DNA of 64,000 nucleotides. Origin: Owenia fusiformis. Lineage: Eukaryota > Annelida > Polychaeta > Sabellida > Oweniidae. A program made the translations under genes and the position numbers. The number at the start of each line of letters is the position of its first letter. Positions within the stretch are counted from its first letter, which is position 1. The notes under the pieces are model-generated. The model saw only the letters and a list, made by a program, of their open reading frames with translations, did not search any database and was not told where the DNA came from. The stretch spans positions 23,771,759 through 23,835,758 of the forward strand of contig CAIIXF020000009.1 in assembly GCA_903813345.2 (NCBI GenBank), read 5' to 3'. This document shows, piece by piece, positions 1-64,000 of the stretch.

Positions 1-170
1 GCGAATTATTGGGAGAATTTCATGAAAACTAAGCAAATGAACCGTCGTTTGGCCTAATTCTTAGCAATAAAACGAACGTCTCCAGTCTATTTCCTTTGCT
101 GAATTGGCTGAAGTGCACAAGCATGCGCTTGCATGCGAATTTTCGTATTTAGACACTTTTTCGAAACAAA

Positions 171-341
171 ATGCATTTCCAGGCCATGCATCAAATGCAT
201 GGTACTATCAGGCGTTTGGACAATAATGACAGTCTCATGCATGGTCGTGCATTGCTAGCTGATCGGCAGGATGTGCTTCTTGCTGAGCTTATGGCACTAA
301 ACAGGGCGTTGCAGGCGCAGTCGTCGCCTTCGGAAGCTTAA
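171..341 (+). other. 56-codon ORF in the U1 spacer
   Basis: An ATG at 171 opens a 56-residue frame ending TAA at 339-341, on the strand opposite U1 and present in each complete unit. The C-terminal half (VLLAELMALNRALQAQ) is leucine/alanine-rich and could form an amphipathic helix. I recognise no family, and nothing shows translation. It could be a captured fragment of a transposon-encoded protein or a chance frame. Confidence 0.15.
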
Positions 342-384
342 GAGTGGAGATGGAAGAGCTGGGAGTGATTTTTGTTTGTTAGAT

Positions 385-548
385 CAGGGGAGAGCGCGAA
401 CGCAGTCCCCCACTATCATAAATTACGCATCCGAGTAACCCACATTTGGGGTTATCGCAGCGGTCAGCCCATCCGATGTGCAATGGACAGGCCTCGCACT
501 GGAGAAACCTCCATCTTGACCAAGGTGTTCTCTATGCCAGGTAAGTAT
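385..548 (-). ncRNA. U1 spliceosomal snRNA, copy 1
   Basis: This is a 164-nt U1 snRNA, the same length as the human RNA; RNA position n is window base 549-n. It begins ATACTTACCTGGC, the invariant sequence that pairs with 5' splice sites. Stem-loop I: nt 17-21 and 23-27 pair with 38-47 around a 10-nt loop (28-37). Loop II holds ATTGCAC (65-71), the U1A binding sequence. Stem III (95-100 with 108-113) differs from human in two pairs, both compensated. An Sm-like site AATTTATGA lies at 125-133. Stem IV has a GC-rich stem with a TTCG tetraloop (149-152), and the RNA ends CCCCTG. Loop I and the Sm site depart from the usual consensus. A 3'-box-like A-rich tract follows the end (about 368-382), but I am unsure of it. 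Confidence 0.95.
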
Positions 549-788
549 GCCAATGTTCGGCAGTTGTACAAACCCCTATCAGCATCATTTTGAGATGCGC
601 AAGTGTTTCTGAAATGCGAGTTGCAAGAACAGAGAACTGCTACCATCATTACGAATTTATCTGAATTGGTGACCTCTCTAAGATGCACACTGTCCCCGTA
701 TGAAATGTTTTGAGATTATCAAATGAAAAAGACAGTGTTTTAGACCATCGGCGAATTATTGGGAGAATTTCATGAAAACTAAGCAAAT
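549..788 (-). promoter_or_regulatory. Presumed U1 promoter region (copy 1)
   Basis: Metazoan U1 genes use an external promoter with a proximal element near -55 and often a distal element near -220. This is the matching stretch upstream of the first copy; the -55 position is near base 603. No TATA box sits close to the start, as expected for polymerase II snRNA genes. At 781-788 the bases AAGCAAAT match 7 of 8 positions of the octamer ATGCAAAT, about 233 bp upstream. I cannot name the proximal element because it is lineage-specific. The assignment rests on position, not on a recognised motif. Confidence 0.4.
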
Positions 789-1134
789 GAACCGTCGTTT
801 GGCCTAATTCTTAGCAATAAAACGAACGTCTCCAGTCTATTTCCTTTGCTGAATTGGCTGAAGTGCACAAGCATGCGCTTGCATGCGAATTTTCGTATTT
901 AGACACTTTTTCGAAACAAAATGCATTTCCAGGCCATGCATCAAATGCATGGTACTATCAGGCGTTTGGACAATAATGACAGTCTCATGCATGGTCGTGC
1001 ATTGCTAGCTGATCGGCAGGATGTGCTTCTTGCTGAGCTTATGGCACTAAACAGGGCGTTGCAGGCGCAGTCGTCGCCTTCGGAAGCTTAAGAGTGGAGA
1101 TGGAAGAGCTGGGAGTGATTTTTGTTTGTTAGAT

Positions 1135-1298
1135 CAGGGGAGAGCGCGAACGCAGTCCCCCACTATCATAAATTACGCATCCGAGTAACCCACATTTGGG
1201 GTTATCGCAGCGGTCAGCCCATCCGATGTGCAATGGACAGGCCTCGCACTGGAGAAACCTCCATCTTGACCAAGGTGTTCTCTATGCCAGGTAAGTAT
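1135..1298 (-). ncRNA. U1 spliceosomal snRNA, copy 2
   Basis: Copy in the second 750-bp unit, with the same 164-nt sequence as 385-548 as far as I can see by eye. It keeps the full 5' splice-site pairing end and the 3' stem-loop IV. Confidence 0.94.
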
Positions 1299-1884
1299 GC
1301 CAATGTTCGGCAGTTGTACAAACCCCTATCAGCATCATTTTGAGATGCGCAAGTGTTTCTGAAATGCGAGTTGCAAGAACAGAGAACTGCTACCATCATT
1401 ACGAATTTATCTGAATTGGTGACCTCTCTAAGATGCACACTGTCCCCGTATGAAATGTTTTGAGATTATCAAATGAAAAAGACAGTGTTTTAGACCATCG
1501 GCGAATTATTGGGAGAATTTCATGAAAACTAAGCAAATGAACCGTCGTTTGGCCTAATTCTTAGCAATAAAACGAACGTCTCCAGTCTATTTCCTTTGCT
1601 GAATTGGCTGAAGTGCACAAGCATGCGCTTGCATGCGAATTTTCGTATTTAGACACTTTTTCGAAACAAAATGCATTTCCAGGCCATGCATCAAATGCAT
1701 GGTACTATCAGGCGTTTGGACAATAATGACAGTCTCATGCATGGTCGTGCATTGCTAGCTGATCGGCAGGATGTGCTTCTTGCTGAGCTTATGGCACTAA
1801 ACAGGGCGTTGCAGGCGCAGTCGTCGCCTTCGGAAGCTTAAGAGTGGAGATGGAAGAGCTGGGAGTGATTTTTGTTTGTTAGAT

Positions 1885-2048
1885 CAGGGGAGAGCGCGAA
1901 CGCAGTCCCCCACTATCATAAATTACGCATCCGAGTAACCCACATTTGGGGTTATCGCAGCGGTCAGCCCATCCGATGTGCAATGGACAGGCCTCGCACT
2001 GGAGAAACCTCCATCTTGACCAAGGTGTTCTCTATGCCAGGTAAGTAT
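1885..2048 (-). ncRNA. U1 spliceosomal snRNA, copy 3
   Basis: Third unit of the array. The sequence and the spacing to flanking unit features are unchanged from the first copy. Confidence 0.94.
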
Positions 2049-2634
2049 GCCAATGTTCGGCAGTTGTACAAACCCCTATCAGCATCATTTTGAGATGCGC
2101 AAGTGTTTCTGAAATGCGAGTTGCAAGAACAGAGAACTGCTACCATCATTACGAATTTATCTGAATTGGTGACCTCTCTAAGATGCACACTGTCCCCGTA
2201 TGAAATGTTTTGAGATTATCAAATGAAAAAGACAGTGTTTTAGACCATCGGCGAATTATTGGGAGAATTTCATGAAAACTAAGCAAATGAACCGTCGTTT
2301 GGCCTAATTCTTAGCAATAAAACGAACGTCTCCAGTCTATTTCCTTTGCTGAATTGGCTGAAGTGCACAAGCATGCGCTTGCATGCGAATTTTCGTATTT
2401 AGACACTTTTTCGAAACAAAATGCATTTCCAGGCCATGCATCAAATGCATGGTACTATCAGGCGTTTGGACAATAATGACAGTCTCATGCATGGTCGTGC
2501 ATTGCTAGCTGATCGGCAGGATGTGCTTCTTGCTGAGCTTATGGCACTAAACAGGGCGTTGCAGGCGCAGTCGTCGCCTTCGGAAGCTTAAGAGTGGAGA
2601 TGGAAGAGCTGGGAGTGATTTTTGTTTGTTAGAT

Positions 2635-2798
2635 CAGGGGAGAGCGCGAACGCAGTCCCCCACTATCATAAATTACGCATCCGAGTAACCCACATTTGGG
2701 GTTATCGCAGCGGTCAGCCCATCCGATGTGCAATGGACAGGCCTCGCACTGGAGAAACCTCCATCTTGACCAAGGTGTTCTCTATGCCAGGTAAGTAT
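2635..2798 (-). ncRNA. U1 spliceosomal snRNA, copy 4
   Basis: Fourth unit of the array, identical in sequence to copy 1 by inspection. Confidence 0.94.
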
Positions 2799-3384
2799 GC
2801 CAATGTTCGGCAGTTGTACAAACCCCTATCAGCATCATTTTGAGATGCGCAAGTGTTTCTGAAATGCGAGTTGCAAGAACAGAGAACTGCTACCATCATT
2901 ACGAATTTATCTGAATTGGTGACCTCTCTAAGATGCACACTGTCCCCGTATGAAATGTTTTGAGATTATCAAATGAAAAAGACAGTGTTTTAGACCATCG
3001 GCGAATTATTGGGAGAATTTCATGAAAACTAAGCAAATGAACCGTCGTTTGGCCTAATTCTTAGCAATAAAACGAACGTCTCCAGTCTATTTCCTTTGCT
3101 GAATTGGCTGAAGTGCACAAGCATGCGCTTGCATGCGAATTTTCGTATTTAGACACTTTTTCGAAACAAAATGCATTTCCAGGCCATGCATCAAATGCAT
3201 GGTACTATCAGGCGTTTGGACAATAATGACAGTCTCATGCATGGTCGTGCATTGCTAGCTGATCGGCAGGATGTGCTTCTTGCTGAGCTTATGGCACTAA
3301 ACAGGGCGTTGCAGGCGCAGTCGTCGCCTTCGGAAGCTTAAGAGTGGAGATGGAAGAGCTGGGAGTGATTTTTGTTTGTTAGAT

Positions 3385-3548
3385 CAGGGGAGAGCGCGAA
3401 CGCAGTCCCCCACTATCATAAATTACGCATCCGAGTAACCCACATTTGGGGTTATCGCAGCGGTCAGCCCATCCGATGTGCAATGGACAGGCCTCGCACT
3501 GGAGAAACCTCCATCTTGACCAAGGTGTTCTCTATGCCAGGTAAGTAT
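3385..3548 (-). ncRNA. U1 spliceosomal snRNA, copy 5
   Basis: Fifth unit of the array, identical in sequence to copy 1 by inspection. Confidence 0.94.
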
Positions 3549-4134
3549 GCCAATGTTCGGCAGTTGTACAAACCCCTATCAGCATCATTTTGAGATGCGC
3601 AAGTGTTTCTGAAATGCGAGTTGCAAGAACAGAGAACTGCTACCATCATTACGAATTTATCTGAATTGGTGACCTCTCTAAGATGCACACTGTCCCCGTA
3701 TGAAATGTTTTGAGATTATCAAATGAAAAAGACAGTGTTTTAGACCATCGGCGAATTATTGGGAGAATTTCATGAAAACTAAGCAAATGAACCGTCGTTT
3801 GGCCTAATTCTTAGCAATAAAACGAACGTCTCCAGTCTATTTCCTTTGCTGAATTGGCTGAAGTGCACAAGCATGCGCTTGCATGCGAATTTTCGTATTT
3901 AGACACTTTTTCGAAACAAAATGCATTTCCAGGCCATGCATCAAATGCATGGTACTATCAGGCGTTTGGACAATAATGACAGTCTCATGCATGGTCGTGC
4001 ATTGCTAGCTGATCGGCAGGATGTGCTTCTTGCTGAGCTTATGGCACTAAACAGGGCGTTGCAGGCGCAGTCGTCGCCTTCGGAAGCTTAAGAGTGGAGA
4101 TGGAAGAGCTGGGAGTGATTTTTGTTTGTTAGAT

Positions 4135-4298
4135 CAGGGGAGAGCGCGAACGCAGTCCCCCACTATCATAAATTACGCATCCGAGTAACCCACATTTGGG
4201 GTTATCGCAGCGGTCAGCCCATCCGATGTGCAATGGACAGGCCTCGCACTGGAGAAACCTCCATCTTGACCAAGGTGTTCTCTATGCCAGGTAAGTAT
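4135..4298 (-). ncRNA. U1 spliceosomal snRNA, copy 6
   Basis: Sixth unit of the array, identical in sequence to copy 1 by inspection. Confidence 0.94.
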
Positions 4299-4884
4299 GC
4301 CAATGTTCGGCAGTTGTACAAACCCCTATCAGCATCATTTTGAGATGCGCAAGTGTTTCTGAAATGCGAGTTGCAAGAACAGAGAACTGCTACCATCATT
4401 ACGAATTTATCTGAATTGGTGACCTCTCTAAGATGCACACTGTCCCCGTATGAAATGTTTTGAGATTATCAAATGAAAAAGACAGTGTTTTAGACCATCG
4501 GCGAATTATTGGGAGAATTTCATGAAAACTAAGCAAATGAACCGTCGTTTGGCCTAATTCTTAGCAATAAAACGAACGTCTCCAGTCTATTTCCTTTGCT
4601 GAATTGGCTGAAGTGCACAAGCATGCGCTTGCATGCGAATTTTCGTATTTAGACACTTTTTCGAAACAAAATGCATTTCCAGGCCATGCATCAAATGCAT
4701 GGTACTATCAGGCGTTTGGACAATAATGACAGTCTCATGCATGGTCGTGCATTGCTAGCTGATCGGCAGGATGTGCTTCTTGCTGAGCTTATGGCACTAA
4801 ACAGGGCGTTGCAGGCGCAGTCGTCGCCTTCGGAAGCTTAAGAGTGGAGATGGAAGAGCTGGGAGTGATTTTTGTTTGTTAGAT

Positions 4885-5048
4885 CAGGGGAGAGCGCGAA
4901 CGCAGTCCCCCACTATCATAAATTACGCATCCGAGTAACCCACATTTGGGGTTATCGCAGCGGTCAGCCCATCCGATGTGCAATGGACAGGCCTCGCACT
5001 GGAGAAACCTCCATCTTGACCAAGGTGTTCTCTATGCCAGGTAAGTAT
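4885..5048 (-). ncRNA. U1 spliceosomal snRNA, copy 7
   Basis: Seventh unit of the array, identical in sequence to copy 1 by inspection. Confidence 0.94.
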
Positions 5049-5634
5049 GCCAATGTTCGGCAGTTGTACAAACCCCTATCAGCATCATTTTGAGATGCGC
5101 AAGTGTTTCTGAAATGCGAGTTGCAAGAACAGAGAACTGCTACCATCATTACGAATTTATCTGAATTGGTGACCTCTCTAAGATGCACACTGTCCCCGTA
5201 TGAAATGTTTTGAGATTATCAAATGAAAAAGACAGTGTTTTAGACCATCGGCGAATTATTGGGAGAATTTCATGAAAACTAAGCAAATGAACCGTCGTTT
5301 GGCCTAATTCTTAGCAATAAAACGAACGTCTCCAGTCTATTTCCTTTGCTGAATTGGCTGAAGTGCACAAGCATGCGCTTGCATGCGAATTTTCGTATTT
5401 AGACACTTTTTCGAAACAAAATGCATTTCCAGGCCATGCATCAAATGCATGGTACTATCAGGCGTTTGGACAATAATGACAGTCTCATGCATGGTCGTGC
5501 ATTGCTAGCTGATCGGCAGGATGTGCTTCTTGCTGAGCTTATGGCACTAAACAGGGCGTTGCAGGCGCAGTCGTCGCCTTCGGAAGCTTAAGAGTGGAGA
5601 TGGAAGAGCTGGGAGTGATTTTTGTTTGTTAGAT

Positions 5635-5798
5635 CAGGGGAGAGCGCGAACGCAGTCCCCCACTATCATAAATTACGCATCCGAGTAACCCACATTTGGG
5701 GTTATCGCAGCGGTCAGCCCATCCGATGTGCAATGGACAGGCCTCGCACTGGAGAAACCTCCATCTTGACCAAGGTGTTCTCTATGCCAGGTAAGTAT
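5635..5798 (-). ncRNA. U1 spliceosomal snRNA, copy 8
   Basis: Eighth unit of the array, identical in sequence to copy 1 by inspection. Confidence 0.94.
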
Positions 5799-6384
5799 GC
5801 CAATGTTCGGCAGTTGTACAAACCCCTATCAGCATCATTTTGAGATGCGCAAGTGTTTCTGAAATGCGAGTTGCAAGAACAGAGAACTGCTACCATCATT
5901 ACGAATTTATCTGAATTGGTGACCTCTCTAAGATGCACACTGTCCCCGTATGAAATGTTTTGAGATTATCAAATGAAAAAGACAGTGTTTTAGACCATCG
6001 GCGAATTATTGGGAGAATTTCATGAAAACTAAGCAAATGAACCGTCGTTTGGCCTAATTCTTAGCAATAAAACGAACGTCTCCAGTCTATTTCCTTTGCT
6101 GAATTGGCTGAAGTGCACAAGCATGCGCTTGCATGCGAATTTTCGTATTTAGACACTTTTTCGAAACAAAATGCATTTCCAGGCCATGCATCAAATGCAT
6201 GGTACTATCAGGCGTTTGGACAATAATGACAGTCTCATGCATGGTCGTGCATTGCTAGCTGATCGGCAGGATGTGCTTCTTGCTGAGCTTATGGCACTAA
6301 ACAGGGCGTTGCAGGCGCAGTCGTCGCCTTCGGAAGCTTAAGAGTGGAGATGGAAGAGCTGGGAGTGATTTTTGTTTGTTAGAT

Positions 6385-6548
6385 CAGGGGAGAGCGCGAA
6401 CGCAGTCCCCCACTATCATAAATTACGCATCCGAGTAACCCACATTTGGGGTTATCGCAGCGGTCAGCCCATCCGATGTGCAATGGACAGGCCTCGCACT
6501 GGAGAAACCTCCATCTTGACCAAGGTGTTCTCTATGCCAGGTAAGTAT
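6385..6548 (-). ncRNA. U1 spliceosomal snRNA, copy 9 (promoter-side end of array)
   Basis: This is the last complete U1 gene. Transcription runs right to left, so its upstream side is 6549-6750 plus the truncated tenth unit (6751-7065). It therefore keeps about 515 bp of unit-type upstream sequence before the array breaks. The tenth unit stops before it would reach its own U1 gene. Confidence 0.94.
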
Positions 6549-7065
6549 GCCAATGTTCGGCAGTTGTACAAACCCCTATCAGCATCATTTTGAGATGCGC
6601 AAGTGTTTCTGAAATGCGAGTTGCAAGAACAGAGAACTGCTACCATCATTACGAATTTATCTGAATTGGTGACCTCTCTAAGATGCACACTGTCCCCGTA
6701 TGAAATGTTTTGAGATTATCAAATGAAAAAGACAGTGTTTTAGACCATCGGCGAATTATTGGGAGAATTTCATGAAAACTAAGCAAATGAACCGTCGTTT
6801 GGCCTAATTCTTAGCAATAAAACGAACGTCTCCAGTCTATTTCCTTTGCTGAATTGGCTGAAGTGCACAAGCATGCGCTTGCATGCGAATTTTCGTATTT
6901 AGACACTTTTTCGAAACAAAATGCATTTCCAGGCCATGCATCAAATGCATGGTACTATCAGGCGTTTGGACAATAATGACAGTCTCATGCATGGTCGTGC
7001 ATTGCTAGCTGATCGGCAGGATGTGCTTCTTGCTGAGCTTATGGCACTAAACAGGGCGTTGCAGG

Positions 7066-7120
7066 CACAGTTTGGACAATAATGACAGTCTCATGCATTT
7101 GCTGAAGTGCACAACCATGC
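7066..7120. repeat. Scrambled array edge
   Basis: After the truncated tenth unit the sequence jumps to shuffled pieces of the same unit. Bases 7071-7098 match unit positions 215-242, and 7097-7120 match unit positions 96-125 with a short deletion. Beyond 7120 no unit similarity is evident. This looks like a recombination or replication-slippage boundary. Confidence 0.75.
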
Positions 7121-8912
7121 AAAATTCAAATCAAATTATCAAATTCGAATGAGACTGAATGAAGCACAAATAGCCTATAAATGTTAGTAAAGGTGAAACC
7201 TTTAAGATTACTATCAATGTAACCGAGCCAGGTCACGAACGCATCTGGCTATGTTTCAAAATTCGTGACTTCGGATAATATTTTAGGGTCAGGTCAAAAA
7301 CTAGCCTCAGGGTTGAAGTTATAAAGAGGCCATTTACGTGTGTGTTGTGCTAAGTGTCAGATGATATTCCATGTTAAACAATGGAGTTTCATATCTTCAC
7401 TGATTTTTCCTTAAATGTTGCCCCCGTAAAACAGTAAACTCAAACGGAAATGACAGGTTTCGAAAGCAGACTCCACGAGCATTACAGAACTGCAAACCAA
7501 ATTGCAATCGGTCCATTACTTCTCGAGTTATAGGATTTTATAATAATACACGTATGACCAACTATATGAGAAAATCGTCACGTCTGCAAACGACAAAACA
7601 GTCACCGAAAATCAAAGAAAATAGGTCGCGATTGATCCGTATTAATCCGCTATTTCTAAAATACGATTTCCTGCATCAAACTAACAATTGCGGAATCTAG
7701 AACGATACATACGCTCCCCATATCTACTTAAAAATCTCTACAACTAAGTCTTTAAAACCTATTTTCTTTAGGACTATTTTTTGACCTCGACGGCAGGCTC
7801 TCAACGCACGTCTTTGGATGTCCTCTGTAAGATTGATTGTAATCTTGGACCTTTAATTTGCAATTAATTTCACTGCATTTCATTGATATTGATTTTGTAT
7901 ACTTTACACATACAACGCATCTCTCGAGTGTGCTTTAGGTCACTTGGTGCTAATTATCTCATAAAATAAATCGTTTTGAACTCCTTAAAACAATATTTAA
8001 TTCGTTCTTTGTTTTGAATACTACTCAGCGCGAATTACCTCATAAAGGCATTTATCAATCATCAAAAGATTTACTAAAAAGGAAAATGTGTTTCTATTCC
8101 CTTGAGACCCTGAGAATCCTTCATCTTTTTATATAATTAATTTGTCAAGGGAGTAGTTAGAAGTGATAAAAGGGATCATCGCAATAAGTTCTCAAATGTA
8201 AGTGAGTAATACCGTTGCTCATATTTATGTTCGTAGGGCCAGCCTTATGTTTACCTTATTTTAGCAAAGCTAAAAGATTGTTCTTGATAACTTGTACGAG
8301 CCGATGGGACAGACAAATGCTAATGTAATCCAATGGGAAAATATGGAAATCTTTGAACTGATTATGAAAAAACGAGGATTGTCGGTTCATAACCCCATAT
8401 ACCAAGGAATAGCTCCACATGTCCCCTTTCAAATCAAAAAAAATTGCATAGATCATCCATTGAGATAAAAAAGATATGACCGCTTTATCCGCCATCTATC
8501 TGAATTTTAAACAATTTTCAATAGATTTCAAACTCAAGACCACCGTCACAAAAAGTCGAATATTTAAAGTGAACCGAATCATTTCGTCATACTTTTGTCA
8601 CAAGATAAACAAAATAAAATATAAAATCTGTACATTTTCCAATAGTGATTGCACTGATAAATCTTGATTTCAATCAACCATCATCCCGATTTTAAATGTA
8701 CTACCTTTTCACTAGCGCCCTCTGTGGAGTTATCCCGATACTACTATAAAAGTATATACACAAATACTGTAGAATATTACAAAGGTTTAACCTAGAACGT
8801 TTACATCCATGGAGGTCGCTTATCTGAGATACCGCCTAAGGATAGAAAATCAAAATATTTTCATTTGAACATGATTTCACAAAGTATCAAGTAAAAAAAT
8901 ATTGGTTTGTTG
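7121..8912. other. No recognised gene
   Basis: AT-rich intergenic sequence. The longest frames are short (60-80 codons), without recognisable motifs or splice structure. I see no RNA gene or obvious repeat here. Confidence 0.6.
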
Positions 8913-9418
8913 AAGCTTGTATTCGCGAATGCAACTAACGGGTTCCGGCTACCGGATCAATCTATTCATTTTCATAAAACCCGTCATTTTGAAGTTGAAA
9001 TAACGAACTGTGAGCAGTGGTCGCATGATTTTTATGTCATCCAAATTCAGTATCTTTAAAGTCCCTGGAGCAATCAACTTTTCCTCTTAGTAAATAGAAC
9101 ACGTCTCAAAGTAAATTCTAATTATGCATTCAACAATATGATAAAAACCTAGGTTGCATTTTTGGTGAAAATTAGGTCAACATTTTCGAAAAAGTATGTT
9201 CATTGGTCCATTGCCCCTCGATCAATATCACTTAGGTCTGATTTAACGACAACTATGACACCTGTCGGCTACCGGATTCACCTTCTATTTTATGGAAAAC
9301 TCATTCAAATATGAATAGTACCTGTCACTGTTCCATTCATATTTAAATGAGTTTGTCATAAAATAGTAGGTTAATCCGGTAGCTGTCAGCCGAAAGTTGC
9401 ATTCGCGAATACAAGCTT
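8913..9418. mobile_element. Fold-back element with nested inverted repeats
   Basis: The ends are inverted copies: AAGCTTGTATTCGCGAATGC at 8913-8932 and its complement at 9399-9418. The similarity continues inward for roughly 75 bp through a CTACCGGAT motif. A second hairpin lies inside the right half, with arms about 9263-9317 and 9334-9389. The structure suggests a non-autonomous element into which a related copy inserted or duplicated. There is no coding capacity. Confidence 0.7.
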
Positions 9419-9989
9419 AGTCAGCGACTGGGTTTGACGCGATAGTTTGCAGCTACCGGAGTGCACAGCATGTACTGTTAATTTTTGAACGAGTTGTCTG
9501 TAGCCGCCAGCCGAAAGTTGCAACAAATAAGTATATGTGGTATAATAAGTATTTTCAGGAAATACTCACGACAGGCCGAGGAATGACAAGAGTCAAAAAT
9601 AAGTTATCAACTGGGAAAATAAGATAACGTACGTTACTTTATCGTACGTATCACAAAATTTGACGTGCCTGTTTTGTATTCCCTTATTGCTTTACGTTAT
9701 GCGGGCTACATTTTTGGGAAAATCTATTGTACATACACTTGCATTCCTGATAAAAGAAATATTCACGCGAACAAAAATATACATGTTCGTTTCTCTTAAC
9801 TCCGAAGTCCGACAGGATGGATTGATCGTTTACATGGCAGCATCTTGATATCTTATTATAACGATAATATGATAATAAAAGCAATAAATAATGTGACGGA
9901 CCTGTCTAAGTACATATTAATTTGAAATATATCATTGACATGCCTTGCCATTGGTAATATTTGAATCGTTCAGCGACATTATATACGGT
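9419..9989. other. Intergenic, with fragments of the preceding element
   Basis: Bases 9446-9530 contain CAGCTACCGGA and, about 60 bp on, CCAGCCGAAAGTTGCA, both shared with the fold-back element to the left. The rest is AT-rich without a recognisable gene. Confidence 0.4.
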
Positions 9990-11257
9990 GCGTGTCCAAC
10001 CCAAACGCTCTTACATGCACGACTGAGCGTTTTATTCACGCAGAAACGCTGCGGAGTGAAATAAAATGGCGGCTAATGAAGATCCCACTATGACCGTAAG
10101 TATTGTTTCTCTCGTTTCTCTTACATATCATACGTTATGGTGACATATTATGTACCATTCGATGAACAATACCCTGAGCAAAGATCTTATTTATCCAACT
10201 TCTGGTGGTAAACTGTTATTTGCTTGATCAAAGCTCCGTAGTGTAGATCGAATGAATCTGAAGTTGACGAATTTGAATTGACCACAAATTACGAATTAAA
10301 CTAGTATTTCTATGAAAACGTCAATTTTTCTGTCAAAGTAGTAGATCACAAACTTGTATATTCTCATTTTCTATAATCCCAGTCCAAATCCATGACTTGT
10401 TCTCGAGAAATCGCTTGTTTTCCTCGAAACGCTCCGTGGTTAACAGGTTAAGGACACAATTTTAGAAATGCGCTTACCATTTTGTTTTGATATTATTTTC
10501 AAAAACGTTTTGTACTTGTTAAGCAAATTGAAACGTCCCAACATTGTGGTGCTAAATGTCCAACTAGCCGACCTAAGCTTACATTAGATGATGTTATGCC
10601 TACATGTGTTCTAAAACATAAAACTATTAACAAAAACAAAAAGTTGATATCTGAATTAATCTTTCTTCTTTTGATGACAATGGGTATGATAGATCTTTTC
10701 TTTTCCTGAAAAGGAAAGTAAAGCAATTTATTTCCTAAACAGATCTACACTACCGGAGCGTTTCCAGTTCACTGTGTTAATCAGATCGGGGTGTTTCTTG
10801 AATATGAGAATGTCATCATTTTTAAGACTGGGTTTTCGGTCATCAAATCACTATTACGATAATGTATGGTGCGTTGAAGCATTGGAATTTGACTAAAATA
10901 TACGTTGGTGCTCTAATCTTGGCTCAACTAATCACATGTATCGACAAAAGGGGTTTTGACCGGTAGAATGACAAATACGTTTTTGAATTTTGATAACTAT
11001 ACTGCTTCGTACAGCTCTTCCTAATTGCTTCAAACGTCAATAGCCAGTCAAGTACAAAATGTATATCACACCCATCGAATAGTATACTCGAAATAAGTAA
11101 CTCATACCTCTTATATATTCCCATTATTGGGGAAATCGTCAGACGGCTCATCATTCCCGCCCGCCAGTTTTCCTCCGGAGCGTTTCTTTGTTTAGTTTCA
11201 GTAATGAAACGCTCCATCGTGCATGTAGTGGTAAGAGCGTTTGGGTTGGACGCCGTG
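9990..11257. mobile_element. TIR transposon of about 1.27 kb, no transposase seen
   Basis: The ends are inverted: GTCCAACCCAAACGCTCTTA near 9994-10013 and its complement near 11232-11252. Weaker similarity extends about 100 bp inward. The ends contain repeated AAACGCTCC/GGAGCGTTT motifs. The same motif recurs inside at about 10428 and 10756 in inverted orientation, so a smaller related element may be nested. Internal frames are short and match no transposase I know. The superfamily is unclear because I cannot fix the target duplication. Confidence 0.65.
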
Positions 11258-12794
11258 ATTATTAGACACTTGTTTTTGTTGGAAGTGTCATATTCTTAAA
11301 AAACGTTTAACTCAAATATAATCCTTAATTGGCAATGCAGCATCGGTACAATAAATCTAAGAGTACACTTAGTGGTACATTTGCCATATAAATCATAGAA
11401 TCGAGTTTTTTACAATTCTACAATAAAAATAAATAAACCAGAAAAGGGTTGTTAAAAATTCATTTGGATGTCATTTTTGTTAATCAAGAGTTCCTTGTAT
11501 CCATGTTTACCACATATTTCTTCAATTTATTTATTTGATTCATTGTGACTTCAGTAATGAGAATGGAATTCATAAATTAGCATTAATACGTGAAACAGTT
11601 TAGTTACCGGTTATTCAATATATTTTTCCAATAGCAATTACGATACAATACTTACATGTAAAAGCTACAACTCTAAACACGTACATCAATGTCAAGCTTG
11701 TCGAAAAAATATGTTCATATTTGATGAACATGGAAATTTAAAACTAATTACCAAAGCTTTACACAAACAAACTCTAATAATGCATTGTGATGGCAAATGT
11801 CACGTATGACCGTGAGTAATGTCATTTTGAACAATATATACGTACACCTACACATCAGTACAGATCTGATATTAATCTTATAAAACATTCGAAGAGAGAA
11901 TATTCCTTAAACAAATCATATAAAAATCATAGAGTGGTGGGTTGTTGAGAAATACGAGCGAAGTCTCAGTCACACAGTTCAACACTGCATTACATGGCTT
12001 GCTCCAGTAGGCCATCTGTATGTGACTGTGTGTAATTAAATAGATTACAACATCACGCTTCAATTCTGATGCGCATCTCTAAATTCCATATTAACAAAAT
12101 AGTAAAAGCGTCATATTGATCCACTTGAATAAGTGTTATTACATACAAAGGTTATATATGCTATTTACAACATTTTGCAACAGTTCGAACTTCTATTTAG
12201 CACAAGTTCTCGTCTATTATAGTGCGGGGGAGTAACCGTTACGATGAATGTCGTTTCCGTAACTTCAAATTCATTTTGAATAATATGACAGAAATTGGTC
12301 AGTTTAGCATTTCGTTCTGTGTCAAAGTCGATTGGGTAATTGGAAGTGGGGGTATTATCTAATAATACTCTTGTAAATTCTTAATAGCCTCGTATCTGGG
12401 CTATTCAGCTAGACACACATCCACAATAACAGTAGAAGCTTTCTAAATTGACGAATATTTCACGTTTTCAAACAGAAACTGATATTTGTGGACTTGAATC
12501 TCTATCCAACATTTCATCAGTGGCCGTGACCTATAGGAGGCTGTATTCCGATTTTGAAATATATGTAAAAGCAGATCAAACAAAGTTAAACCATGATGAT
12601 CAAAACTGTTATATCAGAGAAATGAAAATAAAAACTGACATATTGATTCTACATAAAACTCGATCATGTGACACGTAACACGTCATGTGACTTATCATGT
12701 CTACCAAGTGACCTTGATGATCGATATTGAAAGTTTTGGAAATATCTTCTTCTGGGTAGAATACCAAACGCATGAGCAAATCTGGAATGATTGG
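11258..12794. other. No recognised gene
   Basis: Intergenic sequence downstream of the Ras-like gene, which reads toward it, so its 3' UTR should lie at the right end. I found no clear polyadenylation signal on the minus strand in the first 200 bp. A partly symmetric stretch rich in CATGTGA/ACACGT occurs at 12664-12690. Confidence 0.5.
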
Positions 12795-13535
12795 TTATGA
12801 CAGTATACAGTCATTTTTAGTCGGATCGCGACTGCTCTTCACTTTAGGTTTACTCGTTCTCCTTATAAGGCTCCTGCTCTTGCTCATCATCTTGCTCTCG
12901 CCATTCGGGGCTTTATCAGAGTTTTTTCTATGTGTATGTCCACTCAGTCTACGAATGAGGGAGTTAGATTCGGCATCGTTTAATATTGTCTCCGGAACTG
13001 GAATAATATTCATCATTTTAGCCTGGTCCAATAGTTTCTTAAAGATCTCCTTTATGCCATAGTTTTCCTTGGCTGAAATTTCAAACAGAACATTTTCCAG
13101 CTGTTCCTTAACAGCCCACTCAACAACATCGTCTTTGTTCACCTGTCTGGCATCGTCCTCTAGGTCAGACTTGTTGCCTACAACAACACATGGGATACTT
13201 TCATAGTTATCTCTTTGTTCTTTGATTTGCTCCCGTATTTGTTTTATTTCCTCTAGGGAACCAGCATTGTCCACTGCGTATACTAAGAGAAACGCATGCG
13301 CCGTTGACACTGATAATCTTCTCATGGCGGGAAATGTCAAATTCCCAGCTGTGTCTAAAATATCAACTTTTAAGGTTTGTCCTTTGATGTCAAACTCTCG
13401 GCAGTAAAGATCCTCGACCGTTTCCTTGTACGTGTCCGAGTATTCAGAGTTCACAAAGCGTGTTATAATTGATGTCTTACCCACTCTACCAGAACCAAGA
13501 ATAACTAGTCTGTGGCGCGTATTTTCGTCCGCCAT
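12795..13535 (-). CDS. Ras-family small GTPase, Ras-dva/RASD-like, intronless
   Basis: A 246-residue GTP-binding switch protein, probably acting at membranes after lipidation. All five G motifs are present: P-loop GSGRVGKT (14-21), switch I Thr39 in ETVEDLY, DTAGN (61-65), NKSD (121-124) and SAK (154-156). It ends in a CAAX box CILS (243-246), which predicts farnesylation, preceded by a basic serine-rich tail (about 190-242). FPAMRRLS after DTAGN, and ETVEDL in switch I, resemble the Ras-dva and Dexras/Rhes groups rather than classical Ras. The residue equivalent to Ras Gln61 is Asn65, which suggests altered hydrolysis. I start at the ATG at 13535 (GCAATGG context). The longer in-frame reading from 13586 has no upstream ATG. 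The whole domain lies in one exon. Confidence 0.92.
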   Translation of the reverse strand: MADENTRHRLVILGSGRVGKTSIITRFVNSEYSDTYKETVEDLYCREFDIKGQTLKVDILDTAGNLTFPAMRRLSVSTAHAFLLVYAVDNAGSLEEIKQIREQIKEQRDNYESIPCVVVGNKSDLEDDARQVNKDDVVEWAVKEQLENVLFEISAKENYGIKEIFKKLLDQAKMMNIIPVPETILNDAESNSLIRRLSGHTHRKNSDKAPNGESKMMSKSRSLIRRTSKPKVKSSRDPTKNDCILS

Positions 13536-13573
13536 TGCCGAAATGCGTTGAAAACTGAGTTCAATTATTGGTG

Positions 13574-13588
13574 TTAGCACATCCACAT
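13574..13588 (-). promoter_or_regulatory. Short upstream ORF before the Ras-like gene
   Basis: AAAATGTGGATGTGCTAA encodes a four-codon upstream frame (Met-Trp-Met-Cys-stop) that ends 38 bp before the main ATG. Just upstream, TTCAATACAG at about 13592-13601 resembles a 3' splice site, so the 5' leader may contain an intron. If transcribed, the upstream frame could lower translation of the GTPase. This is inferred from sequence only. Confidence 0.35.
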
Positions 13589-13607
13589 TTTCTGTATTGA
13601 ATAACTA

Positions 13608-14846
13608 ACGCCTGGTGGTTGTTTTTACATTATTAATCAATATATCTATTTTTCATTCACCTTCTGATTAATTATGACTCTTATTTACACTCAATTAATT
13701 CCTTCCACAAAAATGTAACTGCTATTTATCCAAGCTTTTAAACTTCCATCCAATAAGTAAAATATGAGATTTTAATATGAGTGATTTCTCTGAAACGTTT
13801 ACACGGGCGAAGCCATGTAAAACAACACTGCAGGTTTCTCTTGGGAATAGAAGACGTCCAATTAAAATCTCATTCCTACGCGTTTGTGTTTGAAGAATCT
13901 CAAGCCTGGGAATATCTAATTCACTTCCTTTGGTGTCTAAATGTAAATTAATATTCTTCCATGAATGAGATCAATGGTGTTTAGCTATATCCCCACTTCA
14001 CACGATCACCGTATTTCACTTATATAGAAAATCTATAGATATACAACCAGGGAATGTTCAAGTTGAACTAGAATCCAATATTAAAGCTGATCATGCACGC
14101 AAATGAGAAGCTTATAGTTCCTTAATTCCAATAAGTTTATCTACCTCATCTGAGGTAACACCTGCCAAAAGTTCTTCGCTGGCAATCGCCAAATCTAATG
14201 ACCACTTACGGTTGTTCAGAGATCCTTGATTAGAGCCAAGATCATTGATTCTTCTCTTTCTCAAGAGGGTCAACTTGTTTTTATGTTCATTTCGTATCAA
14301 CCTTAATCAAATGAAGCAATCGGTTTTCTATCTATTTTATGGTCAGATTTATCTTATTTTGAGTATGAATCTTTGATCTTTTTATTGCAGTGCTGATAGA
14401 GTCAGAAGTCAAGGTTTTGCCAGCTGAACAGTGATCCCAGTTCTCTGCGTGACGTCAATATTCCATTTTGATGTTGTCAACACCCCAGGCTCTGAAAGTA
14501 TAAATAAAAAACGTTTACCTCATTAATGGCAACATATTGATCATTGTTAAACTACGTATACTCCGATTGAATCTTATTAATTATTTGATGCACAGGCTAT
14601 TAATAAAGATAAAAGTACCCTGCCCTGCAGAGGGGTCGAGAAATACTTGCACTCGATCGTTGAGATATTGATAAAAGGATATCATTTCGCGTAAAAGTCT
14701 TAGTGTAACAATTCAAAGCATGAGAATAATGCAATGCATTATGCTAACACAACACCAATCACCTCAAAGAAAATCATTTACATTTATTTGTTTAATTTCT
14801 AAAATGTGAATCTTAGAATATTTCCTTATATGACCATAACAATATA
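13608..14846. other. Upstream region of the Ras-like gene, no other gene seen
   Basis: The promoter of the Ras-like gene should lie here, but I see no convincing core motif. TGACGTCA-like sequence (GTGACGTCAA) occurs near 14450. The frames are short and unrecognised. Confidence 0.4.
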
Positions 14847-15077
14847 CAGGGTGTTGCATTATAAATGTCCACCTGTCCATCAAGCAAGAGTTCCATTCTA
14901 ATGAGGAAATTGACAGCAAGGCATTTTCATTTAATTACCTATTTAATTGGACAAGTGGATTTCCCTTTTTTTTCATACATGTTTGAAAATTTCATTCTCA
15001 ATAAATTGAACAATATGTACTAAAAGATTGTAAAATACTAAACTCATTACCCGTGTAATTACTTAGTGAACACCCTG
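14847..15077. mobile_element. Short TA-flanked element with CAGGGTGT ends
   Basis: CAGGGTGTT at 14847 is matched by AACACCCTG ending at 15077, with TA on both outer sides. Only about 11 bp of the ends are inverted. The same terminal motif bounds the larger elements at 31173-31780 and 45205-45759, so this is probably a diverged or short non-autonomous relative of a TA-inserting (Tc1/mariner-like) family. Confidence 0.55.
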
Positions 15078-15359
15078 TATGAAAATGATTAACATGGTTA
15101 AAGGCAAAGTGCAAAATATGTAGGTCGCATGACACCATTTTGTAAAAACAGAAAATGAAGGGCAAAAATGTATTTAATTTTCAAAATGATCAATATCCAG
15201 GGTATACATCCAGAGTGTTCCATTCGGCATGTGTTGTTTAGATTGTTTTTCTCCATATCTTGAGAGTAGGTAATTTCTAACCTTACTTTTAGCAAGGGAA
15301 TGGTTTATTTTTAAAAGCCCCTTGTCATCCAGGCAATGGCTCAGTGTTGTATTACCGTT
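15078..15359. other. No recognised gene
   Basis: AT-rich intergenic spacer between two mobile elements. Its right end is the first copy of a 9-bp target duplication (15351-15359). Confidence 0.5.
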
Positions 15360-15664
15360 CAAGGAGGATTGGCTCCCAGAGTGCACCACCGATATTCTGT
15401 CCCATATATGGGTATGTCGTAATACAAAATTCGAATTCAAACAGCCGCCATTTTGTTCACTTCAACATTTAAATCGTGAATTTTGGTCTTATTTCCAAAC
15501 GAAAAATTCCAAAACTCACAAGAAATGATCGAGATATTGGTTCGAATCTTTTGAACTGTTTATTTTGAATTTATAGTCGGTTTTAATTTCAGAAAATAAC
15601 GACATTTCGACGTTTTCATTGTTGGGAAATATCGAGTTTCGATCCTGGGAGCCAATCCTCCTTG
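15360..15664. mobile_element. 305-bp MITE with 20-bp TIRs and 9-bp target duplication
   Basis: CAAGGAGGATTGGCTCCCAG (15360-15379) is repeated as its exact complement at 15645-15664. The nine bases ATTACCGTT flank both sides (15351-15359 and 15665-15673). A perfect TIR and duplication indicate a recent insertion. A 9-bp duplication is typical of Mutator-like transposons, but the family is not proven. It does not encode a protein. Confidence 0.85.
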
Positions 15665-15811
15665 ATTACCGTTAATGTTGAAAATGACCTTATTGGTACC
15701 TGACACTTATAGCTGAGAAATGTCACGCACTGTACTAGTTATATGTTAATAACCGAATCTGTGTAGACACACGTGTTTTTCCTTGTGCAACAATGTGCAT
15801 AAAAGCATAAA

Positions 15812-15876
15812 ACCATTTGCATTCGTTCTCTTAAAAGAGAGCTTCGTTTATAAACTCTGGGCGCAGGGTAGGCTAA
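15812..15876 (+). repeat. Dispersed repeat, copy A
   Basis: This stretch, from CCATTTGCATTCGTTC through GCGCAGGGTAGG, matches 24461-24545 apart from short insertions. It contains the self-complementary block TCTTAAAAGAGA. Function is unknown. Confidence 0.55.
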
Positions 15877-18855
15877 TGTGCATTTTTTATCAACATTGTT
15901 TATCACCGAGAGCCAATTTTATTTATTGAGTTTCTTGATATGTCATATTCTGACAAGCTGTACCATGACCTTTTATGACAGCAGAGACATATAAAACACA
16001 GTAATTATAGTATGAAATTACAGAGGTGTCATATTCTGACAAACCTAAGTGACATCCAATAGAGAGGTGCCTTCCTTAGTGACATCGGAAGATGAATTTA
16101 GATGACCTGTAGAAGGAGTATGAAAGATCAATGACCACCTAAACAGTATGTATCGAAAAAAGCAATTACGCACTAGCTCTATCAAGTTTCACAATCGTTA
16201 TATCTTATCTGTTGAGTCTGCTTAGTGTCCCATGTATACTTTGTATCCTACATGAATGTAACACCTTTTCATCATTCTGATACCCATAGCATCTCTCTCT
16301 GTTGCATCTCCAGAAGGATAGAAATGGAAAGGGCGTGGCTTACCACGATGCCTTTTCTTGGATTAAGTAATCACGAGTAATCTCTTTTTATCTCAATGCA
16401 TGGCATATTGACTAAGAATATATTTCTACTACATTTCCATTATTGAATCAGCTTTATTCACCAGAAAAATGAAAAATGAAAACAAAATTATCATTATCAA
16501 AGAAGTAATTCAAAATCTTTTCTCAGGTCTACTTTTTTCTGGTCACCCTGTACTGTGAGCATCTTAGGCTTCGCGTTGAGCTTGTCATATCCCTGAGTTA
16601 GCAATGATACATGGTCCCTTACCTCATATATGTTTATATTTACCTCGTCTAATTTTTTAACCTGACTACGCCCTTGCCTTAAACATTAGAGAAGACGCCA
16701 TGTCTAATGTTGGAATACTTAATTCTGAATTTTCTTTAGAGTTGTCCTAAAGCTACACCGTCCATTAAGATACAAATAAGAAAAAAGCTGTAGTCGGAAC
16801 TTATTATTCCAGTCAGAAGTATTATTGATTCCAGTCAGAGGCGTGGTTATATTAAGACGCAATTGAGTGTAAAGCATAAGTGCAGGATATGTGGTTACAA
16901 TTCTGGATTGTGACACTTAATGCACGCGGCACAAGCCATGAGTTAGACAATTAATCCCATCTCTGAGGAACCAGTTCAATCGCTGGATAATAACAGCCCG
17001 ACGGGGAGGCAAATCTTTCAAATAAATATGTACTGCAGAGTTTGTTGCTTGTTTCTGTTTTTTATTTTCTTATTTTGAATATTTTTGTTAGAAATAGAAC
17101 AGACGTGAGAAACAATATCAGATATATTTCTTCATGTAACATTAATATAATCAACCGATCTGTAAGGTGAATGCATTTGTGAAAATAATACTCTTAGGTA
17201 AATATCAGCAAATTTGAATTTCCAACCCATAGCCGAAAATATGGTTTTCTAGTGTCCATTATATGTGGGTATTCACTTTTGATTTTTTACTCTGCAATAC
17301 CTCCCTTCTTCATAGGATAGGTATATCCATATCTAATTATAGATATCCCAAAATAAAGTATGCATTCATTCAATTTCGAAAACACAGTACAAATTACAAT
17401 CAGTACATTTAGTCGATCATTATCACAAGACATGAATAAATATTATGTAGATTTTTGCAAAAGTTAGGCCTATTTTGAAATAAAAATGAATCCTCACTTC
17501 ATTCACTGTTAGATAAATCCTTTTAGAGGCGCGTAGCAGATATCCAAGCAGCAGTTATTAGTATTTAAAAAAACGAGTGGAAATAACGATAAACAAGATA
17601 GGCGTAGCCAGGAGGTGCGATGCGTGCGATCGGCTCCCCCCCCCCCCCCCCCCTTATAAAAATATAACCCTGAGATAGAAGAAAAGAGCTTTAAAATGCT
17701 TTTTATTTGCAGCTTCTAGCTCAATTTTGAAGGAAGTTACATCAATTTTTGTCAAATTATTAATTTTTGGCTTGTTTATGGCACAATCGCTGCCTCCCCC
17801 CTCCCTTGACTGCAAGCTGGCTAAGTCCCTGAACAATTAACTTAATATCAGAACTCGTTCCTTCACTTACCAAATGACGATCTGCTTCTTCTCTCGCAAA
17901 TACATGTATGATACTATATGTTAATTATAGTTCATCTTACATTTAAAGCAGTTGATATGAAGCTAGGCTTACGACTATTTACTGAAGATGTGTTGCAGTA
18001 AGACGATTTGATGCTAAATTCATGAATAAAGCCGTTCAAATAAGATAATAATACTAATGCAAATATCATACTTTTTATATTTACGCTTAGGTAGACATGG
18101 AATGGAAAGGGGGGAATGATGAAGAATAAAACGAAAGTGTGGGACGATAGGAAGAAAATATAAGAAAAGAATGAACATGATGATTGTTAAAAGAAAGGAT
18201 ATGATGAAGAAAAGAAAGGGTGTCACCCTTTATTTTTTTATTTCCTTATTACCTTTATTTTCTTGTACCCTTGCACGATTTGGATTTCACAAGAACACAA
18301 AACAAAGAATCTACTTATTGTGGCCTATGAAGAAAATAATCGAATAAGTCACTTTGCTGATTAATCTTTTGGGCTTATTACAGCGCTTATTATTGTTTTG
18401 ATCCCAGACCTACGAGCTGATATACCTTAGCCTAATATTTAGGTTATAATATCCCCATGTTGTCTCGAAATATCAGATACTTTAAAGGCAGAATCTGATC
18501 CATAGGGGGTGACAAAATTACAAGCAACATGTATAATTGACCTACCAATCTATTCCTTACAATATCAAATACAATATCCCCCAAAAGATTCATAATATGT
18601 TATAAATTGGTGAAGTTATTAATGATTCAAAGTACAAAAATGAGTGAAAAATGTTTAAATTCTCCCAAATAATAATGGTAACCATTCTTATAGAAAAATA
18701 ACACATTAAATATTGTAAAAATCTTAAGTTTTCATGGAATAAAGTATGCACTTTTGTGATTTTTAGAAAATAGACATGACAAGGAATGACATGAGCAAAA
18801 AATATTCTTAAATTGAAATAATTTTTTGTTTAGCCTGCTCGCTATATCTGATTCT
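15877..18855. other. Intergenic, few landmarks
   Basis: There is no recognisable gene. The landmarks are a repeated phrase GTCATATTCTGACAA (near 15942 and 16028), a run of C at about 17636-17653 next to a GGCGTAGCCAGG phrase typical of old interspersed repeats, and a fragment at 18265-18329 related to the MITE at 37461-37890. Confidence 0.45.
18265..18329 (-). repeat. Fragment of the AGGCCATAAG-ended MITE family
   Basis: ACAAAACAAAGAATCTACTT followed by TGGCCTA matches the right end of the element at 37461-37890. TTGCACGATTTGGATTT further left also resembles its inner arm. The opposite terminus is missing. Confidence 0.5.
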
Positions 18856-18857
18856 CT

Positions 18858-19026
18858 CTTTAAGCATGTAATGTTTTCATGACGTAACCGTGACATGGCA
18901 TCTTGCACGCTGCGGTAAACACTATTACCGAACGATTATTTAGTGAGAAAACTACATGCATTTGTATATGGGCGATTTATACGTATACGTTGCCGTTTCG
19001 ATTTTATATGCAAGCTTAAAGTCACT
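18858..19026. mobile_element. Short MITE sharing ends with 33258-33397 and 47891-48402
   Basis: The left part (TTTAAGCATG, then ACGTAACCGTGA) and the right part (GCATTTGTATATGGGCGA, then TTTCGATTTTATATGCAAGC) recur in two other places in the window, at 33258-33397 and 47891-48402. The copies are diverged. The ends are inverted around a TTAAGC(T)/AGCTTAA core. Confidence 0.55.
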
Positions 19027-21019
19027 AGTATTCGACTACACCGAATAGAGACCAAGACGATCAACAAAACACTAGACTCAATCAGCGCTCCACTTCTCTC
19101 GGTCAAATAGTTCTTATGAAGCATACCAAATCACTAAAATTATTTGAATTCATATGAGTTTCGCGTAGCTTTCAAAATTAAGTATCGCGCCTGCTTGGGT
19201 TGCCGCCTTCCGTAATTTCTTTTAGCGTTGATTACTAGTTCAATGGGAGAGTATGTTGTAGCTCTCTCGCGCATTGTTGAGTTTCCTTCGGAGAGGCCAT
19301 CAGAACATAATTAACTCCTATGAACTTAACTCTACACTGGATGGTAATCACTCGGAGACGATTTTCAGTGACGTTATACCCAGGGCTTATTTGATAAATG
19401 TATCCTTGGAGTGAACGATTTTTACGTAATATCTACTTTACTTACCGCTTGAAGTGTGTTGATACAGATATACCCGGTATTAATGAACTGGCAGACTAAT
19501 TCCAAAACATCTGTTGAATATGTTATCAGTTATGTGATCAGATGAAGTTCAATTTCCACTGTGTAATTGAAATAAACGATGGCAAACTGATAATGAGCGA
19601 TGCCATTAATCCGGGTCGTATCATTGTTCGCCCATACTGCAAATTGAAAAAATCTATCCGTCTATGAATATATGCCAGGAACGGTCATGATGACCGAGTA
19701 TTCTATTGTTTCTACTTTTCATATAATTTTAATCAATCTATTTGCCAATCAGATTATTGTGGAAAGATTATCCACAGTATTACATCGTCTAATTACCACA
19801 GTAATGTACTAACCGTTTCTCTTTGAAATCAGCCGTAATATTTTATAATTAAACAAAGATGAATCATATTCAGCTATTAAAAAGATAATTTCTATTTATC
19901 TGATATTGCAATTGTTTTCAACTGGATTCTCATTATTGATATGAATGGAACAGTTGCTCCGATGTAGAAATATGAATTAATATTTGCTTATTTGTCTACC
20001 AAATCTGCATATTGATATATGGAATTGATAGTTCCGGATCTGGTGTTTTTGTCTAGATTGTTTATTGTAATTAATTGCTTTTTTCTTACTCACTGTTCTT
20101 AATCAGTCGATCACTGATCGATCAACGGTGATATGGTGAAGGTCCGCATGATTGATAGCACGTATATAGCGAATGGTTCTATTGTCTTACTAAGTACAGT
20201 TTCCATTTAGTATGACAAATTGTTTTTCTTTTTTCTGTCAGTTGTGCGCGAGAGTCAATATTTGATGTCAGTCGCCCAGATACTGTTTTATAAATTTGAT
20301 CCCTGTATCGCATGATATTGATGTGAACAAGCAGCTGTAAAATGTGTCCTCATAGAAAGTGTGACCAGTGACACTCAAGTACACAAGGGTAACGTCATCA
20401 TATGCTCAATGTGAACGTTAGATCCGTGATGCAGAGTTTATTGAATGAGTGTTGAACCTTGGAACCTCACCAGAATTTTTTTCGCACAGCATAATTCATA
20501 TTTGTGCAATGCTTTTATATTTTTGTAGTTCAGACAGACAACAGAATCGAAGATTTGATACGTAAACGGGATGTATTGTACGCTTTCTTAAACATAAGAT
20601 ACTGAGGAAAAAAGAAAAATCGTACCTTCGAGGTTCCGACATTTTGTTACCGAAACGAACCGTTTCTTTAACCAGCGTAATCGAGTGGATGACCAGTGAA
20701 TTGTGCTCGTATTTAAGGCCGACATAATCAGACCTATGACTAGCCCAGTGTAGACCCCAAGACGCCCACGGTATAATTAGGTCTTGTTACTTCCGGTGAA
20801 ATTACAATTTTCATTGCAAGTTACGAAATGGAGGCGACCAGAAGGAAATTGTTCACGGCCAAAAGAATTTTCAGATTGATTTTTAAAGGGCCTTTTTGTC
20901 TCCTGTTAAAATTGCGTTGTACCCTACGGTCTGCCATGCGTGTAGACAAGCTATCATGAGCTATTGTTCATGTCTTAATGGATGTTCAATAACCCAATAT
21001 TTTACAAGGCGTTATATTA
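19027..21019. other. No recognised gene
   Basis: AT-rich intergenic sequence with no recognisable coding frame, RNA gene or clear terminal repeat. Confidence 0.5.
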
Positions 21020-21021
21020 TA

Positions 21022-21894
21022 CACTCCCCTCCATAAGTTTGGCAACCTTTTTCCCCCATTGAACTACGTGTTAAAGCCTCTTTATCTTTGAAATTTTATT
21101 TACTTAACCTGCGATGAAAATACTTACACGATTGATGGAAACGTAATTTGACTTTAATTTCAATACCTCCAAATTTTCTCAATTTTTTTCCTCAATTACA
21201 ATAGGTCGAAAATTGATGATAAATTTGATGAATTTTTGGAAATCGACATTCTCATGTTAACCAATGGGAAATGGTAGGTTTGCCGTAAGTCATATGACAG
21301 AATATCCATCCATCCGAGTCCTTGCAAAAAATACGAGTTAGGCAGGCAATTGAATTTGCTAACTTTATTTAACAAAAAATTGATATGTTTCTTCAGGTTC
21401 AACAAAGTTATAGGGCTTTAAAGTCAAAGTTTTTTTTCAAAAAACTTCTCCCATTGAAATAACACAGGAGGCGAAAAATTATTTTCAAAAATGACTTTGA
21501 AGCGCTGTAACTTTAATATTCATCAAATAAACTAAACACTTAGTGTTCAAAAAAGTTAGACAATTTAATTTTCTATATAAAATATTTTTTGCTGAATCTT
21601 TTACTGAAAAGATATCCTGATTTCTGATTTTCCCCGAACCCTCTATTTCCCATTGGATTACATGGGAATGACGATTTTCAAAAAATCATCAAATTTATCA
21701 TCAATTTTCGACCTATTGTAATTGAGGAAAAAAAATTAGAAATTTGGAGGTATTGGGAATAAAGTCAAGTTACTTTTCCATCAATATAATAAATTATTTC
21801 ATCGCCGGTTAAGTAAATAAAAATTCAAAAGTAAAGAGGCTTTAACATGTAGTTCAATGGGGGAAAAAGGTTACCAAACTTATGGAGGGGAGTG
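21022..21894. mobile_element. 873-bp fold-back element with about 250-bp TIRs, TA target
   Basis: The left end CACTCCCCTCCATAAGTTTG is mirrored by CAAACTTATGGAGGGGAGTG at the right end. The inverted similarity runs roughly 250 bp inward, through TCAATTTTCGACCTATTG-type sequence on each arm. TA dinucleotides flank both sides (21020-21021 and 21895-21896). The structure fits a non-autonomous Tc1/mariner-type element. Internal frames are products of the inverted arms and have no recognised domain. Confidence 0.8.
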
Positions 21895-21896
21895 TA

Positions 21897-22819
21897 GTCC
21901 ATGGTATGACTTCCGAATATGAAGGATCCGTAGAACACTATAGCGCAGCAACATTTGAAGCAATGTTTATGGAGGTGCATATGTCTGGATTCTTTTAAAA
22001 TACCATTTTCTGAAAAAAAACTTCCGGCTTTCGGGTCGAAAAATGTCTTTCATCACGAGGGGTCAAAAAACGTAAATCTTTAATTTCGATTCGAACTTTT
22101 ATACATTTTATAAGACACAGACCGTTATTCTAAGCATACGAACAAAAAATAGATTATAATTATGTAAAAATATAAATATTCTATTCTATGTGCTATAATT
22201 ATGATTTTACTGTAAATGTCGGTGTTTAATTAGTGTAATTACGCAAGTGTGTGTTTCGGATTTTGTTTGATTTTTCAAATATGAGCCAAGTAGATTCAAC
22301 AAATTGTGTGGAATATTTAGGTAATTTATGATTGGGAACATATAAGTTTTCTTACCATTTAAAACATTTTATTACCAGAATGTTTCCATATAATCGCAAG
22401 GGGTCAAACAACAAATTATTGTTCATGTTTTATAAAATTTAATACAATAACATTTAAGTAAGATTTATATTTATAATTAAATGTTTCAGAGGTATTGGAT
22501 TGTTCATATATTCCAAGGGCATGTCTAATAATCAATAAGAGTCATATGCAATCGAACGCCTTACAATTCTTAGAAACCTAAATCATATATTTAAAATAAT
22601 TTTGTATTATTTTCTGTTGCATTGTGTACTCCAAATTGTGAAAATTTTGGATTTAATTTTTTAATTTTTTTACCTCTGTTAATGGCAGGCATAATTCAGC
22701 CTAAAAGCCGGAAGTATATTAAACATATGTAGGTATGTTAATGTTAGGTCAAATATCGCTGCGCTATAGTGTGCTACCAGCTCCTTTATTAGACATCCTA
22801 GAGATTTCATACCATGGAC
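21897..22819. mobile_element. GTCCATGGTATGA-ended TIR element, copy 1
   Basis: The element starts GTCCATGGTATGACTTCCGA and ends with the complement of GTCCATGGTATGA. About 65 bp of each end are recognisably inverted, including ACTATAGCGCAGC. TA flanks both sides, and the left TA is shared with the neighbouring fold-back element. A second copy lies at 28244-29411. There is no transposase frame; the interior is AT-rich. Confidence 0.8.
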
Positions 22820-22821
22820 TA

Positions 22822-25800
22822 TTAGTATAAAGAGGTATATTAATATTTTTAGAAAAATAACGTATTCGAATTTGTCATGCTAATTAACTATAATTTAAGT
22901 AAAATCGATGTTTTTTCAATTCAATTGCTATCTAGCGTGTTATCTTGACTTGGCAAAGGGATGGTAAAAAGTGGTTGAACGTCCTTGGGTATCAAAACAC
23001 ATACATTATGTATGGCCCATTCTGATACTCATAGCATCTTTCTGTTTCACCTGAAACATGCTCTGATATTATGAGGCATATTCTGTGATCTGAGCACATC
23101 AGATGGGAAGAGTTATAACTGTCAATAAGTGTGATAGTTATCATGTAATCATTTACCTAATGTCAATACATTACATAATAGGCATTGTATTTAACAGCAG
23201 ATATTAGCACAGACGTGTGTACACAAGTTTAATGACCCCAATTAAATGAAATATGAGTTAGGATGAAAGATCTCAAAAATCCTCAATTTTGGGCTCTCCT
23301 GGATCGCCAAATCAAGCTCATTATATCATGGCATCTCAGGGCTGAGAAGAAATGAGATGTCATGGATTATCATGATGTGTATGGCCTGTCATGATGTGTC
23401 ATTTACACATCCTATGAAGGCCGAGAGTAATTACAACACCATCTCGAAAAGAAAGCAATCGCTCGACAAATCTTGGCACTTTCTTCATTTCCGTTCCCCC
23501 GGGGAATATAGGGATTTGATTTGGACGCAACCGAGCTGTAACACATAAGTAGGTCTCTTAATTAACATCTGCCTGATATACCAAAATCACTTTATATGAA
23601 ATTAACAAAAGGTACTCCACCGAGATCCCGTCACTAAAACAGTTTCCAAATCACAGTCGTTTATATTTCCCAATCTTGTAATCTCCATATTGAACATTCG
23701 TACAAAAATTGCTAATCATACTCCAGGCCAATAATAAGCTTTAAATCAGTTTCGTTATTGAAGAAAAAATTGAATCGATGAATCGATTTTGACATTTTCT
23801 GAAGTAACTTACAAATAAAGAGCACATCGACATAAATCTGCCCTTGGCTAATGTCAGTAAACTTGAAGGATCCAACTCTACTTATTGTTCTCTGTGATTA
23901 GGTCTTGCCATTCCTAAGTTCACAATCATGTTACGACTGGACTCATAATTTTCTCTCATTTCCAGCCTATCTATCACAAACAATCCACACGATCAACTTT
24001 TGCAATTGTTTAGTATAATGAATATGACCTTTCTGGAATTTTGACGTTCACTGTTTATGTCAAGCAATGGTATATTTTCATTTTGTAAATGTGGTACACA
24101 CTGGAATACAAATGACATGCCGTTATCTCGAAAATAACTCATTTTATGTGTTTCTGGTTTCTACTTCATTGCAAAAACTCTAAAGACTACAATAATCACT
24201 CTTATGTTGACATTAAACTGGAAGGAAATGACAACCAAAATGTAATTGTCTTATTTCATCAGTGTCACATGTCATGCAATCCTAGGGTTTTTCGATAAAA
24301 CCATGCATTTGTTTCCACAATGAATATATTTAATATTCAAAGAAGACCTGCTCTTTTTAGTGAATTTCTGGTCGATGAATATTATGGAAAGAAAATTTGA
24401 ACTTGGGTGTCCAGTGACCGGTATTTTTTCCTTCTTGCTGAAGCACAGCGGTTAAAGTTACCATTTGCATTCGTTCGACTTCGCTTCTTAAAAGAGAGTT
24501 TCGTCTAAGTTTATAACTAGACTCTACGCGCAGGGTAGGTTAAAGTTCATCAGAAAATACGTTTGGCAAATTCTTTGACAAGTTATCTCTGAAGAATTAT
24601 TTTGGTCGAAGGTTAGTTACGCTAGGATTACTCGAGTCTCTAGCTTACAGCTAGACGAAACTTCATTGATTTCGTATGTACTGTGCTACACGCACCTACA
24701 CGCACCTAGAACTCATTTTTAATAAATTTTATAAATATTTTTAAGAATATTAATCATATTTAGGATGAAGCGTTGCTTGTCTGGATTTAGATATTTCAAA
24801 ATTTCATTTCGGAGTTTTGACACATGGTGAAATTTTCTCGCTGTAGCTAAAAATGGCTTCCGGTTCTGGACGTGAATAACATTTGAAATTATTCTCGCTT
24901 AAAGAAATCAAATATAACAATAGATTCAGACGGGGATGTGAGCTGATGTTCTTCAAATCTATACATAAAGGTATATTTCATATTATTATGCCATATTTAC
25001 TGTGCGTGTGACACAATGATTTACAATATTTATAATACTAAGGCAGCTCAATCTTCCTCCTCAAAGCCGGAATATAGAGAAGGCTTTGGACCGAAGTAAC
25101 GCTAGGACATCATAAAACCATTTGATTATTTCATCAGAAATGCCTATCCAGTAAATATACATTTCATTTATGCTTGCGTAAGGGCGTAAGAACGCTTTCA
25201 AAGGATTACTAAGTTTTATACAGGATTAGAGTAGCACTAACCTGGGAATTTATAACCCCAGATAAGAGGTGAACCTCTTCATGGCACTCGCAACAATAAG
25301 CTCATCGTATATAAGGATTCTTCAAGATTGAAGTAGTTGTCAGACTCTGATCCTGGCTCAAAAGACATATGTTATACTTTTTGTTATTTTCAATACAACG
25401 ATTACTATCATATACTGTATCCCCGGGACTGTATTGTTTCGATCACAATTGCATGTTGTTGCGTATTTACGAGGTCCATAAATAGAAAGCTATGCAGTAT
25501 AATAAACGAATATCGTATCTATTATTCATCACTCGAATTTTAGGATTTGTCAATTTAGGGCGAACAATTATATAATGAAAGACTAAGCCATTTACCAACT
25601 TACCATTTCATTTACTTATTGGCCAGCCCTATTGGCCTGGCTATGTTTAGTGAGAGTGGTTGCTCATTATGCGTATTGTAGTAATACGTATCCGTATCTT
25701 GGTACATTTACGTACTCTTGATTTTTTGTTTCGCAGCACGAAGTTTCATTTGTGCGTAATCCGCGGCGAGTAATGCATTACGATCTGCCATTTTAATGAA

Positions 25801-25979
25801 CTACGTAATATAGTTCATCACCCTTTTAAGGTCTCATAATAGAAAACAGGAAGTAACATGGATTTGGGAATTTTAACTACGATAACGGAGTTTTGTTTCG
25901 ACTTAGTCAGTCGAATGCATTCCTAGAAATTGAAAAAATGAAGAAACTGATTCAGACACTTTTTCATTTTCCAAGCTTG
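22822..25979. other. Intergenic, no recognised gene
   Basis: AT-rich sequence. It contains the second copy of a dispersed repeat (24461-24545), and near 23010-23060 a phrase about CATTCTGATAC/CATAGCATC that also occurs near 16270. No coding frame is convincing. Confidence 0.45.
24461..24545 (+). repeat. Dispersed repeat, copy B
   Basis: Matches 15812-15876, with extra short insertions that extend the central TCTTAAAAGAGA dyad. Confidence 0.55.
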
Positions 25980-26285
25980 CGTCATTATAAGCAATATATT
26001 GGACACATTTTCTGAAAAATTCAAAATGTTCTGTTCAGTGACCTTTCCAAAAGTACAACTTTTGACTATTTTTCAGTCACATTTTCAGAGGGTAGGACTG
26101 AAAAAAACTATCTTAGCATGTTTAGGGTCATTCTAGACTCTGACCATGTCCATTGTGATCCTGGTTATGTAAATACTGTGTGGAACTAGACAGTAAAACT
26201 GCCTAAAGGTCGAACTAGAACTCTGTAATCTTTATCTTTGTCACTTCGTGTTTTTGTCACTTCCTGTTATAACTACCACGAGACA
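25980..26285 (+). repeat. Dispersed repeat related to 55255-55540
   Basis: Bases from ATATATTGG through TTTTTCAGTCACATTTTCAG, GTTTAGGGTCATTC and TGTCACTTCCTGTTA appear in the same order at 55255-55540. This is an old interspersed element with several fragments in the window (see also 33539-33933 and 54955-55200). Confidence 0.65.
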
Positions 26286-27080
26286 TTAATTGTAACAGTT
26301 TTTTGAACAGTCCTCAATATTTTGTTAAGTGAACTTAGGGGGGGGGGGGTCGAAAACTGGTGTCGAAAGTGGATGAAAAATAATCGAATGGCGATTAAAG
26401 AACGATCTCAAAGAAACAATTTATACCAGGGGAAAATGATTATGATCAGTTTCCATGGCTCTCGTGTTCTTCCGATTAGAGCTCTATCAAGAATATTTTG
26501 GGATTTGGATGTCAGAGAGACTCTCGACCTCAAACCTTGGCAAATTTATTGGTTACAGTTGTGCAAAAGAGAAATTGTATTCCGCAGAGAAAGATAAATC
26601 GACTTCTCTAAGGGATATCCAGACGAATCAATTTCTCAGTCCAGCTCAGGAGCACATTGGAACACGGCAACGTTAGATTCCGTTGTCACAAATGGCGGAC
26701 TGGAATTCGTATTCGATTCGATTTGACAGAGCACGTAGATCAAATTATTTTGGTACAAAAACAATAAAAAAAGATCTTGCTTCTAATCGTTAGGCTAAAT
26801 ATATTCAATCACCAAATAAAGTCCTTAATTCTACCGATTAATATATGGCACTTGACAACGGAAAATGTATTACCATCTGCCATTTTTGAAATCCAGAATC
26901 GGTTGTCTTTGAACGTGGTAAGTGTTACGCTTAAAAGTCCTCCCAGAGTACTATGTTTTTTTCAGTTTTTTCGATTAATACATTGCAAGACAACTACATT
27001 TACTGCTGATATGATACGTTTCACTTCTAATGATATATTCATTCTAACATTCAAAATATGATTTGCCATACAGATCATAC
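26286..27080. other. No confirmed gene
   Basis: Contains a run of G at about 26338-26349 and several overlapping short frames (26322-26676), none with recognisable domains. A small frame starting ATGGCGGACTGG at 26692 runs 33 codons to 26793. Its start resembles a first exon, but I found no supporting splice site. Confidence 0.35.
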
Positions 27081-27088
27081 AGTACCAG

Positions 27089-27246
27089 TAAAACCTGTCT
27101 TAGTGGACACCTTCTCTCTAGTGAACACCTGTGTTTAGTGAACACCAGTTCAAGACACATTTTACATTGATCTCCTGTATAAAATCACCTCTCTATAGTG
27201 AACACTTATTTGTAGATCAATATCTGTTCACTATATACAGGTTTTA
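27089..27246. mobile_element. Short TIR repeat with AAACCTGT ends
   Basis: TAAAACCTGT at 27089-27098 is mirrored by ACAGGTTTTA ending near 27246. The interior repeats TAGTGGACACC/TAGTGAACACC several times. I interpret it as a MITE. Confidence 0.6.
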
Positions 27247-27974
27247 CGCCATATTAAGCTGATATGATTCATACGTCTCCCAATATATTCATTTATAAGG
27301 CCATTGGCAGCTTCAGAGGGTCAGTCCAAACCATATCATTAGAAAGGCAATGAATTTGTATGGTGGACAGCTGAGTCCAAGTAATGTATGGTTTTACTGG
27401 TTTAACAGACAACAATAATATGCCATTATCGTGCACAATAGCATGAATCATTATAATGAGATCTATAAGAACTATTTATTGCATAATTATGATTTATAAG
27501 ATGGGGGATTTGCATGTATAATTCTATTCGGGATACTTTTAACCCATAGGTAGAAATAATTGATAAGCTACATTCATTTATTGTTTTCCCCGTTGAAAAC
27601 AGTCAGTGTAAGTATAGTTGGGCATGAGGCTGTATTTTGGAGTAAATAGGAAACACTATCAGTTCCTTTATTCTTCATGTTTCTCTATAAGCAGGCTTCA
27701 AAACGAAAATCGAGTGCCATCCTAAACAAAATATTTCTAGAATATTGTCTTTTAGACATAACAAACGTCAATAAAATCACGTATCCGTAAGAAATCTGCG
27801 ACTATAATACAAAGGCATTTTAAAATAGACTTTGTATTATGCAAAATGGGACATTCATTACAAGGCCACTTGGTGAAGGAGCATTAATTGGCTCAGATAT
27901 GACACTATGATTATATTTTGAGGCTGGACTGAGTCAAACAAAAATACGGCACTAATCCTCATTTTCGATGTGTC
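27247..27974. other. No recognised gene
   Basis: Intergenic. GGTTTTACTGGT near 27390 is the complement of ACCAGTAAAACC near 27084, so the preceding repeat may extend to about 27402 as a larger inverted pair. Nothing else is recognised. Confidence 0.4.
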
Positions 27975-28076
27975 GGGAATACTTAACCAAACCCGTCTGG
28001 CCCAGTTATCTACTCTCGATATCGTAGATGTCAGGAGTAGATAACTGGGTCAGACGAGTTTGGTTAGGGAATACTT
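27975..28076. mobile_element. Hairpin micro-element flanked by a 10-bp direct repeat
   Basis: Two arms of about 30 bp (from AACCAAACCCGTCTGG at 27984, complement ending at 28065) enclose a short loop. The flanks GGGAATACTT occur directly at 27975-27984 and 28067-28076. The direct repeat suggests a target duplication of about 9-10 bp. At about 80 bp between flanks it is very small for a mobile element. Confidence 0.65.
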
Positions 28077-28243
28077 TGATAAGATTTTGTTTCTAAGTGA
28101 ATCATGATCCGATTAATGAGGTCACTGCAAAAAAATAGATAACAAGAATGATAATGTTACTCTCTAACGAAGTGTTTAAAACTCGTACAAGGTAACACTA
28201 ATGCTATTTTAGTCTGTTTCAAATTGAATTATTCTGCAATATA

Positions 28244-29411
28244 GTCCATGGTATGACTTCCGAATATGAAGGATCCGTAACACACTAAGCGCAGCAACAT
28301 TTGAAGCAATGTTTATAGAGGTGCATATGTCTTGATTCTTTTAAAATACCATTTGCTGAAAAAACTTCCGGCTTTCGGTTCGAAAAATGTCTTTCATCAC
28401 AAGGGGTCAAAAAACGTAAATATTTTGATTCGAACTTTTATACATTTCATAAGACACGGGTCGTTATTCTAAGCATACGAACAAAAATTAGATTATCATG
28501 ATGTAAAAATATAGTGTAATTTTACTGTAGATGTACGCAAGTGTGTTTTACAGATTTTGTTTGATTTTTCAAATATGAGCCAAGCAGATTCAGCAAAATT
28601 GTCTGGAATATTTAGGTAATTTATGATTGGGAACAAATTAGTTTTCTTTCTATTTAAAATATTTTATTACCAGAATTTTTCCATATAATCGCAAGGGGTC
28701 AAAAAACAAATTATTGTTCATGTTTTATAAAACATAATACAATAACAAATAGGTAAGATTTATATCTAATTAAATGTTACAGAGGTATTGGAATGTTCAT
28801 ATATTCCAAGGGGATGTCTAATAATCAATTAGAGTCATATGCAATCGAACGCCTTACAATTCTTCCTCGACGTTACTGCTGGCTATCATCAAGTTTTCTG
28901 ATCATGGTTGTTTCTTCTTTGACCTTACCGCTGGATACAATCAAATTTTAGGAAGATAATGATAACGATTTTTCTCAATTATTCATGAATTCTACTAAGC
29001 CTTGATGGTTGTTTTATAAGTAACTGAGCTAATTAGTGATCTAACGACGAGAAATAGAATTTTAGCTGTAGTCCCAATTTGTCAAGGAAGAGCAATTGGC
29101 CCTCCTTTATTGATAATGTTCACCGCTGAATAAAAGTCCATATCTCAAAACGTATTGAGACTCATACCATTTTGTAAAAAACTAGCATAATTTAAGCATT
29201 TGTCATTCTAATATAAAAATGATCCATTTGTAGCATTTATGCCCCCCCCCCCATTTATCTTATTATCATAATTCAGGAAGTATAGTAAACGGTTATAAAA
29301 AAAATTATTAGGGAACATATGTAGGTATGTTAATGTTAGGTCAAATATCGCTGCGCTATAGTGTGCTACCAGCTCCTTTATTAGACGTCCTAGAGAGTTC
29401 ATACCATGGAC
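28244..29411. mobile_element. GTCCATGGTATGA-ended TIR element, copy 2 with replaced core
   Basis: The outer parts match 21897-22819 closely, and both ends are TA-flanked. Between about 28864 and 29311, roughly 450 bp replaces about 150 bp of the first copy, beginning right after the shared TTACAATTCTT. The replacement includes a C run (about 29242-29251). It could be a nested insertion or an alternative interior. Confidence 0.8.
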
Positions 29412-29413
29412 TA

Positions 29414-31172
29414 ATAGCTATTAAGGATGTTCGTTTTGGACCACTGAAAGACTACATGTAGACCAAAGCTTTATTGTTGTTCAGAGCGTGTGCAGCCTCT
29501 TTTGGAGTCTTTACAAAGGGTAAGCTGTTTACATTGACAAAAATAGACATCTAACGATTGATTCAGTTATTTTGAAGAAGATTCAATTTTCTCTGATGTT
29601 ACATTGGATGGAAACAATGAGACAGTCTGGTTTTAACTCAATGACATAATACTTCCGCAAATTAGGGAAAACAACCTCAAAGAATGCGAGCCTTTCTGAA
29701 AGTACCATCGGCATGCCAATGGGGCGGTAAACTGACAAACGGCACACTCTCTTCTCCAATTGCTCTACAATTATCTGCACACTCTTGGGAAAGGCGAATC
29801 AATTTTCAAGCACACCTCTGAAAAGCCCATGGTAAATCAGAGAGACAAGGCTCCTGAAGACGATACGATAATTGGTGGAGGAGATTTATTTTGGATTTAT
29901 TGCCATTTCTCCTGTGCCACGATCTTTATAAATAAGTGAACATGAACCTTGGCTTCACATATATCATCGTTAAGATCTTTCTGAGATATTAGTCCATTGT
30001 CATTCAGAGAGCCTTTGATTAAAAAAGAACGTTATATGTGTTACATTGACGACAAATAAGATTCCGGGAGTATTATCTTGTCACCAACTAATTTGTTTGG
30101 CTTCATTTGTCTTACGGAATTGTCCAGGGGCTTTCAGGAGTTGAAATATTACCTAGTGCTTATTATTAGTTGCGACTTGGAGTATTCAAATATGTATCAT
30201 TTGCGTGGAAATTGCATCAACGATATTACATGGTAACATATTATCTCTTATTTCTTTGATTTTTAATTATCGTGTCTGGATGTGTTACCTCAAAGGAAAC
30301 GGTAACACAAGTAAATACTTCATCTAAAAACGAATAATTGCAACATCTGGTAGAACGCTTAGAAGGGAGTAATTTGACCAATTATCTATAACGTGGATAT
30401 TTTAGTATTTTACATACTAACCATATTGCTGGAGCTGCTACAGATACGCAATTAAAAGAACAGAAAGTGCTGACAATGAAGAGTAACCATTGTATTCTGG
30501 TTACCAGAACCCCTCGTATATCTGCTTTTTCGATACAAAACTGTAAATTTCTCTGTTTTATATCTTGCCTGTTTTCGTTAAGCGAATCGACACATATTTT
30601 TCACAGTTAGACGCTTAATTTTACCGAATACCAAGTTGGCAAAGGTGAATTTGTCGAAATCACCAAACATAAGCAGGCTTTACGTGGGATCAAAATGGGA
30701 AGTTCCGATTTTCACTTTGGGAGGGGATTATAAATACAGTATTCTCCTCCACACTTTAATACAATGGCTGATGAACTCGAAATTAATTGTTGGATTGCAA
30801 GAATAGATGTTGTAATTGGTTTCTTTGATGCATTAAAGCCCAAATGAAGAGGACATGAAAAGCCATTGATCTCTCAGTGACGTTTATTCAAAATGAGCAA
30901 TCAGAACTTTTAAGAATCGTTAGTTTCTGGCTAACTACATCAGCACAACTTACAATTGATTGGACTTCTGTATCATTTGTAAAATCATGATTGGCTACGG
31001 TTCATTACTTCTTTACTACCGTGAATACATTACTTGTATATTCTCTGTGCAGAATAATAAAATGCCGAATTTAATTATTTTGTTAGTCACGATGAATAAT
31101 TTTGGCCATTATGATATTGAGAGACCTAAACACGTTGTGTTTATGTTATTTTGTTCCAATGAGATTCGTATA
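29414..31172. other. No recognised gene
   Basis: AT-rich intergenic sequence. Frames of 60-90 codons are present but carry no recognisable motif. Confidence 0.5.
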
Positions 31173-31780
31173 TACAGGGTGTCAAATATTCCACCTGCTA
31201 CAGCTAAAACCTTACTAATATAGATGGTACCTAGTGTGATATACCATTGGAAAGACCATCCAAAGTTATGTTAACTTACTAACTCTCAAGTATTTTGGAT
31301 GAAATTCACCTATATTTTCATGATGCCCTGTATAGTTAGTGTACCCTCTTTAAGCAGCTTTTATTGCGTCAAAATGGGAAGGATATATGAATTCGAACTC
31401 AGAAATACGTCATAGCAGTCCACTTGTTACAAAAAAGGTTTTCACAACTTTTCTTGCACCTTTATTTTCTACTCATTTTCTACTTATCCAGAAATTTGTT
31501 TGATTCATTGCCATATACATACATGTAGGTTATCATTTTTAGGTCCTTTGACTTTTCTGATACTCGATTCTTAAAATCCTGCCAAATATGCCAAATTACC
31601 ATGTTTCTAGGCCTATGGTCACCTCAATTGATACGATGTAAAAATTTGTAACATTGATTGACATGTATTAGATTTATGCCAATCAACGTAACTTTGGAAG
31701 ACCTTTCCAATGATATATCACACTTGGTACCATATATCTTAGTTTTGGCTTTAGAGGGGGGACTTATTTGACACCCTGTT
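31173..31780. mobile_element. CAGGGTGTC-ended TIR element of about 0.6 kb
   Basis: The left end CAGGGTGTCAAATA and the right end GACACCCTG are parts of arms about 110 bp long. Both arms carry GGTACC, TGTGATATA and CCAAAGTTA-type blocks in mirrored order. The flank is TA on the left and TT on the right. It belongs with the CAGGGTGT-ended group at 14847 and 45205. No protein is encoded. Confidence 0.75.
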
Positions 31781-32135
31781 TATGATTCATTCCGAACATT
31801 TATGATACCAAGAACGAAGGCAGTGTCTGGTGTGTTTTCTAAAACAATATAAAGAAAAAACATATATATTTCAAATCATATTGTTACCATTCAAAAGATG
31901 GCCATTAAATTGACGATGTGTAAAATTTTCAGCATTTTTGATGACTGGTTTAAGAGAAACGTGTGTTCAAAAGTCTGGATTTTCAGGATGCCCCCCCCCC
32001 TTATATAGGTTGGTTTGAAATGTGGGTCTCCGCTTGTTAGCTTTTAGAGTCGTTCGTGTTATTTTCGGAAGTTTTCAAACCTGGATTTAATTGCTTTTAT
32101 AAGAAGGGCTCCTCGTTCCTCGTTATAATACAATT
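31781..32135. other. Spacer between mobile elements
   Basis: No gene recognised. A run of C occurs at about 31990-32000. Confidence 0.5.
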
Positions 32136-33092
32136 CAGCGTGTCTCAAAAAAATGTTACACTTACAAAAAGTTCAATATCTTTCATGATTTTAACTTTTC
32201 CCCTAAAATATACTTAGATACCATAAGACCAGTCTTTCTCAAATAAATTCACACCATCAGATTCAAAATCCGTCCATGATTGACTACACAGGACATGTAT
32301 TTTACAGACGCATGTGAAATCTGATTTGCGCCAACTTCTCAGTGGCTGGACATATGGTGAGGCCAGTGTTATCTTGATATTATCAATGATCCAGTTGTTT
32401 CTTTCCTGGATAGAAATACAAGATTTCATTGTCAGAGTGTTCAATTTTGTTACGTATGATGGCAACAGGATGGTGCAAAGGCCTGTGGCAGATCATTTGG
32501 TAGAACTCTTTGAAAATCAGAAGGTAGCATTGAATTACCAAATGGATTGGCCCCCAGGGTCATCCCACTTTACACCCTTGAGTTTTTGAAGGGCCTCTGA
32601 AAGCGGTTTACAGCATCACAAACTGACCTAAATGAACTTCTGCAAAAATAATTGATAGAATCAGAGTGATATTACAATTCATGTGTGCATGGGCAAGGTT
32701 ACCTCAGATTTGCTTTGGAGAGCATGTTGAGGGGACCGCATGTTTATGTGGATAGACCCAATGATCATATGTAAGACAAATAGGAAAATTACATATAATG
32801 ACTCAGTTTAAGGTCAAGCTTCTACTCAGAATAAAGTTAAATATTAAAGAAACTGTTCCTCTTTTGTCATTTGGTCCATCCAATCACTCAGAAGTTGGCG
32901 CAAGTCAGATTTTACCATGGGACACTAAACGCTGTCATGTGGAGCCAATCAATGACAGATTTTGAATTTGAAGGTGTCAAATTATTCGAGAAAGATTTGT
33001 CTTTTGGTATCCAAAGTATATTTTAGGGAAAAGTCAAAATTATGAAAGATATTGAACTTTTTGTGAGTGTAACATTTTTTTGAGACACACTG
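32136..33092. mobile_element. 957-bp mariner-type element remnant with about 200-bp TIRs
   Basis: The ends CAGCGTGTCTCAAAAAAATG and the complement of CAGTGTGTCTCAAAAAAATG begin long inverted arms of about 200 bp, including GTTGGCGCAA/TTGCGCCAAC blocks. TA follows the right end; the left flank has decayed to TT. The interior carries a broken mariner-like transposase piece (32455-32661). This looks like an internally deleted, inactive copy. Confidence 0.8.
32455..32661 (+). pseudogene. Mariner-type transposase C-terminal fragment
   Basis: The frame reads DWPPGSSHFTPLSF at 32545-32586. This corresponds to the WPPRSPDLTPLDFF block that is a hallmark of the C-terminal catalytic part of mariner-family transposases. 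Upstream residues (QRPVADHLVELF) resemble the segment that normally precedes it. A stop and frame changes follow. Downstream pieces such as LKAVYS and TDLNELLQK read only in other frames. The N-terminal DNA-binding region is absent, so the fragment is not functional. Confidence 0.7.
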
Positions 33093-33257
33093 TATTGTAA
33101 AATTTTGATCCCGACTGACACAACAGAAATGTTCAATACTGGAGGGTGGTAACAGCGCGTATTTAAATCAAATATTATTTATGAAAAAACGAATATGTTT
33201 CACGTTCCTAATCCCAACTGATCAATCTTTCTTTGTTTTAGTAGCCGCTGTGCTGAT

Positions 33258-33397
33258 ATAATAGGGAGTTTAAGCTTGCAGTATTTTTCACAAGCTAAAC
33301 GCCAGAAAATATCTAAGCGATGCATTTGTATGGGCGATTGGTCATGCCTATAGGGTTGGCGTTTCGATTTTATATGCAAGCTTAAACTCCCTATTAT
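33258..33397. mobile_element. 140-bp MITE, copy of the TGCAAGCTTAA-ended group
   Basis: ATAATAGGGAGTTTAAGCTT at the left end is mirrored by AAGCTTAAACTCCCTATTAT at the right end. The interior GCATTTGTATGGGCGATTGG and TTTCGATTTTATATGC match 18858-19026 and 47891-48402. Confidence 0.75.
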
Positions 33398-33538
33398 CTA
33401 AGTCAAAATATATAACAAACGAGTATAAAGGGTCTTCTAGCTTTGCACATTTTAGACCAATTATGAAAAACTTTTCTTGTCAAAGAATATTGAATTTATT
33501 TATTTTCTTAGATAACTAGGAATACTCTCTAGTTATTA

Positions 33539-33933
33539 GCTCACGTGGTGAGCTATTGCAATCACTCACTTGTCCGTCTGTCTGTCCGTCTGTCCGTCAA
33601 CAATAGTGGCACGTTTTAAATCCCTGTCGATGGGATTCCCGTTTTAAGTTATTTTTGTTCAACATCAATGTAGAAAACTCCTCTATGACTCCTGGTTCAA
33701 AAGCTCGCCTATTTTAAAAATGGTCGCCATTTTTGTCTCGCAGAATTCACCTTTGGCCCATTTCCTAGCTTTACAAATAATATCAAGTGTCCTGCATTGT
33801 AAAAAAGCCATGTCTTTGTAAAGAGTAGTTGTATGAAATAATTTTGTTACAAAAAATCGGCAAAAAATTATATCCGTTTTTTTATTTGTTGTCATTTTAG
33901 CCATCATTCACTTTTGAGCAACACCATGTGAGC
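33539..33933. mobile_element. GCTCACRTGGTG-ended interspersed element
   Basis: The left end GCTCACGTGGTG is mirrored by CACCATGTGAGC at the right end. Near the left end is a pyrimidine-rich CTGTCCGTCTGTCCGTC tract. The right two thirds match 54955-55200 in inverted orientation. Its minus-strand frame (33683-33907) has no recognised domain. Confidence 0.65.
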
Positions 33934-36057
33934 CCAGTACCTACGGTACTATTTTTTGTATTGAAAAGAGTTATGAAAGTGTATTGAAAAAATGATGGAA
34001 ATGTGTTTTATAACTTAACTTTGGTTCTAATTGATTTCTGCGATATTTTCCGCAATCTATCAAATGATCATTGATTATCTAAATCTAATTTGTATTGATA
34101 AAATGGCGAGAAACTAAAATATCTAAAACTAAAGCATTTCTAATTCCATGGAAAGTATTGTCTTCGCTATGACATGTGTTATATGGTATGTTTAATTACG
34201 TGCCATAAAATATGTAAGCTCTTTGTACAAAAAGTCGCGTGAAGATGCTTTGTTCGAGACAGATAAATGGAAACCAACCTCAAGAGTATCAGCTATCAGC
34301 CTTGTAAGGAAAATTATGTATTGTTAATAATAAGTCGTTTCGTAATGATAGCACAGTCAGTGGCTTTGTATCCTGATAACTAGCTGTAAAAATAAAAAAT
34401 TGCATTTTAAGTATTAGCTACACTCCCCTTTATACGTATGGAAAACTATCTGATTAGAAAATTTAGCTCCCTTTGCCCTTAAAAATGTTGAGATTTTTGA
34501 AAGGGCAATTATCCGACGTGTTTTAACAAGATTGAGGTCGGGTTCTTCAACCGGGGCCGACAGGCCGAGTTATATAATTGCTAGCATACAAGAAACGAGT
34601 GCATTAAATCATCCATAATTCATTGGGTCCTGTTGATTCTTTCCTACATTGCAAAACATTTTTCAAAACATCAAAAGTAATTCAACCAGGAATATTCTTG
34701 CACGTGTAAATTCTGAAGTATAAATCCAGGCCTCAACTTCCTTTTAATTATTAGTATTGTTGGTTTTCATTATGTAACCGATTCAACAAATATCAACCAA
34801 ATTAAAAGTACGTTTTGATTTGGCATCTACAACGAATCACCAAAGCAATTCGTGTACAACCCACTGAGCCAAAAATGGCCACTAGGCCTCAAAAAGTGGG
34901 CCTTTTTGGTCATAAATGAGCCTTCTAAGGCCTTATTTTTTAATTTTAGGCCAAATTTGGAAAAAAAATTCGGACGTTTTTTTCTCAGACCAGAAGTTTG
35001 CCCCCCCCCCCCCTTGTTGCTTCCTAGATCCGCCCCTGCAACCCTATGCAATATACCTAGTCTACAAGGGCTCTACTACCGACAAGCCCCTCACCACTAC
35101 ACACCTTTCACAAAGGGCTTGTAGTTAGACTCACTACCATATACTGTATACCCAAAATGAGAAAAGTCCCTTACAGCGAGTTTAATTTCAAACCGACAAA
35201 TCAAAAGATGATGGGAAAATCTACAGACAAAAAAGACAAATAAATGATAGCTCAGGATAACATAATCGTTTTCTTCAATTGAGTTACTACTGAAAACAAG
35301 CTGTTAAAGGAATTACATCTTCCTCTAAGGAACTGAAATATATATTTAATTAAACATCTCAAAGAATCATAAATTACTAGTTCTAGATTCCATGAAGAGT
35401 AAATTAATACGCAACGATCGTTTCTGAGTGCCCTAGTTACCATGGACTCAGTCGCAACCTCCACACTCCAGAATCATATGGACTGTCCATTATAGGCTGT
35501 TGGATATTTGGCAGACCTAGCCATTTTTCAAAACAGAAATTGGCGTAGCTCATTTATCTTTGGATTCGATTCTGTGAAGGAGCGTCCTCTCTTAAACTGT
35601 GTACGTACCTGCCTTAACAAATGTCCCAGGTGTTCGATTGGATAAGGAAAATATATCTTATCTAATCCATAATCATTATTGTATCTTTATTTCTCCATTA
35701 ATAATGGATCTCTTTATGAATGAATCTTGTAAGAATTATAGCACTAAGCTTTTAGATAATGTTATATGTAACCTAAGGGACTTAGCCTTTTATCAGACCT
35801 CTCAATCAAGTCAATACCTGCCAATAGCAGACAACTTTTCTAATAGACAATAGAAGCTGACACTAAGCCTTCAGCGGAAGGAGCTCAATGAATTTCGTTG
35901 ATGTACTTGCATTCTTTTTCTCGGCCTGGGCACATGGTGTCCCTAAAACGCAATCCTTTAATTCTGGATTACGTTATTGATTGTGCAGACTGGAGAATCT
36001 ACGACTCTGATATTTGGAGAAGTCATGGTTGGGCAGTCAAGTTATTCTAAAATTCGG
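33934..36057. other. Intergenic with old repeats
   Basis: Bases about 34860-35045 form a degraded interspersed repeat with a run of C (34999-35013) followed by AGATCCGCCCCTG. A related ending occurs at about 44995-45010. ACACTCCCCTTTATA at about 34421 resembles the end of the fold-back element at 21022. Short overlapping frames here come from the repeat, and no gene is recognised. Confidence 0.4.
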
Positions 36058-36900
36058 ATTTAAAGGCCCCATATAAAGTTTAAACCACTTTGGCTTATAT
36101 TGTAGTCTTACCCAATAATATCAAAGTGTAATATGTGAAACTTTTTTTTTTAATTTCAAAAAGTGGTTTTTGATAGACTTTTTGTTCCAAAATTTGGGAA
36201 TTTATTTAAAACCAACTTTTAGAGGTCACTCATATCTTCTAATTAGCCACAATTCATACCAATGCATAGCATTCATCCTCCCATGTTTTTTTGCCGAAAA
36301 ATTAAGAAAATCGGTTCTTGAATAAGCGAGAAATGATCTTATCAGTGCATGAAAATGGTTCTGAGAAAAATGCATTTCAAAATTTTAGTTCTCATAGAAA
36401 CCAATGGTACAATGATATCTAAAACATAATCTATTCTTCCTTTTAACCTGGTTAGACAATCAACATTGTTTTTTATGAAAGTCTAACATATTTAGAAAAG
36501 ATTGACATCGAAAAGAAAATTTCAACTTTTTTCAAAAAGTTTTTGGTACCTTAGTGACATCACTAATGTTTCAAAATATTTTTGATATGTTAAAACATTG
36601 AAGTGGCCCATTAAATATGGCATTTTATTATTGAAATAGTGTGTCCTTTGTTCAACCTTTGCATTGGTGTTAAAAAGATAATCTTTTTTGAAATGCATTA
36701 AGAAATATTTGATGATTAAGAAATTTCAACTTTTTTTGAAAAATGGCGGGAAATTTGAATATTTGAGAAATGAAATGCTCACAACTTTTTTTTTAAATTT
36801 TTTTTTTGTTCAAAAATCTCTAAAATCACTTTTTAGGTCCTGACAAATAATAAATGAATGATAAAAAAATATTTTCAAACTTTAGACGGGGACTTTAAAG
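36058..36900. mobile_element. AT-rich TIR element of about 0.84 kb
   Basis: TTTAAAGGCCCCATATAAAG at the left end is mirrored with a few mismatches at the right end (to 36900), about 25 bp of TIR. The interior is T/A-rich with many AAAATTT-type stretches and no coding frame. Confidence 0.6.
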
Positions 36901-37460
36901 GTGTTGTGGATCAAACCCAAATATTTTATCTTAATTGGTAATATGTTAATATATGTTCCAATGACTGCTAATTGCTTCACATACTGTATTCAGGGTGGAA
37001 AATAAGAAGTCTGAGTACTCATACTCGTTTCCAGTTTACATACCTTGGAAATCCAAGATGTGAGTACTGGGGCTGCCTTTTTGAATTCAAGTTTCCAGAA
37101 TGTAAGTTAACGCTGAATAAGCCCTTTTAGCCTTAGCTAATTCCATTTATAGATGGCAGTCATATGATAAAAATTCAGGAAATGATAACATAGAAGGTAT
37201 GGGGATTCTCTAGATTTTTCACCCTTTTCTTTGATTCTTTGAAAAAATTATTTTTATTTAAAAAAATTCTTGGGCCATAGGTCATGATGAAATTGTTATC
37301 TATTTAAAGACATCAAAGATATATCTTTTCCAACTGTTATATAACTGGAAAATGACTAATTGGTCAAGGGTCACTACAGGGCCATACATTACATGTGAAT
37401 TATTTAATCTACTTTCTTCTTAGTATTTCTTCTGGAAGTACAAGATATCTAACATCTATA
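36901..37460. other. No recognised gene
   Basis: Intergenic spacer between two inverted-repeat elements. I see nothing further. Confidence 0.5.
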
Positions 37461-37890
37461 AGGCCATAAGAAGTAGATTCTTTGTTTTGCGTCCTCACAA
37501 AATCCAAATCATGCAAGGATACAAGGAAAAAAACACAAACTCAAGAAAAAACACAAACTTGTTTGCTGAGAAATATATACATTTCAAGGGCATAAAAGGG
37601 CATGACATACCAATTTCTATGTATCTATACATTCTATACAGTATATTTAAACATATAGCTATTTCAAGGGTAAAAATAAGAAAATACACAATGTATGCCA
37701 AAGTAATCAAAAACACTGTCCATTTTGACACACATCAAATTATCCACCATTTTGTCTGATTCTGATTGAACGAAATGCGATGGTACTTCCAGACTTTGTG
37801 ATTGCTATTTGGATGTGTTTGCTTTTTCTGATTTACTCAAAATCGTGCAAGCAAGGGGACGCAAAACAAAGAATCTACTTCTTATGGCCT
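37461..37890. mobile_element. 430-bp MITE with AGGCCATAAG ends
   Basis: AGGCCATAAGAAGTAGATTC is repeated as its complement at 37871-37890. The arms extend about 35 bp with near-perfect match (TTTGTTTTGCGTCC), then more weakly through AATCATGCAAG/CTTGCACGATT. A fragment of the same family lies at 18265-18329. The long frames on both strands here (37487-37759 and 37495-37731) are non-coding consequences of AT content. Confidence 0.8.
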
Positions 37891-39599
37891 AATTACATTT
37901 TGTAGTATTCGTTAATTAAAATGTGTGGAGAAAAAACTTTTTCAATGATATCAAATATAAGTGTAAGTTGGCACATTAGATCAGTTTCTGAGTCTGCGAA
38001 TAAATTATTTGGGATTAGTTATAAAACTATGTCTGAATGTAAACTCTCAAATCCTGCATCAAATATCTGAATGATCTCTAACTATCTAGTTAACTTAACC
38101 TTTTATCCTGTATCAGTATGTGGACAATAGTAAACATTGTAATTCAAGCTGCACTTAAAACAAGCAGTATCTTACTGGTGGCTATATATAAACTTATTGA
38201 CCCCAGGTCATTTTGGTGATTTAAGCTGACCAACATCAGGCCAAATATTTTAAACAAAATAGCCAATATTCATCTTTATTTTCCATTATTTATGTTGTTT
38301 TAAAAGACTAAAAAACTTTATACCAATGATATATAAGATCTTACCTAAAGATCTGTTGATTTTCTGAATGAATGAGGAAACAGAAATGGTAGCATTATGA
38401 TGTTAAAATCATAGTATAAATGTGATGTTTTACATGTTGGTTCAATGGGGAACTGCTTTAGGCCTAAGATTCTTTTCCTGAAAATGGGCTAGACATCTAT
38501 TGGCTGTTTATAGAGTATTTTCAACTATCTAGCTAGGCTAAACTCCTGTATTGTGGACCAGTAGCTTTAAGTTTATAATTATGAATGCTACATTTGGTCG
38601 ACTTTTCCTTATCTAAAAATAGGCCTTTGGTCGACAGTTTATTATCCTTATTATTAATTCTCGAGAAATAAGAATCCAGTGATTTGTGAACGATAGAGAT
38701 GAATACCAATGATTCACTTCCTTTGATTTAAACGATATTGCACACAGCTGTTTTCCAATATGAATAAAATTACATTGGAAAATTTGCGGGGGAAACCTTG
38801 ATTCCCGAGCCTTAATCAGACCCCGAGAGGTATGAGATGTTCAGAGTTGATGCTTTTAGTGTGAAACAGTGCGAGATAATTGCTGGTAATTTAATTATCT
38901 ATTTTTAGATAAGTCTAGCACTATATTAATAATGACAACTAAATCAAGTTCCATTTAGCTAATTGACCTTGCAATTACATTAGGGTTAACTGTGAATTGA
39001 GATATGTAAATTCAATGGGACAACGTACATCAATTTGACAACGTACACTTGTGATTTTTTAAATTAGCGACAACTTATACATTTATTAAATCCTCAACCG
39101 ACCTTAATTGTGTAACTTTGAGAAACATATTCTCATAAAAAATAATCGACACTCTTAGGCGACAGGGGATAACATGATCAAAGGAAATGAGTTTTGTCAA
39201 GTGTACGTTTCAGCATACGGAAAGTGCACGAGAGTTTGAGGTCTCAATCATATCAGCAAAGAGACAGCTAAACTAGTCGGAGTTTGGAAAATATCAAAAC
39301 ATTCTGATATGATATTTACATGTGCATCTATTAGAAATAGTATCGTTGATTAGATACGAAACCCATCTTCGTTCAATCGGCTCCCGTCGGTCAAACGATT
39401 GCGAAGTTGGGCAAGATGAGCTAATAATATGATCATTGAAAATTAAAGTGATGTTGTTCAAGTAGTCTTCGCCATCAATTATTATGTGCACTGTACTGTA
39501 ACAGTATATGTATCTATGTAGAAATACGTGGAACTAGAACACAGCAACTCCACGCCGTCCACGGAGTAGCTAATCCCACCGAGCAAAACATTTTTTGAT
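37891..39599. other. No recognised gene
   Basis: Intergenic AT-rich sequence without a convincing frame, RNA gene or terminal repeat. Confidence 0.5.
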
Positions 39600-40275
39600 T
39601 ATATAATAGCGACCATCTTGAAATTCGTTTCTTGTCCAGGGCTCCTTTATCTCTGGACATCAGCATACAAAATATGAACCCAAACCGTCAACTGGTATTT
39701 GAGTTATCAAACATTACGTTTTTAACGAAAATGGCGGCCATTTTGAAATTAAGCTGTCATCTTGAATATTTCTTCTCGAGCTGATAGGCATCATGCATCG
39801 GGATATAATATAACATTTAGACCAAATCCGTCCACCGGTGAGTTATCAAAGATGACGTTCTTACAAAAAATGGCAACAATTTTGAAATTCAGCTGCCATC
39901 TTGAATATGTCTTCTCGAGCAGAGCTCCTGTATCCATAGGCATCAGCATATTCAATTTAAACCAAATCGGTAGACTGGTGGCCATTTTGAAATTCAGTGG
40001 CCATCTTGAAAATCTCGACGTGAGCAAAGTTCCTTTGTCCCTAGGCAATTCTGTCAACTATACTATTCTAGTATTTGAGTTATCAAAGATTACATTTTTA
40101 CGAAAATTACGGCCATTTTGAATTGAAAATTCCTTCTCGAGCAGAAGTCCTACACCATAAGGCATAAGCCTATAAAATTTGAATCAAATCCGTCAACCGG
40201 TTTTTGAGTTATCGCTCTGACAGACGGACGAACGGATTTATGGACGGCTTCTCTATACCCCCCCCCCCCCCTCGA
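39600..40275 (+). repeat. Degenerate tandem repeat ending in a SINE-like tail
   Basis: A block built from AAAATGGCGGCCATTTTGAA, CATCTTGAATAT, TTCTCGAGC and TTTGAGTTATCAAA recurs about four times in diverged form. The end GAGTTATC, then GACAGACGGACGAACGGA, a C run (40259-40272) and CGAACTTCGTTTGGTGAG, matches the element at about 49840-50050. The minus/plus frames at 39762-40121 are products of the repeat. Confidence 0.65.
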
Positions 40276-42888
40276 ACTTCGTTTGGTGAGACAATAAACA
40301 AAAAACATAATTTCAATGGTAGCTGTTTTCAGTTCAAGAGTATTTCCAATACACTAACCTATTTTCTCGATCCACTTATGATCTGCCTTTGGGTTTATTG
40401 CACATTTCTTCTGTATTCCGGACACCAAAGGTCATTATTAATAACAGCTTTATTAATTATCCAGGCTTGTGTTGAGGTGATGAATCAATCAGAAACCATT
40501 AGCAATATATTATTCGTTTTAGAATAGTACTTTGTATATTCGTCTTTGTTTCCTATATAAAGAAAATATCCTCTACTACAGGTGTTGGAAAGTTAAAAAG
40601 CAAAGGCCATTGCTGTTCAAAATCTTATGAATCGGCCATTAGGTCCCCGGTTATTGGAATTGTCCTTATTTGAACGAGCTTTCATTCAGATGACGAAGAT
40701 GACGGCTTGATATTGAAAGTATATATAGCGTTTACTACCTTTCAACTCCCGTTAGACTTCAGATGCAGTCCTGAAATCATATTGAGTTGGGCAAATTTTG
40801 AAACGGTGTACCCAATTTTTTAAGAATTGCCCCATCGTGAAAAGTAATGCCAGTTTGTTACCTAAACTGCCCAATTTATGTAGGGAGAAGCAGGTTTTGG
40901 TCCTTATCATTTTTGGGGCCTAAATGGGGGGTGGCGTCGGGGGCTAGCCTCCACCCTCATGTCCGCCGCTGGAAGAGTGATCACTTGCCTTGTGCGAGTG
41001 CAATGATATTGGACAATTGCAAAATCACAATATAACAATAAGTTCCTCAATGACACAAACAAAGTTAGTCCTATCTTAAAAGAAATTGGATATAAAAATC
41101 TTGAATCTTGATGACGACCTTGAATTTCTGATCTCATTTTAAAGAGTCCGCGGTTAAGAAGCACAATTGCAGAACCCTTTGATATTTTTGTCATTGAAAG
41201 ATTTAATGAATGTTTCGATAAGAATACATCAATCTGTCAAATTCTTTTTTAATGAATCATTATACTCAGCAACATACTCATGAGTCAATTATGCATTCAA
41301 ACATTGTACACCATATTAATGAAATAAATAAAGAGATATTACAGAATATCGTCCAGTCAAACAATGTTTTACAAACAAGGCACAAAATAGTGTCATACCT
41401 GAGCCTCTGCACGTCCTTTTCGGTATCTACTTCGCTGTTTAAATTGTGCATACACCGGTTACGCATCCCGTTTGTGATGATTGCTACACGATGATCAGGA
41501 ATCTCTAATCGCTATCACCTTCTACGCGTTTTGTACGCTGGCTGTTCAGTTGGCTTGATAACTATCACAGTATCAGATAGTTGCCGATTTTCTTCTGAGT
41601 GCTCACCAAACACTATCGAGTCAATACAGAAATGTGAAATGCTTCAGCATGGGCTTTCAATAGACTTCAGCAACAAGTGAATTCGAATATTGGAAGCACC
41701 AATTCATCCTAGTTGTAATAAAATAAACTGACAATGAGCTGTATACAATAGGTTTTATACTTAACGTTGACAATAACATAAAGTATATTACAGTTTGAAT
41801 AAGTTACCATAGTAATGATATCCATTTGGAAAGTCTAAAAAAGCAGTCGAGCCATTAGGTATTTCCTCTTTATATTTTGTAAGACTATATAAACATCGAC
41901 CGTTAAGTAGAACATGTGACCTGTCATTTCGTTTTTAAAAGAAGATTCGGCCTATTTATCGTTACTTGCATCACAAACAAATCATCCTACATTCTTCGCA
42001 TTTTTTCTCCAAAGGTATTTCAATTTATTCTTGGGAGAGTGGTACCCGATCTTGAATTCTGCGAAGTTAATCGAGATATTACGATAGATAAGCCGTTTTG
42101 AAATGACATAATTTGACACTCTGTCAAATTTGGCATTTTGAGGTTCTTCGTAAAAGTTTGAAATCATCTCAGTGTCTCAAATTAAAGCCTGTTATGAACA
42201 ATTTGGCAATCCGATAAAACAATTGAAGGACATGTTAAGTCAGTGGTACATTTCTTATTCAGCAATTATTGTTAATATATTGCTTTCCTGTCAAAATGGC
42301 GTTCAATGTTAGTGAACTGTAAAAAATGAAGTCTGAAGAGGAGTGAACGCACTGACACAAATTAATAAGCTTCCTCAACATCATCACGTATTATACTAAA
42401 TTGATGCTAGAATATTAGGAAATTAATATAAAGGATCACTGAATTGTGTATGTTCTAATTTGTAATGTGATCGATAAATATCGCGATGGCATTCAAAAGT
42501 GGAGGTGACCTCGGACAAATTGAAATATCATTGTGATGTAGAAGTTCGCGACTGAGTTAGGGCCTAACTATGTTTATTGTAACATATTTGATTTGCAACT
42601 CTCAAACTGATCAGTCAATTTGTTTTCGGTAGAATCCATAAGTTCAGCGCGACCCACTTTTTGACAACGTTGGACCAAAATCACTGGGGAAATGCTAAAA
42701 ATGGTGAAAATGATTTTGAAAGAATTTCTTGCAAGAGGGCTCGCTCGAATCCCCTCCCCTGCCTAACGCCTATCTGAGAATTTTAGACGTATTAAGCTGT
42801 AAAGCACAAGTGGTAGCATTGACAAACCAAACAAGTACATACAGCAGCTGGTTAGGTTATGTTATTGTAACGTATCTTTCAATATTGC
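40276..42888. other. No recognised gene
   Basis: Intergenic. Frames up to 95 codons (for example 40907-41194) have no recognised motif. A G-rich phrase near 40915-40945 resembles the ends of degraded repeats elsewhere. Confidence 0.45.
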
Positions 42889-43070
42889 ATCATATCGTAT
42901 TGCACTGTATTATGTTGTATTGCATTTTAGTATACTAGTTTTATTTTATTGTATTATATTGTACTGTATTGTAATTGATTGCACTGTATTGTATTGTAGA
43001 CCCATTGAATTGTATTATATTGAATTGCACTGTATTGTATTGCATGTATTGTAATTGTATTGTATTGTAT
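42889..43070. repeat. TATTG-rich low-complexity tract
   Basis: Imperfect repeats of TGTATTGTATTG and GCACTGTATTG run for about 180 bp. This is a diverged pentanucleotide microsatellite. Confidence 0.8.
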
Positions 43071-43542
43071 GGGACAATTTAAACTGCAAATTGAAACGTA
43101 ATGCAGTGATTGGAAATATGGTTTTCAATTAGGATTGCAATTGGTGCTGAACGGGAACAATACCGACTGACAGACAGAATCAATATTGGAAAATACAATG
43201 TCTAAAATCAATGGATATCAAATATATAATTATGAAAATCAATCATCTTTATATTATATGAATATTCATTGAAACTTCAAAGGTGTGAAGTGAGACGTGT
43301 AATCGTTTGATGTGGATTCAACAAATAATCCAAGTCGACTACTGACGCATCGTTGCATCATACGTTCGTAATCTTCCATGACAGACACCTCGAGTCGACA
43401 GATGTAACTTGTGGTTACCGTCGATTTTCTTGCAGTAGGAGTATGATTTAGGAATTTAATAGACGACTAAATTGTGAGCAGGCTAATGCACGAGTTTCTT
43501 GTAAGAAGCCCTTGAAATCAGGGAATTCAAACTTCAGTTAAC
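43071..43542. other. No recognised gene
   Basis: Intergenic spacer. I see nothing to annotate. Confidence 0.5.
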
Positions 43543-44134
43543 CCCCCTATCACACCAAACTAGTTCTTACCCGTTCTTGCCAGTCCCACGAAAACGTCGT
43601 AAAACGGGCTCAATCTGGTTGTGGTCGGGAAATATGTCAAAAATAATTAGCTACTTCGTTCATAAACAGTCTTCAATACGTCTATCTCATTCACAGTTCG
43701 TTCAGGTCGCACCGCGTCGGTGTGCAACGTTGTATAACGCGTCCCTTAGTCTAGAAGATCATCATGACCTGATTACAGAACGGTATGGTCGCCATCGAAT
43801 TTTGAATCAATTCAAAATTCTAAATTACATTCCCCGTCCGGGAAAGTCCATGAAGTTCGTAAACAGACCGTAGAACGTTGTAGCTACGTTCATTCAAATC
43901 ACACACAGTTTAAAACCGATTCGGCAACGTTTTGACGATCACCAGAAAAATTTTGAGCATGCTTTAAGTGTAAGTTCTGGAGGACCTACACGTACTCGTT
44001 CTAGTAGTTTCATGAAGTTTGTAGACAGATCCCAAACGGTTCTAAGTGGGTTCTTAGTGCGTCAAATCCGTTCGTGCACAGTTTAAGCCCGTTTTCGAGA
44101 ACGTAGTGAGAACTAGTTTGGTGTGATAGAAGGG
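43543..44134. mobile_element. 592-bp TIR element, CCCCTATCACACC ends
   Basis: CCCCTATCACACCAAACTAG at the left end is mirrored by CTAGTTTGGTGTGATAGAAG at the right end, with only the last bases imperfect. The interior is less AT-rich than its surroundings and has many CGTTC/GAACG motifs. The frame at 43577-43873 (98 codons) is inside it and matches no family I know. I could not define a target duplication. Confidence 0.75.
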
Positions 44135-45204
44135 GAAGCTGACTTAACGGAAACGTGGGACAGTTATCACATACTATGTAGAATTCTCGTGATTTCAAAC
44201 AGCTCAAGCCAGGAAAGAAACTGAATAAAATTCTAACTTATTTAATCATTACATTTTCTACCAGTTTCCCGATGTATCAAACATCGCCTGCTATGCGATC
44301 CTTTTGTACTAGTATTTGAAAAATGCACCCATTCAAATTTGATGTTTGTTTTTTGTAATAACGCAAATGCGAGTAGGTAGTTACCAGTTTCACCACCAGG
44401 TGGCTCGCTCGGGTCAGATAGCATGGCGGGTATAGTAGAAAGTTCCCTTTAATTTAAATTACATCTGTTTTAGTGGTTCAATTTTCATATAGCCCTTATG
44501 TATCGAATAGTTATGCAAATTAAAGTATGTCCAGTAAAAGAAAATGTTATATGTCCAATACAAGAAAAGATATTTCACTTTTTGTGATTTTTTAATATGG
44601 AGTCTATGGGAAATCAACCCGAACTAGAAGTCACATTTTCAAAAAGATTACATTTTCAAAGTTGATAAACAATTTTCGAAACCATATTTTTAGAAGTATT
44701 TTTATATGTAGGTTTCAAATATGACATCACTTTGACTGAATTTTGAATATTAATGACGTAAATCAAGATCATTTCTACTCGCATCTAGTCTATTAATGTC
44801 ATCTGTCGTATTTTGCCATAAAGCTAATCTGGCCAAAATGACACAATTGATTATTTGATTTGAAATACCCGAAATACCAGAAAATACCAGAAAATGGACC
44901 TTGGAATTTCCAAATTTGGCCCCAAATTGTGGGTTTAGGGCCCATCATTTTTTCAGAAATATTTTCAGACTTGAAATGTGCCCCTTGTCAGTTTTCAGAT
45001 CCGCCCCTGTACATACCTCGGACATTCTGGTACTCATCACATCTTTCTTACTTGAAAGTATGATACTATGCTTTCCCATCTGATGACAATGCCCCTTAAT
45101 GTTAAGTTAATCTCTAGAGATGAGGGTATTGATCCCAAAACATGCATAACGAGGCCAAAAAATAATTAGTTATGATTTATGACGACTCAAATACAGGCAC
45201 TTTA
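44135..45204. other. Intergenic with a degraded repeat
   Basis: Bases about 44860-45010 carry a CAGATCCGCCCCTG-ended repeat similar to 34860-35045. No gene is recognised. Confidence 0.4.
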
Positions 45205-45759
45205 CAGGGTGTCCCGAAAGTATGCCCCCCCCCCCACCCCTAGGCAGACATATACCAATGTCTCCATAGAATGTGTCATATATCATTTTAAAGCTTATCC
45301 AAAGTTACGACTTGCCAAGTATTATGGTTCAACAAATGGAAAAGGGCATTGCAAAATTTAGTGTTTGGCCAAAACTAAACTTATGGTCGGTGTGTCTCCC
45401 TAGGCCATGTTGACAGCAGCAATTCTTTCGGATATGCCCTAAAAGCGTCTCAAATATTTATGTGTGGTATTTTTTAATCCTCATAAAACATTTTTAAAGA
45501 ATTTTAGAAGAGTTTCATTAGCGTATATGTAGTTTCCCTAAACGTCCTCTTTTCCAACCAAATATCCATCCTACCTTTGACGATAACACCCATATTTTCA
45601 GTCACATTCAGGTCAGAACTGTTTCTAGGATTTGTGAGTTGAACCATAATATTTGGTAAATCAATGTAATTTTGGATAAGCTTTAAAATGATATATGACA
45701 CATACTATGGAGACATTTGTATATGTCTGCCTAGGGGGGCATACTTTCGGGACACCCTG
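45205..45759. mobile_element. CAGGGTGTCCCGAAAGTATG-ended TIR element, TA target
   Basis: The left end CAGGGTGTCCCGAAAGTATG is mirrored at the right end, and the arms run about 130 bp through TAGGCAGACATATAC, CATAGAATGTGTCATAT-like and ATTATGGTTCAAC blocks. TA flanks both sides (45203-45204 and 45760-45761). The left arm has a C run (about 45226-45235) not matched in the right. It is non-autonomous. Confidence 0.85.
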
Positions 45760-45910
45760 TACATCTTAAAATTACACAGAGACTTATAAATAATGTATAT
45801 ATAATTGGCCCCCGGGGTTGAAGGGTCTAGAACAATGCATTAAGAATCCGGGAATTTACTTGAAAGATCTAGCTAGAGAGAACAGTTTAACTTCTTTCAT
45901 CGACCATAAG

Positions 45911-45994
45911 TCCAATCCCAGCAATAACCCCATTTCAGCCGAGGGCCAAGCATTCACTTTTACCCGCTGAAATGAGGTTATTACTCCCGGATTA
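45911..45994. repeat. Inverted repeat hairpin
   Basis: Two arms of about 29 bp, CAATAACCCCATTTCAGC on the left and GCTGAAATGAGGTTATTAC on the right, enclose about 26 bp. It may be a very short fold-back element. No function is evident. Confidence 0.6.
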
Positions 45995-47890
45995 CTATAT
46001 AATCTATTGTGCCTCACGTAGTATCTATTAAAAACTAAGTATACACTCTGATAATGACATATATGGCTCATCATGAAGAATCATGGCCTTCTATCGTGTC
46101 TCTAACTTCTCTAGAAAAGAAGGTAGCAAGATGCATCAGACCAAGGTCCATGATCAGACTGACTTAGGCCCACCACTATTGCTCAAGTCCATGTAAAAAT
46201 AAGCCTCCTTAACTAGTACTTTCCTTATAACAAACCTCAAAGGGTGGTGATAAAAGATAATTGTGAACATTTTTTTATCCTAGATATAAATCTTGTTGAG
46301 TACCGGGTATGACATTTCAATGCAACTATAATAGAACATTGGCATTACAATAGCCCTAATTGTCTTTACCGCTGAAATGTGTAAGATCCTATTGTCAAAG
46401 ATCTCTAGCAACATCAAATTTATTTTTAGAGAATCAATGATGCTGCATGAATGTCCAAAATGAAACAGAGTGTTTATAGTTATGATGCCAAAGGGATGAC
46501 TATCGTAGAGTTTTGTTTTCGTTATTGTTCTGTTATTGGAGTGGCAACAAACTTGTCAAATGGTTCATCAGAGTAAAATGGTGTAAGCAATCTTTTCAAT
46601 TAACATACTGAAGTGTCCATTCATAGGATCCCAAAGGAGAACTCTCGATAATGGGAATGATTTTAATTGGACATTTGGAAGTCATTGTTGATCAAATCAT
46701 ATTATAGTAAAATTCAGTCATGACGAATAATGTGATAACAATCACCAAAGGAATATGAGGTAAATCACAAATAGAAATACAAAAATTATCTAAGGGGCCA
46801 GTATCTGCAATTTGCACAATCAACAGACTTTGATGCATACACTTTTTTCTGTAATTACCAAAGCTTGATTAGTTAATTTTAAACACCGATTGAAAAGGTA
46901 CGTTGCAAGTAGCCTGGTGAATTTACCATCGCATTTAGGCCCGTTGTCAGAGGGGTTCTAAAATTCTTTAAAATAATGCAGTTTACCATTCTGAGCAAGT
47001 GATTTTGGCTATTTTTGGAACAAGTGAACCCCCTGGAATTTTTAAAAAGTGCCCCCCTCCCCCCTTTGGCAAATTCTGGCTACGGACCTGAGTACTACTG
47101 TACCTTTATTTTCAGAAAAGGGGTTTGTGCTTGTTGATAAGACAGGTTTCAGATCATAAAATGTAAATAAAAGGGACGAACAATTCTCTATGCAAAAAAC
47201 GTTAATATATACTAATATATTATTCTATATTATAGAATATATTCATATACACGAATGGCATTTGTATATTTCAGATTAGATTAATTAGTTTTATGTGCAT
47301 CAAACCTGTGGCCTCTTGTAATTTAAGCAGTTTGGGCCATGTTCTTTTTTCGAAAATAACATAGCGGCGAAGCTTCAAAATAAATATAAGAGCCTACACA
47401 TTTTATTAGCCAACCACAACCCATAGATCCCGGCAAAATTATTTTGTAGTAGAATCAGTAGCTCAATTAATAATTCTTTGAGCCTATGATCCTACTACAA
47501 CACAATCTGGCCAACATCTGTGCCACAACCAATCCAAGATATACAGATGACATTCGTGTGTGGCATATATTACAGCAGTGTGGTCTGTTGAATCCTTATT
47601 TTTTAGGTTTTACTGACGAAAATAAAACATTGAAATGGACTCCACATTAGTGACGACTGGGAATACTAAACCAAGGTGACGATTAGGATTGAAATCATTT
47701 CCAATGTCGCGCGAGAGTCCTCATTTGTTCTGACATAAAATATCTGATGACGGTGGTTTCAAATATGAAAAATCACGTGAATCAAAACGCCCCTTTCACG
47801 TCGACAGTGACTCTATATTGCAAACGTACGTAATTAAATTGTACCTTCGACTGTCTCTATCGGTCGATCATTTTGCCGTAATCACTGGTC
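45995..47890. other. Intergenic with one degraded repeat
   Basis: Bases about 46910-47095 (with GTGCCCCCCTCCCCCCTTTGG and a GGCTACGGACCTG end) resemble the poly-C repeat group. No gene is recognised. Confidence 0.4.
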
Positions 47891-48402
47891 AGTGGAGAGG
47901 TTAAGCTAACGATGTTTTTCACAACGTAACCGTGAACGCAAAGTACAAAAATTAACAAAGGAATGTATCGAGCGCTCATAGTTTTATGCGCGCTTAGTCT
48001 ACTTCAGATACTCTTTCAGCCTCAGAGTTTCGGGTTTAGAACGGGAGTTTTTGAAATTTGACGTTGGGTCAACGGGAACCATTTTACTCGTGTCTATTGA
48101 ACACTATGCTGTCAATTTTGATTTCGATGCACAGTTGAATTCTTGCTGAACACGATGATGTATGTCATGCATGATTTAGCGCCAAAAATCTTACGAAACG
48201 AGCTCGTTTAAAATATGTATTAGAAAACCAGCTATAAAACTGCATCAATGACATTATATAATCATTACACGCTATGGTGTAGTCTAAACAAACACTGGAT
48301 TTGAACGACTATTTATATGAGAAGGCTACATGAATTTGTATATGGTCGAGTGATACGTACAGGTTCAGTTTCGATTATATATGCAAAGCTTAACCTCTCC
48401 AG
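47891..48402. mobile_element. TIR element sharing ends with 18858 and 33258
   Basis: GGAGAGGTTAAGCT near 47895 is mirrored by AGCTTAACCTCTCC at 48387-48400. Inner blocks ACGTAACCGTGA, and GAATTTGTATATGG before TTTCGATTATATATGC, match the other two copies. This copy is about 350 bp longer than them. Confidence 0.65.
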
Positions 48403-49146
48403 TAACAAGCAAAGGTTTCGGCCGTAACCTTGGCATCAAATATGGTGGACGGTTATTGTCGATTTCGATATTTTTACTTATAATTTCATTTTGTAATGCT
48501 TTGATATTTGAGCCAAATCAGGCCTATATGACATTGGAACTGTGGAATATGTCAATATGTTCATATATCGTACTGTAGGCGTCACAGTTCAACGATATCT
48601 TGACTTCCATCGCTTACCTTGTCAAGGTAAGGTAACTGGTAATGTATGATGCGGTAACGGTCATGTTAGTTTTAAATACGCGGAAACTGGACATCTTAGC
48701 TCTCCATTATGAACTCTCGTAAAGTTACAGCATCATCGCATATCAGTTATCTTGTAAATCATCTATGAGAGGAGGGAAAGACACAATTACTTGTAAAATT
48801 TTCAACGTCTAGTTTTCAAACACTACACTTCGATGTTTTTGTTTGTCGATTTTAACCAATCAGAGACGTATGGTCATCTCAATACAGGTTAACATTATAA
48901 GCGTGGTTGTCTTTGAACTCTGGGGTTAATCCCCCCCCCTGATCATAGAAAACCAAAATCCCAGTTACTTCAGCGGTGGAAGATATCGTTGAACCGTGGT
49001 GGCTGATATAGTTCAAATATCAAAGCATTACGTCAACTATATATAAAGTGTTTTAATTCGATGAAAACAAAAAATATCGAAATCGACACTAACCGTCCGG
49101 CATCTTAGATGCGAAGGTTACGACCGTTACGTTCGCTTGGTATTGT
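48401..49146. mobile_element. Fold-back element abutting the previous one
   Basis: The left arm (about 48401-48545) and right arm (about 49010-49146) are inverted: GTCGATTTCGATATTTTT, TGCTTTGATATTTGA and CGTAACCTT occur in mirrored order. The frame at 48381-48578 spans the left arm and is not a gene. A C run lies at about 48931-48939. Confidence 0.65.
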
Positions 49147-49839
49147 CCAGTGGTAATGGGGAAATTCCTGGAAACCGGCTAACGAGAGCATGGTAACCAT
49201 GGAGCAAGAATATGCAAAACTGTAAATTTCTCAATATTTAGAATCCTTCTTGTTTTCTAAAAGAGCGGATGATTACCCACAGGACATTTATTGTTGCTAC
49301 ACTAATAGAGACAAATACACCTAAAAGGGTTCCCAAAGCGAGAAAGGAATCCTTTGGTAAGTTCATCGATCACCACTGACTAAATTCAATTAAGTACTTT
49401 GGTCTACATGTACTTGTCTGCAGAAAAAGTGTCACAATTCATACTCTGAAATACTCAGAAATTCAACTCTTCTGAATTTACTGTCGAATCATCTTATTCT
49501 TGGTTTGTTTACATTTTACACGTAATTTGCCGATTTGGGTAGAAATGTTTCAATTTAGGTAAATAATAAACAAATAGTTTACACGTAGGTTTACTCTAAA
49601 CAAAAACGTTTGCAAAGATATATATATTGTACATGATGGCCTATACTACCTTGAAAATTATTGTAAAAATAAACTTTTGAGGAATAAAATTCCTGTTTTC
49701 CCGACCCTCCATATAAGGCCCAGGGTGTCAAGCTGAAAAACACGGAATATTATGTGAAACAAATGTGTTGTAAATGTACCACCAGAATTTCAAACAGTAA
49801 TATTCATTCATTGGTTGAAAATGAAAAACTAATGTTTTT
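49147..49839. other. No recognised gene
   Basis: Intergenic spacer with no recognised feature. Confidence 0.5.
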
Positions 49840-50050
49840 ACGAAAAATTCTCGCCATCTTGGAAATTTTTCTTTACGTACAACTATTCACCAATACACAT
49901 CTTTCCAGAAAACAATAAGAAAAACCGCCATGTAGTATTTGAGTTATCTTCCGGGCAGACTGACTGACAGACAGACAGACGGACGGACTGGCCGACGAAG
50001 GACTTCGCTATATCCCTCGGCCGAACTTCGTTCGTTGGGATAATAAAATA
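49840..50050 (+). repeat. SINE-like tail related to 39600-40275
   Basis: TTTGAGTTATC, a GACAGACAGACGGACGGAC tract, TTCGCTATATCCCTCG and CGAACTTCGTTCGTTGGGA followed by ATAATAAA match the end of the repeat at 39600-40275. The order and AT-rich end suggest a retroposed element. Confidence 0.65.
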
Positions 50051-52629
50051 TATAAACGCAGTTCAAAATCCATATAAATTCGTTATTTTCTTAGTGAGAA
50101 ACTTGACATTTAGACATGTTAGATGACATGCTTTTAACCTTCATCATGTTCACCACGATGGATGCTGAGCAGAAGCAATTCCAAGTGTTAAAACAAACCT
50201 TTCTCTAGCTAAATAAAATGACATAATGAAACTTTCAGATGATATTGTTTATTGAATTATCTGTCAGATGATCAAGTTTTAAGAATATTCCTTCATCACT
50301 CACAGAATTATTCCATGTTTGGCTCACTATGACAAAATTGTATTTCTCAATAACAAAGAGTTACATGTATTCCATATTACTATTGGTATATTTTATGAAC
50401 CAACATTGTATTTAGTGAAGAAATACATGTGCTACAACAGTTAACGATCAAGATATAGAACTTTTGGGATACACAATCCGTTTGTGAACTGACCTTTTAA
50501 AGATATAATTTTTGAAATTACCATTCATATTTCAGTCTTTTCTGCTATCAGTAAAACCTGAAAAACATTGGAGCCGTTAAGTGCATGCTTTTATGTCTTC
50601 TATTGATAACATTTAATATTGTGTCTGTTATTCATCAGATATTGGAATGTCCGTGGTCTTGATTCTAGACATATTGACAATATTTTGTTAATTTTGTCCC
50701 AAGCTAATCGCTAGAAGTGTAATGTTTGAAATAACAAATGATTATAGAATATCATATTTCCTAGGGGCAACTGCTTATTCTGTCATCTTGACATACACCA
50801 TAAAAGGAATTAGAAGGAATAGAGAAAATCGAGACTGTAAAATGTGGATGCAATGTTTTTAAGAATCACGTTTCCCGATATTTCCCTAACAATTTAATTC
50901 TACATTTTGAAAAAAAAGAATCGAGATAACTGATTTAATTGATACAGATATATCTAAATCCATTAAGGGCTGTCATCCCATTGTTACATTGCAAGACTTT
51001 TCAAGCGTCACCACATACCATTTGTTGCAGACGCCGAAAGCCGACTGCCACCAGCCGAACTTGGAGAATGTAGCAATATATCACTACTTGTGGTGGTGAT
51101 ACAAAAACCAGAAGATTATCTTGAAATTAAGTCAGAACTGTAGTAAAACTGTGACAATTCTTTAGAATCTTATTCTCATCAACTCATCATATTCCTTCTA
51201 ATGCCTTGATGTCATGGAAATAAGGGAGTAATATCATAACTAATGTAGAATCTAGCCTACTTATCTCTTAAATCATCACTTTGCTTAAACTTCAATTAAT
51301 GACAAGGTGTATATTGATTAATTCAACCCTCACAAAGCCAAACATGAAAACCTTATTTAACAGAAATCCTAAGAATGCAATTCACATTAAGTTATTTTTA
51401 GATTTTTGACTAAAGATAAAGAAGTTCACAAATTAGATGTCCAATTATGTTGTTTAAATGTTCTTCATGTGTAATCAGTTATGAGTAGCAGTTATTGTCT
51501 TAAGGAAGTTTTTAAGGGCTTTTTATTTCATCCTCACACTTCAAGATATCTAGATACAATAATTTCTTATTAATCATAAATAGGGCGATAATATATGGAA
51601 TATATTGCATTATAATGAAAAGGCGTCAAATGTTTTATCACCTATGTGTCATTAGCTCCGAGATGAGAATATTTCAACACCCTGTTATCGCTATGCTGCT
51701 AATGCAGGTTTATGTTTTATTTAACATGTTTAAGTTTATTTGTATTTTATTTGGATTTCTATAAGAATATATGAGGCTTAAATGTGACAAAATGTCACAG
51801 CAATCCTGGGTTGCAATTCAAAAACATGATAATTTGTTACAGATGTTGATGCAGAATATTGTTCATTGTTTATTGACACCTGTCACAAGGAAATGGTGGC
51901 TATAAATTATGCCACGAAATCGTGTCAAGGGTAGGGATATCATAAAATGCTTGTCATTCTCTCGAGAAAACAAATGTCACTTTATTTGTTCAGAGAAATA
52001 AATTTGAGCCAATATCAGTCAAGAATTCGGCGTTTACACGTTTTACTTCAAGCCAACTAAATTACCATGTGACATTTAACCAGTTCCTGAATATACTCCA
52101 GTCTTGCCTGTCATGCCTGTAAGACTATTGTCATCTTTAAAGTACAATTTCTAACAATAAAGGGTTATTTATAAGTTTGTTTATTTTCCTAATGATGATT
52201 ACAAATACTATTTGAAATCTGTGCCATACATTGGCGTTCATAATTTAATACATAATATACCACAATGTGGTAAATCCTAGATCCCATATACACCCTGTGC
52301 AGACTGAGAGCACGGAAAACCATTGGTGCAGAAGTTTAATGCATCCTGCATCTCTCTAGAATGAAGTACACAACTATTTCCATAATTTCCCTTTCAAAAG
52401 GTGTGAAATACATACATGACACATATATAAATTGAACTTAAAACTCATTAACAGTACTTGGTTAATAAAGCATCACATACAAATCTAAAAATGACTATTG
52501 GTTCCGCAAAGAGCGCTCATGTTTCCATACCAACTGTTTTTTGCATGCTCAGTCTGTGTAGGATGGCATATGCATCATATGTCATACAAACGCATTGATA
52601 CATACGTCAATGCAGCATTTACCAATTAG
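50051..52629. other. No recognised gene
   Basis: Intergenic sequence beyond the 3' end of the RPS19BP1-like gene. I see no coding frame, RNA gene or clear repeat. CGCCGAAAGCCGACTGCCA near 51032 weakly resembles the end of the fold-back group at 8913-9530. Confidence 0.45.
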
Positions 52630-52635
52630 TTTATT
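52630..52635 (-). terminator. Candidate polyadenylation signal of RPS19BP1-like gene
   Basis: AATAAA on the minus strand, 207 bp beyond the stop codon of the last exon. It is the nearest perfect hexamer I noticed downstream of the gene. Confidence 0.5.
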
Positions 52636-52841
52636 ATATATAATAGGTACATAATTTATATGGTATTTAAAATGAATGTGTTCTCAAGAGTCTCAGAGGA
52701 CAGTTATATGATATTTTCATGTCAATGATCTACAATATACAAGTAATACAATATCATTATAATGTGGATTCAGTTGTCTATACAATACTTAGGTTCAATG
52801 TTATAGTAGCTGTCACCCCTGAGAATGCCTTTTACTTCCTA

Positions 52842-52967
52842 TCAGGTTGCAAAGAAATCATATTCCTTTTCAAAAGTGTCAAAGTCTCTGTCAGTGAATA
52901 ATGTCCTCTCAGACTTCCCACTGTCTTGAGACTTTTCTATCGGTTTCTTCCTCTTATGGTTATATAT
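52842..52967 (-). CDS. RPS19BP1: RPS19BP1-like exon 4 with stop
   Basis: The acceptor tttttcag/ATATAT is followed by 41 codons (residues 110-150) and TGA at 52842-52844. It carries the conserved C-terminal FTxxDFxxFxxEY pattern. Confidence 0.92.
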   Translation of the reverse strand: MYNHKRKKPIEKSQDSGKSERTLFTDRDFDTFEKEYDFFAT

Positions 52968-55900
52968 CTGAAAAAACAATATGGATAATTTATTGATTTA
53001 AAATTATCTAAAATATGAAATAAGTATGCTTTGAAATCAATACAGTGATTCGGATTCCATTACATCTCTAGACAACAAAATGTGTAAACAATATAATTTC
53101 TCAAAATGAGAGGTAATTTTTGCAATCACATTTGAAGAAAATAAAAGCAAATGTGCACATTCCAGTTTTATACAATATTATAACTGTACTGCATACCTGC
53201 ATGTAGTATTGCTAAAAACTGATGACCAAATTCAACAATATGAACTAATATACAACTTCTTCCATCTATACGAGTCTATATTTACAATTAACATCATCTT
53301 CTCTATGTTTAATTCTATCTGATTATTGTGTGAGAAATGAATGTGTGTGCAAAAGTATAGGTAGTTATATAGCAGTATAATAACAGTGATCTATGTTTTA
53401 TTACAGGAGTGTTACATCCTAAATTACACAGTACTTGATTCCTGTTATAACATTATGCTGATCAACTTATTATTTAGCATCAGACTTAAATTCATCTGGG
53501 AACATGCAGCTAATGCATCTACATGTATATTACCAAATTTTGAAAACAGATTTGTGACACAATAGACTAAGTAGGTACAAAATTCTCATTCTCATAATTC
53601 AGACCAAAATTAGTCAGAATATGCCCATTTAACATGATTTTTCTCATTTTCAAGTGGGTGCAAATCGATTTTCAGGTGGGTGTAAGCCTATTTTCAAAAT
53701 CACAGGTGGGTGCTGCACGTACTTGCTTTAATGCTTTAATTAATCCTAGGGGATGTAATAGTGTAAACTGTAAACCCTAGGCTAAATAAAATGATTTAAA
53801 AAAAAAAATGCTTTAATCACTACAGTACATACTTATGTTAGCCTCCCAAGGCTCAACAGAGCTTAAATTTAAATAACTTACAGTTTCTGAAGCTTTAGAA
53901 TGTGTTGGATCCTTTAATTTGGTCATATAATACAGATTATCTGCAGTACTGTCATAGTTACGCTTCCTTTTATACTCCTCTGAAATATATAAAATAAAAA
54001 TATAATTAGTAACAGTATCGCTGTAGAGTAGCTGGCAGTACTGCCATACCAGCCAAAAATATTGCTATGATGTGCCAGAGCAACAATGATTGCTATTCTA
54101 ATCTGAAGCTATACTATTAACAGCTAGCAGCTTAAATATTACCTTGACAGCACAAATATTTGACTCTCATAGAGATACTTTCATGTTTTAATTGAATTTT
54201 CTTCCTGAATAACAAGATGAATGACATACCGGTACACTTAACTTTAATTCAGGGCTTTTTTAGTCAAAGCTTTTCTGCATAATTTTTTAAATGCCATACC
54301 TATTGCAGATTTTATATGTTTGTCTTTAACTGTTGTTTGTTGTTTCTTTGCATGTTGTTGCTTAAGGTGTCGTAGTTGCTTGGCAACACCTGATTTTTTG
54401 GTACTGATTAATTTCATTGGATCTTCCAGTGATTTCTTTTTCCTTTTCTTTGCTTTCTCTCTCTCTGAAAAACAAACATAGGTATAAATCTTAGTGAATC
54501 CAAAGTTCAAAGATGAATTCTCTTCTTAAAGTGACCTCTCTTACCTCTTTTAACCAACACAGTCTCCTTGAGAAGGTTCGGTGTTATTTTCTTGGAATGA
54601 AATCAACTGGAATGGCAACTCCATTGTGAATTAACAGTTTATTATTAATTATATCTGTCTCTTGTCAAATAACAAATCCCAAATATCAATCTCTCAATCT
54701 CTGACAATCAATGCATAGCCTTTATTTATCTAAAAACTACATATGTTGTGTTTTAAAAACGGATTTCTAATACAAATACTGTATTTTCTGTAATGAATGC
54801 ATAGTGCAGTTTCCAAATTGAAATTTAAAGGGGTAAGATATACCAACACAAACAAAGAATTTAGAAAAAAAAATCATCCAATAATCATTCCAGTTGTTAT
54901 CCCTAAGGTTTACATACCAGGCGTTTCACTAGAATTTCTCACAACAGGATAAATAAATGAAAATAAATAGTACCGTGAGTACTGGGCTCATGGTGTTGCT
55001 CAAGAGTGAATGATGGCTAAAATGGCCAAAAAAATGGATGTAATTTTTGCTGATTTTTGTAACAAAATTATTTCATACAACTACTCTTGAGAGTGACATG
55101 GCTTTTACAATGCAGGATACCTGCAAATTTGAGAAAATTGTCTGAAACAAAAATGGCGATCATAAAAAGGAAAATAGATCGCTTTTCAAATCAATTTTTT
55201 CATTTTTCTTCTTTTTCTATAAATGATATCAAATTTACAAAGATTGTATCATTAAGAGAAATATATTGGCCACATTCAGTGACCTTTCATGCCTCCTACT
55301 TTTAGCTATTTTTCAGTCACATTTTCAGAGGGCTGAAAAAGGTTATTTCATCATGTTTAGGGTCATTCTGACCATGAACATTGTGATCCTTTACCTGTAA
55401 ATGGTATGTGGAACTAGTTGAATTAACATGATTAACTGGAGGTCAAAACAGAACTCTGATATCTTTGTTCAAAAAATGTCTAAAAATGCAAAATTTTTTG
55501 TCACTTCCTGTTAAGTATCATGGCACCTTTATAAGTGAGTTTTCAGTGACCTTTCCTACCTCCTACTTTTAGCTATTTTTCAGTCACATTTTCAGAGGGC
55601 TGAAAAGGTTATTTCATCATGTTTAGGTTGTACATGTACTTACTATATTGGCACATAGCCATTTTTAGATAGATGGCTATGCAAATCTTGATATTCCAAG
55701 TCCTTTATAAAGGTATTTTGTAAAAATGAAGAAATCTTGGAAACATTTACCCTACATGTACTTCAATTACACTGTCTCCCGACTCTGGATAGCCCGATAT
55801 GGTAAGAAAAACGATACTTTAGAATGTTATGCATCGATTGAAGTAGGGTAAATGTTTCCAAGATTTCTTACATTTTTACAAAAGACCTTCATAAAGGACT

Positions 55901-56896
55901 TGGAGTATCAAGATTTCCATAGCCATCTATCTAAAGATGGCTATGTGCAAATATAGTAAGGTTGCACAGATCCAGAGCCAGATTCAGCCCCTATTGGTTG
56001 TAAGCTCAAAGGATAAATGGGAAGATATGCCACGATCCAAAAATGCTACATCAAAAAAATGACCACCCAAAAATATGACCCTCGTACTGACCTTTATTTT
56101 TTCCATCTGTCAGACATTGATTGATCAATATTTACCCTGTAATCTCTTCTTTATGTATTAGTTTGAATGGTTGCATGATATCCATTATTGACACTGTAAT
56201 TCGACTTTTCCCGGGACATATATTTCAAATTTTCAGAGCGTAAAGATAATGGAGCACTTCGGTTATTTCCAGCAGTGTCCGATGTTGTTCGTCTCTCAAA
56301 TTACGTCATATCGCAACAAACAGCCAATGAAAGTAAAGGATCGCGTTGCCTAACAAACCGTTTTTATTTCTCTCCGGGAGTTTAAAGAAACGTCATGGGA
56401 CTTCTCGGTAATCTCTGATGTGACGTCATCCGGAGTGACGTCACATTCTCAGAAAAGGCATCTGACTTCGGGAATAATGATTTGAACAACGGAGATAGCC
56501 GAAGCGCTCCATTAAATATATGCTCGCTTATTTTATGCTTTTATCAACAGACGCTTTCTTGGATGTGTGGCTTTAGTGATTGGAGTTGAAGCTAACAACA
56601 GTACGCATCGTTTGAGGTATGACATGTGATATTTATTGATAAACTGAATCCAAAATCAAGAAAAATATATTTTTCGAAGATCGCGTGTCTTGTCCTTGAG
56701 TATATTTATTGAGCCTAGGCACAGAGGAGGTAATCTGGCAGAGGTCCGTGTCAGGTTGTACCAGAAAATAACATGTGGTGCAATTTTTTACCATAATGTT
56801 ACTTTCCAGCTGAACTTTAGGATAAATCTTACCTTTTTCCGTCATCAAATCATCTTTGAATAGTTCAAGTCCTTTTCGGACCAGTGAGGCTGACAT
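52842..56896 (-). CDS. RPS19BP1: RPS19BP1/AROS-like protein, four coding exons
   Basis: Homologue of ribosomal protein S19 binding protein 1, also called active regulator of SIRT1. In vertebrates it is a small basic nucleolar protein that binds RPS19 and modulates SIRT1. Coding exons are 56833-56896, 54300-54464, 53882-53979 and 52842-52967 (453 nt, 150 residues; human 136). The N-terminus MSASLVRKGLELF parallels the vertebrate start. Residues 22-37 are Lys/Arg-rich. KSAIEEYKRKR (73-83) spans the exon 2/3 junction and matches the conserved KSALDEYRKR block. LFTDRDFDTFEKEY (132-145) matches the C-terminal acidic/aromatic motif. All introns are GT-AG and phases agree (1, 1, 0). Intron 1 is 2,368 bp and rich in repeats. 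Confidence 0.93.
53882..53979 (-). CDS. RPS19BP1: RPS19BP1-like exon 3
   Basis: Acceptor atttcag/AGGAGT and donor ACT/gtaagt. It encodes residues 77-109, including EEYKRKR and LYYMTKLKDP, which align with the conserved family core. Confidence 0.92.
54300..54464 (-). CDS. RPS19BP1: RPS19BP1-like exon 2
   Basis: The acceptor tttttcag/AGAGAG follows a pyrimidine-rich tract, and the donor is AATAG/gtatgg. It encodes residues 22-76 plus one base of codon 77, including the basic region. The open frame that runs past the donor to 54244 is intron read-through. Confidence 0.92.
54955..55630 (+). repeat. Interspersed repeat in RPS19BP1-like intron 1
   Basis: Bases 54955-55200 are an inverted match to 33680-33960, and 55255-55540 match 25980-26285. 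A segment of about 88 bp (55268-55355) is repeated at about 55540-55627, so the copy contains an internal tandem duplication. The frame at 55087-55305 is within it and not a gene. Confidence 0.65.
55641..55958. mobile_element. 318-bp TIR element in intron 1, TA-flanked
   Basis: TACTATATTGGCACATAGCC at the left is mirrored by GGCTATGTGCAAATATAGTA at the right. The arms extend about 120 bp with AAATCTTGATATTCCAAGTC and GGAAACATTTACCCTAC blocks in inverted order. The terminal TA on each side may be the target duplication. Confidence 0.8.
55966..56100 (+). repeat. Dispersed repeat, copy A (matches 60068-60215)
   Basis: CACAGATCC-GAGCCAGATTCA, CCCCTATTGGT and GACCACCCAAAAATATGAC are shared in order with 60068-60215 at high similarity. 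The family is unknown. Confidence 0.7.
56247..56514. mobile_element. 268-bp TIR element with two CRE palindromes
   Basis: TAATGGAGCACTTCGGTTAT is mirrored (one or two mismatches) by ATAGCCGAAGCGCTCCATTA at the right end. Inside, TGACGTCA occurs twice (56421-56428 and 56436-56443), arranged as a larger near-palindrome. TGACGTCA is the cAMP response element bound by CREB/ATF factors. It lies in intron 1, about 320 bp downstream of the exon 1 donor. Confidence 0.75.
56833..56896 (-). CDS. RPS19BP1: RPS19BP1-like exon 1 (coding part)
   Basis: ATG at 56896; residues 1-21 plus the first base of codon 22. The donor is AAAAAG/gtaagatt, close to consensus. No upstream ATG in frame is needed, because the start matches the family N-terminus. 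Confidence 0.92.
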
Positions 56897-57647
56897 TTTA
56901 TCCTAGTGTAGTGGAGAAATATGAAGAAGATTGGTAAAAATAAAAAAATAAATAATTTCACATGTTTTACTTCCGGTCTCTGGCAGAAAAATCATTAGAC
57001 TAGACTACCTATTTCCCTTTGATTTTAACCATTGAAATATAAATATTTACTACTCAAAGGTAGCAAATATCATTATTTATTTCAAAAATTGAAAAACTTT
57101 GTTATTAATGCTGACATATTTTACAATAAACAAATATACTTTGCGTTTGAGACTGTAGTAACCTTGACCCAGATATTTTCCATGCTGAAAAACAAATCGT
57201 AGAGAAGGCTTTCATTTGTCCATTCCTGTAGAATCAACAAGGTATGTACCAATTATTCAGAGTAATTTGAATCAGGAAATTATATATGTTGAGAACACTT
57301 GGTTCTTTGATGGATATACAATGTTGAATATGAAATGAATTGTGGTTTATTATTGATGTGATTTTCACAAGACTCCAGTTTTTTAGGCCTAGGCTAGATC
57401 CATAGGTTCTGGGCCGATATAAAGATGGCAGCACCAACAGAATCCAGTATTATCTTTTTCTCTCAGGTGCTCAACGAGTTGTTGATATAGTTTTTGAATT
57501 CCAAATTATGTCGACTTAACGCTATTTCCAATGTGAAAAATATAACTAGATATAAAGAAAACATATGGATTGAAATACCTAGCACATAAAATCGATATGT
57601 AATGACATACTGACGGCCTGACATGTCATTAAACGGCACTGTCCCGC
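56897..57647. other. Upstream region of RPS19BP1-like gene
   Basis: The promoter and 5' leader of the minus-strand gene should be here. I see no TATA box at a typical distance. A plus-strand 21-codon frame starts ATGGCAGCACC at 57425 in a fair start context, but it has no supporting donor site. Confidence 0.4.
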
Positions 57648-59760
57648 TTTGCGAAATTGGCCATGGCAGGAATCAAGTGTTTATTGATTCTGCGCATGCG
57701 CAAAGCATACAATTGGTACTTACCGATTTTTAGCGAAGCCTTAACTCCTTAACGCCTGATCCTTAAAGTGGTTAAAATTGGTGAAATGTGCATTAAATAT
57801 TAATTTAAATGCTTTTTATTCAATATTATACAAATATATGACTGTCATATATCAAAATGAAGAGAATTACCCATAGTTCTCATTTTTACCTAATTTGCAT
57901 AAATTATGCAAAAATAATGATGTCATAGTGACGTCACAAGGCTGAAATTGAGCACTTTCTTTCATTAAATTGAGTCATATCTCTACAGTCAATACAGTTT
58001 TTCTCAAATACTGTTCAATTATTGCTATTTTGAGAAACATTGATTTGTTCTCCTTGATTTAAGCTTTAAAATGGTATATTACATGATGGGTATAAGGAAG
58101 ATTTGGTGTAACTAGATTATGCTAAAGTTTGCGATGCCGAGCCAAAAATTCCAGGAATCGTGGAAAACTTGGAAAATTATGTCGAAATGTTTAATTGAAA
58201 TATGTAATCTATAACAAATAAACTTTTAACTTGAATAATTTTTATTATATATTATAGGCCATACTCAGGGGGATTGCTCATATACTGTTTTTGCCTAATT
58301 TGCATATATTATGAAAATATAGCGATGTCATAAGATGACGCAAGAACGGTTTGTTCCGTCAACTAAATTCCATATTCAGGAATAAATAATTTTTATTACC
58401 CGAGATTCAGTTGATAAATGTTTAATAACCCAGTTCTGTTTCATAACAGCTTTAAAATGATAAACTACATGAAGCATAGAAAAAGAATATACTGTCACGA
58501 CTCACTAGAATAAACCAAAGACGATCTGTGATAAGGTACTGATATTTGACAAATCGATGAAAATCATGACTCTACAATGTTTTGAAGAAATAATAGATGT
58601 GTGTTAAAAGCAAATTTCTGCTTGTGAATGTATGTTTGTTCATGAACTCATTATGTTTGATTGCTAATAAACCAGATAGATCATGAACATGCAATTAATC
58701 CTCAAACTGCTTGGCCTTCCATGGGTTTCCCCAACAAAGGCTTCTGATACACCCCCCCCCCCCTGAATCCCTATGCTCCCCCCTGAATTCCTATGCCCCC
58801 CTCCCTATACTACTCAACATTTTTCAAAATATATTTGCGTTGATTGTCCTACACACCTTGCAACAAGATTTTAATGTGCCATGACATCTTACAGTAGCTA
58901 TAAAAGTGAGGAAAGACGAAAAATAGTGAAAAAATAAAGCTTTTCACCTATTATCGCCCACTATAAAATCGGCCATAAAAATTAACAGAGTGAATTCATC
59001 TGCCATTCAAGGTTTTGTAGGTGCATAAAGGTAGTAAAATTAACAATATAGTAACTCTTTACACCCTATATATGTGTTTCAATAGGAAATATTGATGAAC
59101 TGATCTCACAAAGCATGGATATTGAGAAAATATTTTTAGATTGAAAATTGAATTTTTCTCAGAAATCGGGCCTTGATTAACTTGAATGAAAACGAACATA
59201 TTCTTACCTTTTGTATCAATCTAGCTCATCTTATCTACGTTCGCTGATACCCCTAGTATTATAATACTTGAAACTAGTTTCAGAAAGTGCATCTGTTGCC
59301 CCTAGATGGCTTGATATTTCAATAATTATATTTTAAATTTCGCGGTTCAGCCTCTTGGTCGAACCGGAAATCAATAATTTCAAAAATATTTAAATTTTTT
59401 CTTTTGCATTATTTTTTGGGTAAATAACAACAAAATTGGTCAAAATAAGTGAACAAAGCAGTATTCTATGAATGTATTTATATTTATTTCACAACTTTAT
59501 ATAACAATTATAGGGAAATAGCGTGGAAAGATGCAATTATATTTTGGTAAGATTTTTCTTTATCGGGTGACGTCATAAATCGATCATATATGATCGATTA
59601 GGCATGACGGAGTTAAAAATAGCATACCATTCTAAAAACTTTCTAAAAATACGAAAAAATCATTTCAGATCGTTTGTTGATGTTTGAGAATAAACATCTA
59701 ATCGAAGAGAGAAGTGAATAATTACTACTTCCGGAAATCTGCCATGGCCAATTTCGCAAA
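57648..59760. mobile_element. Possible 2.1-kb element bounded by a 22-bp perfect inverted repeat
   Basis: TTTGCGAAATTGGCCATGGC and two further bases at 57648-57669 recur as exact complement at 59739-59760. The interior contains two diverged direct repeats of about 400 bp, both with CTAATTTGCATA-ATTATG and GATGTCATA (near 57890 and 58290). A C run is at about 58751-58763. I see no transposase, and the whole may be a composite of older repeats. Confidence 0.45.
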
Positions 59761-60067
59761 CCGCAACTTTGCTGTTCTTAGGCATATTATGCCTATTTCA
59801 GTTAGTGTTTGATCGACACTACACACTTGGTATGTATATGGATATGTCTTTTATCAAACAGTAGGGCTGTTTAACAAGAACGATGGGCATTTAGTGGCGA
59901 AATGTGGATTTTAAAAGTACCACTTCGGCTCCCGTTGATTACCTGAAGAGAATATTTATAAATAAACAAAGATCGACCACCATGCCATCTTTATTTAAAA
60001 ATTATTCCTATCGGCCTTTGCCTATGGCTAGATCTATCTCGAAATATTCGAACGAACGTCTAGATCT

Positions 60068-60215
60068 ACAACACACACAGATCCGGAGCCAGATTCACCC
60101 CCTATTGGTAGTAGGCTCAAAGAATAAATGAGAGGATCAGACACCAACCAAAAATGGTACATCCAAAACATGACCACCCAAAAATATGACGCTCGTACTG
60201 ACTTTTATCTTTTCC
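60068..60215 (+). repeat. Dispersed repeat, copy B
   Basis: Second copy of the repeat at 55966-56100, with scattered substitutions. The 59904-60131 frame overlaps it and is not a gene. Confidence 0.7.
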
Positions 60216-60516
60216 ATGGGTGTTACTAAATACCACCTAGGTGTCCCCTAGACTATATCCTATCTGGGGTCCGGAAATTATGTACACAATTTCTTCTAGA
60301 ATTCTTGGGCTTGCCCATCGCTCAATCATCAATGTTTAATGATATTAATCACTTGTATTGGTTTTGCTATAGTCACGAGAATACAGGGAATCCCATTTTA
60401 TGATGGCAAAAAGTATGATGAAGACCTGGGGATGAAAAAGGATCTTGTTTCTGTCTAGATCAGCACATCTTGACGCAGTTTATCGTGAATGCAGGGACAT
60501 CAGGCCAGGGACATCA

Positions 60517-60795
60517 TAGTTCAACAAGTTAAACCTAGTCTGGGCCTTATTTCTTATCTGACATATCTTGTGGCCCGCCCTAGGTTTAACTTCCGTGCCT
60601 ATTCAGCCCTTGATGCAAAAAAATTTAATGGTGGCCTATGGTTCCGCATGGAATTCGATGCGCGTTTAATTAATAACTGATGGTGGGAATTTGCAACAAA
60701 CGAAAGCATAGCACGGAAGTTAAACCCAACCACGGCAACACGAACATTCAGATTAAAAAATGAAAGCCGTGGTATTGGGTTTAACTTGTTGAACT
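60517..60795. mobile_element. 279-bp MITE with 10-bp flanking direct repeat
   Basis: AGTTCAACAAGTTAAACC at 60518 is mirrored at 60778-60795. Nested inside, TAGGTTTAACTTCCGTGC and GCACGGAAGTTAAACCCA form a second inverted pair. AGGGACATCA flanks both sides (60507-60516 and 60796-60805), a likely target duplication. Confidence 0.8.
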
Positions 60796-61004
60796 AGGGA
60801 CATCACAGAATTCACTTCCAAATCTATTGCCCATTAGATTTCAATGCTGATTTTAGAATTTTTCACGTGACGAGATACATGTCTTTTGCATAATATTTTC
60901 CTCACAAGTGAGAAGTTAAGCACATCGATGAGAGAGCCCAAAGAAAATTTACAGTACAAGAGGTGAACTGTCGAGGAAACACCGGGAGAAAACAGCATTT
61001 TTAT

Positions 61005-63099
61005 GTCACCACCAAAAGTGGTGACATATTGTTATGGTCTCCGTTTTTTTGCGACGGCGTCCGGCGGTTGGTGGTTGGTGGTTGGCGTCCGGCGGTTGGC
61101 GTCTGTAACAATTTCTTACAACTTCCTATAACTTAACAAATACTGTTTAGACTGACTTCAATTTTTTTCTAAATCATCTACATGTTCTCAGAAGTTCAAA
61201 TCTGACTTTAGATTTGACATTTGACCTTCAATGACCTTCTCAAGGTCAAAAAGGTCTTTTTTCAACTTGCTTCACATTGACTAAATTTTTTTTCAAAATC
61301 ATCTACATGTTCTCAGAAATTCAAATCTGACTTTAGATTTGACATTTGACCTTCAAATCTGACTTTAGATTTGACATTTGACCTTCAATGACCTTCTCAA
61401 GGTCAAAAAAGGTCAAAAAGGTCTGTTTTCAACTTGCTTCAAATTGACTAAATTTTTTTTTCAAAATCATCTACGTGTTCTCAGAAATTCAAATCTGACT
61501 TAAGATTTGACATTTGACCTTCAATGACCTTCTTAAGGTCAAAAAAGGTCAAAAAGGTCTGTTTTCAACTTGCTTCAAATTGACTAAAAAAAATTTTCAA
61601 AATCATCTACGTGTTCTCAGAAATTCAAATCTGACTTTAGATTTGACTTAAGATTTGACATTTGACCTTCAATGACCTTCTCAAAGTCAAAAAAGGTCAA
61701 AAAGGTCTTTTTTCAACTTGCTTCAAATTGACTAAATTTTTTTTTCAAAATCATCTACATGTTCTCAGAAATTCAAATCTGACTTTAGATTTGACATTTG
61801 ACCTTCAATGACCTTCTCAAGGTCAAAAAAGGTAAAAAAGGTCTGTTTTCAACTTGCTTCAAATTGACTAAATTTTTTTTTCAAAATCATCTACGTGTTC
61901 TCAGAAATTCAAATCTGACTTAAGATTTGACTTAAGATTTGACATTTGACCTTCAATGACCTTCTCAAGGTCAAAAAAGGTCAAAAAGGTCTGTTTTCAA
62001 CTTGCTTCAAATTGACTAATTTTTTTTTTCAAAATCATCTACATGTTCTCAGAAATTCAAATCTGACTTTAGATTTGACATTTGACCTTTAATGACCTTC
62101 TCAAGGTCAAAAAAGGTCAAAAAGGTCTGTTTTCAACTTGCTTCAAATTGACTAAAAAAAATTTCAAAATCATCTACGTGTTCTCAGAAATTCAAATCTG
62201 ACTTTAGATTTGACTTTTGACCTTCAATGACCTTCTCAAAGTCAAAAAAGGTCAAAAAGGTCTTTTTTCAACTTGCTTCAAATTGACTAATTTTTTTTTT
62301 CAAAATCATCTACATGTTCTCAGAAATTCAAATCTGACTTTAGATTTGACATTTGACCTTTAATGACCTTCTCAAGGTCAAAAAAGGTCAAAAAGGTCTG
62401 TTTTCAACTTGCTTCAAATTGACTAAAAACAAATTTCAAAATCATCTACGTGTTCTCAGAAATTCAAATCTGACTTTAGATTTGACTTAAGATTTGACAT
62501 TTGACCTTCAATGACCTTCTCAAGGTCAAAAAAGGTCAAAAAGGTCTTTTTTCAACTTGCTTCAAATTGACTAAATTTTTTTTTCAAAATCATCTACATG
62601 TTCTCAGAAATTCAAATCTGACTTTAGATTTGACATTTGACCTACAATGACCTTCTCAATGTCAAAAAAGGTCAAAAAGGTATTTTTTCATCTTGCTTCA
62701 AATTGACTAAATTTTTTTTCAAAATCATCTACATGTTCTCAGAAATTCAAATATGACTAGATTTGACATTTGACCTTCAATGACCTTCTCAAGGTCAAAA
62801 AAGGTCAAAAAGGTCTTTTTTCAACTTGCTTCAAATTGACTAATTTTTTTTTTCAAAATCATCTACATGTTCTCAGAAATTCAAATCTGACTTTAGATTT
62901 GACATTTGACCTTTAATGACCTTCTCAAGGTCAAAAAGGTCAAAAAGATCTGTTTTCAACTTGCTTCAAATTGACCAAATTTTTTTTTCAAAATCATCTA
63001 CACTTTTCAGAAGTTCTAATTTGACTTTACAAGTTCTCAGAAATTCAAATCTGACTTAGTTTGAACTCATAATATTGTGAGCAACTAGGTGGTGACATT
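61005..63099. mobile_element. GGTGGTGAC-ended element filled with a minisatellite
   Basis: TGTCACCACC at the left (which itself forms the hairpin GTCACCAC-CAAAA-GTGGTGAC, 61005-61025) pairs with GGTGGTGACA at about 63088-63097. A GTCCGGCGGTTGG-rich stretch follows the left end. Almost all the rest is a tandem repeat (61160-63060). Similar-looking ends occur on other short elements here (33539-33933). No protein is encoded. Confidence 0.65.
61160..63060. repeat. Tandem minisatellite, about 14 units of 125-168 bp
   Basis: The marker phrase AAAATCATCTACATG/GTG recurs about 14 times. A unit reads, in pieces, CAACTTGCTTCAAATTGACT, ATCATCTACATGTTCTCAG, CAAATCTGACTTTAGATTTG, CATTTGACCTTCAATGACCT and CAAGGTCAAAAAAGGTCAAA. 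Unit length varies through internal duplication of the GATTTGACTTAAGATTTGAC part and T-run length. Each unit carries several AGGTCA/TGACCT hexamers. Confidence 0.9.
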
Positions 63100-63768
63100 T
63101 TGTCATGTTAATGCCTTGTTATCCTAGCCTCCAATCCATCAATAAATGTCTATACATCAAAATCTTTACTAAACAGACGTTGTGATTTATAGTGGATAAA
63201 ATGGTAAAAAATAACATTTTTCTGGCTATATACGTGATTGCCTGGTCTTATACCTTCTCTGGTGAACCAGAGACATATATTTTCGATATGTGCATGAACG
63301 GTCCGTTCAAAATCGATGTTTGAACCTTTAAAAAGCCAAATTTAGACTAAGGATGAAAAGGTTCTTTTATTTCTCTCGGTAGACCGGAAGTAAATTTATG
63401 AGTCGAGTAAAAAGTGATAATGTTCTGTTTATGAAGTGGGGAAGTCAAACAGTACTAATAGAAGTCATAGTAATTAGTAAGCATTCAAAGATTATTTAAA
63501 ACCATTTAAAATTAAATCGACAGCAAAATTGAGTTGACTGAAATCTTTATTTTCTTCTTCATCTTCTTTGCGGACCTCAGAGAAGACACTTCCGGTTTAA
63601 TAATCAGTGATTTTATCGATCAAAAAATATTTCTTTTTGAATTTGTCTGATATCTGCTAGTATGGTATGTATATTTGTGCTGACTTGTTAAATTACAAAA
63701 TAGGTTGGGTATAGAATATGTCAAAGTCGTTTGATCTTGTCCCAGAAGCAATATTTCGTCATTTCTGT
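63100..63768. other. No recognised gene
   Basis: Intergenic sequence; nothing recognised. Confidence 0.5.
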
Positions 63769-63884
63769 CGCCTGGAATTCCTTTAAGGCTCTCTAGCAGA
63801 ATTGGCTATCAAAATGAACCTTAAAATTAAAGGCTCTTTAGCATTTTGGCTAGAGAGCCTTAAATTTTAAGGCTCTCCAGGCGC
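63769..63884. repeat. Nested hairpin, possible micro-MITE
   Basis: CGCCTGGA near 63769 faces CCAGGCG at 63877-63883. Inside, TTAAGGCTCTCTAGC (63783-63797) faces GCTAGAGAGCCTTAA (63849-63863). The GGCTCT motif is repeated four times. Confidence 0.65.
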
Positions 63885-63924
63885 GGCCTTTTAATATTTG
63901 TTTACATAGGAAGTGCTATTCAAA

Positions 63925-64000
63925 ATGGCTGATTTGGTAAAATTAATTTGCACATTTTTACTTCAACTAGCCTTATTTCCACTTGACAATATGCTGTGTT
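63925..64000 (+). CDS. Possible first exon, runs off window
   Basis: An ATG in fair context (CAAAATGG) opens a frame that stays open to the window end (25 codons). It starts MADLVKLICTFLLQLALF, with a hydrophobic stretch that could be a signal or membrane segment. I do not recognise the protein. Twenty-five open codons is weak evidence, and the frame may be chance. Confidence 0.2.
   Translation, partial: MADLVKLICTFLLQLALFPLDNMLC

Follow-up and report, generated by a model that had tools for sequence, protein, structure and literature searches.

The left end of the window, the 64,000-nt stretch of Owenia fusiformis DNA analysed here, lies within what is very probably a functional tandem array of U1 snRNA genes, its copies maintained as near-identical by concerted evolution and predicted from their sequence to supply a distinct U1 isoform. 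U1 is a small RNA that identifies the beginnings of introns. The sequence-only reading of a tandem U1 snRNA gene cluster is supported by matches to the Rfam U1 model (RF00003) at all nine expected places. The nine-fold 750-bp repeat it described was found in the window as nine identical units, but the array itself is not nine units long, as it holds 47 U1 copies in the assembly (38 to the left of the window and nine within it by RF00003 matches) and spans about 35.5 kb on contig C9. Thus, the window covers just the right end of an array about five times larger than its window part.

U1 genes in the window

Units 1-9 are identical to one another at 750 of 750 positions, and identity with a period of 750 ends at position 7066, shortly before a scrambled edge with a small fragment of the unit. 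The array and its genes are located in the window as follows.

1-7066, no strand: end of the U1 array on its right side, made up of nine identical units of 750 bp and 316 bp of a tenth
7070-7098, no strand: scrambled array edge just beyond the array, a 29-bp unit fragment (unit positions 214-242)
385-548, minus strand: U1 snRNA gene, unit 1 (164 nt; RF00003, 151.2 bits, model 1-166)
1135-1298, minus strand: U1 snRNA gene, unit 2 (RF00003)
1885-2048, minus strand: U1 snRNA gene, unit 3 (RF00003)
2635-2798, minus strand: U1 snRNA gene, unit 4 (RF00003)
3385-3548, minus strand: U1 snRNA gene, unit 5 (RF00003)
4135-4298, minus strand: U1 snRNA gene, unit 6 (RF00003)
4885-5048, minus strand: U1 snRNA gene, unit 7 (RF00003)
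5635-5798, minus strand: U1 snRNA gene, unit 8 (RF00003)
6385-6548, minus strand: U1 snRNA gene, unit 9 (RF00003)

The minus-strand matches predicted at 385-548 and at multiples of 750 from there were found in all nine units with the 5' end included, each scoring 151.2 bits (gathering score 69.5) and aligning over the full length of the model (1-166 of 166), so that all four U1 stem-loops are covered in every unit. As had been claimed, the 164-nt minus-strand sequence starts with ATACTTACCTGGC, and the 5' end AUACUUACCUG, which pairs with 5' splice sites, is present in all nine units. A search with the 13-base 5' end of U1 returned 47 copies, the same number as Rfam. U1 is the sole Rfam match within the 750-bp unit, and no other Rfam family attains its gathering score anywhere in the 64-kb window.

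The earlier expectation of two false proteins per unit holds for open reading frames of at least 60 aa under bacterial start rules (73 aa with a TTG start and 74 aa with a GTG start), but not otherwise. Five open reading frames from one unit gave zero Pfam matches above the cut-off, and they were rejected as genes.

Array and dispersed U1 sequences

At least eight dispersed U1 genes are found elsewhere in the genome, and the array U1 differs from the commonest of them at 18 of 164 positions. Among the 46 base pairs in the model, 44 are standard in both sequences; the 18 differences touch five pairs, all of which still pair, three of them through double changes. When the same changes were placed at random, pair preservation equal to that observed was reached in 3 of 100,000 trials. 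A comparison of one array and eight dispersed U1 genes (five distinct sequences) revealed six pairs with changes on both sides, a number that none of 500 shuffles reached; sliding the partners left 0 or 1 such pairs. One of five covariation measures, the number of further pair types, was not unusual (126 of 500 shuffles were as high). These compensatory, pairing-keeping changes favour a working isoform over a pseudogene satellite, and the array is predicted to encode a U1 isoform distinct from the dispersed U1 genes.

The differences were also compared with the protein-binding sites of U1, of which the first is located as follows.

512-521, minus strand: loop of stem-loop I (U1 positions 28-37; bound by U1-70K in humans), GGUCAAGAUG, in the same place in all nine units

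Relative to the U1-70K loop consensus GAUCA(A/C)GAAG, the array loop GGUCAAGAUG carries A29G and A36U, two positions that are mutual partners in the human structure. In the dispersed genes the loop reads GAUCAUC followed by UAG, GAG or GCG, with GAUCAUCUAG as the commonest form. Neither isoform matches the human U1-70K loop sequence, which counts against the reading of a working array. The U1A loop AUUGCAC of stem-loop II is present in the array (AUUGCACAUC), and array and dispersed genes differ in this loop by a single change, A72 for U at loop position 8, one of the three final loop bases, which show little order in the human structure. The predicted Sm site of the array U1, AAUUUAUGA, aligns to AAUUUgUGg in the model and is one base apart from the dispersed AAUUUCUGA.

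The strongest alternative is a constitutive array that provides U1 dosage for all tissues, its differences from the dispersed genes being only drift under separate homogenisation, and we place it somewhat short of an even chance. Homogeneous array copies and differences that preserve structure are both consistent with this explanation, as is the behaviour of U2, for which the array copies (three of 12 compared) and three dispersed genes are only 0 to 3 bases apart. Thus, arrays need not mean special isoforms, and arrays in this genome do not generally have an isoform of their own. Against pure dosage, five of the 18 U1 differences fall inside the ten-base U1-70K loop, where about one would be expected if they were evenly spread, and stage-specific U1 isoforms have been reported from several animals, with developmental switching in fly, mouse, Xenopus and sea urchin described in passages of a review (PMC4291461).

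Array extent, companion arrays and upstream region

The left limit of the array is at about C9:23743275, and all 47 copies lie on the minus strand in a head-to-tail arrangement. Their U1 bodies are identical in 43 of 47 cases, and a single 300-bp upstream sequence is common to 40 of 47. Outside the six leftmost copies, the units step by 749-751 bases; within these six the range is 746-751. A run of 522 N marks the left edge, and four of the six copies adjoining it contain single-base insertions or deletions, several within short one-base runs. We do not claim these diverged copies as pseudogenes, since indels beside the run of N may be sequencing errors.

The U1 array is one of several snRNA arrays in this genome, which also has 12 U2 copies in an array of 605-bp units, and U4 and U5 together in an array with an 1147-bp unit, found on the short contigs C350, C386 and C514. 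The genes of both match their models end to end. Two dispersed copies of U12 were also found by search.

We consider it rather unlikely that the copy number is a product of assembly and that the real number of copies lies below or above 47. This explanation draws on the perfect identity across kilobases, on the run of N with its indel-bearing neighbours and on the short contigs carrying the U4+U5 units, whereas the irregular spacing within the array (751 once and 749 twice, among steps of 750) suggests that real reads were followed.

The upstream region of the array U1 contains one candidate element.

577-615, minus strand: candidate proximal promoter block spanning -67 to -29 relative to the start of U1 and containing ACAC at -58 (603-606), in the same place in all nine units

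A truncated relic of the 750-bp unit at C9:19429898-19430039 keeps 36 of the 39 bases of this block and 16 of the 28 bases between the block and the U1 start, as counted by eye on the alignment. ACAC at -58 is likewise found in the U2 and U4 arrays, and across the four array upstream regions the best common 13-mer was reached in 0 of 150 shuffles and the best 8-mer in 5 of 150. Among seven further upstream regions, ACACCA occurs at -58 to -65 in four (both U12, two of three U6 and neither of two dispersed U5). A promoter motif is common to seven of the 20 snRNA upstream regions tested (U2, U4 and U5 arrays, two U6 and two U12), a set without the near-duplicates, namely two of the eight dispersed U1 genes (C1c and C1d) and the remaining copies of each array. 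These seven seeds gave p values of 0.0025 to 0.005 in the held-out profile test, which are optimistic because the seeds were picked for containing ACACCA. On the array U1 upstream region, the held-out profile had its best score at -47 (empirical p 0.034) and was not satisfied at -58. A promoter common to all snRNA arrays including U1 was not retained as an explanation, as the profile fits its seven seeds but fails at -58 in the U1 array. The U1 array thus gives no convincing instance of the motif common to the seven regions, and this is counted against a working array.

A silent satellite, that is a U1-derived pseudogene repeat amplified without transcription, would fit a tandem, homogeneous repeat that has a truncated relic elsewhere and lacks a clear counterpart of the shared promoter motif, but is very improbable given the intact 5' end and stems of U1, the compensatory changes relative to the dispersed genes and the companion U2 and U4+U5 arrays with their end-to-end model matches.

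Proposed role and known systems

In the working array that we favour, each 750-bp unit comprises one minus-strand gene: a putative promoter region upstream, the U1 body of 164 nt with its 5' splice-site-pairing end intact, and a spacer. Transcription would be carried out by RNA polymerase II with snRNA-type factors, and the RNA would join U1 snRNPs, with the many array copies meeting a high demand for U1 and the dispersed genes providing a steady somatic supply. Oocytes and early embryos are the most plausible setting for this demand, a proposal on which we are about evenly balanced.

The divergence of the two isoform classes at the U1-70K loop may also be complementary: the array differs through its loop-closing partners A29-A36, changed together to G29 and U36, and the dispersed genes through the tip C33-G34-A35. 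There may be competition between the two classes for a single U1-70K gene, and the array isoform, when abundant in early development, could form U1 snRNPs that retain U1-70K differently and thereby change the choice of splice sites or the protection of 3' ends, a chain of events that we regard as unlikely in full. Simple motif patterns revealed no U1-70K RRM within 10 kb of the U1-70K N-terminal exon; the RRM is located further from this exon, on contig C6.

These results chart a large part of the snRNA genes (arrays of U1, U2 and U4+U5 versus dispersed copies) of an animal outside the usual models. An annelid source is indicated by three matches to the annelid-specific Pfam model Eryth_link_C on contig C6 (38.1, 30.7 and 28.4 bits; cut-off 27), the third interrupted by one stop; a COX1 search gave no match. 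The array-specific bases would let RNA data read out isoform expression, and the split opens the question of whether U1 isoforms with different U1-70K loops behave differently.

Sea urchins have tandem embryonic U1 genes in head-to-tail units of one gene, and further dispersed U1 genes. The Owenia fusiformis array resembles them in its head-to-tail, one-gene units and in having dispersed U1 genes besides, and differs in that its genome has U4 and U5 in one unit. The sea urchin U1 isoform switch is among those cited in the review passages (PMC4291461). In Xenopus, as described in parts of PMC10361878, U1 and U2 occupy separate tandem loci with tens of copies each, including about 20 U1 copies on X. 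tropicalis chromosome 1 and 11 and about 35 on two X. laevis chromosomes. O. fusiformis is similar in having U1 and U2 each in its own tandem locus, but belongs to a different phylum, and two separated U1 sequence classes were measured here within one genome. Seeing the cluster as exceptional is not supported, as tandem U1 arrays were already known (parts of PMC10361878) and the same genome carries U2 and U4+U5 arrays. Hydractinia also has U1 within a tandemly repeated unit of an invertebrate, a 5998-bp unit shared with histone, 5S, U2 and tRNA genes according to passages of PMC5011920, whereas U1 alone is matched in the 750-bp unit described here. Thus, tandem U1 arrays themselves are known, and what is new is this array as a member of the group, the split between U1 isoforms and the U4+U5 unit.

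A tandem U1 array at the left end of the window

The following features were located in the window:
385-548 and every further 750 bases, nine copies, minus strand: U1 snRNA genes
171-341, repeated in each unit, plus strand: 56-residue ATG frame in the array spacer
12795-13604, minus strand: intron-free open frame of the Ras GTPase family (Pfam Ras, 3.3e-41)
61162-63029: tandem satellite with reported periods of 136 bp and 284 bp and recurring TGACCTT motifs

All nine Rfam matches obtained by cmscan in the whole window were to U1 (RF00003), each full length with a score of 151.2 bits, and the sequence-only reading was right about the coordinates, length and 5' end of these genes. Units 1-9 carry the same base at all 750 positions, and this identity stops at 7066. 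The window spans C9:23771759-23835758, and an Rfam scan of DNA fetched from the left of it revealed 38 further U1 genes, giving 47 in total. The 164-nt U1 body is identical in 43 of these copies, and 40 of the 47 have a single 300-bp upstream sequence in common. Neighbouring copies are 749-751 bases apart except for the six leftmost (746-751 bases from the printed coordinates), which include all four non-identical copies, differing by single-base insertions or deletions. In a blast search with one unit, complete units begin at position 3276 of the fetched stretch L001 (C9:23743275), and these limits give an array length of approximately 35.5 kb. The left edge of the array holds a run of 522 N (L001:2719-3240), beyond which lie broken and scrambled unit fragments (L001:2255-2718), and the copy number at this edge is uncertain.

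The match of the 56-residue spacer frame to RVT_3 was below threshold (E 0.12) and is probably due to chance; the frame is possibly a scrap of a mobile element. The closest solved relatives of the Ras-family frame are Di-Ras2 and Di-Ras1, and it has a C-terminal extension.

Dispersed U1 genes and the loop bound by U1-70K

The genome search scored at least 42 U1 matches, of which at least eight were outside the array:
C9 (6375845): one gene
C1: four genes
C2: two genes
C5: one gene

These dispersed genes scored 154.3-158.8 bits, higher than the array copies. A DNA search with the array unit, in whose listing the array itself is absent, returned the same eight genes, with alignments barely exceeding the U1 body, and one truncated relic (C9:19429898-19430039). 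The relic, in the fetched stretch C9:19428500-19431500, retains approximately the first 70 nt of U1 without the 3' part, and its upstream block is well kept. The four C1 genes are mixed with one U6 gene within ~21.5 kb (C1:49835563-49857036).

Array U1 differs from the commonest dispersed sequence at 18 of its 164 positions. These changes affect five of the 46 model pairs; all five are still paired, and three (15-119, 18-46 and 20-44) are changed on both sides. Two of the 46 are non-standard in every sequence compared. With the same 18 changes placed randomly, three or more double changes with no broken pair arose in 3 of 100,000 trials. Among nine aligned genes representing five distinct sequences (the eight dispersed genes plus an array copy), six pairs were changed on both sides, which was matched by none of 500 shuffles disregarding the kinship of the sequences, while the level of another covariation measure, further pair types, was attained in 126 of 500. 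When the partners were slid, a control that preserves kinship, the share of paired cells fell from 95.7% to at most 55%. The double changes and covariation measures thus support the view that the array and dispersed classes would both be working U1 rather than decaying copies. The U1 array is real, as first read, and on sequence evidence is predicted to be functional.

Five of the 18 differences (29, 33, 34, 35 and 36) fall in the loop of stem-loop I. A human structure is described in which this loop is buried by U1-70K, A29 pairs with A36 to close it, and Arg191 and Lys138 grip C33 and G34 between them (PMC4383343). The array loop has G29 and U36 with A33-G34-A35, and the commonest dispersed loop A29 and A36 with U33-C34-U35; two dispersed genes, C9 and C2b, have additional differences at 35-36. 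A single N-terminal exon of U1-70K turned up in the genome search. Probing for the RRM of U1-70K yielded seven matches. Two are exons of a single U1-70K gene on C6 (94% and 61% identity, the latter match overrunning the exon, with two stops in the overrun part), one is a C10 locus (40%), which may be a U11/U12-35K relative, and the other four have 30-37% identity. In the exons read, 10 of 11 human contact residues compared were identical, with Lys138 replaced by Thr, as read from printed alignments to a probe whose first short exon piece matched only weakly. This isoform split at the U1-70K loop is worth a specialist look.

Other snRNA genes and their upstream elements

The 22 U2 matches comprise 12 on C2 at 605-bp steps, three high-scoring on C5 and seven weaker. 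Copies of the C2 array (C2:10760910-10767757) differ in bases among the three compared. On three short contigs (C350, C386 and C514), U4 and U5 alternate on the same strand within a tandem unit of 1147 bp; this order was read from 1301 bases of C514. All 42 U4 matches listed lie on these contigs, but the number of candidates (at least 42) is a lower bound, so dispersed U4 genes may have escaped listing. U5 has at least 46 candidates, with copies also on C1, C6, C7 and C437 among the matches listed. We know of no such U4-U5 linkage in other animals, and the unit is worth a specialist look. Of 12 U6 matches, 11 exceeded the cut-off; U6 forms clusters on C9 and on C10, with a further gene on C1 near the dispersed U1 genes. 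Near the start of contig C9 (42563-44865), four U6 matches at 745-746-bp steps form a small tandem cluster; two of them are strong, a third is weak and the fourth partial. Two dispersed U12 copies were found. Thus, in a survey of U1, U2, U4, U5, U6 and U12, amplification spans RNAs of the major spliceosome and not U12.

The U1, U2 and U4 arrays carry ACAC at -58, and U5 has it at -56. Seven of the 20 upstream sequences tested have ACACCA at -56 to -65: three from arrays (U2, U4 and U5), two from U6 genes and those of both U12 genes. The other 13 fit a held-out profile poorly, the best being the dispersed gene U1_C1a (p 0.020) and the U1 array, the latter at -47 (p 0.034) rather than at the ACAC site. 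Counted by eye on the alignment, 36 of 39 bases survive in the relic unit's block from -67 to -29, compared with 16 of 28 in the segment between this block and the U1 start. In sea urchin, snRNA promoter elements vary from gene to gene.

Comparison with known tandem U1 systems

Sea urchin has U1 and U2 genes in tandem. Our literature search, which misses most subscription journals and is therefore weak evidence, found no report of tandem U1 in polychaetes and, by title, none on tandem arrays of annelid spliceosomal snRNA genes or on a shared U4-U5 tandem unit. Judged by title, many papers on U1 snDNA clusters concern fish and insects. Developmental switching of U1 isoforms has been reviewed (PMC4291461). 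Tandem U1 loci have been described in Xenopus (PMC10361878), and in Hydractinia U1 is located inside a tandem histone repeat (PMC5011920). The U1 array of O. fusiformis is of a known kind.
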